DNA of 64,000 bases, from the NCBI GenBank assembly GCA_017882705.1, contig JADGOZ010000059.1, forward strand, positions 1-64,000, written 5' to 3'. The notes below the pieces were generated by a model, which searched no databases, was not told where the DNA came from, and saw nothing but the letters and a program-made list of their open reading frames with translations. The position numbers were made by a program, and so were the translations under genes. The DNA is from Candidatus Nanopelagicales bacterium. Lineage in GTDB: Bacteria; Actinomycetota; Actinomycetes; S36-B12; CAIYMF01. This document shows positions 1-64,000 of this stretch, in pieces. Each line of letters opens with the position of its first letter. Position 1 is the first letter of the stretch.

Positions 1-29
1 CCGGAGGTGACGGTGTCGACGGCGCTCAT
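1..29 (-). CDS. N-terminal fragment of the next gene (MSAVDTVTS...), possibly a cytochrome c biogenesis protein, truncated by the window edge
   Basis: ATG on the minus strand at 29, 1 nt past the TlpA-like stop codon; identity is contextual only. Confidence 0.3.
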
Positions 30-30
30 G

Positions 31-615
31 TCAGGCCTTCTCGGAGAGGACGGGGTCGATCATGCCCAGCAGCCGCGAGCGGTCGACCTCGTCGATGGCC
101 CGGGCGGCGACCCGGCCCTGGCGGTCGAGCACGAGCGTGGTGGGGATGGCGCTCGGCGGGAGCTGGCCGGCGAACGCGAGGACGAGGGAGTTGTCGCCGT
201 CGTACATCGAGGGGTAGGAGATGCCGAAGCTGCGGGAGAACGCCTGGGCGTTGTCGAGGGAGTCCTTGCCGCCCGAGACGATGCCGACGAACGTGACGCC
301 CTTGGCCTTGGTCTCGTCGTAGACCTTCTCGAGCGCGCCCGCCTCGCGACGGCACGGCGCGCACCACGAGGCCCAGAAGTTCACGACCACGACCTTGCCA
401 CGCAGCGACGCCAGATCGAGCTCGGTGCCGTCGAGAGTGGTGCCTCTCACGGTCGGCGCGACCGTGCGGTCGGCCGGCGCGAGCAGGGTCGTGGACCCGT
501 CGCCCGCGACGAAGCGGGTCGAGCCGTCGGCGGTCCCTGAGGTCGTGGCGCAGCCGGCCAGTGCCAGCACCGCGAGCGCCACGACGGCGGCGGCACGGCT
601 GCGGCGGGCGGTCAC
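31..615 (-). CDS. TlpA/ResA-like thioredoxin-fold lipoprotein
   Basis: Lipobox-like LALAGC; redox motif NFWASWCAPCRREAG; GTG start chosen (VTARRSR). Confidence 0.85.
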   Translation of the reverse strand: MTARRSRAAAVVALAVLALAGCATTSGTADGSTRFVAGDGSTTLLAPADRTVAPTVRGTTLDGTELDLASLRGKVVVVNFWASWCAPCRREAGALEKVYDETKAKGVTFVGIVSGGKDSLDNAQAFSRSFGISYPSMYDGDNSLVLAFAGQLPPSAIPTTLVLDRQGRVAARAIDEVDRSRLLGMIDPVLSEKA

Positions 616-703
616 GGCATCTCCTCTGTCGGGCTCGACGTAGTGCGGGACGTGCGGCGTGCGGCGGTGGTTCCGGGACCGCCGTGGCGACCCGGTCACA
701 CCG

Positions 704-1357
704 TCAGGCGCCCTTGGCCTTCTGGGCCGAGGCGCCGGCTGCGCGGACGAGGTCGGCCGAGGGCTCGGTGTAGGTGATGGCCACCAGCGTGTCGTCGTCG
801 AACGTGAGCGAGGTCAGGCTGGCGAGCCCGCACTGGCGCTTGCGCGGGTCGTGCACGAACCGCCGCTGCTCGGCGTCGAGCCGGGCGATCCAGATGGGCA
901 GCTGGTGGCTCACCAGCACCGCCTCGTGGCCGCGAGCGGCGCTGCGTGCGGCGGTGACCCCGGAGCGCATCCGCGCGGCGAGGTCGACGTAGTGCTCCCC
1001 CCAGCTCGGGGCGAGCGGGTTCCAGAGGTGACGCCAGGCCTTGGGGCTCTTGAGCACGCCGTCCCCGACGCCGACCCGCGAGCCCTCGAAGACGTTGGTC
1101 GCCTCGACGATGCGGTCGTCGATCGTGACCGGGAGACCGTGCGCGGCCGCGACGGGGGTCGCGGTCTGCTGGGCCCGCTCGAGCGGCGAGGACACCACGG
1201 CGGTGACGTCGCGGTCGGCCAGCGCCTCGGCGGCGCGCACGGCCATCTGCTCGCCGAGCCCGGAGAGCCGGAACCCGGGCAGGCGGCCGTAGAGGACGCC
1301 GGTGGGGTTGAAGACCTCGCCGTGGCGGAGCAGGTGGACGACCGTGCGGGTGCTCAT
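704..1357 (-). CDS. Histidine phosphatase family protein
   Basis: [24 protein letters not shown] motif; start overlaps the hemL stop by 4 nt. Confidence 0.85.
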
Positions 1358-2715
1358 GCGAAGTCCTTCGCGACGTCGGGGTGCGCGCTCGCCGCGGCCT
1401 TCGCCGCCTCGGGCAGCGCGTCGACGAGGCGGTCGAGCGCGGTGTCGTCGTGCGAGCCGGACACGAACCAGGCCTCGTAGGCGCTCGGCGGGAGGTAGAC
1501 GCCCCGGTCGAGCATGGCGTGGAAGAAGGCGGCGTAGCGGAAGGCCTCCTGGGTGCGCGCCTCGTCGTAGTCGCGCGGGGCCTCGGCGCTGAAGAACACC
1601 GAGAACAGGTTGCCCGCGGTCGACAGCGAGTGCACGACGCCCTCGGCCGTCAGCGCCTCGGACACGAGCCGGCCGACCTTGGCGGCGGTGGCGTCGAGGC
1701 GGGGGTAGAGCTCCGGGGTGCACGCGCGCAGCGTGGCGAGCCCGCAGGCGGCGGCGATCGGGTTACCCGCGAGCGTGCCCGCCTGGTAGACCGGGCCGGC
1801 CGGGGCGAGGTGCGCCATCACGTCGGCGCGGCCGCCGAACGCCGCGGCCGGGAGGCCGCCGCCCATGACCTTGCCGAAGGTGACGAGGTCGGGGGTCCAG
1901 GAGGAGTCCTCGCGGGCCTCGAGCTCGAGCCAGCCGCCACGGGCGACGCGGAAGCCGGTCATGACCTCGTCGACGACGAGCAGCGCGCCGTGGGCCTGGG
2001 CGATTCGGGCGAGCTCGGCGTTGAAGCCGTCGCGCGGGGCGATGACGCCCATGTTGGCGGCCGAGGCCTCGGTGATGACGACGGCGATCTCGTCGCCGTG
2101 CTCCGCGAACGCGGCCTCGACCGCGGCGATGTCGTTGTAGGGCAGCACGATCGTGTCGTGAGCCTGGGCGCCGGTGACGCCCGGGGTGTCGGGCAGAGCG
2201 AAGGTCGCGAGGCCCGACCCGGCCGCGGCGAGCAGGGAGTCGACGTGGCCGTGGTAGCAGCCGGCGAACTTCACGACCTTCGCGCGACCGGTGAAGCCAC
2301 GGGCCAGGCGGATCGCCGACATCGTGGCCTCGGTGCCGCTGCTGACGAGTCGTACCTGCTCGGCCGCCGGGACGCGCGACACGATCTCCTCGGCGAGGAG
2401 CACCTCGCCGATGCCGGGGGTGCCGAACGAGAAGCCTCGGGTGGCGGCCTCGCGCACGGTCTCGACGACGTCGGGGTGGGCGTGACCGAGGATCATCGGC
2501 CCCCACGAGCAGACCAGGTCGAGGTAGTCGCGACCGTCGGCGTCGGTGATGTACGGACCGCGACCCGAGGCCATGAAGCGCGGGGTGCCGCCGACCGACA
2601 GGAACGCGCGGACCGGGGAGTTCACCCCGCCCGGAGTGACGGCCTTGCCGCGGGCGAACAGCGCCTGCGACTCGGGGGCGACGTCGTCGTACGGGCTGAC
2701 CGGCACGGGGGTCAC
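1354..2715 (-). CDS. hemL: Glutamate-1-semialdehyde 2,1-aminomutase
   Basis: [47 protein letters not shown]; within hem operon. Confidence 0.97.
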
Positions 2716-3713
2716 GCCTTCCCTTCGGAGATGCGGCCTTCGGAGATCCAGCGGGCGACCTCGGCCGCCCAGTAGGTGAGGACGATGCCGGCGCCCGCGC
2801 GGTGGATCGAGGTGATCGACTCGACGACCATGCGGTCGCGGTCGATCCAGCCGCGCTCGGCCGCTGCCTCGACCATCGCGTACTCGCCCGACACCTGGTA
2901 GGCGGCGACGGGGACGTCGACGGAGTCGGCGGTCTCGCGCAGGATGTCGAGGTAGAGGCTCGCCGGCTTCACCATGACCAGGTCGGCGCCCTCCTCGATG
3001 TCGAGGCGCACCTCCCGCATGGACTCGCGTCGGTTGGCGGCGTCCTGCTGGTAGGCGCGACGGTCGCCGGTGAGCTGGGAGTCGACGGCCTCGCGGAACG
3101 GGCCGTAGGCCGCCGAGGCGTACTTCGCGGCGTAGGCGAGGACCGACACGTGCTGCGCGCCGACCTCGTCGAGCGCCGAGCGCACGACGCCGACCTGTCC
3201 GTCCATCATCCCGCTGGTGCCGACCACGTCGACGCCGGCGTCGGCGAGGGCCATCGCCATCTCGGCGTAGCGGACGAGAGTGGCGTCGTTGTCCACCCAG
3301 CCGTCGGCGTCGAGAACGCCGCAGTGGCCGTGGTCGGTGAACTCGTCGAGGCAGAGGTCCGCCATGACGACGAGCTCGGCCCCGACCTCGTCGCGCAGGT
3401 CGGCGACGCCGACGTTGAGGATGCCGTCGGGGTCCGACGCGCCGGAGCCGCTCGCGTCGCGGGTCGCTGGGATGCCGAAGAGCATCACGCCGCCGAGACC
3501 GAGCTCGACCGCCTCACGGGCGGCGGCGCGCAGCGACGCCCGGGAGTGCTGGACGACGCCGGGCATCGACGCGATCGGGGTCGGCTCGTCAGCGCCCTCG
3601 AGCACGAAGAGCGGCAGCACGAGGCCCGCGGGGTGAAGCCGGGTCTCCGCCACGAGGCGGCGCAGCGCCGGCGTACGCCGGAGCCGCCTCGGTCGCTCGA
3701 CAGGGAAGCCCAT
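2712..3713 (-). CDS. hemB: Delta-aminolevulinic acid dehydratase (porphobilinogen synthase)
   Basis: [37 protein letters not shown] motifs; ATG at 3713 rather than the longer ORF start. Confidence 0.97.
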
Positions 3714-3714
3714 C

Positions 3715-5325
3715 TCAGGTCGCCTTGCGACGGGCTGCGCCACGACGCTTGCTCGGACGCCACACCGCCTCGCCGGCCTCCGCGGCCGCGAGCCGGAGCG
3801 AGTCGCCGTGGGCCGCGAGCGCCTCGGCGAGAGCGGACACCGACGGGACCTCGGCGAGGACGTCGACCCGCAGGCCGTGCTCCTCCGCGGTCTTGGCCGT
3901 GGCCGGCCCGATGCAGGCGACGACCGTCGACGCGTGCGGCTTGCCAGCGATGCCGACGAGGTTGCGCACCGTGCTCGACGACGTGAACAGGACGGCGTCG
4001 AACCCGCCGGTCTTGATCGCCTCACGGGTCTCGGCGGCCGGCGGTGCGGCGCGCACGGTGCGGTAGGCCGTCACGTCCTCGACCTCCCAGCCGAGCTCGA
4101 CCAGACCGGCGACGAGGGTGTCGGTCGCGATGTCGGCGCGGGGCAGGAACACGCGGTTGATCGGGTCGAAGACCGGGTCGAACTCCGGGAAGTCCTCGAG
4201 GAGGCCGGCACTGCTCTGCTCGCCGCTGGGAACGAGGTCGGGGCGCACGCCGAACGCGGTGAGGGCGGCAGCGGTCTGCTCGCCGACGGCCGCGACCTTG
4301 AGGCCGGCGAACGCGCGGGCGTCGAGGCCGTACTCGTCGAACTTCTCCCGGACGGCCTTGACGGCGTTGACGCTCGTGAACGCGACCCACTGGAAGCGGC
4401 CGGACACGAGACCGGTGATCGCGCGCTCCATCTGCTGCGGCGTGCGCGGCGGCTCGACGGAGATGGTCGGCACCTCGACGCCGACGGCGCCGTAGCGCGT
4501 GAGCTGGTCGGACAGGGCGCCGGCCTGCTCCCTGGTGCGCGGCACGAGGACGCGCCAGCCGAACAGCGGCTTGGTCTCGAACCACGAGAGCTTGTCGCGC
4601 GCGCCGACGGTCTCGCCGACGACGACCACGCCGGGACCGGCCTGCTTGGCGGCCTTCACCGCGGCGGCGAGGTCGGCCAGCGTCGAGGCGATCGTGCGCT
4701 GCTCGACGGTGGTGCCGCCGCGCGTGATCGCGATCGGGGTGCTGGCGGCACGGCCGGCGTCGACGAGCGCCCGCGCGACGTCGACGGCGCGGTCGGCGCC
4801 GTTGACGACGACGAGGGTCACGCGCGGGTCGGCGTGCTGCGCCCAATCGACGCCCGGGTCGTCGGCGTCGACCACGCGGACCTCGCGGGCCTTGCCGCCG
4901 AGCAGTGAGATGCCGGCGTAGGCCGGGATGCCGGTGAGGGTGGAGACGCCGGGCGCGATGTCGAAGGGCACCTTCGTCCTCGCGAGCGCCGCCGCCTCGG
5001 TCTGCAGCGCGCCGTCGAGGAGCGGATCGCCTGAGAAGAGGCGCACGACCGCGTGGCCCGCCTTCGCGGCGTCGCCCACGATCTTGGCGCGGGCGGCGTG
5101 GCTCAGCGGCAGCCCGTTCTCGTCGACGGCCGGCAGGACCTCCGCCGCCGCGGAGGCGAACGTCTGCGCGAGCGACACGACGTCGACGTCGGCGACGACG
5201 ACGTCGGCCTCGCGCAGCAGCGCGGCGGCACGCAGCGTCAGCAGGTCGGGGTCGCCGGGGCCGACCGCGACGAACGCGACGCTGCCGAACGGCTTCTTCT
5301 TGGCACGGGTGGTGACGGCGCTCAT
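3715..5325 (-). CDS. hemD: Fused uroporphyrinogen-III C-methyltransferase-like / uroporphyrinogen-III synthase
   Basis: N-terminal [16 protein letters not shown] (SUMT-like) and C-terminal HemD domain ([24 protein letters not shown]). Confidence 0.92.
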
Positions 5326-6260
5326 GATGCGCTTCCCCTCACGGGACTGAGACCGGGAGCACCCGAGGCGAGGAGGTCGAGGGCGAGCTCACGCCCGACT
5401 GCGACCGCATCGCCGGCTGCGCCGGTGACGGACTTCCGCACCGAGACCGTGCCGTCGAGTGAGACGACGTTCCCGGTCAGGTGCACGAGCAGGGCCTCGC
5501 CCTCCCCGCTGACGGTGGCGTAGGCGCCGACAGGCGCCGAGCAACCGGCCTCGAGGGTGGCGAGCAGGGAGCGCTCCGCGGTGACGGCGGCGCGGGTCGC
5601 GGCGTCGTCGAGGGAACGGAGCGCGTCGAGCAGTGCGGCGTCGACGTCGACGTCACGGCACTCGACCGCCAGCGCCCCCTGGCCGGGGGCGGGCAGCATC
5701 AGGTCGGGCTCGATCGCCTCGGAGACCGCATCGAGGCGGTCGAGGCGCGCGAGGCCCGCGCGGGCGAGCACGACGGCGTCGAGGGTGCCGTCGGTGACGG
5801 TGCGCAGCCGGGTGTCGACGTTGCCCCGGACCGGGACGACCTCGAGGTCGGGACGCGCGGCGAGCAGCTGCGCCGCGCGGCGCGGCGAGCCGGTGCCGAC
5901 GCGCGCTCCGGCGGGCAGCGTCATGACAGTGCGGCCGTCGCGCGTGACGAGCACGTCGCGCGGGTCCTCGCGCAGCGGGATCGCGGCCACGACGAGACCG
6001 GGCGCGGGCTCGGTCGGGAGGTCCTTGAGCGAGTGCACCGCGATGTCGGCCTCGCCGCGCAGGACTGCCTCGCGCACGGCGGCGACGAACACGCCGACAC
6101 CTCCGAAGGAGGCGAGGGGCGTGCTCTGGTCGGCGTCGCCGTGGCTCTTCACGTGCACGATCTCGACGTCCTGGCCGGACAGCTCGCGCAGCGCGTCGGC
6201 CACGTGGCCGGACTGCGTGCGCGCGAGCAGGCTCGCCCGGGTGGCCAGACGGATGGTCAT
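5322..6260 (-). CDS. hemC: Hydroxymethylbilane synthase (porphobilinogen deaminase)
   Basis: MTIRLATRASLLARTQSGHV, VHSLKDLPT, GTGSPRRAAQL; ATG at 6260. Confidence 0.97.
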   Translation of the reverse strand: MTIRLATRASLLARTQSGHVADALRELSGQDVEIVHVKSHGDADQSTPLASFGGVGVFVAAVREAVLRGEADIAVHSLKDLPTEPAPGLVVAAIPLREDPRDVLVTRDGRTVMTLPAGARVGTGSPRRAAQLLAARPDLEVVPVRGNVDTRLRTVTDGTLDAVVLARAGLARLDRLDAVSEAIEPDLMLPAPGQGALAVECRDVDVDAALLDALRSLDDAATRAAVTAERSLLATLEAGCSAPVGAYATVSGEGEALLVHLTGNVVSLDGTVSVRKSVTGAAGDAVAVGRELALDLLASGAPGLSPVRGSAS

Positions 6261-7630
6261 GAGAGGCCCCCCAGGAGGTCGTCGTACGACGGGTCCGAGG
6301 CCGTCACGTCGGCGGGCAGTCCCGTCGGCGCGGACTCGTCGGCCGCCGTCAGCGCCGCGACCGCCTCGGGGTCGAGGTCGAAGAGCCGGTGCAGCGCGGT
6401 GGCGTAGCGGGCGCCGTCCGGGTCTGCGGCGAGCTCCTTCATCCGTACGGTCGGCGTGTGCATGAGGGTGGACACTGCACGGCGCAGCGAGCGGGCGAGC
6501 TCGGTCGCTGCGGTGTCGTCGAGCTCGGGCAGACGCAGCCGGAGGCGCTGCAGCTCGGCCTCGACGACCTGGTCGGCGCGGGCGCGCAGCGAGACCACGA
6601 TCGGCTCGACGCGCAGCGCCGCCATCGAGGCGAGGTGGGCGCGCACCTCGTCGGCGACGATGGCGCGGGCCAGCTCGACGTCGTGCTCCGGGGCGCTGGC
6701 CTCCGGCACCTCGGCGAGCGCCGCGAGGTCGATGCGGCGTACGCCGTCGAGGTCGGTGATCGACTCCGCCGTGTCGTGGGGCAGCGCGAGGTCGACGACG
6801 ACCATCGGGAGCTCGCCGCCGACGCCGGCCCGCGCTGCCGCGACGTCGTCGTGGGTGAGGACCAGGCCCGTTGAGCCCGTGCAGGACACCAGGATGTCGA
6901 CGTCGGGGAGCACGTCGTGGATCGTCGCGAGCTCGATCGCGCGACCGCCCACCTGCTCGGCGAGGCGCTGCCCGCTGGCGAACGTGCGGTTGGCGATGAC
7001 GATGTCGGTGACGCCCGAGCGCTGCAGCTGGGTGGCCGCGAGCGAGCTCATCGCACCGGCGCCGACGACGAGCGCCCGACGGCCGTCTAGGGTGCCGCCG
7101 AAGTCCGCAGCCGCGAGGTGCAGAGCGACGCTCACGACCGAGGCACCGGCGCGGTCGATGCCGGTGTCCTGGTGGACCCGCTTGCCGACGCGGAGCGCGG
7201 CCTGCGCGAGGTCGTTGATGCTGCGCCCGGCCGTCGCGGCGTCCTGCGCGGAGCGCAGCGCGCTGCGCACCTGGCCGATGATCTGCTGCTCGCCGACGAC
7301 CATGGAGTCGAGGCCGGAGGTCACCTCGAACATGTGCTGGACAGCACGGTCCTCGTAGCGGACGTAGAGGTGCGGGGTCAGCTCGTCCTTGGGGACGCCG
7401 GTGGCCTTCGACAGCGACTCGGTGACGTCGACGACCCCGCCGTGGAACCGGCTGACCTCGGCGTAGACCTCCACGCGGTTGCACGTGGACAGCACGAGCG
7501 ACTCGGCGACGTGCGGCGAGGCGAGCAGGTCGACCTGCAGCTTCTCGGCAGCGTCGTCGACCAGCGCGAGCCGGTCGAGCAGCGACACGGGCGCGGAGCG
7601 GTGGCTGATGCCCACGACGAGGAGCGTCAT
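6257..7630 (-). CDS. hemA: Glutamyl-tRNA reductase
   Basis: GISHRSAPVSLLDRLA, LSTCNRVEVYAEV, GEQQIIGQVRSAL. Confidence 0.97.
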   Translation of the reverse strand: MTLLVVGISHRSAPVSLLDRLALVDDAAEKLQVDLLASPHVAESLVLSTCNRVEVYAEVSRFHGGVVDVTESLSKATGVPKDELTPHLYVRYEDRAVQHMFEVTSGLDSMVVGEQQIIGQVRSALRSAQDAATAGRSINDLAQAALRVGKRVHQDTGIDRAGASVVSVALHLAAADFGGTLDGRRALVVGAGAMSSLAATQLQRSGVTDIVIANRTFASGQRLAEQVGGRAIELATIHDVLPDVDILVSCTGSTGLVLTHDDVAAARAGVGGELPMVVVDLALPHDTAESITDLDGVRRIDLAALAEVPEASAPEHDVELARAIVADEVRAHLASMAALRVEPIVVSLRARADQVVEAELQRLRLRLPELDDTAATELARSLRRAVSTLMHTPTVRMKELAADPDGARYATALHRLFDLDPEAVAALTAADESAPTGLPADVTASDPSYDDLLGGLS

Positions 7631-8313
7631 GCGCGCACCTCCGGGTGCTTGCGCTGCTCGTGGAACGCGAGGATCTGCAGCTCGGTCGCGAGGTCGACCT
7701 TGCGGACGTCGACGCCGACGGGCGTCGAGAGCACCGCCGGCGCGAAGTTGAGGATGCTCGTGACGCCGGCGGCGACCAGGCGGTCGCAGACCGCCTGCGC
7801 GGCCGACGCCGGCGTGGCGATGACGCCGATGCTGGCCTCGCCGTCCAGCACGACGTTCTCCAGCTCGACGAGCGGGCTGACCTCGACGGTCTCGCCGTCG
7901 CGGCCGGCGGGGATCTTCTCGCCCACCCGGGTGGGGTCGGCGTCGACGAGCCCGACGACGCGGAAGCCGCGCGAGGCGAAGCCGCCGTAGTTGGCCAGCG
8001 CGTGCCCGAGGTTCCCGACGCCGACGATGACCACGCGCCAGTCCTGGCTCAGGCCGAGCTCGCGGGCGATCTGGTAGACGAGGTACTCCGTGTCGTACCC
8101 CACGCCGCGGGTGCCGTAGGACCCGAGGTGCGAGAGGTCCTTGCGCAGCTTCGCGCTCGTGACGCCGCTGGCCGCCGCGAGCTCCTCGCTCGACACGGTC
8201 GCGACCCCGCGCTCGGCGAGGTGGGCGAGGACGCGGTGGTAGATCGGCAGACGGGCGACGGTGGCCTCGGGGATCCCTCGCCGGGATGCCTCGGTCTCCC
8301 GCGACAGCGGCAC
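7627..8313 (-). CDS. rex: Redox-sensing transcriptional repressor Rex
   Basis: Winged-helix (VSSEELAAASGVTSAKLRKDLSHLGSYGTRGVGY) plus Rossmann (VGVGNLGHALANY); 4-nt overlap with hemA. Confidence 0.96.
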   Translation of the reverse strand: MPLSRETEASRRGIPEATVARLPIYHRVLAHLAERGVATVSSEELAAASGVTSAKLRKDLSHLGSYGTRGVGYDTEYLVYQIARELGLSQDWRVVIVGVGNLGHALANYGGFASRGFRVVGLVDADPTRVGEKIPAGRDGETVEVSPLVELENVVLDGEASIGVIATPASAAQAVCDRLVAAGVTSILNFAPAVLSTPVGVDVRKVDLATELQILAFHEQRKHPEVRA

Positions 8314-8383
8314 GACCTCACCTCGGCTTCCCTGGCGCGCCGCACCGCGTGGATCGGGTGCTCGGCTCCGTCAGGGTAGGTAG

Positions 8384-8401
8384 TTGTGAACGAACGCACA
8401 A
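8384..8401. promoter_or_regulatory. Candidate Rex operator (ROP) upstream of rex-hem operon
   Basis: TTGTGAACGAACGCACAA; 12/14 defined positions of consensus TTGTGAA-N4-TTCACAA, 71 nt upstream of rex start. Confidence 0.8.
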
Positions 8402-8512
8402 AGTCGCGACGGACGTCCGTTTCACATAGCGGACAGCCCGGGACGTGACGCTGGTCACTCCCGCGGACCCCCGGTGTCGGAACGAGAGATGTCCCACAAC
8501 GGAGGACTCGCC

Positions 8513-8540
8513 CCGAGGGAACCCCCCGGGGGTACCTCGG
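8513..8540 (-). terminator. Hairpin terminator for acyl-ACP desaturase gene
   Basis: CCGAGG-GA-ACCCCCCGGGGGT-A-CCTCGG, 4 nt past the desaturase stop. Confidence 0.5.
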
Positions 8541-8544
8541 CGGC

Positions 8545-9492
8545 TCAGCCAGACGAGGCCCGGGTGCGGGCCGCCCGCGCAGCCCGCTTCTCCTCGAAGC
8601 GGCTCGCCGTGGCGTCGAGCCCGGCCATGAACGCGGCCAGCCGCTCGCGTGCCGCCTCCCCGGCGGGCCCGAGGTCGGTGCGGTCCCACACGTCCCAGGC
8701 GCGCAGCACGGGCGCGAGGACCTCGTCGTAGTGGATCCGCAGGTCGTAGATCCCGGCCAGCGCGATCGTGAGCGAGCGGCGGGTGAAGCCCTCGACCTCG
8801 TTGCCCGGCATGGCGAAGTTCTCCACCGTGTCGAGCACCGCCTGCATCGAGGCGTCCGGGTCGATCTCGAACGCCGCGCCCATGACGTTGCGGTAGAAGA
8901 GCATGTGCAGGTTCTCGTCGGCCGCGATGCGCTGCAGCAGACGGTCGAGCCCGGGGTCCTCGGTGTGCTTGCCGGTGTTGCGGTGCGAGATGCGGGTGGC
9001 GAGCTCCTGGAAGGAGACGTAGGCCATCGTGGTGAGCACGTGGCCCTCGGCGTAACCCTCGAAGCCCCGGCTCATGTGGTGCATCCGCTCGCGCTCGAGG
9101 GCGACCGGGTCGACCGAGCGGGTCACGAGGAGGAAGTCGCGCATCGCGATCGCGTGACGGCCCTCCTCCGCGGTCCAGCGGTGGACCCACTCGCCCCACG
9201 CGCTGTCGCGCCCCACCGTGTCGGTGAGGGCGCGGTGGTAGCTCGGCAGGTTGTCCTCGGTGAGCAGGTTGACGACGAGCGCGGTGCGCGCGACGCCGTC
9301 GACGGGCGACTGCGAGGGGTCCCAGGCCTCGCCGGCGTAGAGGCCGTCGTAGTTCGTGCCCTCGGCCCACGGCACGTACTCGTGCGGGAACCACTCCTTG
9401 GCCATCGTGAGGTGCCGCTCGATCTCGGTCGCCACGACCGGGTCGAGCGCGCGCACGAGATCCGCCGGCGGGCGGTCGTCGAGGATGGTCAT
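8545..9492 (-). CDS. Acyl-ACP desaturase (ferritin-like di-iron)
   Basis: EEGRHAIAMRDFL and ADENLHMLFYRNV di-iron motifs. Confidence 0.9.
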   Translation of the reverse strand: MTILDDRPPADLVRALDPVVATEIERHLTMAKEWFPHEYVPWAEGTNYDGLYAGEAWDPSQSPVDGVARTALVVNLLTEDNLPSYHRALTDTVGRDSAWGEWVHRWTAEEGRHAIAMRDFLLVTRSVDPVALERERMHHMSRGFEGYAEGHVLTTMAYVSFQELATRISHRNTGKHTEDPGLDRLLQRIAADENLHMLFYRNVMGAAFEIDPDASMQAVLDTVENFAMPGNEVEGFTRRSLTIALAGIYDLRIHYDEVLAPVLRAWDVWDRTDLGPAGEAARERLAAFMAGLDATASRFEEKRAARAARTRASSG

Positions 9493-9552
9493 AAGGGTCC
9501 CCTTACTACGTGGTTACGCCACCGTAGCCTGGAGGGGTTCGGGCGCCAACCG

Positions 9553-9828
9553 CTACGTGGGACGCGGGGCGCTCAGGGCGGCGCGGAGGCGGACCGGGTC
9601 GACGCGCCAGAAGTCGTGCTGGAGGCCGTCGACGAGGGTGACCGGGATCTGCTCCCAGTAGAGGTCCGCGAGCTCGGGGTCGTCGAGGATCGAGAGCTCC
9701 ACGAAGGTGTCACCGGTCTCGGCGCAGACGGCGACGACGACCGCCCGGGCTTCCTCGCACAGGTGGCAGTCCGGCTTCCCGACGAGCGCGACGCGCGGCG
9801 CGTCGCTCGCACCGTGCTCGTCGCTCAC
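9553..9828 (-). CDS. Glutaredoxin-like family protein
   Basis: VALVGKPDCHLCEEARAVV CxxC motif; GTG start; 4-nt overlap with the upstream ligase stop. Confidence 0.8.
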   Translation of the reverse strand: MSDEHGASDAPRVALVGKPDCHLCEEARAVVVAVCAETGDTFVELSILDDPELADLYWEQIPVTLVDGLQHDFWRVDPVRLRAALSAPRPT

Positions 9829-11345
9829 GCAGTGTCCTCGCGCAGCCGGGCGCGGGCGATCTTCCCGGTCGAGGAGTGCGGCAGCATGTCGACGATCTCG
9901 ATGACCGTCGGGCACTTGAACCTGGCGAGGCGGGCCTCGCACAGGGCCGCGATCTGCTCGCGCGACACGGTCCGTCCCGGCATCGGCGTCACGAACGCCT
10001 TGACCGACTCGCCCGTGTGCTCGTGCGGGACGCCGATCACGGCGACCTCGGCGACGTCGGGGTGCGAGGAGATGACGGTCTCGATCTCGAACGGGTAGAC
10101 GTTGAACCCCGAGACGAGGATCAGGTCCCGGCGGCGGTCGACGAGGTGCAGGTCGCCCTCCTCGTCGACGTAGGCCACGTCACCCGTCGCGTACCAGCCG
10201 TCGGCGTCGGGTCCGCCCGCGCCGTCGGGCCAGTAGCCGGAGAACAGGTTGGCCCCGCGGATCCAGACCTCGCCCGGGTCGTCCTCGTCAGCGGTCTGGC
10301 CGTCCTCGTCGACGAGGCGGATCTCGACGCCGGGGAGCGGGGCGCCGACGCTGCCCGGCTTGGGGCGGCGCCCCACCATGGTCGACGACACCACCGGCGA
10401 GGCCTCGGTGAGGCCGTAGCCCTCCCAGACCGGCTGGCCCGCGATGTCGGCGAACGCCTGGAAGACCGACGGCGACAGCGGAGCAGCGCCGGAGATCAGG
10501 GTGCGTACGCCGGCAAGCCGGTGTTCGAGGTCCGGGAGGCCGGCCCACGCGACGAAGACCGGCGGTGCCGCGGGGATGTTGGTGACGTCGTAGGTCTGCA
10601 CGACGTCGAGCGTGCCGAGCGGCGAGAACTTCGGCAGCAGGACGGACTTCGCCCCCGTCGCGACGGCCATGCCGAGCACCGCGTTGAGGGCGTAGACGTG
10701 GAAGAGCGGGAGGACGACGAGCACGACGTCGTCGGGCTGCATCGGCTCGGGGTCCACCTGCAGGAGCTGGTCGATGTTGGCCAGCAGGGCCCGGTGGCTG
10801 AGCATCGCGCCGCGCGCCGGACCGCTCGTGCCCGAGGTGAACAGCAGCACGGCGATCGACTCGGGGTCGAACGCCTCCGCGTCGATCCGTGGAGCGTCGG
10901 CTCGGTGGCCCGCGCGCTCGATCGCGAGATAGTCCGGGTCGCCGACGACGACGAGGTCGGTGGGCGTCCCGGACACCGCGGCGGCGGCCACGGCCTCACT
11001 GGCCTCGTCCGACACGAGGAGGCGGGCGCCCGAGCGGGTGAGCAGGTCGGCGACCTCGTGCGCGGTGTAGGCCGTGTTGAGCGGGAGCGCGACCATGCCG
11101 CCGCGCAGCGCCGCGAGGTAGACGGCCACGAACTCGATCCGGTTGCCCATCATGAGAGCGATCCGGTCCCCGCGCTCGAGGCCGTGGCGGATGAACCCGG
11201 CGGCCATGGCGTCGACCGATGCGTCGAGCGTCGCCCACGTCGTCTCGTGCCCCGTGCCGGCGTCCACGAACGCCACGTCGTCCGGCCGCGAGGCCGCGGT
11301 GGAGTGCAGCAGGTCGGCGAGGTTGGTCGCCCGGCGGTCCGTCAC
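9825..11345 (-). CDS. Long-chain fatty acid-CoA ligase (AMP-binding)
   Basis: [48 protein letters not shown]. Confidence 0.93.
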
Positions 11346-11398
11346 GTGCCGATCGTGGCACAGCCCGTGGCCTGGCCGCTCTCGGTAGGCTCGGGTGC

Positions 11399-12277
11399 AT
11401 GGCCGCGTCTCCCAGGACTGATCTCCTCCGCGCCTCCCAGGTGGCAGGCGAGGCCTCCGCCGCTGCCGCCGAGGTGGCTCCGAAGGCGCTGGCCGAGCCC
11501 GACCTCACCGGTGCGGCGTTCTTCGACGTCGACAACACGGTCATGCGCGGGGCGAGCATCTTCCACCTCGCCCGCGGCCTCGCGAGCCGGAAGTTCTTCA
11601 CCTTGCGGGAGGTCGGTGACTTCGCCTTCAAGCAGGCCAAGTTCGTCATCAACGGCTCCGAGGACCTCGAGGACATGGCCTCGGCCACCGAGGCCGGGCT
11701 CGCCTTCGTCAAGGGCAAGCGGGTCGACGAGGTCGTGAGCCTCGGCGAGGAGATCTTCGACGAGCTGATGACCCGCAAGCTGTGGCCCGGCACGCTCGCG
11801 CTCGCCAACGGCCACCTCGACCGCGGGCAACGGGTCTGGCTCGTGACGGCCACGCCGGTGGAGCTCGCGTCGATCATCGCGCAGCGCCTCGGGCTCACCG
11901 GTGCCCTCGGCACGGTGAGCGAGATCGAGGACGGCGTCTACACCGGTCGGCTCGTCGGAGCCCCGCTGCACGGCAAGGCCAAGGCCGAGGCGGTGCGCGC
12001 GCTCGCGGACCGCGAGGGTCTCGACCTCGTCCGCTGCACCGCCTACTCGGACTCGGCGAACGACGTACCGATGCTGTCGGTGGTCGGTCGCGCGGTGGCG
12101 GTCAACCCGGATGGCGCGCTGCGCAAGCACGCGCGTGCGGTCGGCTGGGAGATCCACGACTACCGCCGCGCCCGGATGAACCAGCGCTATTACGTGCCTG
12201 CCGCCGTCGCCGGTGCCGCAGGTCTCGGCATCGGCATCGGGCTCGGCATCGGCGCCGCCCAGCACCGCGCGCGCTGA
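11399..12277 (+). CDS. HAD-IB family hydrolase (SerB-like)
   Basis: [45 protein letters not shown]-terminal glycine-rich segment [14 protein letters not shown]. Confidence 0.9.
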
Positions 12278-12448
12278 GAGGGCCCACAGACTCCGCGGCG
12301 TGCTCCCGCTCAGGATGTGCGCGCGCGTCCAGGTTCGGCGCGATCGCTCATCCACGACTCAGCGTCCCGGCGGGTCGCTGCCAACCACCGCTCCCATGGT
12401 GAGGGTCATGGCGATCAGCCCGATCGCCTCCAGCACAAGGGAGTCACC

Positions 12449-12961
12449 ATGGGAACCATGCGTAACGGGATGTCCCGTCTCCAGACCGTCGGTCTGGTGA
12501 CGGGCGGCCTGCTCGCCGGGGCCGTCATCGCCGGCGGGATGGGTGTCGCGAACGCCGCCACCTCCACGCCGACCCCGGCGGCGTCGAGCTCCAGCGGCAC
12601 GTCGTCGAGCTCGACCACCGCACCGAAGGCGTTCAGCCCCGGCGGCGCCGCGGCGGTCCGCAGCGACGAGAAGGTCGTGACCGGCACCGACGCCGACACG
12701 CTCAAGGCCGCGGCTCTCAAGGCGGTCCCCGGCGGCACCGTCGTCCGCGTCGAGACCGACGCTGGTGACGCGGCCTACGAGGTCCACGTGACCAAGGCCG
12801 ACGGCACGGTCGTCACCGTGAAGTTCGACAAGAGCCTCGCGGTCGTCAAGGTCGAGACCGGCATGGGCCAGGGCGACCCGGCACCCGCGGGCGCTCCCGC
12901 TGGTGCCCCGGCCGGAGCCCCGGCCTCGTCGAGCGCCAGCTCCTCGACCACCACGGGCTAG
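12449..12961 (+). CDS. Secreted PepSY-like domain protein with Ser/Thr/Ala/Pro-rich linkers
   Basis: Signal peptide-like N-terminus (GLVTGGLLAGAVIAGGMGVANA); PepSY-like KAVPGGTVVRVETDAGDAAYEVHVTKADGTVVTVKFD; SD-like AAGGGAG upstream. Confidence 0.75.
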   Translation: MGTMRNGMSRLQTVGLVTGGLLAGAVIAGGMGVANAATSTPTPAASSSSGTSSSSTTAPKAFSPGGAAAVRSDEKVVTGTDADTLKAAALKAVPGGTVVRVETDAGDAAYEVHVTKADGTVVTVKFDKSLAVVKVETGMGQGDPAPAGAPAGAPAGAPASSSASSSTTTG

Positions 12962-12964
12962 ACC

Positions 12965-13037
12965 GAGCAGGACGCAGGGAGCGCGGCCGCGGGGTGAGCC
13001 CCGGACCGCGCTCCCTGACCGCTGTCCGGTCCTGCTC
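12965..13037. terminator. Nested inverted repeat, probable bidirectional terminator between convergent genes
   Basis: CAGGGAGCGCGG (12975-12986)/CCGCGCTCCCTG (13006-13017) perfect 12 bp, inside GAGCAGGA (12965-12972)/TCCTGCTC (13030-13037) perfect 8 bp. Confidence 0.7.
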
Positions 13038-13112
13038 CGCTCCCCTGCCCGAATCCTCGGAAGACCGTCCGGTTTCCGCAGGTTGAGGCAGGGAAGCAGG
13101 CACCGGATCGGC

Positions 13113-13637
13113 TCAGGCTCGCTCGTAGCGGAGCATGACGAGGCCGTTGTCGTACGGCGTCGCCGAGACGAGACGCAGTGCGGTCTGCGCGTCGATCTCG
13201 TGGAACAGCCGCGAGCCCGCCCCGAGCAGGACCGGCACGACCGTGAGGGTGAGGCTGTCGACGTAGCCGGCCTGCAGGAACTGGCTGATCAGGCGTCCGC
13301 CGTCCACGTAGACGTGCCTCAGTCCTGCCGCCTGCCACTCGGCAACGGCCTGCTGTGGGGTGCGCGACCAGAAGGTGACGCCGTCGCGGGCCTTCGCGTC
13401 GCGGTTCGTGAAGACGTAGACCGGGCGACCCTCGAACGGGAGGTCGGGCTCCTCGGCGATGAAGTCCCACGTCCCGCGACCCATCGCGAGGCCGTCGATG
13501 CCGGCCATGAACTCCGCGTGACCGTAGTCCTCGGTGCCCGCAGCGAGGAACAGCCAGTCGAGCGAGCCCTCGGCGTCGGCGATGTAGCCGTCGACCGAGT
13601 GCGCGATGTAGACCGAGATGCGCGGGCGCGCTGTCAC
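13113..13637 (-). CDS. Dihydrofolate reductase family protein (RibD C-terminal-like)
   Basis: ISVYIAHSVDGYIADAEGSLDWL, GRGTWDF, HVYVDGG. Confidence 0.85.
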   Translation of the reverse strand: MTARPRISVYIAHSVDGYIADAEGSLDWLFLAAGTEDYGHAEFMAGIDGLAMGRGTWDFIAEEPDLPFEGRPVYVFTNRDAKARDGVTFWSRTPQQAVAEWQAAGLRHVYVDGGRLISQFLQAGYVDSLTLTVVPVLLGAGSRLFHEIDAQTALRLVSATPYDNGLVMLRYERA

Positions 13638-13654
13638 GGGGATCGCCGACCGGG

Positions 13655-14686
13655 TCAGCGGAAGACGGAGCGGCGCTGGACGAGCAGCCGGTAGAGCGTC
13701 TGCTGGATCGTCTCGCGCACCTGGTCGGTGATGTTGAAGACGATCATCGGGTCGTCGGCCGCACCGTCGGGGAACTGGTCGGTGCGGATCGGCTCGCAGA
13801 ACTCGATGATCCACTTGCTCGGAAGCGGGATGAGCCCGAGCGGACCGAGCCACGGGAAGGTCGGCGTGATCGGGAAGTAGGGCAGGTTGAACAGCCGCGC
13901 GACGGTCCTGGCGTTGCCGATGATCGGGTAGATCTCCTCGGCGCCGACGATGGCGCACGGGACGATCGGCGTCCTGGTGCGCAGCGCCGTCGCGACGAAT
14001 CCACCACGGCCGAACCGCTGCAGCTTGTAGCGCTCGGAGTAGGGCTTGCCGATGCCCTTGAAGCCTTCGGGCCACACGCCGACGACCTCGCCGGTCGACA
14101 GCAGCCGCTCGGCGTCGGGGGTGGTGGCGAGGGTGTGACCGGACTTGCGTGCGACCTCGCCCATGAACGGCGTCTGGAACACGAGGTCGGCACCGAGCAT
14201 GCGCAGGTTGCGGTGCGCGGGGTGGTGGTCGTGCAGCGCGAGCTGGGTCATGACCGCGTCGAACGCGATCGTGCCCGAGTGGTTGGCCACGACGAGCGCG
14301 CCGCCCTCGGACGGCACGTTGGTGATGCCGCGCGTCTCGGTGCGGAACCACGTGGAGTAGATCGGGCGCAGCGGAGCCATGAAGACCTTGTCGGTGAGCT
14401 CGGCGTCGAAGCCGAACTCGTCGATCTCGTACTCCCCGGTGATACGGCGACGGAGGAAGTCCAGCCACTCCGCCAGCGTCGCGTCGACGCGCCCCGGGGC
14501 GCCGTCCACGTCGTGGTCGATCGGCTCCTCGGCCGAGAACGCCGGGTCGGGAGCGGGCTCGGACGACGGGGTCGCGGCGCGCTTGCGGGGACGCGGACCC
14601 GTTGCTCCGGCCTCGCGGGCGGCGCGGCTGGCGGCCTTGCGACCGCCGTCCTCGCCGCCGATCGGGATGACAGTGGCGTCAGGCAC
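13655..14686 (-). CDS. Lysophospholipid acyltransferase family protein (PlsC-like)
   Basis: VVANHSGTIAFDAV (NHx4D-like), GVWPEGFKGIGKPYSERYKLQRFGRGGF; position matches Rv0502. Confidence 0.87.
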   Translation of the reverse strand: MPDATVIPIGGEDGGRKAASRAAREAGATGPRPRKRAATPSSEPAPDPAFSAEEPIDHDVDGAPGRVDATLAEWLDFLRRRITGEYEIDEFGFDAELTDKVFMAPLRPIYSTWFRTETRGITNVPSEGGALVVANHSGTIAFDAVMTQLALHDHHPAHRNLRMLGADLVFQTPFMGEVARKSGHTLATTPDAERLLSTGEVVGVWPEGFKGIGKPYSERYKLQRFGRGGFVATALRTRTPIVPCAIVGAEEIYPIIGNARTVARLFNLPYFPITPTFPWLGPLGLIPLPSKWIIEFCEPIRTDQFPDGAADDPMIVFNITDQVRETIQQTLYRLLVQRRSVFR

Positions 14687-15755
14687 GTCCGGATGCCTCC
14701 TTCCGCAGTCGCGCGGCGAGCCGCGCCTCGGACAGCGTCGAGGACCCGAGCGCGTGGGCCAGGCCCCGCTCGATGGACTCGGCGCGGTGCTTGGGCAGTG
14801 CGGAGTCGAGACCGCGCTCGTGCACGAACTCCACGAAGGCGTCGCGCGTGGAGTAGGAGGGCACGAACCCGAAGCGGTCGCGCAGCCGGGTCGTGTCGAG
14901 GCCGCGGCCATAGGTGAGGAACCTGATCTGCTCGGGCGAGAAGTCGGCGAGGCCGGCTCGCCGGAACCAGCCGCCGACGAGTCCGACCGCGGGGGTCGGC
15001 ACCGGGAGGGTCGCCTTGCCGGCCAGGCGGAGCGCCTGCGACAGCATGAGGATCCCGTCACCGGCGACGTTGTAGGTGCCGGGATGGTTCCCGGCGGCGG
15101 CGAGCCGGATCGCCTCGAGGCCGTCGTCCTCGTGGACGAACTGCAGCCGCGCGTCGTGCCCGAGCACGGTCGGCACGATCGGCAGGCCGAAGTACGCGGC
15201 CATCGGGGTGTCGACCTTGGGCCCGACGAAGTTGGCGAAGCGGAACGTGGTGACGGCGACGTCCGGGCGCCGACGGGCGAACCCGCGGACGTAGGACTCG
15301 ACCTCGACGGAGTCCTTGGCCCAGCCCGAGCGGGGCTGGCTGCGCGGCTCGGTGTCCTCGGTGAACATCGCGGGGTCCTTCGGGCCCGCGCCGTAGACCG
15401 ACGACGTGGACTTCACGATGAGCCGCGAGATGCCGTCGGCCTTCTGGCAGGCCGCGAGCAGCTGCATCGTGCCGATGACGTTGATCTCCTTCATCGACAC
15501 GCGTCCACCGGCCTGCACAGGGGTCGAGAGCACGCCCATGTGGACCACGGTGTCGACGCCGGCTGCGGCGATGACCTTGCCGATGATCGGGTTGCGGATG
15601 TCGGCGCGGACGAACTCGGCCCCGCCGATGTCCTCGCGCGGCGGCACGATGTCGACCCCGACTACGCGGTCGATCGACGGGTCGTGCGACAGGATCTGCG
15701 CCATTCGGCTGCCGAGGTGACGGGACACGCCGGTCACGAGCACGACACGGGTCAC
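14679..15755 (-). CDS. NAD-dependent epimerase/dehydratase (SDR)
   Basis: VVLVTGVSRHLGSRMAQIL Rossmann motif, VYGAGPKDP; position matches Rv0501; GTG start. Confidence 0.87.
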   Translation of the reverse strand: MTRVVLVTGVSRHLGSRMAQILSHDPSIDRVVGVDIVPPREDIGGAEFVRADIRNPIIGKVIAAAGVDTVVHMGVLSTPVQAGGRVSMKEINVIGTMQLLAACQKADGISRLIVKSTSSVYGAGPKDPAMFTEDTEPRSQPRSGWAKDSVEVESYVRGFARRRPDVAVTTFRFANFVGPKVDTPMAAYFGLPIVPTVLGHDARLQFVHEDDGLEAIRLAAAGNHPGTYNVAGDGILMLSQALRLAGKATLPVPTPAVGLVGGWFRRAGLADFSPEQIRFLTYGRGLDTTRLRDRFGFVPSYSTRDAFVEFVHERGLDSALPKHRAESIERGLAHALGSSTLSEARLAARLRKEASGRA

Positions 15756-15810
15756 AGCACCTCCAGGCGCCTCGAGTGGTCCTCCCCCGATCATGCCCCA
15801 CCGGGGAACG

Positions 15811-15846
15811 CGGACGGGCGGGGACCCGAAGGTCCCCGCCCGTCCG
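15811..15846 (-). terminator. Strong hairpin terminator downstream of bS22 gene
   Basis: CGGACGGGCGGGGACC-CGAA-GGTCCCCGCCCGTCCG: perfect 16-bp stem with tetraloop. Confidence 0.8.
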
Positions 15847-15886
15847 AACGACTGCGACAGCGCATGCGCTGAAGCTCCTTGGCCGC

Positions 15887-15985
15887 CTACTTCTTGTTAC
15901 GGCGCTGCACGCGCGTCTTCTTGAGCAGCTTGCGGTGCTTCTTCTTCGCCATGCGCTTGCGACGCTTCTTGATGACGGAGCCCAT
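15887..15985 (-). CDS. bS22-type small ribosomal protein (AURKAIP1/COX24 domain), 32 aa; not in the supplied ORF track
   Basis: Direct translation of the minus strand: [32 protein letters not shown]; matches the mycobacterial family; located between HTH and epimerase as in Rv0500A/Rv0500B/Rv0501. Confidence 0.92.
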
Positions 15986-16124
15986 GGGGCGACCTCGCTT
16001 GCCTCGTCCGGACGCGGCGCCTGGCGGCGCCGCTGGTGGTGGCGTCCGGCACGAGTCCGTCCGCGATCAGGGCCTCACCCTACCCGCAGTCGGGCAGCCC
16101 TCGTGCGAGGGCCGAGGAGCACGG

Positions 16125-16328
16125 TCAGGCGGTCTCGACGAACGAGTCGCGGAGGTAGTCGTGCACCGCCTGCTCGGGGACACGGAAGCTGCGGCCGACG
16201 CGCACGGCCGGCAGCTCGCCGTTGTGCACGAGCCGGTAGACCGTCATCTTCGAGACGCGCATGACCGTCGCCACCTCGGCCACGGTCAGGAACCGGACCT
16301 CCGAGAGAGGCCGTTCGTTGGTCGCCAT
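16125..16328 (-). CDS. Helix-turn-helix (excisionase/MerR-like fold) DNA-binding protein, Rv0500A-like
   Basis: RFLTVAEVATVMRVSKMTVYRLVHNGELPAVRVGRSFRVPEQAVHDYL. Confidence 0.88.
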   Translation of the reverse strand: MATNERPLSEVRFLTVAEVATVMRVSKMTVYRLVHNGELPAVRVGRSFRVPEQAVHDYLRDSFVETA

Positions 16329-16569
16329 GTGTTCACGTGTCCTTCGGGCGACTCGTGGCGGTGTCGGCTTCCCCACCGGACCGCGACGACACGTGCCGTC
16401 CCTCTACTGCGAGCAGGGTAGTGGCGCACGGGGCTCGTGGGGAAGGTGTGACGGAGACGCAGCGGAGGCACCTGACCCGACCGGGTGAACGACAGGCCCC
16501 GTTCGGACCCGGACGGGCACGCTGCGTGACCGTCCGGGCACACCTATGCACCGCGTGGCCGGGCCGGGC

Positions 16570-17763
16570 TCAGAAACCGTGGTAGGGGTCGGCGGTCAGG
16601 CCGTGCCAGGGGTAGACGGCGTCGCGCGTTCGCAGCACGGCGGCGTCGATCGGGTCGGCCGGGTCGTAGCCCTGCTCCCAGAGCTTGACCCGCGGCTGGG
16701 CGCCGTCGGTCATGAGGCCGGGAGTCGGCACCTTGAGCCGGTCGGTGACGAAGGACCGCCACGCCTCGGGCACGGGCGTCTCCGGCGGGATCGGCGACCC
16801 GACCATCTCCCCGACGAGGTGCGACCAGGCCCGCGGGACGACGTCGATCCAGGAGTAGCCGCCCCCACCGGTCGCGATCCACTTCCCCCCGGTGACCGAG
16901 TGGGCCAGCTCGTGCAGGGCGACGTAGGTCAGGCGCTGGCCGTCGACGGTGAGCATCAGGTGGGCCAGCGGGTCGTCCGCGTGGGTGTCGCAGCCCTGCT
17001 GGGTCACGATGACGTCCGGGCGGAAGGCCTTCACGACCTCCGGCACCACTCCGTGGAAGGCCCGCAGCCAACCCTCGTCGCCGGTGCCCGGGGGCAGCGC
17101 GACGTTGACCGACGAGCCCACCGCGTCCGGGCCGCCGACCTCCATCGGGAATCCGGTGCCGGGGAACAGCGCGCGCCCGGACTCGTGGACCGAGACCGTG
17201 AGCACCCGCGGCTCGTTCCAGAACGCGGCCTGCACGCCGTCGCCGTGGTGGACGTCGACGTCGACGTAGGCGACGCGGTCGACCCCCTGGTCGAGCAACC
17301 AGCGGATCGCGACGGCGAGGTCGTTGTAGACGCAGAAGCCCGAGGCTGCACCGGGCATGGCGTGGTGCAGGCCGCCGGCGAGGTTCACGGCGTGCAGGGA
17401 GCGGCCGTCGTAGACCGAACGGGCCGCGGCGAGGGTGGCGCCGCAGACGGCGCGCGACGCCTCGTGCATGCCCAGGAAGGTGGGGACGTCGTCGGTGCCG
17501 AGGCCACGGTGCAGCTCGTGCACGGACGGGTCGGCCGAGGACCGCTTCACGGCCTCGATGTAGTCGTGGTCGTGGACGGTCGCGAGCAGGTCGTCGTCGA
17601 TGATGTCGGGGGCGATGACCGTGACGTCGTCACCGTCGAGCAGGCCGAGCTCGGTGATCAGGTGCATCGCGAGCTGCACCCGGATCGGGGCGAGCGGGTG
17701 CCCGGGTCCGAAGTCGTACGACGCGAGGGCGTCGTCCCACACGACCGCCGCGGTGCCTGTCAC
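16570..17763 (-). CDS. Histone deacetylase superfamily / acetoin utilization protein AcuC-like
   Basis: AVNLAGGLHHAMPGAASGFCVYNDLAVAI, YVDVDVHHGDGVQ, TQQGCDTHADDPLAHL. Confidence 0.93.
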   Translation of the reverse strand: MTGTAAVVWDDALASYDFGPGHPLAPIRVQLAMHLITELGLLDGDDVTVIAPDIIDDDLLATVHDHDYIEAVKRSSADPSVHELHRGLGTDDVPTFLGMHEASRAVCGATLAAARSVYDGRSLHAVNLAGGLHHAMPGAASGFCVYNDLAVAIRWLLDQGVDRVAYVDVDVHHGDGVQAAFWNEPRVLTVSVHESGRALFPGTGFPMEVGGPDAVGSSVNVALPPGTGDEGWLRAFHGVVPEVVKAFRPDVIVTQQGCDTHADDPLAHLMLTVDGQRLTYVALHELAHSVTGGKWIATGGGGYSWIDVVPRAWSHLVGEMVGSPIPPETPVPEAWRSFVTDRLKVPTPGLMTDGAQPRVKLWEQGYDPADPIDAAVLRTRDAVYPWHGLTADPYHGF

Positions 17764-17770
17764 CGCGTGG

Positions 17771-18574
17771 TCACGATCCCGACGCGAGCTCGTGGCTGCG
17801 GTCGCGCGCGGCCTCGAGGGCCGAGATGAACGCCGCACGCACCTTGTGGTCGTCGAGGGTCCGCAGCGCCGCCACCGTGGTGCCTCCGGGCGAGGTGACC
17901 TGCTCGCGCAGCACGCTCGGGTGCTCGCCGGTCTCGCGCAGCATCGTCGCGGCGCCGTAGCAGGTCTGCACGACGAGCTCGGTGGCCGTGCTGCGCGGCA
18001 GGCCCAGGAAGACGCCCGCCTCGATCATCGCCTCGACGATGTAGAAGAAGTACGCCGGTCCGCTCCCGCTGATCGCCGTGACGGCGTCGAGATGCTTCTC
18101 GTCGAGCACGACGACCCGGCCGACGGCCTCGAGCAGCTGCCGCGCCTCGACGAGGTGCTCCTGGTCGCAGTGCGCGCCCGGCGCGAGCGCGGCCATGCCC
18201 TGGTCGACGAGTGCGGGCGTGTTGGGCATGACGCGCACGACGGGGCAGCCCTGCGGCAGGTGCGACTCGAGGAACTCGGTCGTGATGCCGGCCGCGAGCG
18301 ACACGACCAGTGCACCCGGGCGCACGTGCGGGGCGATCTCGTCGCACAGCGCGCCCATGTCCTGCGGCTTGACGACGAACACCAGGGTGTCGGCCTTCTC
18401 GGCCGCCTCGACGTTGCTGATGACCTCGACGCCGTGCCGCTCACGCAGCTCGGCGGCGCGGTCCTCGCGGCGCTCGGTGACGACCAGGTCGGAGGCGGGA
18501 CGGCCGGCCCGGATGAGCCCCGCGAGCAGGGTCTCCCCCATGACTCCGGCGCCGAAGATCGCGACGAGACCCAT
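17771..18574 (-). CDS. proC: Pyrroline-5-carboxylate reductase
   Basis: FGAGVMGETLLAGL, VRVMPNTPALVDQGM, SGSGPAYFF, SPGGTT. Confidence 0.96.
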   Translation of the reverse strand: MGLVAIFGAGVMGETLLAGLIRAGRPASDLVVTERREDRAAELRERHGVEVISNVEAAEKADTLVFVVKPQDMGALCDEIAPHVRPGALVVSLAAGITTEFLESHLPQGCPVVRVMPNTPALVDQGMAALAPGAHCDQEHLVEARQLLEAVGRVVVLDEKHLDAVTAISGSGPAYFFYIVEAMIEAGVFLGLPRSTATELVVQTCYGAATMLRETGEHPSVLREQVTSPGGTTVAALRTLDDHKVRAAFISALEAARDRSHELASGS

Positions 18575-18577
18575 GGG

Positions 18578-19507
18578 TCAGCCCTTCGAGACGAGTGCGC
18601 GGGCGAGCAGGGACAGGTTGGTCGGCTTCTCGGCCAGCCGGCGTACGAGGTAGCCGTACCACTCGTCGCCGTAGGGCACGTAGACCCGCACCTTCTCACC
18701 CTGGTCGGCGAGGCGCTGCTGCTCGTCGGGACGGATGCCGAAGAGCATCTGGAACTCGTAGCTGCCGGGCCGGCGGTCGTTGCGGACCGCGAGCGCGCCG
18801 CCGATCTCGACGAGCCGCGGGTCGTGCGTCGCGAGCATGGGGTAGCCGTCGCCCTGCATGAGGATCTTCATGCACCGGACGTAGGCACGGTCGACCCCGG
18901 CGCGGTCGACGTGGGCGACCGACTCGGGCTCGGAGTAGGCGCCCTTGCAGAGCCGGATCCGCGAGCCCTCGGTGGCGAGGTCGCGGCAGTCGGCCTCGGT
19001 GCGGCGGAGGTAGGCCTGGAGCACGCCACCGGTGCGCGGGAAGTCCGCGCGCAGCTCGCGCAGGATCCCGAGGGTGGAGTCGGTGGTGGTGTGGTCCTCC
19101 ATGTCGAGGGTCACCATGGTGCCGAGGGCCGTGGCCCTCTCGGCGATGGCGCGGGCGTTGTCCAGCGCGACCTTCTCGCCGTCGCCGGGCAGCGCCTGGC
19201 CGACGGCGGAGAGCTTCACCGACACCTCGGCGCTGTCGGTCAGACCTGCCTCGCCGAGAGCGTCGAGCAGGGTGAGGTAGGCGTCGCGCGTCGCGGTCGC
19301 CTGCGCGAGGTCGAGCGTGTCCTCGCCGAGGTGGTCGATGGTGACGAGGCGTCCCGTCGCGACGATCTCACCGGTCGCGCGGACGGCGTCCTCGGTCCGC
19401 TCCCCCGCCACGAACCGGTCCACCATCGAGCGCACCGGAGGGGAGTCGGACGCGACACCCTTGAGCTTCTCGCTCCGCGACACGGACAGCAGGGCCTCAC
19501 GCAGCAC
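18578..19507 (-). CDS. Proline dehydrogenase
   Basis: VSVKLSAVGQALPGDG, IRLCKGAYSEPESV, FQMLFGIRPDEQ, VRVYVPYGDEWYGYLVRRLAEKP. Confidence 0.94.
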   Translation of the reverse strand: MLREALLSVSRSEKLKGVASDSPPVRSMVDRFVAGERTEDAVRATGEIVATGRLVTIDHLGEDTLDLAQATATRDAYLTLLDALGEAGLTDSAEVSVKLSAVGQALPGDGEKVALDNARAIAERATALGTMVTLDMEDHTTTDSTLGILRELRADFPRTGGVLQAYLRRTEADCRDLATEGSRIRLCKGAYSEPESVAHVDRAGVDRAYVRCMKILMQGDGYPMLATHDPRLVEIGGALAVRNDRRPGSYEFQMLFGIRPDEQQRLADQGEKVRVYVPYGDEWYGYLVRRLAEKPTNLSLLARALVSKG

Positions 19508-19557
19508 CGGATGCTCCTCACCTGGGGCGGCCCGCTCGCCGCCACGTGCTGGTCAGG

Positions 19558-20148
19558 CTACCCGCGCGCCTTGCCCGAGGGCGTCGTCGGAGTCGTCAGC
19601 GCCATCTGGACGGCGGGAGCCACGAGCCGGACGACGTCGTCCTCCGTCGCCGAGGCGATCGGCTCGAGCCGCAGGACGTAGCGCATCGATGCGATCCCCA
19701 GGAGGTACGACGTGGCCAGCGTGACCCTCATCCGGGCGTCCGGCACACCGAGCAGCACGGCGGCCCGGTCGACCACCTCGGCCTCGAGGAACTCCCGCAG
19801 CGACGCCGTGGCGCGGGACGCCCCGGCACCGTCGCGCACCATCTCGGCGAGCTGGTCGCGCGTCTCGGGGTCGTCGAGCAGCCGGAGGGTGACGCGCACC
19901 ATGCGCTCGCCGAGCCCGTCGATACCGGGAGCCATCAGCTGGGCGATGGACATCGCCGGGTCGAAGGGCAGGCGCATCGCCGCGACGAACAGCGCCTCGC
20001 GGTTGTCGTAGTAGCGGCGTACGACGTCGGGGGCGACCCCCGCGGCGGCGGCCACGCCCTTGAGCGTGGTGTTGAGGTAGCCGCGGCGCGCGTAGGCGGC
20101 CCGCGCTGCGTCGAGCACCTGCTTGGTGATGTCGTCCGACGCGTTCAC
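19558..20148 (-). CDS. TetR family transcriptional regulator
   Basis: N-terminal HTH ([38 protein letters not shown]); start overlaps sugar isomerase stop by 4 nt. Confidence 0.85.
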
Positions 20149-20957
20149 CGGCCCACCTCCGAGACGTCGTGCCCGACGTGCCCCCCGAGGTTGCGGCGCG
20201 CGAAGTCGAGCGCCTCGCGCAGGTCGTTCTCCCGCTCGACGCGGTCGACCGCCTTGCGGGTCGAGATCTCGACGACGACCTGGCCGTCGAACCCCGACTG
20301 CCCGAGGCCCTGAAGGAGCTCGGCGCACGGCTGGTTGCCTCGGCCGGGCACGAGGTGCTCGTCGCGGCTGGAGCCGGACCCGTCGGCGAGGTGCACGTGC
20401 GCCAGCCGGTCGCCGAGGTCGCGCGCCATCTCGAGGGCGTCGGACCCGGAGACCGACGTGTGCGAGAGATCGAGGGTGGTGTGGAGGTAGTCGTCGTCGC
20501 GCACGTCCCAGCTCGGCACGTAGGCGGCGAACTCACGCGACACGGCCTTCCACGGGAACATGTTCTCGACGGCGAACCGGACGTCGGTCTCGCTCGCCAT
20601 CGACTCGATGCCGGCGACGAAGTCGCGGGCGTAGTCGCGCTGCCAGCGGAACGGCGGGTGCACGACGACGGTCGACGCCCCGAGGAGCTCGGCGGCCGCC
20701 TGCGCGCGCTGCAGCTTCGCCCACGGCTCGCTGCCCCATACCCGCTGGCTGATGAGCAGGCACGGCGCGTGGATCGACGTGATGGGGATGCCGTAGTGGT
20801 CGCGCAGGCGCAGCAGCGCCTCCGGGTCCTGGCTGACCGCGTCGGTGAGCACCATGACCTCGAGGCCGTCGTAGCCGAGCCGCGCGGCGATCTCGAAGGA
20901 GGCCGCGGTCGACTCGGGGTAGGTCGACGCGGTCGAGAGGGTCACCAGCGGGCTCAC
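20145..20957 (-). CDS. Sugar phosphate isomerase/epimerase (xylose isomerase-like TIM barrel), Rv0498-like
   Basis: [56 protein letters not shown]. Confidence 0.88.
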
Positions 20958-20961
20958 GAGG

Positions 20962-23379
20962 TCATCCTCCGTCGCCCGCGGCCCCGACGCCCACCGTGTC
21001 CGGTGTCGGGAGCGCGGGAACGGTGTCGTCGACGGGCTTCCCGTGCCCGGCGAACACGTGCACGACGCTCACCGCACCCGCGCCCAGGGCACCCACGCCG
21101 AGGGCGATGAGACCCGGGACGTCGGGGTGCCAGGACAGCTCGAACATGTGCGACAGCCACGGGATGCAGAGCACGCCGAGGAACCCGACCAGCATGGCGC
21201 CGACGATCGCGCCGCGGATCGCGTTGATCGGGCGGGCCACCTGCACGAGCACCCACCACGCGACGACGAACAGCGTGACGACGGCCGACGAGCGTGCGAC
21301 CTCGACGCCGTAGTCGAGATGGAGCACGTAGCCGTAGGTGACGTAGGCGGAGATCGCATTGATGAGACCCGCGGGCACGGCGAACTTGAGCACCCGACGG
21401 AAGAAGCCTGGGCGGAAGCGCTGCTTGTTGGGCAGCAGCGCGAGGAAGAACGCCGGCGTGCCGATGGTGAGCGCGGTGACGACGGTGAGGTGCCGGTTGA
21501 GGAACGGGAAGGGCTGCGTGAACACGATCGTGGCGATGGAGATCGTCACGGCGTAGAAGCTCTTGGTGAGGAAGAGGTCCGACACGCGCTCGACGTTGCC
21601 GAGGACCCGCCGGCCCTCCGCCACGACCGAGGGCATCACGGAGAACCTGTCGTCGAGCAGCACGATCTGCGCGACCGCGCGGGTCGCCCCCGCACCCGAT
21701 CCCATCGCGATGCCGAGGTCGGCGTCCTTGAGCGCGAGGACGTCGTTGACGCCGTCGCCGGTCATCGCGACGACGTGGCCGCGGCTCTGCAGGGCGCCCA
21801 CCATCGCGCGCTTCTGGGCTGGCGTGACGCGGCCGAACACCGAGTGCTGCTCGAGCACCTCGGCGAGCTCCTCGCGATCCTCCGGCAGCTCGCGGGCGTC
21901 GTACGGCGAGTCCGCTCCCGGGATGCCCGCCTGGGCGGCGATCGCCCCGACGGTGACGGCGTTGTCGCCGCTGATGACCTTGAGCCGGACGCTCTGCTCG
22001 AGGAAGTAGGCGACCGTCTCGGCGGCGTCGGAGCGCAGGGTCTGGTTGATGACGACGAGCGCCGCCGGGCTGAGCCCGCCCGTGCCGTGCTCGGCGCTCG
22101 GCTCGCCGTCCGAGCGGGCCAGGACCAGGACGCGGGCGCCGTCGCCGGCGAGGTGGTCGCCCTGGGAACGCACCGGGTGCCCGTCGGGCAGCAGCATCTC
22201 CGGAGCGCCGATGACCCAGGCGCCGTGCTCGCCGAACGAGGCCGACGACCACTTGCGCGAGCTCGAGAAGGGGACTGTCGCCGTGACCGCCCAGCCCGCG
22301 GGCGCGGCGTACTTCGCGGCGATCGCGATGAGGGTCTGGTTCGGCTCGGGCTCGCTCGCCCCGAGCGCGCCGAGCGCGTCGTCGACCGGCAGGGAGCCGT
22401 CGACCACCACCACGCCGTGCACCGCCATGCCGGGCTCGGTGAGCGTGCCGGTCTTGTCGACGCAGACGACGTCGACCCGCGCGAGGACCTCGACCGCGGG
22501 CATGTCCTGCACCAGCGCGCGCTTCTGGGCCAGCGTGATGACCGAGACGGCCATCGCGACGCTGGTGAGGAGGACGAGTCCCTCGGGGACCATCGTGATG
22601 ACACCCGGGACGGTCCCGGCGATCGCGGCGCGGATGTTGCCGTCGTTCGCGCGGTACTGCGACACGAACAGGAAGATTCCGATCGGCACCAGCGCGAAGG
22701 AGACGTACTTGATGAAGCGCTGGATGGAGTCGCGCAGCTCCGAGCGGGTGAGGCTGAACTTGCTCGCCTCGTCGGCGAGCTTGGCGGCGTAGGAGTCGCG
22801 GCCGACGCGCGTGGCGCGCACGAGGCCGGAGCCGGCGACGACGAAGGAGCCGGAGAGGACCTCGGCGGCGGGCTCCTTCTCGACCGGGTCGGCCTCGCCC
22901 GTGAGCAGCGACTCGTCGAGCTCGAGGCCGTTGCTCTCGACGACCGCGGAGTCGACGAGCATCTGGTCGCCGGTGCGGATGACGATCAGCTCGTCGAGCA
23001 CGATCGAGCTCGGTGGCACCTCGACGTCGGTGCCGTCGCGGCGCACGAGCGCCTGCTGCTGGCCGACGAGCGAGAGCTTCGCGAGGGTGCGTGCGGCGCG
23101 GTACTCCTGGATCACGCCGATCGCGGTGTTGATGACGATGACGAAGCCGAACAGCGAGTCGATGAACGGCGCACTGACGAGCATGAGGACCCACAGCGAC
23201 CCGATGAGGGCGTTGAAGTAGGTGAACGTGTTGGCCCGGAAGATGTCGCCGAGCGAGCGCGCGTTGCGGTCCTTGACGGCGTTGACGTGGCCGGCGGCGA
23301 CGCGCTCGGCGACCTGCGCCGAGGTGAGCCCGACGGCGGGGTCGATGACGGACACCGCGGAGCCTGTGCTGGCGCTCAT
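20962..23379 (-). CDS. HAD-IC cation-translocating P-type ATPase (CtpE-like)
   Basis: [51 protein letters not shown] 23379 overlaps ppx stop by 4 nt. Confidence 0.93.
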
Positions 23380-24305
23380 CGCTCGATCCGGTCGAGGCGC
23401 TCGAGGATGACGCCCTCGCGCAGCGCCCACGGCGCGATCTGCAGCCGCTCGACGTCGAGCAGGTCCATCGCGGCCTCGGCGACGACGGCGCCGGCGAGCA
23501 GCTGCGGCGCGCGGCTCGCGCTCACCCCGGGGAGGGACGTGCGCTCCTTGACGGTCATGGCCGCGAGCTTCGGGACCCACAGCCGCAGGTCGTCGCGCTC
23601 CAGGGTCCGGCGTACGAAGGGGCCGTCGTTCGACGGCGCGGCGCCGGCGATGCGGGCCAGCGAGCGGAAGGTCTTGCTGGTGGCGACGACGTGGCGCGGG
23701 TCGCCAGCCCGGGTGACCTTCCCGGCGACGTCGGCGATGGTGGCGCGGGCGTGCTTGCGCATCGCCTTGACGTCCTCGGCGCGGGCCGGGTCCTGGGTGA
23801 GGAAGGCCCGGCTCAGCCGGCCGGCGCCGAGCGGGACCGAGACCGCGACGTCGGGGACCTCGTCGGCGCCGACCGCGATCTCGAGCGAACCGCCGCCGAT
23901 GTCGAGCACGAGGAGCCGTCCCGACGACCAGCCGTACCAGCGGCGTACGGCGAGGAAGGTCAGCCGCGCCTCGTCGTCGCCGGAGAGCACCTGCAGCTCG
24001 ACGCCGGTACGCCCGAGCACCTCGCGGAGGACCGCCTCGCCGTTCGCGGCCTCGCGGATGGCGGAGGTGGCGAAGGCGATCATCTCCGTCACGCCGAAGT
24101 CCTCGGCCACGTCCTGCGCGGACTGCACGAACGACACGAGGGTGTCGATGCCCGTCCGGGAGATCCGCTCGCCGTCGACGATGTGCTCGGCGAGGCGCAT
24201 CTCGGTCTTGTGCGAGTGGGCCGGGATCGGCGCAGCACCATGGTGCGCATCGACCACCAGCAGGTGGACGGTGTTGGAACCGACGTCGAGGACTCCGAGG
24301 CGCAC
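23376..24305 (-). CDS. Ppx/GppA exopolyphosphatase family protein
   Basis: [45 protein letters not shown]. Confidence 0.94.
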
Positions 24306-24373
24306 GGGTCGATGCTAGGGCGTCGGGGGTGGACCGCTACGTGGCCTCCGTGGACTGCCCCTAGGGTGGATGG

Positions 24374-25234
24374 GTGGCTGCACCGAAGAAGAGCAGGAAG
24401 TCCGGTCCCGTCGACGTCGCCCTGACGCGCCGGGACGAGGTCCCGCTCGACTTCGCGCGCGCCTACGTCGAGTTCCCGGACCCGCTCGACGAGGCGCAGG
24501 TCTACCGCTGCGACCTCACCTGGCTCACCAGCCGCTGGACCTGCATCTACGGCCGCGGCTGCCACGGCATCGACCGCACGAAGCCCGACGACGGATGCTG
24601 CGTGCTCGGGGCCCACTTCTCGGACAAGGCCGACGAGAAGAAGACGAAGAAGTACGCCGCGATGCTCACCGCCGACACGTGGGAGTACCACGCCACGGGA
24701 ACGAAGAAGGGCGTCACCGAGAAGGACGAGGAGGGGGCGAGCAAGACGCGCGTCGTCGACGGCGCCTGCGTGTTCCTCAACCGCACCGGCTTCTCAGGCG
24801 GCGCCGGGTGCGCCCTGCACACCCTCGCCGGCCGCATCGGCAAGGACTACGTCGAGGTCAAGCCCGACGTCTGCTGGCAGCTGCCCGTCCGCCGCACCTT
24901 CGAGCACGTCACGCGCACCGACGACACGAAGGTCCTCGTCATCACCATCGGCGAGTACGACCGCCGCGGCTGGGGTCCCGGCGGCCACGACCTCGACTGG
25001 TACTGCAGCGGCTCGACCGAGGCGCACGTCGCCACCGAGCCGGTCTTCGTGACCGAGCGGAGCACCCTGATCCATCTGATGAGCACGCCGGCGTACGACA
25101 TCCTCGCCGCCCACTGCGAGGCCAGGATGGCCGCCCTCACCGCCGCGAGGTCCGTCGCGAGCAAGCAGCGCACCCCCAAGGAGCGCCACGCCACGATGGC
25201 CGTCTTCGCCCCCCACCCCGCCGACCCCGAGTAG
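24374..25234 (+). CDS. Conserved cysteine-rich protein of unknown function
   Basis: [34 protein letters not shown]...[20 protein letters not shown]...[14 protein letters not shown] start. Confidence 0.8.
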
Positions 25235-25237
25235 GTC

Positions 25238-25290
25238 GTAGTCACTGAAGGTGGCCTTCGTTGCTAAGAGCGCAACAAACGCGGCCTTCA
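25238..25290 (+). repeat. Left copy of a 53-nt imperfect-palindrome inverted repeat
   Basis: GTAGTCACTGAAGGTGGCCTTCGTTGCTAAGAGCGCAACAAACGCGGCCTTCA; 52/53 identical to the reverse complement of 26913-26965. Confidence 0.95.
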
Positions 25291-25360
25291 CCTCAAATCT
25301 CATCCACAGGTACGGCGCCGGGTTCCGAGAAGGCGGCCTCGCGCGCGGGACCGTGCCTCT

Positions 25361-26338
25361 ATGCCTCGTCCCGCTCGATGGTCCCGTGACGCCGTACTCG
25401 CAGCCGCGTCCGATCAGTACGGTCTGCTCACCGCCGCGCAACTGACGTCGCTCGGTGTGCAGAGATCGACGCTGAGCCGCTCACATCAGCTGGGCGGCAT
25501 GTTCAGCCGGGTGCTCCACGGCGTCCACCGCGTGGACGGTCGCGGACCGCTGTCGACGGATCAGCGCGACATGGCGGCGCAGCTCTACGCCGGCGCCGAA
25601 TCGCTGCTCACAGGCGCGCCGCTGCTGATGCGGAAGCGGGTGAAGGCTGCTGCCCACCCCGCGCTGCACGTCCCTGGGAACGCGCACGTCCTCGTCCCTC
25701 ACGCGCACAAGCGCACCTCGCACGGCTTCGTGACGGTCGAGCGAACCGTCTTGATGCCGGCGTTTCGTGAGAAGGACGGCCTGCGGTTCGCCGTCCTGCC
25801 GCGAGCCGTGCTCGATGCCGTACGACGATGCTCCGACGAGGACGCCGTGCGGGCGCTGATCTTCGAGGTCGTCCAACGCGGCCTCGTCGCTCCCGAGGCT
25901 CTCGAGGACGAGCGGCGGCGCGGCCAGATCCGTGGCAGCCGGTTCGCCAGGCTCGCCCTGGAGGAGGTGTTCGGCGGTGCTCGATCGGTCGCGGAGGGCG
26001 ACGTTCGGCAGGCGTTCCTCGCGCGCGGGTGGACCGACCTGCTGTTCAACCCGCGGCTCTCTTTGCCTGACGGTCGGTTCCTCGCGTGCCCGGACGTCTA
26101 CCACGCGTCCGGCGTGTGCCTCGAGGTCGACAGCCGGGAGCATCACTTCTCCGTCGGCTCGTGGGAGGCGACGATGCGGCGGAGCGCGGCCATGACGGCG
26201 GGCGGGCTCGCCGTGATCCACGTGCCACCGAGCCGCTTCCGCCGGGAGGCGGACGCTGTGATCGACGAGTTCGCCCAGGCCGTGGACATACGACGCGGCT
26301 GGTCGCCGCCCGCGCTGCTGGTGCGCGCCGCCGCATGA
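25361..26338 (+). CDS. AbiEi-like N-terminal winged-helix protein with C-terminal DUF559/Vsr-like PD-(D/E)XK-type region
   Basis: N-terminus ASDQYGLLTAAQLTSLGVQRSTLSRSHQLGGMFSRVLHGVH; C-terminus DGRFLACPDVYHASGVCLEVDSREHH. Confidence 0.75.
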   Translation: MPRPARWSRDAVLAAASDQYGLLTAAQLTSLGVQRSTLSRSHQLGGMFSRVLHGVHRVDGRGPLSTDQRDMAAQLYAGAESLLTGAPLLMRKRVKAAAHPALHVPGNAHVLVPHAHKRTSHGFVTVERTVLMPAFREKDGLRFAVLPRAVLDAVRRCSDEDAVRALIFEVVQRGLVAPEALEDERRRGQIRGSRFARLALEEVFGGARSVAEGDVRQAFLARGWTDLLFNPRLSLPDGRFLACPDVYHASGVCLEVDSREHHFSVGSWEATMRRSAAMTAGGLAVIHVPPSRFRREADAVIDEFAQAVDIRRGWSPPALLVRAAA

Positions 26339-26437
26339 GTGGTGGCTCGCGTTGAGGGACGCCCACGTAGTCCTCAAGGCACCGTGGGCGTCCTTCACCG
26401 CGCCGACCCTGTCGGCCCGGCCGCGTAGCGTGGCCGC

Positions 26438-26893
26438 ATGGCAGGCCGTAGCCGAACCGCGTCCCAGCGCGACCGGGTGATCCCCGTCCCGCTCGAGCTG
26501 CCGGGCGCCTCGCTGACCTACCCCTTCGGCGACGACGTCAACGTCTACAAAGTGGGCGTCCAGGCCGCCGCAGGCGCGGGCGGGCGGCACTCGGGCGGGA
26601 AGATGTTCTGCCTCGTCAGCCTCTACGGCGAGCCCGGCACGATGACGCTGAAGGTCGATCCGGACCACGGTGTCGAGCTGGTGCGCGAGCACGAGGCGAT
26701 CTCGCCGGGCTACCACACCAACAAGCGGCACTGGATCACCGTGGTCCTCGACGGAAGCCTCGAGGACTCGCTCATCCGGGAGCTCGTCGAGGACTCGTAC
26801 GACCTCGTGGTCTCGACGCTCACCGCACTTACCCGCTTCGATGTCGACCCGGACCGTTTTCCACTTCCGCCCGCACGGAGTCGGCGCACCTGA
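26438..26893 (+). CDS. MmcQ/YjbR family protein
   Basis: GKMFCLVSLYGEPGTMTLKVDPDHGVELVREHEAISPGYHTNKRHWITVVLDGSLEDSLIRELVEDSYDLV. Confidence 0.85.
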   Translation: MAGRSRTASQRDRVIPVPLELPGASLTYPFGDDVNVYKVGVQAAAGAGGRHSGGKMFCLVSLYGEPGTMTLKVDPDHGVELVREHEAISPGYHTNKRHWITVVLDGSLEDSLIRELVEDSYDLVVSTLTALTRFDVDPDRFPLPPARSRRT

Positions 26894-26912
26894 AGTCGCT
26901 CGCCGCGCTCGA

Positions 26913-26965
26913 TGAAGGCCGCGCTTGTTGCGCTCTTAGCAACGAAGGCCACCTTCAGTGACTAC
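26913..26965 (-). repeat. Right copy of the 53-nt inverted repeat
   Basis: Reverse complement GTAGTCACTGAAGGTGGCCTTCGTTGCTAAGAGCGCAACAAGCGCGGCCTTCA; one mismatch to left copy. Confidence 0.95.
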
Positions 26966-27016
26966 CTCTGGGGAGCGGCGGGGCGGGGTGTCGGCGTGGG
27001 TCCGTAGGGTGCGGGG

Positions 27017-28513
27017 ATGGCCAAGGCTCGGGTGGATGCGTACCGCTGCACGGAGTGCGGGTGGACCTCGCCCAAGTGGGTAGGTCGGTGCGGTGAGTGC
27101 CAGGCCTGGGGCACGGTCGCGGAGGTGGCCGCGGCGGCGACCTCCAGCGGGCTGCGCAGCCGCACCTCCGGCGTCGCCCCGACCCGCAGCGCCCGCCCCG
27201 TCTCGGAGATCGCCGAGCAGCAGGTCGTCCGCCGCACCACCGGGCTCGGCGAGTTCGACCGCGTCCTCGGCGGCGGCCTCGTGCCCGGGCAGGTCGTGCT
27301 GCTCGCCGGAGAGCCCGGCGTCGGCAAGTCCACCCTGCTGCTCGAGGTCGGCCACCGTTACGCCGAAGGCGCCGGCGGCTCCCGGCACGCCACCGGCTCG
27401 GGCCGCGACGCGACGGCCTCCGGCGGCAGCCGCTCGGCCGGCTCCGGCACCAGCGGCCGCACCGTCCTCTACGTCTCGGGCGAGGAGTCCGTCGAGCAGA
27501 TCGGCGTGCGCGCCCGCCGGATCGGCGCCGACTCCCAGCACCTCCTGCTCGCCGACGAGAACGACCTCGCCACCCTGCTCGGCCACATCGAGGAGCACGA
27601 CCCGGCGCTCGTCGTCGTCGACTCGGTGCAGACCATCGCCTCGGGCGACATCGAGGGCCGCGCGGGCGGGATGACCCAGGTCGTCGAGGTCACGCAGGTG
27701 CTCAGCCGGGTCGCGAAGTCGCGGCGGATGCCGATGCTCATCGTCGGGCAGTCGACCAAGGACTCGAGCATCGCCGGTCCCCGCGCCCTCGAGCACCTCG
27801 TCGACACCGTCCTCACCTTCGAGGGCGACCGCCACACCGCGCTGCGCCTGCTGCGCGCGGTGAAGAACCGCTACGGCCCGGCCGACGAGATCGTCTGCTT
27901 CGAGCAGGCCGACGACGGCCTGCGCGAGGTCCTCGACCCGTCCGACCTGTTCCGCGAGCACCGCGAGAAGCCGGTCCCGGGCACCTGCGTCACGGTCACG
28001 ATGGAGGGCCGCCGGCCGATGCTGGCCGAGGTGCAGTCGCTCGTGACGATGTCGTCGATGCCCAACCCGCGCCGCGGCGTCACCGGCCTCGACTCCACCC
28101 GGGTGGCGATGCTCGTCGCCGTCACCGAGCGGGCCGGCAAGCTGCGCCTCGGCGACCGCGACGTGTTCGTCGCCACCGTCGGCGGCGCGAAGCTGGCCGA
28201 CCCGGCGTGCGACCTCGCGGTGTGCCTCGCCCTCGCCTCGGCGTCGGTCGACCGTGCCGTGGCCGCCGACGTCATCGCGATCGGCGAGGTCGCGCTCTCC
28301 GGCGACGTGCGACCCGTCCCGTTCCTCAACCAGCGGGTCGCCGAGGCGGCCAGGCTCGGCTTCCGGCGCATCCTCGTGCCGCGCGGCACGAAGTCCGTGC
28401 TGGCCAAGAACGCCGACGGGTCCGCGGTCTCGGCCGGTCCGAAGCTGCACGAGGTGTCCCACCTCGAGGACGCCCTCACGATGCTGCGGCGCCTCGCCGC
28501 CGTCCCCGACTGA
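27017..28513 (+). CDS. radA: DNA repair protein RadA
   Basis: Zn finger YRCTECGWTSPKWVGRCGECQAW; Walker A GEPGVGKSTLL; KNRYGPADEIVCFE. Confidence 0.96.
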   Translation: MAKARVDAYRCTECGWTSPKWVGRCGECQAWGTVAEVAAAATSSGLRSRTSGVAPTRSARPVSEIAEQQVVRRTTGLGEFDRVLGGGLVPGQVVLLAGEPGVGKSTLLLEVGHRYAEGAGGSRHATGSGRDATASGGSRSAGSGTSGRTVLYVSGEESVEQIGVRARRIGADSQHLLLADENDLATLLGHIEEHDPALVVVDSVQTIASGDIEGRAGGMTQVVEVTQVLSRVAKSRRMPMLIVGQSTKDSSIAGPRALEHLVDTVLTFEGDRHTALRLLRAVKNRYGPADEIVCFEQADDGLREVLDPSDLFREHREKPVPGTCVTVTMEGRRPMLAEVQSLVTMSSMPNPRRGVTGLDSTRVAMLVAVTERAGKLRLGDRDVFVATVGGAKLADPACDLAVCLALASASVDRAVAADVIAIGEVALSGDVRPVPFLNQRVAEAARLGFRRILVPRGTKSVLAKNADGSAVSAGPKLHEVSHLEDALTMLRRLAAVPD

Positions 28514-28637
28514 TCGTGGTCGGGTCCACCCGCCCCGATCGGAGGAGCGCGCGGGGAACCGACCTCGCTAGAGTGCCGACCGCGGGGGCGCGTCGCACGA
28601 CGCTGCCCACGACCAGGTCCGACATCAGGGGGCACAC

Positions 28638-29729
28638 GTGGCCGGCGAGAAGAACGTCGACGTCGACGCCGCGCTGCGCGCTGCCATCGCCTCCGTCGCA
28701 CCCGGCACGGTCCTGCGCGACGGCCTCGAGCGCATCCTGCGGGGCCGCACCGGCGGGCTCGTCGTCCTCGGTCACGACCGCACGGTCGAGACCATGGCCT
28801 CGGGCGGCTTCTCCCTCGACGTCGACTTCTCCGCCCAGCGCCTGCGCGAGCTGGCCAAGATGGACGGCGCGGTCATCTGCGACGTCGGCGCCACGAAGAT
28901 CCTGCGCGCGGCCGTGCAGCTGCTCCCCGACCCGACGATCCCGACGGACGAGCAGGGCACCCGCCACCGCACCGCGGACCGCGTGTCCAAGCAGGTCGGC
29001 TTCCCGGTCGTGAGCGTGAGCAAGTCGATGAACACCATCGCGCTCTACGTCGCCGGCCGTCGCTACGTCCTCGAGGACTCCGGCCAGATCCTCTCGCGCG
29101 CCAACCAGGCCCTCGCGACCCTCGAGCGCTACAAGATGCGCCTCGACGAGGTCAGCGGCACGCTCTCGGCCCTGGAGATCGAGGACCTCGTCACCGTGCG
29201 CGACGTCGCGGCCGTCGCGCAGCGCCTGGAGATGGTCCGGCGCATCTCCTCCGAGATCGCCGACTACCTCGTCGAGCTCGGCACCGACGGCCGGCTGATG
29301 TCCCTGCAGCTCGACGAGCTCATCGCCGGCGTCGAGGCCGACCGCCAGCTCGTGATCCGCGACTACCAGCCGGTGCACGGCCGCAAGACGAAGGGCATCG
29401 ACGCCTCGCTCACCGAGCTCGACGGCCTGTCCGCCACGGACCTGCTCGACCTGCTCTCGGTGGCCCGCGCCCTCGGCTTCACGCCGTCGCCCGAGCTGCT
29501 CGACTCCGCGGTGAGCCCGCGCGGGTTCCGCCTGCTCGCGCGCGTGCCGCGGCTGCCCGAGCTCGTCGTCGAGCGACTGGTCGACCACTTCGGCGGGCTG
29601 CAGCGCCTCCTCGCGGCGAGCATCGACGACCTGCAGGCCGTCGAGGGCGTCGGCGAGGCCCGGGCCCGGACCATCCGCGAGGGCCTGTCTCGCCTGGCCG
29701 AGTCGAGCATCCTAGAGCGCTACGTCTGA
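28638..29729 (+). CDS. disA: DNA integrity scanning diadenylate cyclase DisA
   Basis: MDGAVICDVGATKILRAAVQLLPDPTIPTDEQGTRHRTADRVSKQ; C-terminal HhH (AVEGVGEARARTIREGL); adjacent to radA. Confidence 0.97.
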   Translation: MAGEKNVDVDAALRAAIASVAPGTVLRDGLERILRGRTGGLVVLGHDRTVETMASGGFSLDVDFSAQRLRELAKMDGAVICDVGATKILRAAVQLLPDPTIPTDEQGTRHRTADRVSKQVGFPVVSVSKSMNTIALYVAGRRYVLEDSGQILSRANQALATLERYKMRLDEVSGTLSALEIEDLVTVRDVAAVAQRLEMVRRISSEIADYLVELGTDGRLMSLQLDELIAGVEADRQLVIRDYQPVHGRKTKGIDASLTELDGLSATDLLDLLSVARALGFTPSPELLDSAVSPRGFRLLARVPRLPELVVERLVDHFGGLQRLLAASIDDLQAVEGVGEARARTIREGLSRLAESSILERYV

Positions 29730-29819
29730 GCCACCGCTCGCCGGTCCGACCCGGTGGGGTGCTTCCCGTCGGCCGGACCCCGTCGCGTGGCCCCGGGTGA
29801 GCCCGGCGAGAATCAGGGC

Positions 29820-30887
29820 ATGACCAGCCGCCTGTTCGAGCCGTTGACCATGCGTGGCACGACGTTCCGCAACCGCGCGTGGGTGAGCCCCATGTGCCAG
29901 TACTCCAGCGTCGACGGGCTCGCGAACGACTGGCACCTCGTGCACCTCGGCTCCTTCGCGAGCGGGCGCGCCGGGCTCGTGCTCAGCGAGGCCATCGCGG
30001 TGACGCCCGAGGGACGGATCTCCCCCGACGACCTCGGCCTGTGGTCCGACGCCCACGCCGAGGCGGTCGCGCCCGTCGTCGACTTCGTCCGGAAGCAGGG
30101 GGTGGCCTTCGGCTTCCAGCTCGCGCACGCAGGCCGCAAGGCCTCCACCTATGCCCCGTGGCGCGGCCACGACTCCGTCCCGGTCGGCGCCGGCGGCTGG
30201 CAGACGGTCGGTCCGTCGGAGGAGCCCTTCGGCCGCTACGCCGCTCCGCGCGCCATGACCGCCGCGGACCTCGCCCACGCGCGCGCCGCCTTCGTCGCGG
30301 CCGCGCAGCGCGCCGCCGCGCTCGGCGCCGACACGGTCGAGCTGCACTTCGCCCACGGCTACCTCATGCACCAGTTCCTCTCGCCGCTGTCGAACGTCCG
30401 TGACGACGAGTACGGCGGCAGCCTCGAGAACCGCATGCGCTTCCCGCTAGAGGTGATCGACGCGGTCCGCGCCGTCTGGCCGGACGACCGGCCCCTGCTC
30501 GCCCGCATCTCGGCGACGGACTGGGTGCCCGGCGGGTGGGACGTCGAGCAGTCGGTCGTCTTCTGCCGCGAGGCAGCGGCTCGCGGCGTCGACCTCGTCG
30601 ACGTGTCGTCGGCGGGCAACGACCCGCGCCAGGACATCGCGATCGGCCCGGGCTACCAGGTGCCGTTCGCGGCGCAGGTGCGCCGGGAGGCCGGCGTACC
30701 GACCGGCGCCGTGGGGCTCATCACCGAGCCGGCGCAGGCCGAGCAGGTCGTCGCGAGCGGCGACGCCGACGCAGTGCTGCTCGCCCGTGCGTTCCTGCGC
30801 GACCCGCACTGGGTGCTGCGCGCCGCGCACGAGCTCGGCGCCGACGTCGAGTGGCCGCCGCAGTACCTCCGCGGCGCGTTCTCCTGA
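29820..30887 (+). CDS. NADH:flavin oxidoreductase/NADH oxidase (OYE family, YqjM-like)
   Basis: SPMCQYSSVDGLANDWHLVHLGSFASG, FQLAHAGRKAS, HFAHGYLMHQFLSPLSN. Confidence 0.94.
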   Translation: MTSRLFEPLTMRGTTFRNRAWVSPMCQYSSVDGLANDWHLVHLGSFASGRAGLVLSEAIAVTPEGRISPDDLGLWSDAHAEAVAPVVDFVRKQGVAFGFQLAHAGRKASTYAPWRGHDSVPVGAGGWQTVGPSEEPFGRYAAPRAMTAADLAHARAAFVAAAQRAAALGADTVELHFAHGYLMHQFLSPLSNVRDDEYGGSLENRMRFPLEVIDAVRAVWPDDRPLLARISATDWVPGGWDVEQSVVFCREAAARGVDLVDVSSAGNDPRQDIAIGPGYQVPFAAQVRREAGVPTGAVGLITEPAQAEQVVASGDADAVLLARAFLRDPHWVLRAAHELGADVEWPPQYLRGAFS

Positions 30888-30894
30888 CCTGTCG

Positions 30895-32103
30895 TCAGAC
30901 GAGGTGGCGCTCGTCTCGGCGCCGGCCGAGTCCGAAGCGGTCGATCGACAGCGCCGACACGTCGATCTGCGGGTCGCGGCGCAGGACGAGGTCGCGCAGC
31001 GTCTCGCCGAGCGCCGGACCCTGCAGGAAGCCGTGGCCGGAGAAGCCGGTGGCGTAGAGCACGCGCGAGATCGAGCCGAGCTCGCCGACGATGCCGTCGT
31101 GGTCCGGGCTCACCTCGTAGAGCCCGGCCCAGCCGCCGATCACGTCGGCATCCAGCAACCGGGGCGCGCGGCGCTCGGCCTGCGCGACGATCCCCTCGAG
31201 GTACGCCGGGTCCCGCGACAGGTCGAATCCGTACGGCGTCTCCGGGTCGCTCCAGCCGGTGAGGATCCCCGGGCCCTCGCGGTGGAAGTAGAAGGTCGTC
31301 GCCGCGTCGATCGTGAACGCCTGCGGCACGTCCGGCGCGAAGCCCGGGACCGGACCGGTCACGACGATCTCGCGCTTGAGCGGACGGACCGGCAGCTCGA
31401 ACCCGAGCAGGTCGCCGACCGACTGCGACCAGGCGCCGGCAGCCACCACGACCGTGCCGGTCGCGACCACGTGGTCGGCGCCGCCCGCGCGGATCGTCAC
31501 CGAGCGCACCTCGCCTCCCGTGACGTCGGCGCCCACGACCTCGGCGCCGGCGACGAGCCGTGCTCCCGCGCGCCGCGCGCCGGCGGCGTAGGCCTGCACG
31601 ACGGCCTCGGGGGTGACCGTGCCGTCGTCGGGCGACCAGCACGCGGCGATGACGTCCTCGGTGCTCGCGAGCGGTGAGCGGCGGGCGGCCTCGGCGCTGT
31701 CGACGAGGCTCGAGCGGACGCCGAGCGAGCGGTGCACCTCGACGGCGTGCCCGAACTCCTCGATCTGCTCGGGGGTCGTGAGCAGGAAGAGGTAGCCGCA
31801 GGTGTGCAGGTCGATCTCCCCGCCGGGGCGCGTGCCGAAGTCGCGCAGCAGCTCGAGGCTGCGCTTGCCGAGCGCGACGTTGACCGGGTCGGAGAAGCAG
31901 GCGCGCACGCCGCCCGCGGCCTTCGACGACGAGCCTGCGCCGTAGGTGTCCCGCTCGACGAGCAGGACGTCGACCCCGGCCTCGGCGAGGTGGAACGCGA
32001 CCGAGCAGCCGACCACACCGCCGCCGATCACGACGACCTCGGCGCGCACGGGAAGCGCTGCCCGTTCCGGAGGCGCTGCCCGTTCGGGGGGTGCGGCGCT
32101 CAC
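30895..32103 (-). CDS. FAD-dependent amine/amino-acid oxidoreductase (DAO family)
   Basis: AEVVVIGGGVVGCSVAFHLAEAGVDVLLVERD; GLYEVSPDHDGIVGELG; GFSGHGFLQGPALGE; 4-nt overlap with ALDH. Confidence 0.88.
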   Translation of the reverse strand: MSAAPPERAAPPERAALPVRAEVVVIGGGVVGCSVAFHLAEAGVDVLLVERDTYGAGSSSKAAGGVRACFSDPVNVALGKRSLELLRDFGTRPGGEIDLHTCGYLFLLTTPEQIEEFGHAVEVHRSLGVRSSLVDSAEAARRSPLASTEDVIAACWSPDDGTVTPEAVVQAYAAGARRAGARLVAGAEVVGADVTGGEVRSVTIRAGGADHVVATGTVVVAAGAWSQSVGDLLGFELPVRPLKREIVVTGPVPGFAPDVPQAFTIDAATTFYFHREGPGILTGWSDPETPYGFDLSRDPAYLEGIVAQAERRAPRLLDADVIGGWAGLYEVSPDHDGIVGELGSISRVLYATGFSGHGFLQGPALGETLRDLVLRRDPQIDVSALSIDRFGLGRRRDERHLV

Positions 32104-33602
32104 AGGCGGAACGACGCGTCGGAGGGGAGGTCCGCGACGTCCATCTGCGCCTTCTGGAGGCGGCCCGACCAGTCCCAGTTCATCGCCTGCCAGCGGGTGA
32201 ACTGGTCGAGCACCCACACCCCGCTCTGGCGCGATCCGTTGCCGCTGCGGCCGTTGCCGCCGAAGGGCAGGTGCGCCTCGGCGCCGGACGTCGAGTTGTT
32301 GACCGACACCATGCCCGCGGAGATGCGCGACCGGAAGCGCCAGACCGACTCGGGGCTCGTCGTGTAGATCGACGACGAGAGGCCGTAGCCGTGCCCGTTG
32401 GCGAGCTCGATCGCCTCGTCCAGGCTCGAGAAGCGCCCGAGGCCGACGAGCGGGCCGAACGTCTCGGTGTCGTAGAGCGCGTCCCCGGGCGTGATCCCCT
32501 CCACGACCGTCGGGTGCGCGAAGACGCCGGCGTCCGGGTCGCCGACGAAGCCGGCGCGCGGGTTGTCCGACGTGATGCGACCGAGGCCGGTCGAGCCGTG
32601 CGTCGTGTGGTGGTCCGCGACCAGGCCGAGGTTGCGCTCGTGGTTGGCGAGGTAGGTCGGCGAGATCAGCGGGCCGTAGAGGACGTCCTTCGTGGGGTCG
32701 CCGACCACGGCGCTCTCGACCGCCGAGACGAAGCGGGCGCGCAGGTCGGCGTAGACGTCGTCGTGGACCCAGAGGGTGCCGAGCGACGTGCAGCGCTGGC
32801 CCGCGGCGCCGAAGCCGCCGAAGAGCGCGCCCTCGACGGCGAGGTCGAGGTCGGCGTCGGGCATGACGACCATCGGGTTCTTGCCGCCGAGCTCCAGGCA
32901 CGGCGTCTGCAGGTGGCGACCGCAGAGCTCGCCGATCTGACGGCCCACGGCGGTCGACCCGGTGAAGCCGACCTTCTGCACGAGTCCCTCGTCGAGCGCC
33001 GTCTCGAGACCGGAGTACGTCGTGGGCCCGTCGGCGATCACCGCGATGAGCACGTCGGCGGGCACGCCGCCGGCGTGGAACAGAGCGGTGAGCGCGGTCG
33101 CGATCGCGGGCGAGACCTCGCCCGGCTTCCAGACGACCGTGTTGCCGCACAGCAGCGCAGGGACGAGGTACCAGGACGGCACCGCGGTGGGGAAGTTGCC
33201 GGCGGTGATGATGAACGCCGTGCCGACCGGCATGCGGTGGGTGAACAGCTGCTTCGCGGGGAGCTCGCTCGGGACCGTCTGGCCGTAGAGGCGCCGGCCC
33301 TCGCCGAGGAAGAAGTCGCAGGTGTCGATGACCTCCTGGACCTCGCCGAGGGCCTCGGCGTACGGCTTGCCGATCTCGCGCGTCACGAGCGCGGCGAGCG
33401 CCTCCTTGTTGGCCTCGACGAGCCGGCCGACCGCGGCGACGACCCGGCCGCGTGCCGGTGCGGGGATGTCCGACCACGCCCGCTGCGCGGCGTGCGCGCG
33501 GCGGGTCGCATCGACGACGTCGCTCGCCGTGGCGAGCTCGATCGAGGTCACGACATCAGTGAGGTCGGCGGGGTTCAGGCTCTCGAAAGTCACGCCGCAC
33601 AT
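32100..33602 (-). CDS. Aldehyde dehydrogenase, ALDH7/piperidine-6-carboxylate dehydrogenase-like
   Basis: LELGGKNPMVVMPDADLD, GAAGQRCTSLGTLWV, VSVNNSTSGAEAHLPFGG. Confidence 0.9.
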   Translation of the reverse strand: MCGVTFESLNPADLTDVVTSIELATASDVVDATRRAHAAQRAWSDIPAPARGRVVAAVGRLVEANKEALAALVTREIGKPYAEALGEVQEVIDTCDFFLGEGRRLYGQTVPSELPAKQLFTHRMPVGTAFIITAGNFPTAVPSWYLVPALLCGNTVVWKPGEVSPAIATALTALFHAGGVPADVLIAVIADGPTTYSGLETALDEGLVQKVGFTGSTAVGRQIGELCGRHLQTPCLELGGKNPMVVMPDADLDLAVEGALFGGFGAAGQRCTSLGTLWVHDDVYADLRARFVSAVESAVVGDPTKDVLYGPLISPTYLANHERNLGLVADHHTTHGSTGLGRITSDNPRAGFVGDPDAGVFAHPTVVEGITPGDALYDTETFGPLVGLGRFSSLDEAIELANGHGYGLSSSIYTTSPESVWRFRSRISAGMVSVNNSTSGAEAHLPFGGNGRSGNGSRQSGVWVLDQFTRWQAMNWDWSGRLQKAQMDVADLPSDASFRL

Positions 33603-33997
33603 CCTGCCGCGTCAGGGCGGGGGATGACCGCCAAGGGTGATCAACGTCCTTCACGGTGCAGATCGTGACCAGGCGTCGTGATCGTCAGCCGCGGCAACTC
33701 GGTCCCGTGACCCCGAGTTCCGCTCACCCGCCGACCGTGCAGCGCGCCAGCCGGTCGCTCCACACGCCCTGCACCGGTATCCACCGGCCGTCGCCCAGCT
33801 CCACCAGCGTGCTGCTCCCGCCGCGCATGCCGGCATGTCGGACACCACGGCGTCACGATCCTCCCCCGACGACCCCAGGGCCAGGCGCGAACGGGCTGAC
33901 CCTCGGACCCGACGCCTACTCTCCGTGACACGTCACCCAGCGTGGTCGTCGCGTCGTGCCACGCCGACGCCCGCGCGCCTGCTGGTAGGACTACGCC

Positions 33998-35626
33998 ATG
34001 GTTTCTGTCGGTGAGGCGCTGCTCGACCAGCTCGCGGACCACGGCGTGGAGGTCTGCTTCGGGGTTCCCGGCGTGCACAACCTGGCGTTCTGGGTCGGCG
34101 CCGGGGTCGGACGTCGGCCGCGGGTGGTCGGAGTCCGCCACGAGCAGGCCGCGGGCTACGCCGCCGACACGGGCGCACGCGCGAGCGGAGGCCTGGGCGT
34201 CGCGCTCACCACCACCGGCCCCGGCTTCGCCAACGCCCTCGCCGCCTTCGGCGAGGCCTACGCACGCTTCTCCCCGGTCGTCCTGATCTCCAGCGAGACG
34301 CCGGTCGCGCCGCGCCGGACCTCCGGGCACGACGACGGGCTCCTTCACGGCATGCGTAGCCAGGCCGACGTCATCGCGCACGGGTTCGGCGCCCGAGCGG
34401 TGTCGTCGCGCACCGCGCAGGAGGCGCTCGCCGCGCTGCCCGAGCTCGCCGCGCACGCCCTCGCCGCCGGACGACCCGTCTACCTCGGGGTCCCCGCCGA
34501 CGTCCTCGCGTCCGAGTGGGCCGGGGACGTCCCGGGCCCCGTCGCCGTCCCGCTCACCGCGCCCGACGCCACGACGATCGAGGCGCTCGCGCGCACGCTC
34601 CGAGGCCGATGCGTCACGATCTGGCTCGGAGCGCGGGCGGTGCCGGCGGAGTCCGGCGTACGCCGACTGGCGGAGCGGCTCGGGGCGCTCGTGGTGCCGA
34701 CGTTCCAGGCGCGCGGCATGCTCGCCGACTACGCCGGGACCGTGGTCGCACCGCCGCACGAGCCGCTCGTCGCCGAGGCGATCGCGGCGTGCGACGTGCT
34801 CCTCGTCGTCGGTGACGACCTGCACGGGATGACGACGCGCAACTGGCGGATGCCGGTGCCGCCGACGATCGTCGCGATCACCGACGACGTCGACGCGAGC
34901 CTCGGCGACTACGACCTCGCGGTGCGCGCGGTCGGTGATGTCGGACTCGCGGTCGACGCCCTCCTCGGCGCGCTCGGGACCGGCGAGCCCGTCACGGCAC
35001 CGGACGGCGAGGCCCTCACCAGGGCGGTCCTGGACGAGGTCCGGGCCGACGGGCGCACGTCGGCAGCAGCCGCCTTCGTCGCCACGGTCGAGGAGTCGTG
35101 GCCCCTCGACGGCGCCCTCGTGGTCGACATGTGCATCGCGGGCTACTGGCTCGGCGGCTACTCGCGGCAGGGCCGGTCCGGGCGGCTGCAGTACCCGGTC
35201 GGGTGGGGCACGCTCGGCTTCGGCCTCCCGGCCGCGATCGGGCCGGCCGCGCTCGGGATCCCGACCCTCGCGGTCGTCGGCGACGGCGGTGCCGCGATGG
35301 GCCTCGGCGAGCTCGCGACCTACGCGCAGGAGGGGCTCCCCATCGCGCTGCTCGTCGTCTCCGACGGTGGCTACGGGATGCTCCGCTACGACCAGACCGT
35401 CGCGGGCGACCCGCACCGCGGCGTCGACCTGGTCGAGCCGAGGTGGGAGCACCTGGCTGCCGCCTACGGCTTCACGGCTGTGCGCACCGACGACCCGGGG
35501 GCCGGTCTCGCCCGCGCGGTCGCGGCGGCGCGCGAGGGCCTGAACCGCGGCGAGCGCACCCTCGTCGTGCTGGAGCAGGAGTTCCACCCGCCGAGGACCA
35601 CGTCTCCGCGCTGGCGCGAGGCCTGA
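33998..35626 (+). CDS. Thiamine pyrophosphate-binding protein (acetolactate synthase-like)
   Basis: CFGVPGVHNLAFW, RHEQAAGYAADTGARASG, VVGDGGAAMGLGELATYAQEGLPIALLVVSDGGYGML. Confidence 0.9.
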   Translation: MVSVGEALLDQLADHGVEVCFGVPGVHNLAFWVGAGVGRRPRVVGVRHEQAAGYAADTGARASGGLGVALTTTGPGFANALAAFGEAYARFSPVVLISSETPVAPRRTSGHDDGLLHGMRSQADVIAHGFGARAVSSRTAQEALAALPELAAHALAAGRPVYLGVPADVLASEWAGDVPGPVAVPLTAPDATTIEALARTLRGRCVTIWLGARAVPAESGVRRLAERLGALVVPTFQARGMLADYAGTVVAPPHEPLVAEAIAACDVLLVVGDDLHGMTTRNWRMPVPPTIVAITDDVDASLGDYDLAVRAVGDVGLAVDALLGALGTGEPVTAPDGEALTRAVLDEVRADGRTSAAAAFVATVEESWPLDGALVVDMCIAGYWLGGYSRQGRSGRLQYPVGWGTLGFGLPAAIGPAALGIPTLAVVGDGGAAMGLGELATYAQEGLPIALLVVSDGGYGMLRYDQTVAGDPHRGVDLVEPRWEHLAAAYGFTAVRTDDPGAGLARAVAAAREGLNRGERTLVVLEQEFHPPRTTSPRWREA

Positions 35627-35747
35627 TCTCGCGCACCTCTCGAGCCGCGCGGGTTCTCAGGTGCTTGCCAGATCCGGCCGATAGCGTGAGCAGGTGCGGG
35701 AACCTGCCCGCGGGTGCCGGTGCGCCCTGACACGACGAGGTGGAACG

Positions 35748-36521
35748 GTGGGCGACGCAGCACGGGCCGCAGCGGTGGTCGCCGCGTGCGCCCTCGCGGC
35801 GATCACGATGGTGCCGGTCGCGGCGAGCGCCACGGGGACCGCACCGACGCCCGGGCCGACCGCGCCGTCACCGCGACCGACCCCGCCCCCGCCGCCGACG
35901 CCCCCGCCGGTCGACCACAACAAGACGCACCTGCCCGTCGGTCCCGCGGACACCGGTCCGCTCGTCGCCGCGGTCCAGCAGCGGCTCATCTGGCTCGGTG
36001 CGCCGATCCGGCCGACCTCGGTGATGGACGCAGCGACCACCGCCGCGGTGGCGCACTTCCGCGCGAAGTTCGGGCTCGGCACCGGGACGACGGTGACGAC
36101 GGCCGTGTTCGCCACGCTCTCGTCGGTCTCGCGCGCGCACGGTGCGCTCCCGGCCGCCTGCCGCACGTCGGGCACCGTGCTCTGCGTCGACAAGACGCAG
36201 AAGTCGCTCCGGCTCGTGCGGGCCGGCAAGGTCGTGCTCACCACCGACGCGCGGTTCGGCAGCGACGCGCTGCCCACCCGTGAGGGCACGTTCCACGTGC
36301 AGCGCAAGGACGCGACGCACGTGTCGAGCCTGTATCACACGTCCATGCCGTACGCGATGTTCTTCTCCGGCGGTCAGGCCGTGCACTACTCGCCGTACTT
36401 CCACCGCGACGGTTACAGCGGGCACTCCCACGGCTGCGTCAACATCCGCGACTACGCGACGGCGGCGTACCTCTTCGCGCACTCGCCGATCGGCACGAAG
36501 GTCGTCGTCTACCGCTCGTAG
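35748..36521 (+). CDS. Secreted L,D-transpeptidase with peptidoglycan-binding-like domain
   Basis: Signal peptide, Pro-rich linker, catalytic motif YSGHSHGCVNIRDYATAAYLF; GTG start. Confidence 0.92.
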   Translation: MGDAARAAAVVAACALAAITMVPVAASATGTAPTPGPTAPSPRPTPPPPPTPPPVDHNKTHLPVGPADTGPLVAAVQQRLIWLGAPIRPTSVMDAATTAAVAHFRAKFGLGTGTTVTTAVFATLSSVSRAHGALPAACRTSGTVLCVDKTQKSLRLVRAGKVVLTTDARFGSDALPTREGTFHVQRKDATHVSSLYHTSMPYAMFFSGGQAVHYSPYFHRDGYSGHSHGCVNIRDYATAAYLFAHSPIGTKVVVYRS

Positions 36522-36712
36522 CGTCGCGGGTCCGCGGCCGTGTCCACGCGTGACCTGGGTCTCTCCGCGTGCTCACGGAGGTTCGCGATTCGTCGGTAAG
36601 GGCATGCTCCCGCTACCCTGGCAAGGCTTCCTAGAAGCACATCCAGACCTGCGTCGCCTTGGTAGCTCTCATTGACGCGTCTGTTTCCGCGTCCATCGAT
36701 TGAGGCTCACCC

Positions 36713-37960
36713 GTGACTGCCGTGCTCCCTGACTCCACCGTGCCCGCGTTCGACGCGGCCGACGACGTCTTCGCCGACGACGTCCCCACCCCCACGTTCG
36801 CCGACCTCGGCCTTCCCGCGCCGGTCGTCGCCGCGCTGGCCCGAGCCGGCATCACGACGCCGTTCCCGATCCAGGTCGAGACGATCCCGGACGCCCTCGC
36901 AGGCCACGACCTGCTCGGTCGCGGCAGCACGGGCTCGGGCAAGACGCTCGCGTTCGGCCTGCCGATGATCGCGCGCATCGCCTCGCTGCCCCCGCAGCCC
37001 AAGCGCCCGCGCGGCCTCGTGCTCGTGCCGACCCGCGAGCTGGCCATGCAGGTCAACGACGCGCTCGAGCCGCTCGGCCGCTCGCTCGGACTGCACTTCA
37101 AGACCGTCGTCGGCGGTACGTCGATGGAGAAGCAGGTCTACGCCCTGCGCCGCGGTGTCGACGTCCTCGTCGCCACCCCGGGCCGGCTCGGCGACCTCAT
37201 CCGCCAGGGCGAGTGCTTCCTCGACGACATCGAGGTCGTCGTGCTCGACGAGGCCGACCAGATGGCCGACATGGGCTTCCTCCCCGAGGTCACCGCGCTG
37301 CTCGAGCTCTGCTCGCCGGCCGCCCAGACCCTGCTGTTCTCCGCGACGCTCGACGGCGACGTCGACACCCTCGTGCGCGAGCACATGCACGACCCGATCA
37401 AGCACGAGCTCGAGCCCGCGACCTCGCCGGTCGACACCATGGAGCACCACCTGCTCGTCGTGAACCGCGAGGACAAGGCCGTTGTCGCCACCGAGATCGC
37501 GCGGCGCGACGGTCGCACGATCATGTTCGTCCGCTCGCAGCTCGGCGCCGAGCGCGTGGCCGGCAACATCGCCGACCGCGGCGTCAACGCCCGTGCGCTG
37601 CACGGTGGCATGTCGCAGAACGCCCGCACACGCACGATGGCGGAGTTCAAGGAGGGAAAGATCGACGTCCTCGTGGCCACCGACGTCGCCGCACGCGGCA
37701 TCCACGTCGACGACATCTCGCTCGTCGTCCACGTCGACCCGCCCGAGGACCCCAAGGCCTACCTGCACCGCGCCGGCCGCACCGCCCGCGCCGGGGCCAC
37801 GGGTCGCGTCGTCACCCTCGTCCTGCGCAACCAGCGCAAGAGCATGCAGCGCCTGCACGAGAAGGCCGGCGTCACCGCCAGCGAGCACGAGGTCGCTCCC
37901 GGCTCCGACGTCCTTGCCGACCTCACCGGCAGCAGGACCGCCCGCGAGGCCCGCGCCTGA
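36713..37960 (+). CDS. DEAD/DEAH box RNA helicase
   Basis: GRGSTGSGKTLAFGLP, VLDEADQMADMGFLPEV, HRAGRTARAGATGRVVTL. Confidence 0.95.
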   Translation: MTAVLPDSTVPAFDAADDVFADDVPTPTFADLGLPAPVVAALARAGITTPFPIQVETIPDALAGHDLLGRGSTGSGKTLAFGLPMIARIASLPPQPKRPRGLVLVPTRELAMQVNDALEPLGRSLGLHFKTVVGGTSMEKQVYALRRGVDVLVATPGRLGDLIRQGECFLDDIEVVVLDEADQMADMGFLPEVTALLELCSPAAQTLLFSATLDGDVDTLVREHMHDPIKHELEPATSPVDTMEHHLLVVNREDKAVVATEIARRDGRTIMFVRSQLGAERVAGNIADRGVNARALHGGMSQNARTRTMAEFKEGKIDVLVATDVAARGIHVDDISLVVHVDPPEDPKAYLHRAGRTARAGATGRVVTLVLRNQRKSMQRLHEKAGVTASEHEVAPGSDVLADLTGSRTAREARA

Positions 37961-37974
37961 CCGCTCCACACTCC

Positions 37975-38033
37975 ACGTAACTGGCGAAAGCGTCGTTTCC
38001 CGAGCCGGGAAGCGACGCTTTCGCCAGTTACGT
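37975..38033. terminator. 59-nt perfect palindromic hairpin between convergent genes (bidirectional terminator or palindromic repeat)
   Basis: ACGTAACTGGCGAAAGCGTCG-T-TTCCCG-AGC-CGGGAA-G-CGACGCTTTCGCCAGTTACGT; 28-bp stem with one G.U, 3-nt loop. Confidence 0.85.
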
Positions 38034-38041
38034 CGCAGGTG

Positions 38042-39244
38042 TCAGGTGGTGACGGTGTCGCCGACGATGTGACCGCCGGTGTCGGGGGCGTCGTGCGGGG
38101 CGATGCGGAACCAGGACGCGAACAGTGGCACGACCATGAGCACGGGGATCAGCGCGGCGAAGGCCCAGCGCAGCGACGCGCCCTGGGCGATGCCACCGAT
38201 GAGCGGGGCTCCGACCACGAACCCGATGTAGTTGAAGATGTTGACGCGGGCGACGGCGACCCCGCTGGACGTCCTGTCGTGGGACGCGGCCGCCGTGAAG
38301 GCCAGCGGGATGGCGGGGCTGATGGCCAGGCCGAGGAGGGCGAACCCCGCGATCGCCACGGCCGGGCTCGGAGCCAGCGTCACGAGGGTCGCCGCCGCGA
38401 CCGCGGTGAACCCGCCGACCCGGACGAGGCGCACGGCGCCGACGCGACCGACGGTGCGGTCGACGATGAGCCGGCCCGCCACGGTCATGAGCGAGTAGGC
38501 CGCCAGTGCCAGCGCCGCCACCGACTCGGTGCCGCCGAGGCCCTTGTGCAGGTAGTCGGCGCTGAAGGTCGAGGCGCCGGAGTCGGCGATGTAGACGCAC
38601 ATGAGGGCGATGCCGACCAGCATCACCGGACGCCAGTTGATGCGGGGGGCCGTCCCCTCCGCGGCCGCCGCCTGCAGAGGCGTCGGCACCGGATGCCCGA
38701 CGAGAAGGAAGCGGCCTGCCACCAGCTGGAGCGGTATGAGCACGACCGCGATGAGGGAGAAGAACACGCCCAGCGACATCGTCGTGCCCGCGGCGGCGCT
38801 CGCCAGCAGTGCTCCGGTGAAGCCCGCCAGGCTCCACGCGGCGTAGAACGAGGCGACGACCGCTCGTCCCATGTCGTCCTGCACCCGCACGCCCTGGACG
38901 TTCATCATCGCGTCGACCGAGCCGAGCCCGAACCCGAGGACGACGAGCGCCGCGAGCAGCACGCCGAGGTTGGAGGCCCACCCGGCGGCCGCCAGCGCGA
39001 TCGGCACCACCGGACCCAGCACCCGCAGGACCGGTCGGCTGCCGTGCTTCTCCGCGAGCGACCCGGCCACCACGCTGCCGACGCCCGCGATGATCGGCAC
39101 GAGGCCCACGATCAGCCCGAGCGACCCGTCGGACAGCTCGAACTTGGCCTGCACCGCCGGCACGCGCGACACCAGCGCGGCGAAGCACACGCCCTGTCCG
39201 ACGTACGACACCGTGACCGCAAGACGTGCCCGACGGAGATCCAC
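38042..39244 (-). CDS. MFS transporter
   Basis: Multiple hydrophobic segments; VSYVGQGVCFAALVSRVPAVQAKFELSDGSLGL; ALVVLGFGLGSVDAMMNVQGV. Confidence 0.9.
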   Translation of the reverse strand: MDLRRARLAVTVSYVGQGVCFAALVSRVPAVQAKFELSDGSLGLIVGLVPIIAGVGSVVAGSLAEKHGSRPVLRVLGPVVPIALAAAGWASNLGVLLAALVVLGFGLGSVDAMMNVQGVRVQDDMGRAVVASFYAAWSLAGFTGALLASAAAGTTMSLGVFFSLIAVVLIPLQLVAGRFLLVGHPVPTPLQAAAAEGTAPRINWRPVMLVGIALMCVYIADSGASTFSADYLHKGLGGTESVAALALAAYSLMTVAGRLIVDRTVGRVGAVRLVRVGGFTAVAAATLVTLAPSPAVAIAGFALLGLAISPAIPLAFTAAASHDRTSSGVAVARVNIFNYIGFVVGAPLIGGIAQGASLRWAFAALIPVLMVVPLFASWFRIAPHDAPDTGGHIVGDTVTT

Positions 39245-39390
39245 GCGCGGAATCTCTCACACCCGCCCGTCCGAAGCGGGGGCAACGGCCAGGACCGTCA
39301 GGTGGCGGGCGGCTTCGTCGGACCGAGCGGAGCCGAGCGCTTCGGCGACCGAGGGAGGACGTGGCCGACCGCCACCGCGAGCCAGGACCG

Positions 39391-40335
39391 TCAGGCTGCG
39401 TGCCGGGCGGCTACGGCGTAGGCCGACAGGATCGCGCGCAGGACGTCGTCGGTCGGCGTCGGGACGAGGCCGAGCTCGTGCTGCGCGGCCGAGGAGTCCA
39501 TCACGAACGGCTGGTCGAGCTGGTACGCCACCTCGGGAAGCTCGCGCATCATCGGGTTCACGAGCCCGAGCGCCTTGACCAGCACGCCGGGGATCGTCCC
39601 CACCTTCGGCATCGGTACGCCGGCCATCGCAGCCAGGCGCGCGATGGCCTCCCGCTGCGTGCACTCCAGGGCGCTCGGCACGTGCCAGGCACGTCCCCAG
39701 GCCCGCTCGTCGGCGCCGAGCGCGACGAGGGTCATGGCCATGTCCTCGGTGTAGGTCCAGGTGTGCAGCGTGTCGGGGCTGCCGAGGACCTGGATGCTCT
39801 TGCCCGCGAGCAGCTTCGGGACCGTGCGGTCGCCGAGGTGCGACTCGGAGCCGGGGCCGACGTAGTCGGCGCCACGTGCCTCGGTCGCGCGGATGCGACC
39901 CGCGTGGTGCGCCGCGAGCGCGTCCTCCCACATCCGGATCCGGACCTTCGCCTTCGTACCGGCGCCGTTCAGCGGCGTCTGCTCCGTCATCGGCGCGTCG
40001 ACGTGCCCGTAGCCGTAGAGGTTCGAGGTGGTCACGAGGACCGCGCCTGAGGACTCGGCCGCGGCCAGCAGGGCGTTCGCGACGGGCGGCCAGTCGGTGG
40101 CCCAGCGGTGGTACTGCGGGTTCACGCAGTTGTAGATCACGTCGGCACCCGCGGCGAGCTCGGCGAGGCGCGCCGCGTCGGCGGCGTCGGCGGCGGCCTT
40201 CTCGACGCCGGGGAGGTCCGGACCCGACCCGGACCGGGTGACGACGCGGACCTGGTCGCCCGACGCGGCGACACGGCGCACGACCGCCGACCCGATCGGT
40301 CCGGCTCCGACCACGAGGTGGGTGCGCTGGCTCAT
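39391..40335 (-). CDS. NAD-dependent epimerase/dehydratase (atypical SDR)
   Basis: HLVVGAGPIGSAVVRRVAASGDQVRVVTRSG; divergent from a TetR gene. Confidence 0.88.
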   Translation of the reverse strand: MSQRTHLVVGAGPIGSAVVRRVAASGDQVRVVTRSGSGPDLPGVEKAAADAADAARLAELAAGADVIYNCVNPQYHRWATDWPPVANALLAAAESSGAVLVTTSNLYGYGHVDAPMTEQTPLNGAGTKAKVRIRMWEDALAAHHAGRIRATEARGADYVGPGSESHLGDRTVPKLLAGKSIQVLGSPDTLHTWTYTEDMAMTLVALGADERAWGRAWHVPSALECTQREAIARLAAMAGVPMPKVGTIPGVLVKALGLVNPMMRELPEVAYQLDQPFVMDSSAAQHELGLVPTPTDDVLRAILSAYAVAARHAA

Positions 40336-40369
40336 GTCGATCTCCATCCGTTCGTCCCGGCGTTTCCGA

Positions 40370-40423
40370 GAGCACTGCTCACACTATGGATCGGTGCACT
40401 GAGATTTGTCAAGAGCAGTGCTC
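40370..40423. promoter_or_regulatory. Paired palindromic operators in the SDR/TetR divergent region
   Basis: GAGCACTGCTC (40370-40380) and GAGCAGTGCTC (40413-40423), each followed by AC, 43 bp centre to centre. Confidence 0.7.
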
Positions 40424-40464
40424 ACAAACATGGACACCGCTCTTGTTTCTGGCATGATGGCTCC

Positions 40465-41172
40465 GTGACCGACGCCTCGCCCCCGACCGCGCCCCGCACC
40501 GCACGCGAGCGGGCCCGCGCGGAGCTGACCCGCGAGATCGTCGACACCGCGCGCACCCACCTCGCGGCCGACGGCGCGGCCGGGCTGTCGCTGCGCGCCG
40601 TCGCGCGCGACCTCGGCATGGTGAGCAGCGCCGTCTACCGCTACTTCCCCAGCCGTGACGACCTGCTCACCCGGCTGATCATCGACGCCTACGACGCGCT
40701 CGGCGACGCCGCCGAGACGGCCGAGGCCGAGGTGAGGCGGACGGACCTGCGCGGCCGCTGGATGGCCATCGCCCACGGCGCACGCGACTGGGCGCTCGCG
40801 CACCCCCAGGAGTGGTCGCTGATCTACGGCTCGCCGGTGCCCGGCTACGTCGCCCCCGCCGACACGATCGGTCCGGCCAGCCGCACGACCACCCTGCTCA
40901 TCACGATCCTCGCCGACCTGCAGGCCCAGGGCGGCGTGTCCGATCCGCAGAAGGTCGGCCGCCTCGTCCGCGCGGCGATGACCCCGATCCGGGCCGCCGT
41001 GCCCGAGCAGGTCCCGGACGACCTGATCGTCCGGGGACTGATGGCCTGGACCGAGCTGATCGGGACGATCTCGCTCGAGATCAACGGCCAGTTCCACAAC
41101 GTCATCGACGACATGAGCGAGTACTTCGACCACGTCATGAACCGGATCGCCGGCGTCCTCGAGCTCGGCTGA
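40465..41172 (+). CDS. TetR/AcrR family transcriptional regulator
   Basis: ADGAAGLSLRAVARDLGMVSSAVYRYFPSRDDLLTRLI; GTG start. Confidence 0.93.
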   Translation: MTDASPPTAPRTARERARAELTREIVDTARTHLAADGAAGLSLRAVARDLGMVSSAVYRYFPSRDDLLTRLIIDAYDALGDAAETAEAEVRRTDLRGRWMAIAHGARDWALAHPQEWSLIYGSPVPGYVAPADTIGPASRTTTLLITILADLQAQGGVSDPQKVGRLVRAAMTPIRAAVPEQVPDDLIVRGLMAWTELIGTISLEINGQFHNVIDDMSEYFDHVMNRIAGVLELG

Positions 41173-41222
41173 CAGGGCTGCGCGCCTCTCCGCATCGCGA
41201 CGAGGAGGCGCCCTGCCGCCGC

Positions 41223-42425
41223 ATGCGTGATGATCGACCGGTGCCCCGCATCCTCACGATCCTCGGCTCGGGCGAGACCAGCCCGACGATGGTCACCCCC
41301 CACCAGCGCACGTTCGCCCGGCTGGGGAGCGACGTTCGTGCCGTGCTCCTGGACTCGCCGTACGGCTTCCAGGAGAACGCCGACGAGCTGACCGAGAAGG
41401 CCCAGCAGTTCTTCCGCGAGAGCGTCGGGCGCGAGGTCGAGGCGGTCACGTTCCGCAGCACTCCTCCCGCGGACTCCGTCGCGCACGCGTTCGAGATGGC
41501 GCGGCTCCGCGCCGCCGACTGGGTCTTCGCCGGCCCGGGATCACCGTCGTACGCCCTGCGCACCTGGGCCGGGAGCGCCGTGCCGGAGGCTCTGCACGCC
41601 CGCCTGGCCGACGGCGGCGCGGTGACGTTCGCCTCCGCCGCGGCACTCACGCTCGGGCTCGTGACCATCCCGGTCTACGAGGTCTACAAGGTCGGCGAGG
41701 ACCCGCACTGGCTCGAGGGCCTCGATGTCGTCGGCCGCGCGACCGGCCTGCGTGCGGCGGTCGTCCCGCACTGGAACAACGCCGAGGGCGGCACGCACGA
41801 CACGCGCTTCTGCTGGCAGGGCGAGCGTCGGCTCAAGGTCCTCGAGTCGCTCCTCCCCGACGACGCGTTCGTCCTCGGCGTCGACGAGCACACGGGTCTC
41901 GTCATCGACCTCGACAGCGGGGCGTGCGAGGTCGTGGGGCGCGGCACGGTGGTCGTGCGGGTGCAGGGCGACGAGTGGGTCGTGCCCACCGGCGAGACCA
42001 TCTCGCTCGAGCAGATCGCCGAGCACGGCCGAGGCTCCGGTGCGGCGACGCCGGAGCCGGTGCTGGTGCTGGTGCCCGATCCGGCGCTGATCCTCCCGGA
42101 CGCGGCCATCGACGACGCGCTGGCGACGGGCGACGTCACGACGCCGCTGGCCCTGATCCTCGACGCGCTGCAGGATGACGACATGCCGGCCGAGGGTCGC
42201 CAGTGGGTGAGGTCGAGGATCGCGCGGGTGATGACGTCGATCGAGGAGCCGGTCGACGTCACCGACACGGTCCGGCCGCTCGTGGACGTGCTGCTCGAGC
42301 TGCGGGCGCAGGCGCGGGCCGAGAAGCGCTGGGCCGAGAGCGACACGATCCGGGACGGGCTCGCCGCCGCCGGAATCGAGGTCAGGGACACACCCGATGG
42401 GGTCGAGTGGGAGGTACGCCGATGA
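41223..42425 (+). CDS. Peptidase S51-like (Type 1 GATase-fold) protein fused to CysRS/YqeB-like C-terminal domain
   Basis: N-terminal RILTILGSGETSPTM, FAGPGSPSYALRTW, VVPHWNNAEGG; C-terminal LVDVLLELRAQARAEKRWAESDTIRDGLAAAGIEVRDTPDGVEWEVR. Alternative start GTG 41241. Confidence 0.8.
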   Translation: MRDDRPVPRILTILGSGETSPTMVTPHQRTFARLGSDVRAVLLDSPYGFQENADELTEKAQQFFRESVGREVEAVTFRSTPPADSVAHAFEMARLRAADWVFAGPGSPSYALRTWAGSAVPEALHARLADGGAVTFASAAALTLGLVTIPVYEVYKVGEDPHWLEGLDVVGRATGLRAAVVPHWNNAEGGTHDTRFCWQGERRLKVLESLLPDDAFVLGVDEHTGLVIDLDSGACEVVGRGTVVVRVQGDEWVVPTGETISLEQIAEHGRGSGAATPEPVLVLVPDPALILPDAAIDDALATGDVTTPLALILDALQDDDMPAEGRQWVRSRIARVMTSIEEPVDVTDTVRPLVDVLLELRAQARAEKRWAESDTIRDGLAAAGIEVRDTPDGVEWEVRR

Positions 42426-43129
42426 GCACCGCACCTGTCGCACTCGTGGGGTCCGGCGAGTACCTCCCGGTCATGACCGAGATCGAGCGGGCGCTGATCG
42501 CCGGGCGGCCGGCGCGCTACGTGCAGCTCGCCACCGCGGCCGCGCCCGAGGGCGACGACTCGCTGGCACGCTGGCACCGGCTCGGCCGGGAGCAGGCCGA
42601 GCGGCTCGGCGCGGAGCAGGTCGTCGTCGACGTCCGCACCCGCGCGGACGCGGAGTCCCAGAACTGGGCGGACGCCATCAAGGACGCCGGGCTCATCTAC
42701 CTGTCCGGAGGCAACCCGGCGTTCCTCGCGGAGACGCTGCGCGGCACGGCGGTGTGGCACGCGATCGTCTCCGCGCACGAGCAGGGCGCCGCGCTCGCCG
42801 GCTGCAGCGCCGGCGCGATGGCGCTGTCGGACTGGGCGCCGCGCATGCGCGACCTCGTGCACCCGAACCAGCCCACCGGGCTGCGCCTCGTGCAGCAGGT
42901 GCGCGTCATCCCGCACTTCGACAAGATGCTCGGCTGGATGCCGGACATGCTGCGCAACGCGCTGCTGCACAAGCCCGAGGGCACGACGCTCATCGGCATC
43001 GACGAGGACACCGCGCTCGTGAGCCTTGGCCACGGCGAGTGGGAGGTGCAGGGCCGTCAGTCGGTGTGGGTGCTCGGCCCGGGCTCCCGCGTCGAGCACC
43101 CGTCCGGCGCCCGCCTCACGCTCCCCTGA
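42422..43129 (+). CDS. Peptidase S51 / Type 1 glutamine amidotransferase-like protein
   Basis: ALVGSGEYLPVM, IYLSGGNPAFLAETLRG, AGCSAGAMALSDW nucleophile motif; 4-nt overlap with upstream paralogue. Confidence 0.87.
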   Translation: MSTAPVALVGSGEYLPVMTEIERALIAGRPARYVQLATAAAPEGDDSLARWHRLGREQAERLGAEQVVVDVRTRADAESQNWADAIKDAGLIYLSGGNPAFLAETLRGTAVWHAIVSAHEQGAALAGCSAGAMALSDWAPRMRDLVHPNQPTGLRLVQQVRVIPHFDKMLGWMPDMLRNALLHKPEGTTLIGIDEDTALVSLGHGEWEVQGRQSVWVLGPGSRVEHPSGARLTLP

Positions 43130-43183
43130 CGCACGTCACGACATCAGCGCGCCCCCAGGAGCTCGCCCGTGTCATGACATCGG

Positions 43184-44119
43184 CTACTCGGAGCGGCCCT
43201 TGTCGTCGTCCATCTCGCGCAGGAACGCCTCGAGCTGCGCGGCGATCTCGTCACCGCTGGGGATGGGCTCGTCGGCCATCGCGGACGCGTCGGCCATCTG
43301 CAGCGCCGACTCCGCTCCGCGTACGACGGCGTCGTACTGCTCCTCGAGCGCACGTACGGCCTCGACGTTCTCGGGGCTCGTCGACACTTGCTGGTCGATC
43401 TCGCGGTCGCTGTCGTCCGCGGCCACCGCCAGCGCGAGCAGGTCGACGTCGAGGTCGCCCGCGATGGCGGTCTCCTCGAGCAGCCGCAGCGAGGCGCGCG
43501 GGAACTCGACCTGGGTGAGGTAGTGCGGGACGTGCACGGCGAATCCCATCGCCTCGTGCCCCGCCGCGCCGAGGGCGAGCTCGAGGCCGCCGGCGAGATG
43601 GCCCGGCACCTCGATGGCGCCGACGAATGTCGGACGTCCCGACACCAGGCTCGGGTCGGTGGCGTGGGCGGTCACGCCCACGGGACGCGTGTGCGGTGCC
43701 GGCCACGGGATCGCGTTGAGCCCGATGGAGCGGCGTACGCCGAAGCGCTCGACGAGCTGCACGACGGCAGCGCCGAACGCCTGCCACGCGAAGTCGGGCT
43801 CGGGGCCGTGGAGCACGAGGAAGCCCTTGCCGCGCTTGTCCGTCACCTCGGTGAGCAGCAGCTCGGGGAACTCGATCGAGGCGTAGTGGTCGGTGTCGAA
43901 GACCATGCGCGGGCGGCGCGCGCGGTAGTCGTAGATCGCGTCCAGGTCGAACGTGGCGATCGTGCGGCTCTCGTGGGTGGCGAGCAGGTGACCCACGGCC
44001 AGCTGGCGGGCAGCACCGGCGTCGAGGAACCCGGACAGTGCGTGCACGAGGACCGGCGCGTCGAGGACGACGTCGTCGGTCACGATCTCGTACAGGCTCT
44101 CGGGCTGCATGGCCACCAT
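43184..44119 (-). CDS. PAC2 family (proteasome-assembly-chaperone-like) protein
   Basis: DAPVLVHALSGFLDAGAARQLAVGHLL, NAIPWPAPHTRPVGVTAHATDP; start may be ATG 44110. Confidence 0.87.
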   Translation of the reverse strand: MVAMQPESLYEIVTDDVVLDAPVLVHALSGFLDAGAARQLAVGHLLATHESRTIATFDLDAIYDYRARRPRMVFDTDHYASIEFPELLLTEVTDKRGKGFLVLHGPEPDFAWQAFGAAVVQLVERFGVRRSIGLNAIPWPAPHTRPVGVTAHATDPSLVSGRPTFVGAIEVPGHLAGGLELALGAAGHEAMGFAVHVPHYLTQVEFPRASLRLLEETAIAGDLDVDLLALAVAADDSDREIDQQVSTSPENVEAVRALEEQYDAVVRGAESALQMADASAMADEPIPSGDEIAAQLEAFLREMDDDKGRSE

Positions 44120-44227
44120 TCTCTCGCAGGAGGAACCTCGTCGGCGCTCCGAACGTCAGGCTCGTGGGCGTCCACCTGATAACGCCTCCGGCAGGTGCCG
44201 TGATTCCCGATCCGCAAGGATGCCCCC

Positions 44228-45025
44228 GTGACGACCGAGCCCGCCACCACGCCCGACGAGGCGTGGACACCCTCGATGCCCGACCGCGGCACGCTGCGCG
44301 CGGAGATGTGGCTGGTGCTGTGGGTCTCGATCGCGGCGACGGCGCTCAAGGCGACGCTCTCGCTCATCGACACCCTCACCAGCGGCGCCCCGATCAGCGG
44401 CCACACCTCTACGCTCGTCGGGACGTTCATCGTCGACCGGCAGTGGCTCGACATGCTCTACCAGGCGACGTTCATCGCCCTGCCGCTCGTCCCGGTGCTG
44501 CTCGTGATCCACCTGCTGCGCCGCAGCGGCGAGGGCCGTCAGGCGATCGGCCTCGACATGCGCAGCTGGCCGAGCGACCTCGCGAAGGGCGCCGTCCTCG
44601 CGGCAGTCCTCGGTGGCCTCGGTCTCGCCTTCTACCTGCTGGCCTTCAAGCTCGGGATGAACGTGCGCATCGCCGCCGTCACCGCCGACCGGCACTGGTG
44701 GACGCCGATCCTGCTCGTGGCCTCGGCGTCGTACAACGCCATCCTCGAAGAGGTCATCGTCCTGGCCTACTTCATCCACCGGGCCGCCCAGATCGGCTGG
44801 AAGCCGTGGCAGCAGGTCGGAAGCAGCGCCCTGCTCCGCGGCGCGTACCACCTCTACCAGGGCTTCGGCGGCTTCCTCGGCAACCTCGCGATGGGCACGG
44901 TCTTCGCGGTGCTCTACCGCCGCTGGGGCCGCGTGATGCCGTTCCTCTGGGCGCACCTGTTCATCGACGCGGTGGCCTTCCTCGGCTACTACTACCTCGG
45001 CGGCCACCTCTCCTGGCTGCCGTAG
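44228..45025 (+). CDS. CPBP family intramembrane metalloprotease (Abi/CAAX-like)
   Basis: YNAILEEVIVLAYFIHR (EE motif), LRGAYHLYQGFGGFLGNLAMG, WAHLFIDAVAF; GTG start. Confidence 0.88.
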   Translation: MTTEPATTPDEAWTPSMPDRGTLRAEMWLVLWVSIAATALKATLSLIDTLTSGAPISGHTSTLVGTFIVDRQWLDMLYQATFIALPLVPVLLVIHLLRRSGEGRQAIGLDMRSWPSDLAKGAVLAAVLGGLGLAFYLLAFKLGMNVRIAAVTADRHWWTPILLVASASYNAILEEVIVLAYFIHRAAQIGWKPWQQVGSSALLRGAYHLYQGFGGFLGNLAMGTVFAVLYRRWGRVMPFLWAHLFIDAVAFLGYYYLGGHLSWLP

Positions 45026-45207
45026 CCGGCGGCGCCGGCTGCGGGTTCCTCCTCGCTTCGGCACGGCTGCGTGCCGGTTCACCTCGGGCCGCGCCCCCGG
45101 CAACCCCGCGACACCCGGTCAGGGGCGATTCTCTCGGCGAAACCCTCGTGCGGTAGCGCCAGGAGGACGTACCGTCGTCCCACACGTGAGAGGAGGTGGT
45201 CCGATTC

Positions 45208-45246
45208 ATGAGTGAACATCGGATTCGTGAGGTGGCTGCCCGCTAG
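45208..45246 (+). other. Candidate 12-codon mini-ORF (MSEHRIREVAAR*) behind an extended Shine-Dalgarno sequence
   Basis: AGGAGGTGGTCC (45191-45202) is 11/12 identical to the anti-SD complement AGGAGGTGATCC, with the mismatch a permissible G.U; ATG 45208, TAG 45244-45246. Confidence 0.45.
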
Positions 45247-45305
45247 CCAGGACAGCCCGCTGACTGTGAGTCGCGTCCTTCCCGGCGCGAGTACCAGGCA
45301 GCCAC

Positions 45306-45382
45306 CGGACCCCCGGGTGTCGGCCCGTCCAGCCGATCCTCGCCCGTGTCACCGACACGGACGCGGCCCGCCCGGGGGTCTT
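45306..45382 (+). ncRNA. Candidate structured RNA (three-way-junction-like), strand inferred
   Basis: Closing stem GACCCCCGGG (45308-45317)/CCCGGGGGTC (45371-45380) perfect 10 bp; enclosed hairpins TCGGC-N7-GCCGA (45320-45336) and CCGTGTC-ACC-GACACGG (45344-45360). Confidence 0.5.
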
Positions 45383-45407
45383 CCACGTCCCGAGCGGGCA
45401 CCGGCGC

Positions 45408-46628
45408 CTACGGCGCGGAGCCGTTGCCCTGCTCGCTCAGCACGTCGACGATCGTCGTGAGGGCGGAGTCGAGGTCGTCCTCGCAGACCACGAGCGGCGG
45501 GGCGAAGCGGATCGTCCAGGTGTGCGTGTCCTTGGCGAGGATGCCGCGCGCGAGCAGCTCGAGGCTCACCTCGCGACCGGTGCGCCCGGTGCCGTCGAGC
45601 TCGATCGCCCACCACAGCCCGCTGCCGCGGATCTCCTTGACGCCTGGGAGGTTCGCGCCTCGGAGCGTCGCGAGCACGTGCTCGCCGAGCCGCTTCGAGC
45701 GCTCCTGCACCTCGCCGGTCTCGAGCAGCGCCACCACCGCGATGCCGACGGCCGCCGCGAGCGGGTTGCCGCCGAACGTGCTGCCGTGCTGGCCGGGCCG
45801 GATGACCGACAGGACGTCCCAGTCGGCCGTGACGGCCGAGACCGGGATGATGCCGCCGCCGAGCGCCTTGCCGAGGATCCGGACGTCGGGCTGCACGTCG
45901 ACGAGGTCGCACGCGAAGGTCGCTCCGGCGCGGCCTAGCCCGGCCTGGATCTCGTCGGCCACGAACAGCACGTTGCGCTCCGAGCACAGCGCTCGCGCCG
46001 CCCGGAGGAACCCGGTCGGCGGCAGCACCACGCCGGCCTCGCCCTGGATGGGCTCGACGAGGAACGCCACGGTGTTCTCGGTGATCGCTGCCGAGAGCGC
46101 ATCGATGTCGCCGTAGGGCACGGTCACGAAGCCGGGCGTGTAGGGCCCGTAGTGCTCGCGCGCCTCGGGGTCGTCGGAGAACGAGATGATCGTCGTGGTG
46201 CGGCCGTGGAAGTTCCCGGCGCACACGATGATCTCGGCCCGGTCGGCCGCGACGCCCTTCTTCTCGTAGCCCCACTTGCGCGAGAGCTTGAGCGCCGTCT
46301 CGACCGCTTCAGCCCCGGAGTTCATCGGGAGCACGGCGTCGTGCCGCGCCAGGCGCGCGAGCGCGGAGCAGAACTCGCCGAGCTGGTCGTTGTGGAAGGC
46401 ACGGCTGGTGAGCGTGATCCGGTGCAGCTGCGCCTCGGCGGCAGCGATGAGCACGGCGTTGCTGTGGCCGAAGTTGATCGCGGAGTAGGCGGAGAGCATG
46501 TCGAGGTAGCGACGGCCCTCGATGTCGGTGACCCACGCGCCGTCGCCCTCGTGGATGACCACGGGCAGCGGGTGGTAGTTGTGCGCGCAGTGCTCGTGCT
46601 CGAAGGCGATCGCCTGGTCCGTGCTCAC
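45408..46628 (-). CDS. rocD: Ornithine--oxo-acid transaminase
   Basis: HNYHPLPVVIHEGDGAWVTDIEGRRYLDMLSAYSAINFGHSN, PIQGEAGVVLPP, GKALGGGIIPVSAV; GTG start. Confidence 0.94.
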   Translation of the reverse strand: MSTDQAIAFEHEHCAHNYHPLPVVIHEGDGAWVTDIEGRRYLDMLSAYSAINFGHSNAVLIAAAEAQLHRITLTSRAFHNDQLGEFCSALARLARHDAVLPMNSGAEAVETALKLSRKWGYEKKGVAADRAEIIVCAGNFHGRTTTIISFSDDPEAREHYGPYTPGFVTVPYGDIDALSAAITENTVAFLVEPIQGEAGVVLPPTGFLRAARALCSERNVLFVADEIQAGLGRAGATFACDLVDVQPDVRILGKALGGGIIPVSAVTADWDVLSVIRPGQHGSTFGGNPLAAAVGIAVVALLETGEVQERSKRLGEHVLATLRGANLPGVKEIRGSGLWWAIELDGTGRTGREVSLELLARGILAKDTHTWTIRFAPPLVVCEDDLDSALTTIVDVLSEQGNGSAP

Positions 46629-46737
46629 AGTTCCTCCTGTCGGCGGCACACCGGCGGGCCGCCCGGGGACACGGTGCCACGTCGGGCCCGGCGCAGGAAA
46701 GCCGAACCACCGGAGCGCTATGCGCGGGATCACACCG

Positions 46738-46802
46738 AACTGATTCGTCGGTCAGCAACCGGAGCGGATACAGTTCTCCTGTTACTGACTCACCAGTCAG
46801 TA
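46738..46802. promoter_or_regulatory. Candidate operator pair in the rocD / PQ-loop divergent region
   Basis: TACTGACT-CACC-AGTCAGTA (46783-46802, perfect 8-bp arms) plus a degenerate copy AACTGATTCGTCGGTCAGCA (46738-46757), 45 bp centre to centre. Confidence 0.55.
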
Positions 46803-46885
46803 GCGGGAGCGGGCCGTCCGATCTGCGGGGCGGCTCGAAGCACGTCCGGAGCAGGTCCGGGCACCTGATGCCGAAGGAGGCAGCC

Positions 46886-47521
46886 ATGTCGAACGACCTT
46901 CTCGTGATCGTCACGGGTGCTGCCACGGCGACCCTGGCACTGGCCTTCGGCCTCCCCCAGTTCTTCCGCGTACGGCGGACCGGCTCGGTCGCCGGAGTCT
47001 CCCTGCCGAGCGTGACGAACACCCTCGTGTCCACGACCGCCTGGCTGTTCTACGGCCTGCACCTGCAGGACTTCTGGGTCACGCTGACCTCCGTCGTGGG
47101 GCTGCCGTCGCTCGTCGCGACGTTCGTCGCGATCGTCCGCCGCAGCGACGACCGATCCGGCATGTGGCTGCCCCTCGGCTGGGCCGCCCTGCTCGCCGCC
47201 ACCGCGACCGCGACGCCGTGGGCACCCGCGCTGTTCCCGACCGTGCTCGGGGGGTCCGCGCTCTGGTACGTCACGCCCGCTGCCGTCACCGCGTGGCGCA
47301 GCGCCGACGTGTCAGGGATCGCCTCCGGCACCTGGCTGCTGCTCGGCATCGACGGCCTGGTGGCCGGCGCCTACGGCGTCGCAGCCGGCGTGACGGCTTA
47401 TCTGGTCTACGCCTCCATCGCCGTCCTCGGCGCGCTCGTGGTGCTCGCCCGCGTCTACTGGCGCTGGGTCCCCGAGTGTGGCGAGTGCGCGCCGATCACC
47501 GGCTGCACCTGCACCGCCTGA
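46886..47521 (+). CDS. PQ-loop/SemiSWEET-like membrane protein with two repeats
   Basis: FGLPQFFRVRRTGSVAGVSLPSVTNTLVSTTAWLFYGL repeated in diverged form as VTPAAVTAWRSADVSGIASGTWLLLGIDGLVAGAYG; Cys-rich C-terminus. Longer start at 46868 possible. Confidence 0.8.
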   Translation: MSNDLLVIVTGAATATLALAFGLPQFFRVRRTGSVAGVSLPSVTNTLVSTTAWLFYGLHLQDFWVTLTSVVGLPSLVATFVAIVRRSDDRSGMWLPLGWAALLAATATATPWAPALFPTVLGGSALWYVTPAAVTAWRSADVSGIASGTWLLLGIDGLVAGAYGVAAGVTAYLVYASIAVLGALVVLARVYWRWVPECGECAPITGCTCTA

Positions 47522-47624
47522 CCCGGCCCTCGGAGCCGCACGAGGTCGCCTAGGCTGCGGATCGCCACCCGGCGGGCGAGGGCGCTCCGGCCCGTCGCTG
47601 CGCCGCGAGCCGAGGAGAGGTCCC

Positions 47625-48962
47625 ATGCCCGAGCGTCCGCTGACGATCCTGTTCATGCCCGAGTCGGCGTACGGCCCGACGAACCAGTGCGTCGGCCTCG
47701 GCAACGTGCTGCTCGGCCGTGGTCACCGCGTCGTCTTCGCCGCCGAGGCGTCGTGGAAGGGCAAGCTCGCTCCGCTCGGGTTCGAGGAGGACCTCGTCGA
47801 CCTCGCGCCCGCGCCCGAGGCCGACGACACCGACCAGGATCCCGGGGCGTTCTGGAAGGAGTTCATCCGCGACACCGCGCCGGAGTTCCGCAAGCCCACG
47901 GTCGAGCAGCTCGAGACGTTCATGCTGCCCACCTGGCAGGCGCTCATCGACGGCGCGCAGTTCTGCGAGCCGCAGCTGCGCGAGATCATCGCCCGGGTGA
48001 AGCCGGACGTCATCGTCGAGGACAACGTCGTCGCGTTCCCCGCGCTGCTCACCTCGGGTGCGCCGTTCGTCCGGATCATGTCGTGCAACCCGCTCGAGGC
48101 TCCCGGCAGCGGGATCCCGCCGGCCTACTCCGGCCTCCCGGCCGACGACCGCTCCGAGTGGGCGTCCTTCCGCGCGGAGTACGACCGCACGCACCGCGGG
48201 CCGTGGGAGTCGTTCAACGCCTGGGTCGTCGCTCAGGGCGCTCCCCCGCTGCCCGACCTCGAGTTCGTGCACACGAGCGAGGCGGCCAACCTCTACGTGT
48301 TCCCCGAGGAGGCCGACTACACCGGTGCTCGCCCGCTCGACGCGACGTGGCACCGGCTGGACTCCAGCGTGCGCGAGACGGACGAGCACTACGTCGTGCC
48401 CGCGGAGGCGGCCGACCGCCCCGAGGGCAGCGCGCTGATCTACCTGTCCCTCGGATCGCTCGGCAGCGCCGACGTCGACCTGATGAAGCGCCTCGTCGAC
48501 GTGCTCGGCCGCACGCCGCACCGCTACATCGTGAGCAAGGGCCCGCAGGCGGGCGAGTACGAGCTGGCCGACAACATGGTCGGCGCGGAGTTCCTGCCGC
48601 AGACCACGGTCATCCCGCAGGTCGACGCCGTCATCACCCACGGTGGCAACAACACGACCACCGAGTCGCTCCACTTCGGCAAGCCGATGGTGCTGCTGCC
48701 GCTGTTCTGGGACCAGTACGACAACGCGCAGCGGATGGACGAGCTCGGGTTCGGCGTGCGTCTCGGGACCTACACGTTCACCGAGCACGACATGCACGCC
48801 GCGCTCGCAGTCGTGCTCGACCCGGCGAAGCGGGCCGAGCTCGCCGCCGTCGGCGCGCGGGTGCGCGCACGCGACGGCCTGCGCCGCGGGGCAGACGTGA
48901 TCGAGCAGGTGGCGCGCGCGCACGCCGAGGGCAGCACCTCCGAGGGCAGCGCGACCGCATGA
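47625..48962 (+). CDS. GT1/UGT-like glycosyltransferase
   Basis: LPQTTVIPQVDAVITHGGNNTTTESLHFGKPMVLLPLFWDQYDNAQRM. Confidence 0.92.
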   Translation: MPERPLTILFMPESAYGPTNQCVGLGNVLLGRGHRVVFAAEASWKGKLAPLGFEEDLVDLAPAPEADDTDQDPGAFWKEFIRDTAPEFRKPTVEQLETFMLPTWQALIDGAQFCEPQLREIIARVKPDVIVEDNVVAFPALLTSGAPFVRIMSCNPLEAPGSGIPPAYSGLPADDRSEWASFRAEYDRTHRGPWESFNAWVVAQGAPPLPDLEFVHTSEAANLYVFPEEADYTGARPLDATWHRLDSSVRETDEHYVVPAEAADRPEGSALIYLSLGSLGSADVDLMKRLVDVLGRTPHRYIVSKGPQAGEYELADNMVGAEFLPQTTVIPQVDAVITHGGNNTTTESLHFGKPMVLLPLFWDQYDNAQRMDELGFGVRLGTYTFTEHDMHAALAVVLDPAKRAELAAVGARVRARDGLRRGADVIEQVARAHAEGSTSEGSATA

Positions 48963-50329
48963 GCTCGCGCGAGGAGCTCGCCCGACTCGTCGGTGCCAGC
49001 CCGGGCGGTCTCGTGCTGCCCGGCGGCGACCGCCGGGCAGCACGACACGTAGCGACGCCGCTGCGGCTCGTCGACGCGGCGGACCTCTCCACCGGGCGAT
49101 GGATCGGGGTCGTGGAGGACGCCGACGGGGACCGCTGGACAGTGCCGATGATCGTCGAGTCGGGTGCGCTCCGCCGGGCCGTCGCCGGCGACGGCGTGGC
49201 GGAGGCCCTCGTGCGCGGCATCGTCGACGTGCACGAGATGCACCGGACCCGAGGATCGGCCACGACGCCGGAAGGGCGCGCGATCCAGGGCGACCGCCCG
49301 TTCGTCGCCGACGGCTGGCACTCGGCGGAGGCGGTCGGCGAGCGCGCCGTCACGGTCGACCAGACCAACGAGTCCGTCGTCGTCGGCGAGCGCGCGATCG
49401 TGAAGTGGACCGTCGCTCTGCCGCGTCCCGGTGTCACCGGGGCGCAGCCCGCGGGTCATCGCCTCGCCACGCTCCGCGGCGCCGGGTTCGCCAGCACGCC
49501 CCTGCCGTGGGGGCTGCTCTGGTTCGCCGAGCAGGACGCGCCGAACCGGCTGCTCGCGACCGTCGCCGAGTTCCTGCCCGGCGCCGAGGACGGCTGGGAC
49601 TGGGCCGTCGAGGACGTACGCCGCCTGGCTCGCGGTGACTCGACGCTCGAGGACGCCGTCGCTCCTGCGGCGAGGCTCGGCGAGCTCACGGCCCGCATGC
49701 ACCAGGCGCTGGCCTCGGCCGGCGTGAGCAGCGCCGACGACCGGCTCACGGCCCGCTGGACCGCGCGCGCCTACGACGACCTCGACGCCGCCGTGCAGCT
49801 CGTCGACGGCCCGGAGGGCGCGCGGCTGCGCGCTCGCGCCGGCCGCGTCGCCGTGGCGTTCGCCGCGTTCCGTGAGTGCGTCGGGACGCCACTCATCGAC
49901 GTGCACGGGGACCTCCACGTCGGCCAGGTGCTGCGGCACGGCGACCCGGCGGACTACGCCGTCACCGACTTCGACGGTAACCCGGTGCTCGCCCCGGAGG
50001 AGCGGTCCGAGCCCCAGCCGGCCGCGCTCGACGTCGCCGGGATGCTCGCGTCCCTCGACCACGTGGGTCGCGTGGTCCTGAAGCGCACGGACGGCGTCGA
50101 CCCGGCGGTCGTGCGCCAGTGGATCTCGGCGGCGCAGGTCGCGTTCGTCGACGCGTACCGCGCGACCCTCGCCTCCGTCGGGTCGCTCGAGCTGCTCGAC
50201 GAGCGGCTGCTCGTACCGCTGCGCCTGCAGCAGGAGTGCCGCGAGTTCCTCTACGCCGTGCGCCACCTCCCGCGCTGGCGGTACGTGCCGGACGCCGCCC
50301 TGCTCGACCTGCTGCCCGACGAGGAGTGA
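48959..50329 (+). CDS. Maltokinase-fold phosphotransferase, glucosamine kinase-like
   Basis: DQTNESVVVGERAIVKW, LIDVHGDLHVGQVLRHGDPADYAVTDFDGNPVL; 4-nt overlap with glycosyltransferase. Confidence 0.8.
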   Translation: MSSREELARLVGASPGGLVLPGGDRRAARHVATPLRLVDAADLSTGRWIGVVEDADGDRWTVPMIVESGALRRAVAGDGVAEALVRGIVDVHEMHRTRGSATTPEGRAIQGDRPFVADGWHSAEAVGERAVTVDQTNESVVVGERAIVKWTVALPRPGVTGAQPAGHRLATLRGAGFASTPLPWGLLWFAEQDAPNRLLATVAEFLPGAEDGWDWAVEDVRRLARGDSTLEDAVAPAARLGELTARMHQALASAGVSSADDRLTARWTARAYDDLDAAVQLVDGPEGARLRARAGRVAVAFAAFRECVGTPLIDVHGDLHVGQVLRHGDPADYAVTDFDGNPVLAPEERSEPQPAALDVAGMLASLDHVGRVVLKRTDGVDPAVVRQWISAAQVAFVDAYRATLASVGSLELLDERLLVPLRLQQECREFLYAVRHLPRWRYVPDAALLDLLPDEE

Positions 50330-50332
50330 GCC

Positions 50333-51304
50333 ATGGACCCCGCCCTGTTCCTGACCGACCTCGAGCGCAAGCCCGAGGCGCTCCACGCGCTCGCCGAGCA
50401 CCTGGAGGCTCACGACCCGTGGGGCGTCCTCCCCATGGCGTCGCACTTCGTCCTGCTCGGGATGGGGTCGTCTTTCTACGCCGCAGGCGTCGCCGCGGCC
50501 CGGCTGCGGGCCCTGGGCATCAACGCCGTGGCCGAGCTCGCGAGCAGCGACCTGCTCCCCGCTGCGGACGGCCACACCGTCGTCATCGCCGTCACGGCCG
50601 GCGGCGGATCGCGCGAGACGCGGGCCGCGGCCGCGCACTACCGCGACCGGTGCCCGGTCGTGCTCGTCACCAACTCCCTCGACGGCGACCTGGCGCGCGA
50701 CGTCGAGGGCGGGGTCCACGAGGTCGTCGACATGCGCGCCGGGATCGAGGCCGGCGGTGTCGCCTGCCGGTCGTTCCAGCACACGCTCGCCCTGCTCCTC
50801 GCCCTCGAGCCGCGCGTCGCCCGCGCCGACCTCGACGTCCCGGCCCTGGTGCGCCGCGCCGCCGTCGCCTCGGCGGACCTCCTCGCCTCTCGCGCGGACT
50901 GGCTGCCCGAGGTGCGCCGCCTCCTCGTCGGGCCGCAGGGCACGCACGTCGTGGCTCCCGCGCGTCGGCTGTCGTCGGCGCAGCAGTCGGCGCTCATGAT
51001 GCGCGAGGGCCCGCGGGTCCCGGCGTACGCCTGCGAGACGGGCGACTGGAGCCACGTCGACGTCTACCTCACGAAGACCACCGACTACCGCATGCTCCTG
51101 CTGGCCGGCTCGCGCTGGGAGGACGAGCTGCTGCGCTGGACCGCCGAGCGGGGATCGACGGTCGTCGCGGTCGGTGCCGACGTCGAGGGCGCGGCGTACT
51201 CCCTGCGCTACGCGGGTGACGAGGACGACGACGTACGCCTGCTGTCCGAGGTGCTCGTGGCGGAGCTCCTCGCCGCCGACCTCTGGGCCGCCGCGGGGGG
51301 TTGA
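50333..51304 (+). CDS. SIS domain-containing sugar isomerase/aminotransferase-like protein
   Basis: FVLLGMGSSFYAAGVAAARLRALGINAVAELASSDLL, VIAVTAGGGSRETRAA. Confidence 0.88.
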   Translation: MDPALFLTDLERKPEALHALAEHLEAHDPWGVLPMASHFVLLGMGSSFYAAGVAAARLRALGINAVAELASSDLLPAADGHTVVIAVTAGGGSRETRAAAAHYRDRCPVVLVTNSLDGDLARDVEGGVHEVVDMRAGIEAGGVACRSFQHTLALLLALEPRVARADLDVPALVRRAAVASADLLASRADWLPEVRRLLVGPQGTHVVAPARRLSSAQQSALMMREGPRVPAYACETGDWSHVDVYLTKTTDYRMLLLAGSRWEDELLRWTAERGSTVVAVGADVEGAAYSLRYAGDEDDDVRLLSEVLVAELLAADLWAAAGG

Positions 51305-51434
51305 CCCGCACGGCGCGACACGGCCGCGTGACAGTTGGGCCGTTCCGCGCGCCGACCGCCGCGCTCTGGACCACACTGCCCTCACCCGCACGCCCTGACC
51401 CCAGCAACGACGCTGCCCGGAAGGTGGACCACCG

Positions 51435-52979
<1,545 letters not shown>

Positions 52980-53023
52980 CCCACCTCAGTACCTCGGCGT
53001 AGTCCACAAGTTCCCACGCGCGC

Positions 53024-53074
53024 AACTGGTGCTGTGGTCGCTTCCCGGCCCGGGGCGCAGCCACAGCACCGGTT
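53024..53074. terminator. Inverted repeat between convergent ligase and MMPL genes
   Basis: AACTGGTGCTGTGG (53024-53037) / CCACAGCACCGGTT (53061-53074): 14 bp with one G.U. Confidence 0.6.
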
Positions 53075-53107
53075 TCATGCGGTCCCGGCTGTGGACGGGA
53101 GCAGCCG

Positions 53108-55195
53108 TCAGACGGTGAGCTCGTCGCGGACGACGTGGCCCTCCTCGTCGGCGTGGCCCTGACCGTCGACCTCGCTCGGCCACCAGAAGCGCTCGCCGAG
53201 GATGAAGGCGAGCGCGGGCACGAGGACCGTGCGCACGAGCAGGGTGTCGAGCAGCACACCGACGCACACGATGATGCCGACCTGCGCGAGTGCGATCAGC
53301 GGGAGTACGCCGAGGACTGCGAAGACGGCCGCGAGCAGGATCCCCGCGCTCGTGATGACGCCGCCCGTAGCGCGGAGCGCGGTGAGCATGCCGTCCCTCG
53401 TGTCGCTGACGATCGCCTCCTCCCGCGCACGCGTCGCGAGGAAGATGTTGTAGTCGACGCCGAGCGCGACGAGGAACAGGAACGACAGCAGCAGCACCTG
53501 GTTGTCGAGCGCCGGGTAGTGCAGCACGTGCTCGAACACGAACCACGAGACGCCGAGCGCGGCGAAGAACGTGCCGAGCACGGTCGCGACGAGCAGGGCG
53601 GCCGCCAGCAGCGAGCGCAGCAGCACCACGAGCACGAGCGCCACGAGGACCAGCACGATCGGGATCACGACCTTCGCGTCGCGCAGTGCGGCGTCCTTCG
53701 CGTCGAGCCGTTGCGCGACGTCGCCGCCGACGACGGCGTCGGCGCCCGGCACGTCGCCCACGGCCGCACGTAGCGCGCGGATCTGGTCGTAGGACCCCTC
53801 GCTCCCGGGATCGCCGGACAGCACGACGTCGACCTGCGCGACGTCGGCGGAGGCCGCGCCCGGGGTCGCGGACACGACACCGTCGACGGTCTTCGCCGCC
53901 GCGACGACCGCCGGCACCGACGCCGGGTTCGTCAGGATGGCGGCCGGCGCGCTCGCGCCGGCGGGGAAGGCGCTCGAGAGCGTCTCCTGGCCGAGCACGG
54001 CCTCCGGCTTCACCCGGAACTGGTCGTTCTGGCTGAGCCCGACCTGCACGCCGATCCCGCCGAGCGCCATCACGACCAGGAGACCGGTCGCGGCCGCGCC
54101 CACGAGCTCGGGCCGACGTCGGACCGCCTCGCCGACCCGGCCCCAGAACCGGCCCTCGCGCGGGGCGTCGCCGACGTGCGGCACGAACGGCCAGAACAGG
54201 CCACGGCCGAACACGACCATCGCAGCGGGCAGCACGAACAGTCCGGACACCATGGCGACCACGACGCCGACGGCCGAGGAGAAGCCGATCGCGCGGAGGT
54301 TCTCCTGCTGCGCGAGCAGGAGGGCGAGCAGCGAGAGCGTGACGGTCAGCCCGGAGGCGAGGATGGCCTCCGACGTACGCCGGAGCGCCACCTGCATCGC
54401 GTGGAAGCGGCTGTCCTCCTGGCGCAGGCGGTCGCGGTAGCGCGCGATGAGCAGCAGGGCGTAGTCGGTCGCGGCACCGAACACGAGCACGCTCGTGATG
54501 CCCGCCGCCGAGGGATCGACGACGATCCCGAAGTGCGGCGCGAGCAGCGCCACGAGCTTCGTCGTGACCTGCTCGGCGATGCCCACGACGAGCAGCGGCA
54601 CGAGCCAGAGCCAGGGGCTGCGGTAGGTGATGAGGAGCAGCAGCGCGACGATCGAGGCGGTCGCGATGAGCAGGGTGGTGTCGGCGCCCTCGAAGACCTT
54701 GGTGAGGTCGGTGATGATCGCCGGGCCACCGGTCACCTGCGCCTGCAGCCCCGCGGGCAGGTCGGCAGCCGCGGTCGCGCGGATCTCGGTGACCTTCGGG
54801 CCGACCTTCGCGTCGTCGCTCGTGTCGACGGGTACGGCGACGACCGCGACCGTGCCGTCCTGGGAGTAGACCGGCGGCGCGGTCTGTCCGCCGACCGCGA
54901 GCGGGGCGAGCGCCGCGGCGCGGGCGGTGATCGCCGCCTTGTCGTCGGCCGTCAGCGGGGCGCCGTCGGTGCTGCTGTAGACCACGATCGCCGGCGCGAC
55001 GCCGTTGCTCGGGAGCGCCTGCTGGCGCAGCTCGGCCTCGGCCGACTGGTAGCTCGTCGGGAGGCCGGACGACACCAGAGGTGCGACCTTGGCCGGCGCC
55101 GGGATCGCGAAGATCGCGCCGACGAGCAGCACGACGAGCCCGAGGACGAGGAAGGCGTGGCGACGGCGCGCGACGTGGACGGTCGGGAAGGACAC
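53108..55195 (-). CDS. MMPL/RND family transporter
   Basis: Two sets of TM segments; FGAATDYALLLIARYRDRLR, LVALGVDYNIFLATRAREE; GTG start. Confidence 0.93.
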   Translation of the reverse strand: MSFPTVHVARRRHAFLVLGLVVLLVGAIFAIPAPAKVAPLVSSGLPTSYQSAEAELRQQALPSNGVAPAIVVYSSTDGAPLTADDKAAITARAAALAPLAVGGQTAPPVYSQDGTVAVVAVPVDTSDDAKVGPKVTEIRATAAADLPAGLQAQVTGGPAIITDLTKVFEGADTTLLIATASIVALLLLITYRSPWLWLVPLLVVGIAEQVTTKLVALLAPHFGIVVDPSAAGITSVLVFGAATDYALLLIARYRDRLRQEDSRFHAMQVALRRTSEAILASGLTVTLSLLALLLAQQENLRAIGFSSAVGVVVAMVSGLFVLPAAMVVFGRGLFWPFVPHVGDAPREGRFWGRVGEAVRRRPELVGAAATGLLVVMALGGIGVQVGLSQNDQFRVKPEAVLGQETLSSAFPAGASAPAAILTNPASVPAVVAAAKTVDGVVSATPGAASADVAQVDVVLSGDPGSEGSYDQIRALRAAVGDVPGADAVVGGDVAQRLDAKDAALRDAKVVIPIVLVLVALVLVVLLRSLLAAALLVATVLGTFFAALGVSWFVFEHVLHYPALDNQVLLLSFLFLVALGVDYNIFLATRAREEAIVSDTRDGMLTALRATGGVITSAGILLAAVFAVLGVLPLIALAQVGIIVCVGVLLDTLLVRTVLVPALAFILGERFWWPSEVDGQGHADEEGHVVRDELTV

Positions 55196-55230
55196 AGGGG
55201 CTCCAGAGCAGGCGCAACACGGGGCGAGAG

Positions 55231-55288
55231 TCACTAGATTGACTAGCGAGATGGACACTAACTCGGAAGTCACTAGACTGTCTAGTGA
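55231..55288. promoter_or_regulatory. Duplicated MarR-type operator between MMPL and MarR genes
   Basis: TCACTAGACTGTCTAGTGA (55270-55288, perfect 9-1-9 palindrome) and TCACTAGATTGACTAGCGA (55231-55249), 39 bp apart. Confidence 0.85.
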
Positions 55289-55289
55289 C

Positions 55290-55781
55290 ATGGACGCTAC
55301 CGCGGCTCCCGATGACCCGCACCTCGGAGCACCCGAGGGCTGGCCGGCGTCCCCGCTCGCCGACGCGCTGTACGCCGTGCTGCGCGCGACCCCCGAGACA
55401 CGCGCCGGCATCGCCCGCCGCCTCGAGCTCAACCCGAGCGAGGTCGACGCGATGGAGCACCTCATGGGCGAGCCGATCGGCCCCGTGGAGCTCTCCCGGC
55501 GCCTGCACATGACCTCGGCCTCGGCGACCGTCCTGGTCGACCGGCTCGAGGACGCGGGGCACGTCGTGCGCGAGGCCGACCCGCACGACGGCCGTCGTCG
55601 CGTCGTCCGTCCGACCCCGCAGGGCATGCAGTCGGTCTACGCCCAGATCGGCCCGATGGTCGCCGACCTCATCGCGGTCGAGGACGGCATGTCCGAGCAT
55701 GACCGCGCGGCCGTCGTCGCCTACCTGCAGCGGGTGCTCGCGGTGCTCGAGCATCACGGCGAGGGAGCTCCACCCGGCTGA
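55290..55781 (+). CDS. MarR family transcriptional regulator
   Basis: GPVELSRRLHMTSASATVLVDRLEDAGHVVREADPHDGRRRVVRPTPQG; start placed at ATG 55290 because the operator overlaps the upstream candidate ATG 55251. Confidence 0.9.
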   Translation: MDATAAPDDPHLGAPEGWPASPLADALYAVLRATPETRAGIARRLELNPSEVDAMEHLMGEPIGPVELSRRLHMTSASATVLVDRLEDAGHVVREADPHDGRRRVVRPTPQGMQSVYAQIGPMVADLIAVEDGMSEHDRAAVVAYLQRVLAVLEHHGEGAPPG

Positions 55782-55853
55782 GCGCCGGCTGCCCGACGGC
55801 CGGTACGGGGGTCCGGCCGTCGAGCAGCCTCCGCCTGCTGCTACCAATGCGGG

Positions 55854-56447
55854 GTGAGCATCGAGGCGACCGTCCGCGAGATCGACCGGGCCGCGTGGGC
55901 GGCCGCGACCCCGCTCGCCGCCCGCGCGTTCTTCGACGAGGAGTTCATCGTCGGGATGCTCGGCCCGCACCCGCTGCGCCGCTGGGCCGACGCCCACCAC
56001 TTCTACGCCGCCGAGCCCTTCGACGACTCCGCGGTCCATCTCGGGGCCTTCCTCGGCGACGTGCTCGGCGGCATCATCCGCATCTCGCCCTTCGGCGCCT
56101 GCTCCGTCTGCGCGCACGTCGACCCCACCACGCCACCGGACGACGAGATCCTCGCCCGCGACTGGCGTTTCGAGGTCGAGGTCCTCAAGTCCCACGCGGG
56201 CTATGCCGAGCACGCGTGGATCTCCCGCGTGGCCGTCGAGCCCCAGCTGCACGGCACCGGCCTCGGCAAGCTGCTCGTCGACGCCGCGGTCGACCACCTC
56301 GAGCGCACCGGGTCGGGCACGGTGCTGCTCGAGTGCCTCGCGCAGCGCGAGGGGTTCTACACCGGCCGCGGGTTCCGTCGCGACGCCGAGGTCGTCGACG
56401 TGCACGCGGACACGTCGTACCTCATGCGCCTCGACCTACCGCGCTGA
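55854..56447 (+). CDS. GNAT family N-acetyltransferase
   Basis: WISRVAVEPQLHGTGLGKLLVDAAVDHLERTGSGTVLLECLAQREGFYTGRGF; GTG start. Confidence 0.88.
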   Translation: MSIEATVREIDRAAWAAATPLAARAFFDEEFIVGMLGPHPLRRWADAHHFYAAEPFDDSAVHLGAFLGDVLGGIIRISPFGACSVCAHVDPTTPPDDEILARDWRFEVEVLKSHAGYAEHAWISRVAVEPQLHGTGLGKLLVDAAVDHLERTGSGTVLLECLAQREGFYTGRGFRRDAEVVDVHADTSYLMRLDLPR

Positions 56448-56471
56448 CGCGCGCCGTGGCACGCTCGTGCG

Positions 56472-57038
56472 ATGGGCCGACTCGTCTACGCCGTCATCGC
56501 CTCGCTCGACGGCTTCGTCAACGACGAGTCCGGCGGCTTCGAGTGGGCGGCTCCCGCCGAGGACGTCCACCGGTTCGTCAACGAGCTCGAGCGCCCGGTC
56601 GGCACGTACCTCTACGGCCGTCGCATCTACGAGGTCATGGCCGTGTGGCAGGACATGCCGGGCATCGAGCACGAGCCCGACGTGATGCAGGAGTTCGCCG
56701 CCATCTGGCGCGCTGCGGACAAGGTCGTCTATTCGAGCACCCTCGCCGAGGTCACGACCCCGCGCACCCGCCTCGAGCGCACCTTCGACCCGCTCGCCGT
56801 GCGGGCGATGGTCGGCGGGCTCGACACCGACGTGTCCCTCGCCGGGCCGACGCTCGCCGCGCACGCGCTGCGTGCCGGCATCGTCGACGACGTGCACGTG
56901 TTCCTGCTGCCGATCGTCGTGGGCGGCGGCACGCCCTGCTGGCCCTCCGGCGCACGGCTCGACCTCGAGCTCGTCGACGAGCACCGCTTCGACGACGGCA
57001 CCGTCCACCTCCACCACCGAGCGCATCGCCCGTCCTGA
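56472..57038 (+). CDS. Dihydrofolate reductase family protein
   Basis: LVYAVIASLDGFVNDESGGFEW, YLYGRRIYEVM, FLLPIVVGGGTPCW. Confidence 0.88.
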   Translation: MGRLVYAVIASLDGFVNDESGGFEWAAPAEDVHRFVNELERPVGTYLYGRRIYEVMAVWQDMPGIEHEPDVMQEFAAIWRAADKVVYSSTLAEVTTPRTRLERTFDPLAVRAMVGGLDTDVSLAGPTLAAHALRAGIVDDVHVFLLPIVVGGGTPCWPSGARLDLELVDEHRFDDGTVHLHHRAHRPS

Positions 57039-57048
57039 ACGGGATCGG

Positions 57049-58146
57049 TCAGGGGATGAGGAGCTGGCGGAGCGCCGCTCCGGTGGCGAGCTCGTCGAGG
57101 GCGGCCGCCGCCTCGGCGAGCGGGCGTCGCGCGGAGACCATCTCCTCGAGGCGCAGGTCGCCGCTCATCACCAGGTCGACGAGCTGCGGGATGTCGACGG
57201 CCGGGCGGATGCCGCCGTAGTTCGAGCCGAGGATGCGCTGGTCGAGCTCGACGAGCAGAAGCGGGTCGAACGACGCCGACGAACCCTCGGGAGGTATGCC
57301 GACGACGACCGCCGTGCCGCCGAGCCCGAGCAGATGGATCGCGGTCTCCGTCGTGGTGGTGCGGCCGATCGCGTCGAACGCGTAGTCGACGCCGTCGGGC
57401 AGCAGGGCGCGTACGGCGTCCTCCGCACCGGCTCCTGCACCGACGATCGCGTCGGTCGCGCCGAGCTCCAGCGCGAGGTCGACCTTGTCCTGCCGGAGGT
57501 CGATCGCGACGATGCGCGACGCACCCGCGAGGCGTGCGCCCTGCACGACGCTGAGACCCACTCCGCCGCAACCGATGACGACCACGGTCGACCCTGCCTC
57601 GACCTGGGCGGTGTTGCGCACCGCACCCACTCCGGTCGCGACGGCGCAGCCCACGAGCGCGATGAGGTCGAGCGGCGCGTCGTCGCGCACCTTGATCGCG
57701 CCCGACTCGGGCACGACCGCGTACTCGGCGTAGGAGGAGACCGCGAGGTAGTGGTACGCCGTCTCGCCGTCGATCGACAGCCGGCTCGTGCCGTCGTTGA
57801 GGCCGCCCGTCGGGCCGACGACGTTGGCCGCCACCTCGCACCGCGCCTCGACGCCGGCCTTGCAGTGACGGCACTCGCCGCAGGGCGCGACCCACGACAG
57901 CACGACGTGGTCGCCGGGCTGCAGCGACGTCACGCCGGGACCGACCTCGACGACCGTGCCCGATCCCTCGTGGCCGAGGACGGTCGGCAGACGGCGGGAC
58001 CACTCGCCCTTCACGACGTGCAGGTCGCTGTGGCAGACCCCGGCCGCGGCGATCTTCACCAGCACCTCGTGCGGCCGCGGTGCCGCGAGCTGCACCTCGG
58101 TCACCTCGAGAGGTACGTCGGTACCGCGGAACACGACCGCCTTCAT
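57049..58146 (-). CDS. Zn-dependent alcohol dehydrogenase
   Basis: AAAGVCHSDLHVVKGEW, GHEGSGTVVEVGPGV, CGECRHCKAGVEARC, VVVIGCGGVGLSVVQGA. Confidence 0.94.
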   Translation of the reverse strand: MKAVVFRGTDVPLEVTEVQLAAPRPHEVLVKIAAAGVCHSDLHVVKGEWSRRLPTVLGHEGSGTVVEVGPGVTSLQPGDHVVLSWVAPCGECRHCKAGVEARCEVAANVVGPTGGLNDGTSRLSIDGETAYHYLAVSSYAEYAVVPESGAIKVRDDAPLDLIALVGCAVATGVGAVRNTAQVEAGSTVVVIGCGGVGLSVVQGARLAGASRIVAIDLRQDKVDLALELGATDAIVGAGAGAEDAVRALLPDGVDYAFDAIGRTTTTETAIHLLGLGGTAVVVGIPPEGSSASFDPLLLVELDQRILGSNYGGIRPAVDIPQLVDLVMSGDLRLEEMVSARRPLAEAAAALDELATGAALRQLLIP

Positions 58147-58203
58147 GAGTCCTCCTGCTGGGTGCGCTGTCGGGCGTGCGTCGGGATCTGGCTCACCGCG
58201 TCG

Positions 58204-59616
58204 TCATCCGACTCGGAACTCGTCGTAGCCGGGCGCTGTGCGCGGCCAGGGACGAGCCTGCTCCCACAGCTCTGCCACGTCGAGCAGCGACGAGTCGGAC
58301 CACCGCGCGCCGGTCACCTGCAGCCCGAACGGCAGGCCGCTCGCGTGGCGCCCGGCCGGCACCGACACGGCGGGGTGCCCGGTCAGGTTCTGCACGGCGG
58401 TGGAGAACGCCGCGGGGGGCGTCATGCCGACCACGCCGTCGGGCTCGGTGCGGCCGTCGGCGAACCACGTGTCGACCGCGACCGTCGGCGTGAGGAGCAC
58501 CGCGTCGTCGCCGAGCAGCTCGTCGAGGCGCCTGGTGTAGAGCGTGCGGCGGCGGCGGGCGGCGAGGTAGTCGTCGACGCCGATCGTGAGGCCGTGCCGC
58601 ATGAACTCGGCGGTTGCCGGATGCATGGCATCGAGGTTCTCCTCGACGAAGGCCCGGCCGAGGGCGTTCACGTGCTCGGCCGGCGCGAGGACGAACCAGT
58701 CGAGATCCGGGTCGCCGAGGTCGGCGAACAGCTCGTGGTCCTCGAGCACCACCTGCTGCGCGCCGAGCACCTCGGCCATCGACGACGCCGCGGAGTGGAA
58801 GGCGTCGGCGACCGGCCCCGGCAGCGGTCCGAGCGGCGACGTGCGCTCGGCGACGATGACACGCGTCGGACGGCTTCTCGTCGGCACGGGGAAGGGCGCG
58901 GAGTCCGGGTCGCCCGCGACGACGCCGGTCATGAGGAGGAACAGCAGGCGGAGGTCGTCGACGGTGGTCGCCATCGGGCCATATGTCGAGAGGTCGAGCC
59001 AGTCCGCCGCCGGCCACCGGCCGACCGCACCATGGGTCGGCTTGAGTCCGACGAGCCCGCACACGGCCGCGGGGATCCGCACCGAGCCGCCGCCGTCGGT
59101 CGCGGTGGCGATCGGGGCGAGGCCTGCGGCCAGCGCGGCACCGGAGCCGCCGCTCGAACCGCCTGGCGTCTGCGCGAGGTCCCACGGGTTGCGGGTGGTC
59201 CCGTCGAGCAGGTTGTCGGTGAAGCCCTCGGTGGCGAACTCGGGCAGGTTCGTCTTGCCGACGATGACGGCGCCGGCGCGACGCAGGCGTGCGGGAACGA
59301 CCTCGTCGACGGTTGCCGGCGGCGCGTCGACGAGCAGTCGTGAGCCCCTGCGGGTCGGCATCCCGGCGACGTCCTCGAGGTCCTTCACCAGCACCGGTAC
59401 GCCGTGCAGCGGTCCTGCTGCCGCACCTGAGGCGCGACGAGCGTCGAGGTCCGCCGCCTCCGCGAGCGCCTCCTCGACGCGCAGCGCGACGACCGACCCG
59501 AGAGCGTCGTCGCGCTCGCGGATCCGGCGTACGCACTCCTCGACGGCGTCGACGGCCGTGGCTCGACCGGACACGATCGCCTCGGCCGTGGTCCGGATCG
59601 CTCCCGGTGTCGTCAC
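58204..59616 (-). CDS. Amidase signature family protein
   Basis: VLVKDLEDVAG, TPGGSSGGSGAALAAGLAPIATATDGGGSVRIPAAVCGLVGLKPTHG; GTG start. Confidence 0.94.
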   Translation of the reverse strand: MTTPGAIRTTAEAIVSGRATAVDAVEECVRRIRERDDALGSVVALRVEEALAEAADLDARRASGAAAGPLHGVPVLVKDLEDVAGMPTRRGSRLLVDAPPATVDEVVPARLRRAGAVIVGKTNLPEFATEGFTDNLLDGTTRNPWDLAQTPGGSSGGSGAALAAGLAPIATATDGGGSVRIPAAVCGLVGLKPTHGAVGRWPAADWLDLSTYGPMATTVDDLRLLFLLMTGVVAGDPDSAPFPVPTRSRPTRVIVAERTSPLGPLPGPVADAFHSAASSMAEVLGAQQVVLEDHELFADLGDPDLDWFVLAPAEHVNALGRAFVEENLDAMHPATAEFMRHGLTIGVDDYLAARRRRTLYTRRLDELLGDDAVLLTPTVAVDTWFADGRTEPDGVVGMTPPAAFSTAVQNLTGHPAVSVPAGRHASGLPFGLQVTGARWSDSSLLDVAELWEQARPWPRTAPGYDEFRVG

Positions 59617-60029
59617 CGGACGACGAGCACCGGTCGGTCCGAGAGCTGGACGAGACGGTCCGTCACGCTGCCGACGAGCAGGCCGGCGAGCCGCCCGAGG
59701 CCGCGCGGACCGACGACGACGATGTCGGCCTCCTCGTCGCGGGCGACGTCCATGATCGCCTGCGCCTCCTCGCCCTTGAGCCCCCGCACGACGCGGCCGG
59801 TGGCGGACGCGGCTCCGGCGGCGCGCAACGCCATCACGGCGACGTCGACGATCGCCTGCGCGGATTCGGAGCCCTCGTCGGACGGCAGGGTCGGACCGTG
59901 GTCCGCCACCCCGTCCGAGCGCTGGTGCACCACGACCACGTGCGCGTTCGACGCGGCCGCGAGCCGCCCAGCGGCCTCGACCGCCTTCGCCGCGTGCTCG
60001 GACCCGTCCACCGCAACCAGCAGCTTCAT
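59613..60029 (-). CDS. Universal stress protein family
   Basis: [55 protein letters not shown]. Confidence 0.93.
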
Positions 60030-61036
60030 CTCGCGCTCCCGTCAGAGTTGTCACCGTGGGCGCCGCCGCGGCGACCACCGGTCGTGTCCAGTGCCATCAG
60101 GCCGAGCAGCTCGTAGACGACGTTCGCCGCGGCGATGGTCGTGAGCTCGGCATGGTCGTACGCCGGCGCCACCTCGACGACGTCGCCGCCGACGAGGTTC
60201 AGGTCGGTGAAGCCGCGCAGGATCATCTGCAGCTCGCGCGACGTGAGACCACCGGGCTCCGGCGTACCGGTGCCCGGCGCGTGCGCCGGGTCGAGGACGT
60301 CGATGTCGATGGAGACGTAGACCGGCCGGTTGCCGACCCGCTCACGGACCTTGTCGATCGCCTCGTCGACCCCCTTGCGAGCGACGTCCTCGGTGCTCAC
60401 GATGGCGAACCCGAGGTCCTGGTCGTCGATGAGGTCCTGTGCCGAGTAGAGCGGTCCGCGGATGCCGACGTGCGCGGAGACGTCGAGGTCGAGAAGGCCC
60501 TCCTCGACGGCGCGCCGGAACGGGGTCCCGTGCGTGTAGGGCGCACCGAAGTACGTGTCCCAGGTGTCGAGGTGCGCGTCGAAGTGCACGAGCGCGATCG
60601 GCCCGTGCTCGGCCGCGAACGCACGTAGGAGGGGCAGGGCCACCGTGTGGTCGCCACCGATCGTGACGATGCGATCTGCCTTCGTGAGAAGCGATCGCGC
60701 CGCGGCCTCGACCTGTCCGACGGCCGCCACGAGATCGAACGGGTTCACGGCGACGTCGCCCGCATCGACGACCTGGTGGACGTCCCACGGGTTCACGTCG
60801 AGCGCCGGGTGGTAGGGCCGCAGCAGCTTCGAGCCCGCGCGGATCCCCTGAGGTCCGAACCGGGCTCCAGGTCGGTAGGAGACGCCGGAGTCGAACGGGA
60901 TGCCGAGGACGGCGACACCCGCATGATCGACCTGGTCGAGCCGCGGGAGCCGGGCGAACGTGTCCGGACCCACGAACCGGGGGACCTCCGCGGCGTTCGG
61001 CGGCCCGAGGGGCCGGCTCGGCTCGTCGGCGGTCAT
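60026..61036 (-). CDS. Agmatinase / ureohydrolase family protein
   Basis: [52 protein letters not shown] (Mn ligands). Confidence 0.94.
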
Positions 61037-61434
61037 GCGTCCTCCTGGGGATCGGGCGAGAGGTGCTCGTGCACCGCCACCCACGTGTCGTCCGGCGTGC
61101 GCCGGAACACGATGGTCTCGCGCTCGCGCTGCGTCTCCGGCACGCCCGCGAGGCGAGTCCGGACCCGGTGCGTGAGGACCGCGACGTCCGGGCTGACGAG
61201 GTCGATGCGCCGGTCGCGCGTGTCGCACCCGTCGACGTGGAACCCGTCGGCCTCCCACATCGCCCACTCCTGCTCGTAGGACGCACGCGACGCGAGGAGC
61301 TCCGGGCTGGTGTGGAACAGGAAGGTGGCGTCCGGCGCGAAGCACGCGAAGTACCCGTCGCGGTCGTGCGCGGCGAACGCCCCGAGCAGGCGGTCGGCCG
61401 CCGCCGTCACGGCGGCGAGCTCGTCCGTCGTCAT
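61033..61434 (-). CDS. SnoaL/NTF2-like nuclear transport factor family protein
   Basis: [27 protein letters not shown]; start overlaps permease stop. Confidence 0.78.
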
Positions 61435-62882
61435 CGCGCGGCACCCGTGTCGTGGAGCACCTGCTCGCTCGCCTCGATCGCGACCGACTCGGCCTCGAGG
61501 TCGAGGGACCGGGTGAACACGAAGTAGAGGCCCCCCGCGACGACCATGCCGACGATCCACGAGATGTCGACGAGCTGGAGGTAGTCGTTCGCGACGAACC
61601 CGACGTACGTCGTGCCGACCACCATGAACGGGAACTCGACGAGGATGCCGACGAGGAACGCGACCACGCCGCGCCAGGCCCAGGAGCCGTAGATCCCGTT
61701 CGGGGTGAACAGGTCGGTGATCGCGTAGTGGCCGCGACGCACGAAGAAGTAGTCCATCAGGTTGATCGCCGTCCACGGCGCCAGCAGGTAGAGCATCACG
61801 AGGAGGCTGTTGCTCAGGGTCGACGACGCGTTCTCCAGGACGTTGCCCAGCAGCAGCCAGACCACGGCGAGCACGATGATCACGACTACGCGGATCCGTC
61901 GCGAGGGCTTCACCGGACGTAGCGAGTCGATGCCGGTCACGATCGTGAGCATGCCGCTGTAGGCGTTGAGGCCCATGGTCGCGACCAGCGCGAGGACGGA
62001 GAGGACGGCGAGGATCCCGCCGAGCCCGCCGACCACGTTGTTGCCCGCGTTGTAGATGCCGAGCAGCGGGTCGGAGACGCCGAGCGCGGACCCCAGCCAC
62101 GCGCCGAGCGGGATGAGCCAGATCGGCGAACCGGCGGCACCGAGGAACACCGAGGTGACGATGGCGCTGACCTTGGTGTCCTTCGGCAGGTAGCGCGAGT
62201 AGTCGGAGACGTACGGCGCGTACGTGATGTTGTACGACGCCGCGACGGTGAACATCCCGAGGAACCCGGCGACCGTCATCTCGGTCGGCGCGGCCGCCTG
62301 GCCGCCTGCGTGCCCGGTCACGATCCCGATCGTGAGCACGACCCAGAAGGGCAGCGACACCCAGAACAGCACCTGGAACACCCGGTGCAGCCAGTCGTGA
62401 CCGTAGATCGCGAGGACGGTGCCGATCACCGTGATCGCGACGGCGACCGTCGTCGCGTTCCATCCGAAGATGCCGTTGAGGCCGAGCTTGATGATCACCG
62501 TGTCGACGACGTTGAACATGACGAACGTGAACGCGGTCGCGACGAGTGCGAGGATCACGCCGCGGTAGCCGAGCTGGGCGCGCGACTGCACCATCTGCGG
62601 AAGGCCGAAGGTGGGGCCCTGCGAGGCGTGGAACGCCATGAACACGGTGCCGAACAGGATGCCGAGGATGCCCGCGATCGCCGTCTGCACGAGCGAGAGC
62701 CCGAAGACCGTCGGCCCCAGCACCCCGATGCCGACGGTGAAGGGCTGGAAGTTGCCGAGGAACCAGAACGGTCCCTGCATCCAGACCCGGCCGTGCCGCT
62801 CGGTCTCCGGGATCCAGTCGATCGACCGGGACTCGATGCCCCCGACGACCGCTGGTCCGCGCTCGCTCACGACCTCCGCCAT
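61431..62882 (-). CDS. Purine/cytosine permease (NCS1 family)
   Basis: [42 protein letters not shown]-type polytopic membrane profile; ATG 62882. Confidence 0.9.
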
Positions 62883-62960
62883 GGTGCCTCCCGATCTCGC
62901 TGACGCCCGCCGTGGGTGCCTGCCTGGTCGGATGCTCCTGGGTCGGGGCGATCCGCCGCG

Positions 62961-63008
62961 CTGGAGGAACCTGGCGAGTTCTCCCATCATCACTGTAGAT
63001 TCCTCCAG
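62961..63008. promoter_or_regulatory. Inverted repeat in the permease/PucR divergent region
   Basis: CTGGAGGAA (62961-62969) / TTCCTCCAG (63000-63008), perfect 9-bp arms. Confidence 0.4.
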
Positions 63009-64000
63009 TGCCCACGACGATCCGCGACCTGCTCGAGGAGCCGACCCTCGGCCTCGAGCTGCTCGTGGACGGCGACCTCGACCGGGAGATCCGGTGGGTC
63101 CACGTGACCGAGCTCGCCGATGCCTCGCCCTACCTCGTGGGCGACGAGTTCGTCCTCACCGCGGGCGTCTGGCGCGGCCGACGCAGCTCCGCGGAGGGGT
63201 TCGTCCGCGCGCTGCGCAGCCGCGACGTGGCGGGGATCGGCTACGGCCTCCTGGTCGGCGACCCTGGCGTGCCACCGGCCGTGGTGCGGGCCTGCCGCGA
63301 GAACGGCGTACCGCTCCTGGTCGTCCCGCTCACGACGCCGTTCGTCGCGATCTCTCAGTGGTTCGTGGAGCGGCTGAGCGCCGATCGCGAGGGCGCCCTG
63401 CGCGCGACGCTCACGCTGACGTCGGACCTGATCTCGGCCGCCGAGAACTCGTCGGCGGCGGCGGCACTCTCCTCGGTCGCGCGCATCCTGCGCCGGTCCA
63501 CGGGCCGCGACGTCTGGATCGCCGACGCAGTCGGGCGTCCGCTCGCCCACGCGGGCGTCACGCCGGATGCTGCGGTTCGCGAGCGCGCAGCTGCGGCAGC
63601 GGCGGGTGGTCGCGCGGTGGTCGACGGCTGGGCCGTCGAGCCGGTCGGGACCCGGGCCTCCCCCGACGCGGTCATCGCGGTGGCGACGGCCGACGAGGAC
63701 GACCTCGAGGTCCGCTCGCGCATCGATGCGGCGCGCCCGGTGGTGAGCCTCGTCCTGGCGCGCGAACGTGCGGTCAAGGAGTCCGAGCGCCGGCTGGCCG
63801 GAGAGGTCGTGTCGCTGGTGCTCGGCCGGCAGGTGGAGGCCGCTGCAGCTCGGATGGCCTCCTATGGCCTCGATCCCTCGTCGGCGCTGCTCCCGCTCGT
63901 GTGCGCGGTCACCCACCGCGAGCACGCGCTCGAGTCGGCCGAGCGATGGCTCGACGGCAGCCGCACGAACGGCGTCCTGGCCCTGCGTGGCGACGAGCTG
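63008..64000 (+). CDS. PucR family transcriptional regulator, 3' end beyond the window; not in the ORF track because no stop is reached
   Basis: GTG 63008: VPTTIRDLLEEPTLGLELLVDGDLDREIRWVHVTELADASPYLVGDEFVLTAGVW (PucR N-terminal domain); 331 open codons. Confidence 0.88.
   Translation, partial: MPTTIRDLLEEPTLGLELLVDGDLDREIRWVHVTELADASPYLVGDEFVLTAGVWRGRRSSAEGFVRALRSRDVAGIGYGLLVGDPGVPPAVVRACRENGVPLLVVPLTTPFVAISQWFVERLSADREGALRATLTLTSDLISAAENSSAAAALSSVARILRRSTGRDVWIADAVGRPLAHAGVTPDAAVRERAAAAAAGGRAVVDGWAVEPVGTRASPDAVIAVATADEDDLEVRSRIDAARPVVSLVLARERAVKESERRLAGEVVSLVLGRQVEAAAARMASYGLDPSSALLPLVCAVTHREHALESAERWLDGSRTNGVLALRGDEL

Follow-up and report, generated by a model that had tools for sequence, protein, structure and literature searches.

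Dual-function small RNAs such as SgrS, Spot 42 and RNAIII are autonomous small RNAs with a short translated ORF, and leader-peptide attenuators, for example the cysteine uORFs of mycobacteria, combine a short ORF, a strong Shine-Dalgarno sequence (SD), alternative pairings and a terminator. The RNA described here, from a window of 64,000 nucleotides (the whole stretch of DNA analysed), resembles both: it is autonomous and has a short ORF as in SgrS, Spot 42 and RNAIII, but its peptide is weakly conserved and its ORF is woven into the fold; it has the same SD-ORF-pairings-terminator layout as the leader-peptide attenuators, but is autonomous, without a regulated downstream gene. The closest described system is Rfam family RF02471 (Ms_IGR-5), so far entered by Rfam and by genome annotations as a non-coding, uncharacterised sRNA of Actinobacteria, and a conserved SD-like block and a terminator hairpin are common to the family and the window RNA. 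The name Ms_IGR-5 presumably goes back to the heterologous-Hfq study of M. smegmatis by Li et al. 2012. That study is cited in PMC4109619. No function of Ms_IGR-5 was found in the literature searched, which is weak evidence of novelty because most subscription papers lay outside the search, and a literature lookup of scr4389 as a candidate Streptomyces name of the RNA gave nothing. Other actinobacterial sRNAs, 6C RNA and Ms1, are likewise conserved and autonomous, and 6C homologues carry ribosome reads too (PMC4974804); the Rfam scan of the window RNA returned RF02471 alone, neither 6C nor Ms1.

Identification of the RF02471 RNA

The RNA is located in the spacer between two convergent genes, one for a CPBP/Rce1-type protease (+) and the other for a rocD-like aminotransferase of class III (-); Pfam confirmed both assignments. 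After rereading of the window, each letter of the sequence features given in the original prediction was found at its position. The segment 45182-45387 (+) was assigned by cmscan to RF02471 with 81 bits against a cut-off of 45 (E 2.5e-16), the match being full-length (model positions 1-184 of 184), and our own covariance model R1 gave 134 bits on the window RNA, a sequence included in its training set. The suggestion of a new structured RNA class is thus replaced by membership of a known family; as far as the tools show, what is new is the translated ORF, a missing helix with a switch, and the cross-phylum range. The features of the locus, all on the plus strand, are as follows.

45140-45175 (+): promoter region, with an AAA tract some 40 nt before the start, a -10 TACCGT at 45170-45175 and a weak -35 (from sequence)
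45182-45387 (+): whole RNA, RF02471 Ms_IGR-5, predicted 5' end ACAC at 45182 (cmscan; R1 model)
45191-45202 (+): extended SD, AGGAGGTGGTCC (from sequence; single such motif in the assembly)
45199-45202 (+): P1 5' strand GTCC, the 3' part of the SD, partner GGAT 45221-45224 (covariation)
45208-45246 (+): mini-ORF of 12 codons, MSEHRIREVAAR and stop (start, frame and stop kept in 148 actinobacterial loci)
45221-45224 (+): candidate switch strand GGAY in codons 5-6, partner of both SD and terminator loop (both pairings covary)
45229-45234 (+): GAGGTG, SD-like hexamer within the ORF, separated from the stop by exactly 9 nt (present in 148/148 actinobacterial loci and in 35/35 others, counts that partly reflect sample selection)
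45231-45240 (+): P2 5' strand GGTGGCTGCC, inside the ORF (covariation)
45297-45306 (+): P2 3' strand GGCAGCCACC, directly before the terminator (covariation)
45308-45380 (+): terminator-like hairpin with a 10-bp base stem and two inner hairpins (covarying base stem)
45308-45317 / 45371-45380 (+): base stem strands GACCCCCGGG / CCCGGGGGTC (from sequence)
45320-45336 (+): inner hairpin 1, 5-bp stem and 7-nt loop (from sequence)
45327-45330 (+): apical loop GTCC, pseudoknot (PK) partner of GGAT 45221-45224 (covariation)
45344-45360 (+): inner hairpin 2, 7-bp stem and 3-nt loop (from sequence)

Judged against the universally conserved 16S tail (the 16S 3' end gave no match in the assembly), the SD is a nearly complete complement, and AGGAGGTGRTCC occurs once in the entire 3.56 Mb assembly, at the AGGAGGTGGTCC site. 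The predicted fold of the 45178-45400 transcript has an energy of -113.4 kcal/mol (z = -3.63), and none of 200 shuffles was equally stable. The unique AGGAGGTGRTCC, the z value of the fold, the Rfam match and the conserved start, frame and stop in 148 relatives together place the unit of SD, mini-ORF and fold beyond chance.

Elsewhere in the window, 9098-9165 (+) matched Rfam RF01781 ASdes with 75 bits. This match is antisense to a 315-aa ORF (8545-9492, -), acyl-ACP desaturase-like by eye, which is the usual cause of ASdes matches, and it was therefore not taken as evidence for an sRNA.

Distribution among bacteria

DNA searches detected the element also in the window's own genus and family, and a pattern scan of GTDB genomes gave at least 120 loci with named organisms; among the matches listed are Mycobacterium, Streptomyces, Nocardia, Nocardioides, Cellulomonas, Parafrankia, Micromonosporaceae, Amycolatopsis and Geodermatophilus and, beyond the Actinobacteria, Acidobacteria, Zixibacteria and one Spirochaetia MAG. 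The comparison set comprised about 180 relatives (148 actinobacterial and 35 other loci). The window genome falls in the same phylum as the Mycobacterium- and Streptomyces-like RF02471 matches, which fits the distribution in the family title, and within this phylum the Rfam model matched 70 of 396 genomes at E <= 0.001, with 35 above the cut-off. The Rfam title names Actinobacteria only, whereas homologues were found here in three further phyla: R1 matched 29 of 80 Zixibacteria, 15 of 149 Acidobacteriota and 4 of 80 Spirochaetota genomes, most of these matches being absent from its training set, and only one of the first seven non-actinobacterial loci (Zixibacteria L094, 55.9 bits) passed Rfam's own cut-off. 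As judged by these matches, the range indicates that the RNA is not confined to Actinobacteria and is older than recorded. Its occurrence within the window's order is patchy (8 of 119 genomes), and the RNA is therefore dispensable. A pattern scan of viral contigs for a phage origin gave no match, and this origin was dropped.

The transcription unit

Across the 148 actinobacterial relatives, TANNNT is found at -15 to -12 in 98%, before a nearly invariant ACA, and TTG at -39 to -34 in about 89%, so that comparison establishes a promoter from which the RNA is predicted to start at ACAC 45182, about 10 nt upstream of the SD. An A-rich tract at -46 to -41 in the same loci is UP-element-like and unusual in high-GC genomes; this tract suggests strong expression, and the RNA is probably strongly transcribed. 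The hairpin forms the 3' end of the RNA, and in low-GC relatives a U tract accompanies it. Transcription is on record for S. lividans (SLIV_16488; PMC8079986) and for S. avermitilis (PMC8780764).

The neighbours of the RNA differ from group to group. In Mycobacterium they are a PabC-like class-IV aminotransferase and a nitrobindin-like heme-binding protein of the THAP4 type, in Streptomyces a PdxH-like oxidase and a PAS protein; other relatives have many different genes, often convergent. With a conserved promoter and a terminator of its own among such varied neighbours, the RNA is shown by the comparison to be autonomous and not a leader. The mini-ORF had also been proposed as a leader peptide, which does not hold, the next gene being the convergent rocD and the downstream genes of relatives being different or on the other strand. 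A cis-acting attenuator, in which translation of the mini-ORF controls the terminator and hence the downstream gene, would account for the attenuator-like order of SD, mini-ORF, pairing strand and terminator, but the gene that follows runs convergently in the window, in Mycobacterium and in Streptomyces, and is an unrelated one in other relatives, so that a same-strand gene to be regulated was not found, and P2 (see below) lies beside the terminator stem without competing with it. We regard this explanation, largely refuted by synteny, as very improbable.

The mini-ORF as a reading frame

Within the 148 actinobacterial loci the start codon is TTG in 70, ATG in 65 and GTG in 13, and NTG stands exactly 21 nt (7 codons) before GAGGTG in 145, the other three being one codon off, while the distance from SD to start varies between 14 and 17 nt. 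In-frame stops between the start and GAGGTG are absent from all 148, in contrast to the many stops of the other two frames. In every locus checked, exactly three codons separate GAGGTG from the stop, the usage among the 148 being TAG 119, TAA 15 and TGA 14. The patterns used for gathering loci included the SD and GAGGTG, so that the conservation of GAGGTG and of the SD core GGAGGTG, invariant in aligned relatives, is partly a matter of sample selection; the start codon, its codon distance to GAGGTG and the stop were outside these patterns. This sequence comparison shows that the mini-ORF is under selection as a reading frame. The alternative of a purely non-coding sRNA, with the ORF as a by-product of conserved RNA sequence, predicts the fixation of third positions that is seen in GAGGTGRCT; it is nevertheless scarcely probable, in view of an NTG at fixed codon distance amid otherwise unconserved sequence and variable SD spacing, of the stop-free frame beside two frames with many stops, and of the exchange of TAG, TAA and TGA.

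The start, frame and stop are thus kept in relatives, and the absence of conservation that would have spoken against the original prediction was not observed. Its proposal of a translated sRNA is supported by the conserved frame and by published ribosome reads on the homologues of M. abscessus and M. smegmatis (PMC4974804), whose authors caution that non-coding RNAs can show ribosome footprints too.

The encoded peptides (each followed by a stop) are exemplified by MIDLWTCEVAAR in mycobacteria, MYDYRTREVAAG in streptomycetes and MSEHRIREVAAR in the window, and outside Actinobacteria by MSSNHSEVAET, MINTELSEVAAT, MDYDKCEVTDT and MQFNIRRTSEVAER. Codons 2-4 are variable at all three positions while codons 8-10 are fixed, third positions included. 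Because codons 2-4 are free while frame, start distance and stop are kept, it seems that being translated over this stretch is selected and not the peptide, and these codon statistics speak against a peptide function. This bears on the alternative of a dual-function sRNA of the SgrS or Spot 42 kind, a base-pairing sRNA with a functional peptide: the gene is that of an autonomous sRNA with a conserved ORF, for which translation is indicated by conservation and by the ribosome reads from the literature, and the C-terminal half has an RTREVAA-like consensus. A conserved amino-acid sequence was, however, not found, the fixation of the conserved C-terminal codons extends to their third positions, as explained by P2 and GAGGTG, and the peptide length ranges from 11 to 19 aa in other phyla, and we consider this explanation improbable.

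Covarying helices and alternative pairings

In a sequence-only MAFFT alignment, comparison reveals a long-range helix, P2, between GGTGRCTNNN of the ORF and NNNAGYCACC adjoining the terminator, which is lacking in the RF02471 consensus; the Rfam model also lacks PK, and the record as printed shows no ORF. P2 formed 1389 pairs against 1328.5 +/- 7.6 for shuffles (max 1351) and 383-600 for slid versions, and compensatory forms were observed such as GGUGACCAUC:GAUGGUCACC (L020) and GGUGGCUACG:CGUAGCCACC (L015). The base stem of the terminator shows changes on both sides in 9 of 10 pairs, with 95.6% of cells paired. In a second alignment of 43 sequences, the covariation of P1, P2 and terminator together was 0.364 against 0.191 +/- 0.009, and at most 0.107 when slid; the version of the structure with PK gave similar covariation.

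The covariation check proposed for the stems was thus run and did not go against them. Of the nested fold in the original prediction, the letters, the 10-bp stem and both hairpins stand, while the three-way junction does not: a junction around the mini-ORF was rejected, the outer stem being that of the 3'-terminal, terminator-like hairpin. Missing from that prediction were P2 and the alternative pairings of GGAT 45221-45224.

The stop context CGCTAGC (window 45241-45247 and relatives) can pair with GCTGGCG in mycobacteria, and in Zixibacteria the partner of ACTTAGC is GTTAAGT; such an extension of P2 over the stop codon may lie behind the excess of TAG (119/148). In one relative (G007 contig 87, L002/L009) the variable stretch from the stop to the P2 3' strand is longer than in the window by an insertion of about 60 nt.

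The GGAY strand of the ORF has two alternative (G/A)UCC partners, one in the SD (P1) and one in the terminator loop (PK). P1 gave 796 pairs against 752 +/- 5.6 for shuffles (z 7.8) and PK 842 against 779 +/- 7.2 (z 8.7), neither count being reached in 500 shuffles, and pairing fell away in the slid controls of both; as the shuffle controls ignore kinship, these z values overstate the significance. A three-way change to GAUCC in the SD, GGAU in the ORF and AUCC in the loop was found in Streptomyces-Kitasatospora and in Nocardioides L073, and its separate appearance in the latter is, as sequence evidence, more telling than the shuffle z values. Since one GGAY strand cannot pair with both partners, P1 and PK represent alternative states according to the comparison. 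The mutually exclusive covarying pairings expected of a two-state switch are therefore present, with moderate strength, the helices being short (4-6 bp).

Outside Actinobacteria, PK was recognised in one acidobacterial group and in spirochaetes, with GACCAGU:ACUGGUC (L119) and UGACCGGC:GCUGGUCA (L188), and was not evident in the loci checked of Zixibacteria and of one acidobacterial group with simple terminators. In the acidobacterial loci L183-L186 the part of the ORF that precedes GAGGTG shows complementarity to the 3' tail of the terminator (AAATGC:GCATTT, ACGCAA:TTGCGT), a pairing that perhaps stands in for the loop pseudoknot. In Zixibacteria and some Acidobacteria (L045, L084, L190-L200), GTTGGG/TTGTTNGGATT shows an extra pairing with the conserved AATCCCAAC block, possibly another alternative state.

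Discussion

We propose that the autonomous RF02471 RNA of about 200 nt is gated by ribosomes, its 12-codon ORF being also a structural strand, and give this reading an even chance of being correct. From the arrangement of the conserved elements we infer that a 30S subunit is captured through the nearly complete SD:anti-SD duplex and initiates at the mini-ORF, and that translation would melt PK and P2. With the stop codon in the A site, the spacing between the invariant GAGGUG and the last sense codon would be that of a normal SD, and the terminating ribosome may be held there. When initiation is scarce or slow, the RNA would fold and P1, PK and P2 would lock, so that ribosome engagement could be read out by the RNA as a ribosome-bound open form or a closed form. 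Action in trans might consist in the holding of 30S or 70S, or in making the 3' strand (AAUCCCA...CAGYCACC) accessible to other RNAs. The 12-aa peptide is presumably a by-product.

The chief alternative is that the RNA acts simply as a ribosome sponge or holding RNA, in which the near-complete SD and the internal SD trap 30S or 70S and damp translation, the fold being merely protective. It agrees with an SD that is close to the full complement of the 16S tail and unique in the assembly, with the constant 9-nt spacing between GAGGTG and the stop in all loci, and with strong-promoter features and ribosome reads in mycobacteria, but does not need the covarying PK and P1 alternatives, and we hold it to be rather unlikely. 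The dual-function sRNA, the attenuator and the purely non-coding RNA fit less well.

For the ribosome-gated RNA, the wider reading is that of a cross-phylum sensor or controller of ribosome engagement, which would capture ribosomes by the near-complete SD duplex and be switched between two folds when its ORF, at once a strand of the pseudoknot, is translated; we put it forward tentatively, as a possibility that is less likely than not. To our knowledge such switching has not been described for any small RNA. If the reading is right, this would be a translated RNA common to at least four phyla, present in easily handled mycobacteria and streptomycetes and with exactly defined base pairs and codons as targets for mutation; it would offer a tractable case of RNA structure set by ribosome occupancy, and would account for the published ribosome footprints on a 'non-coding' RNA.
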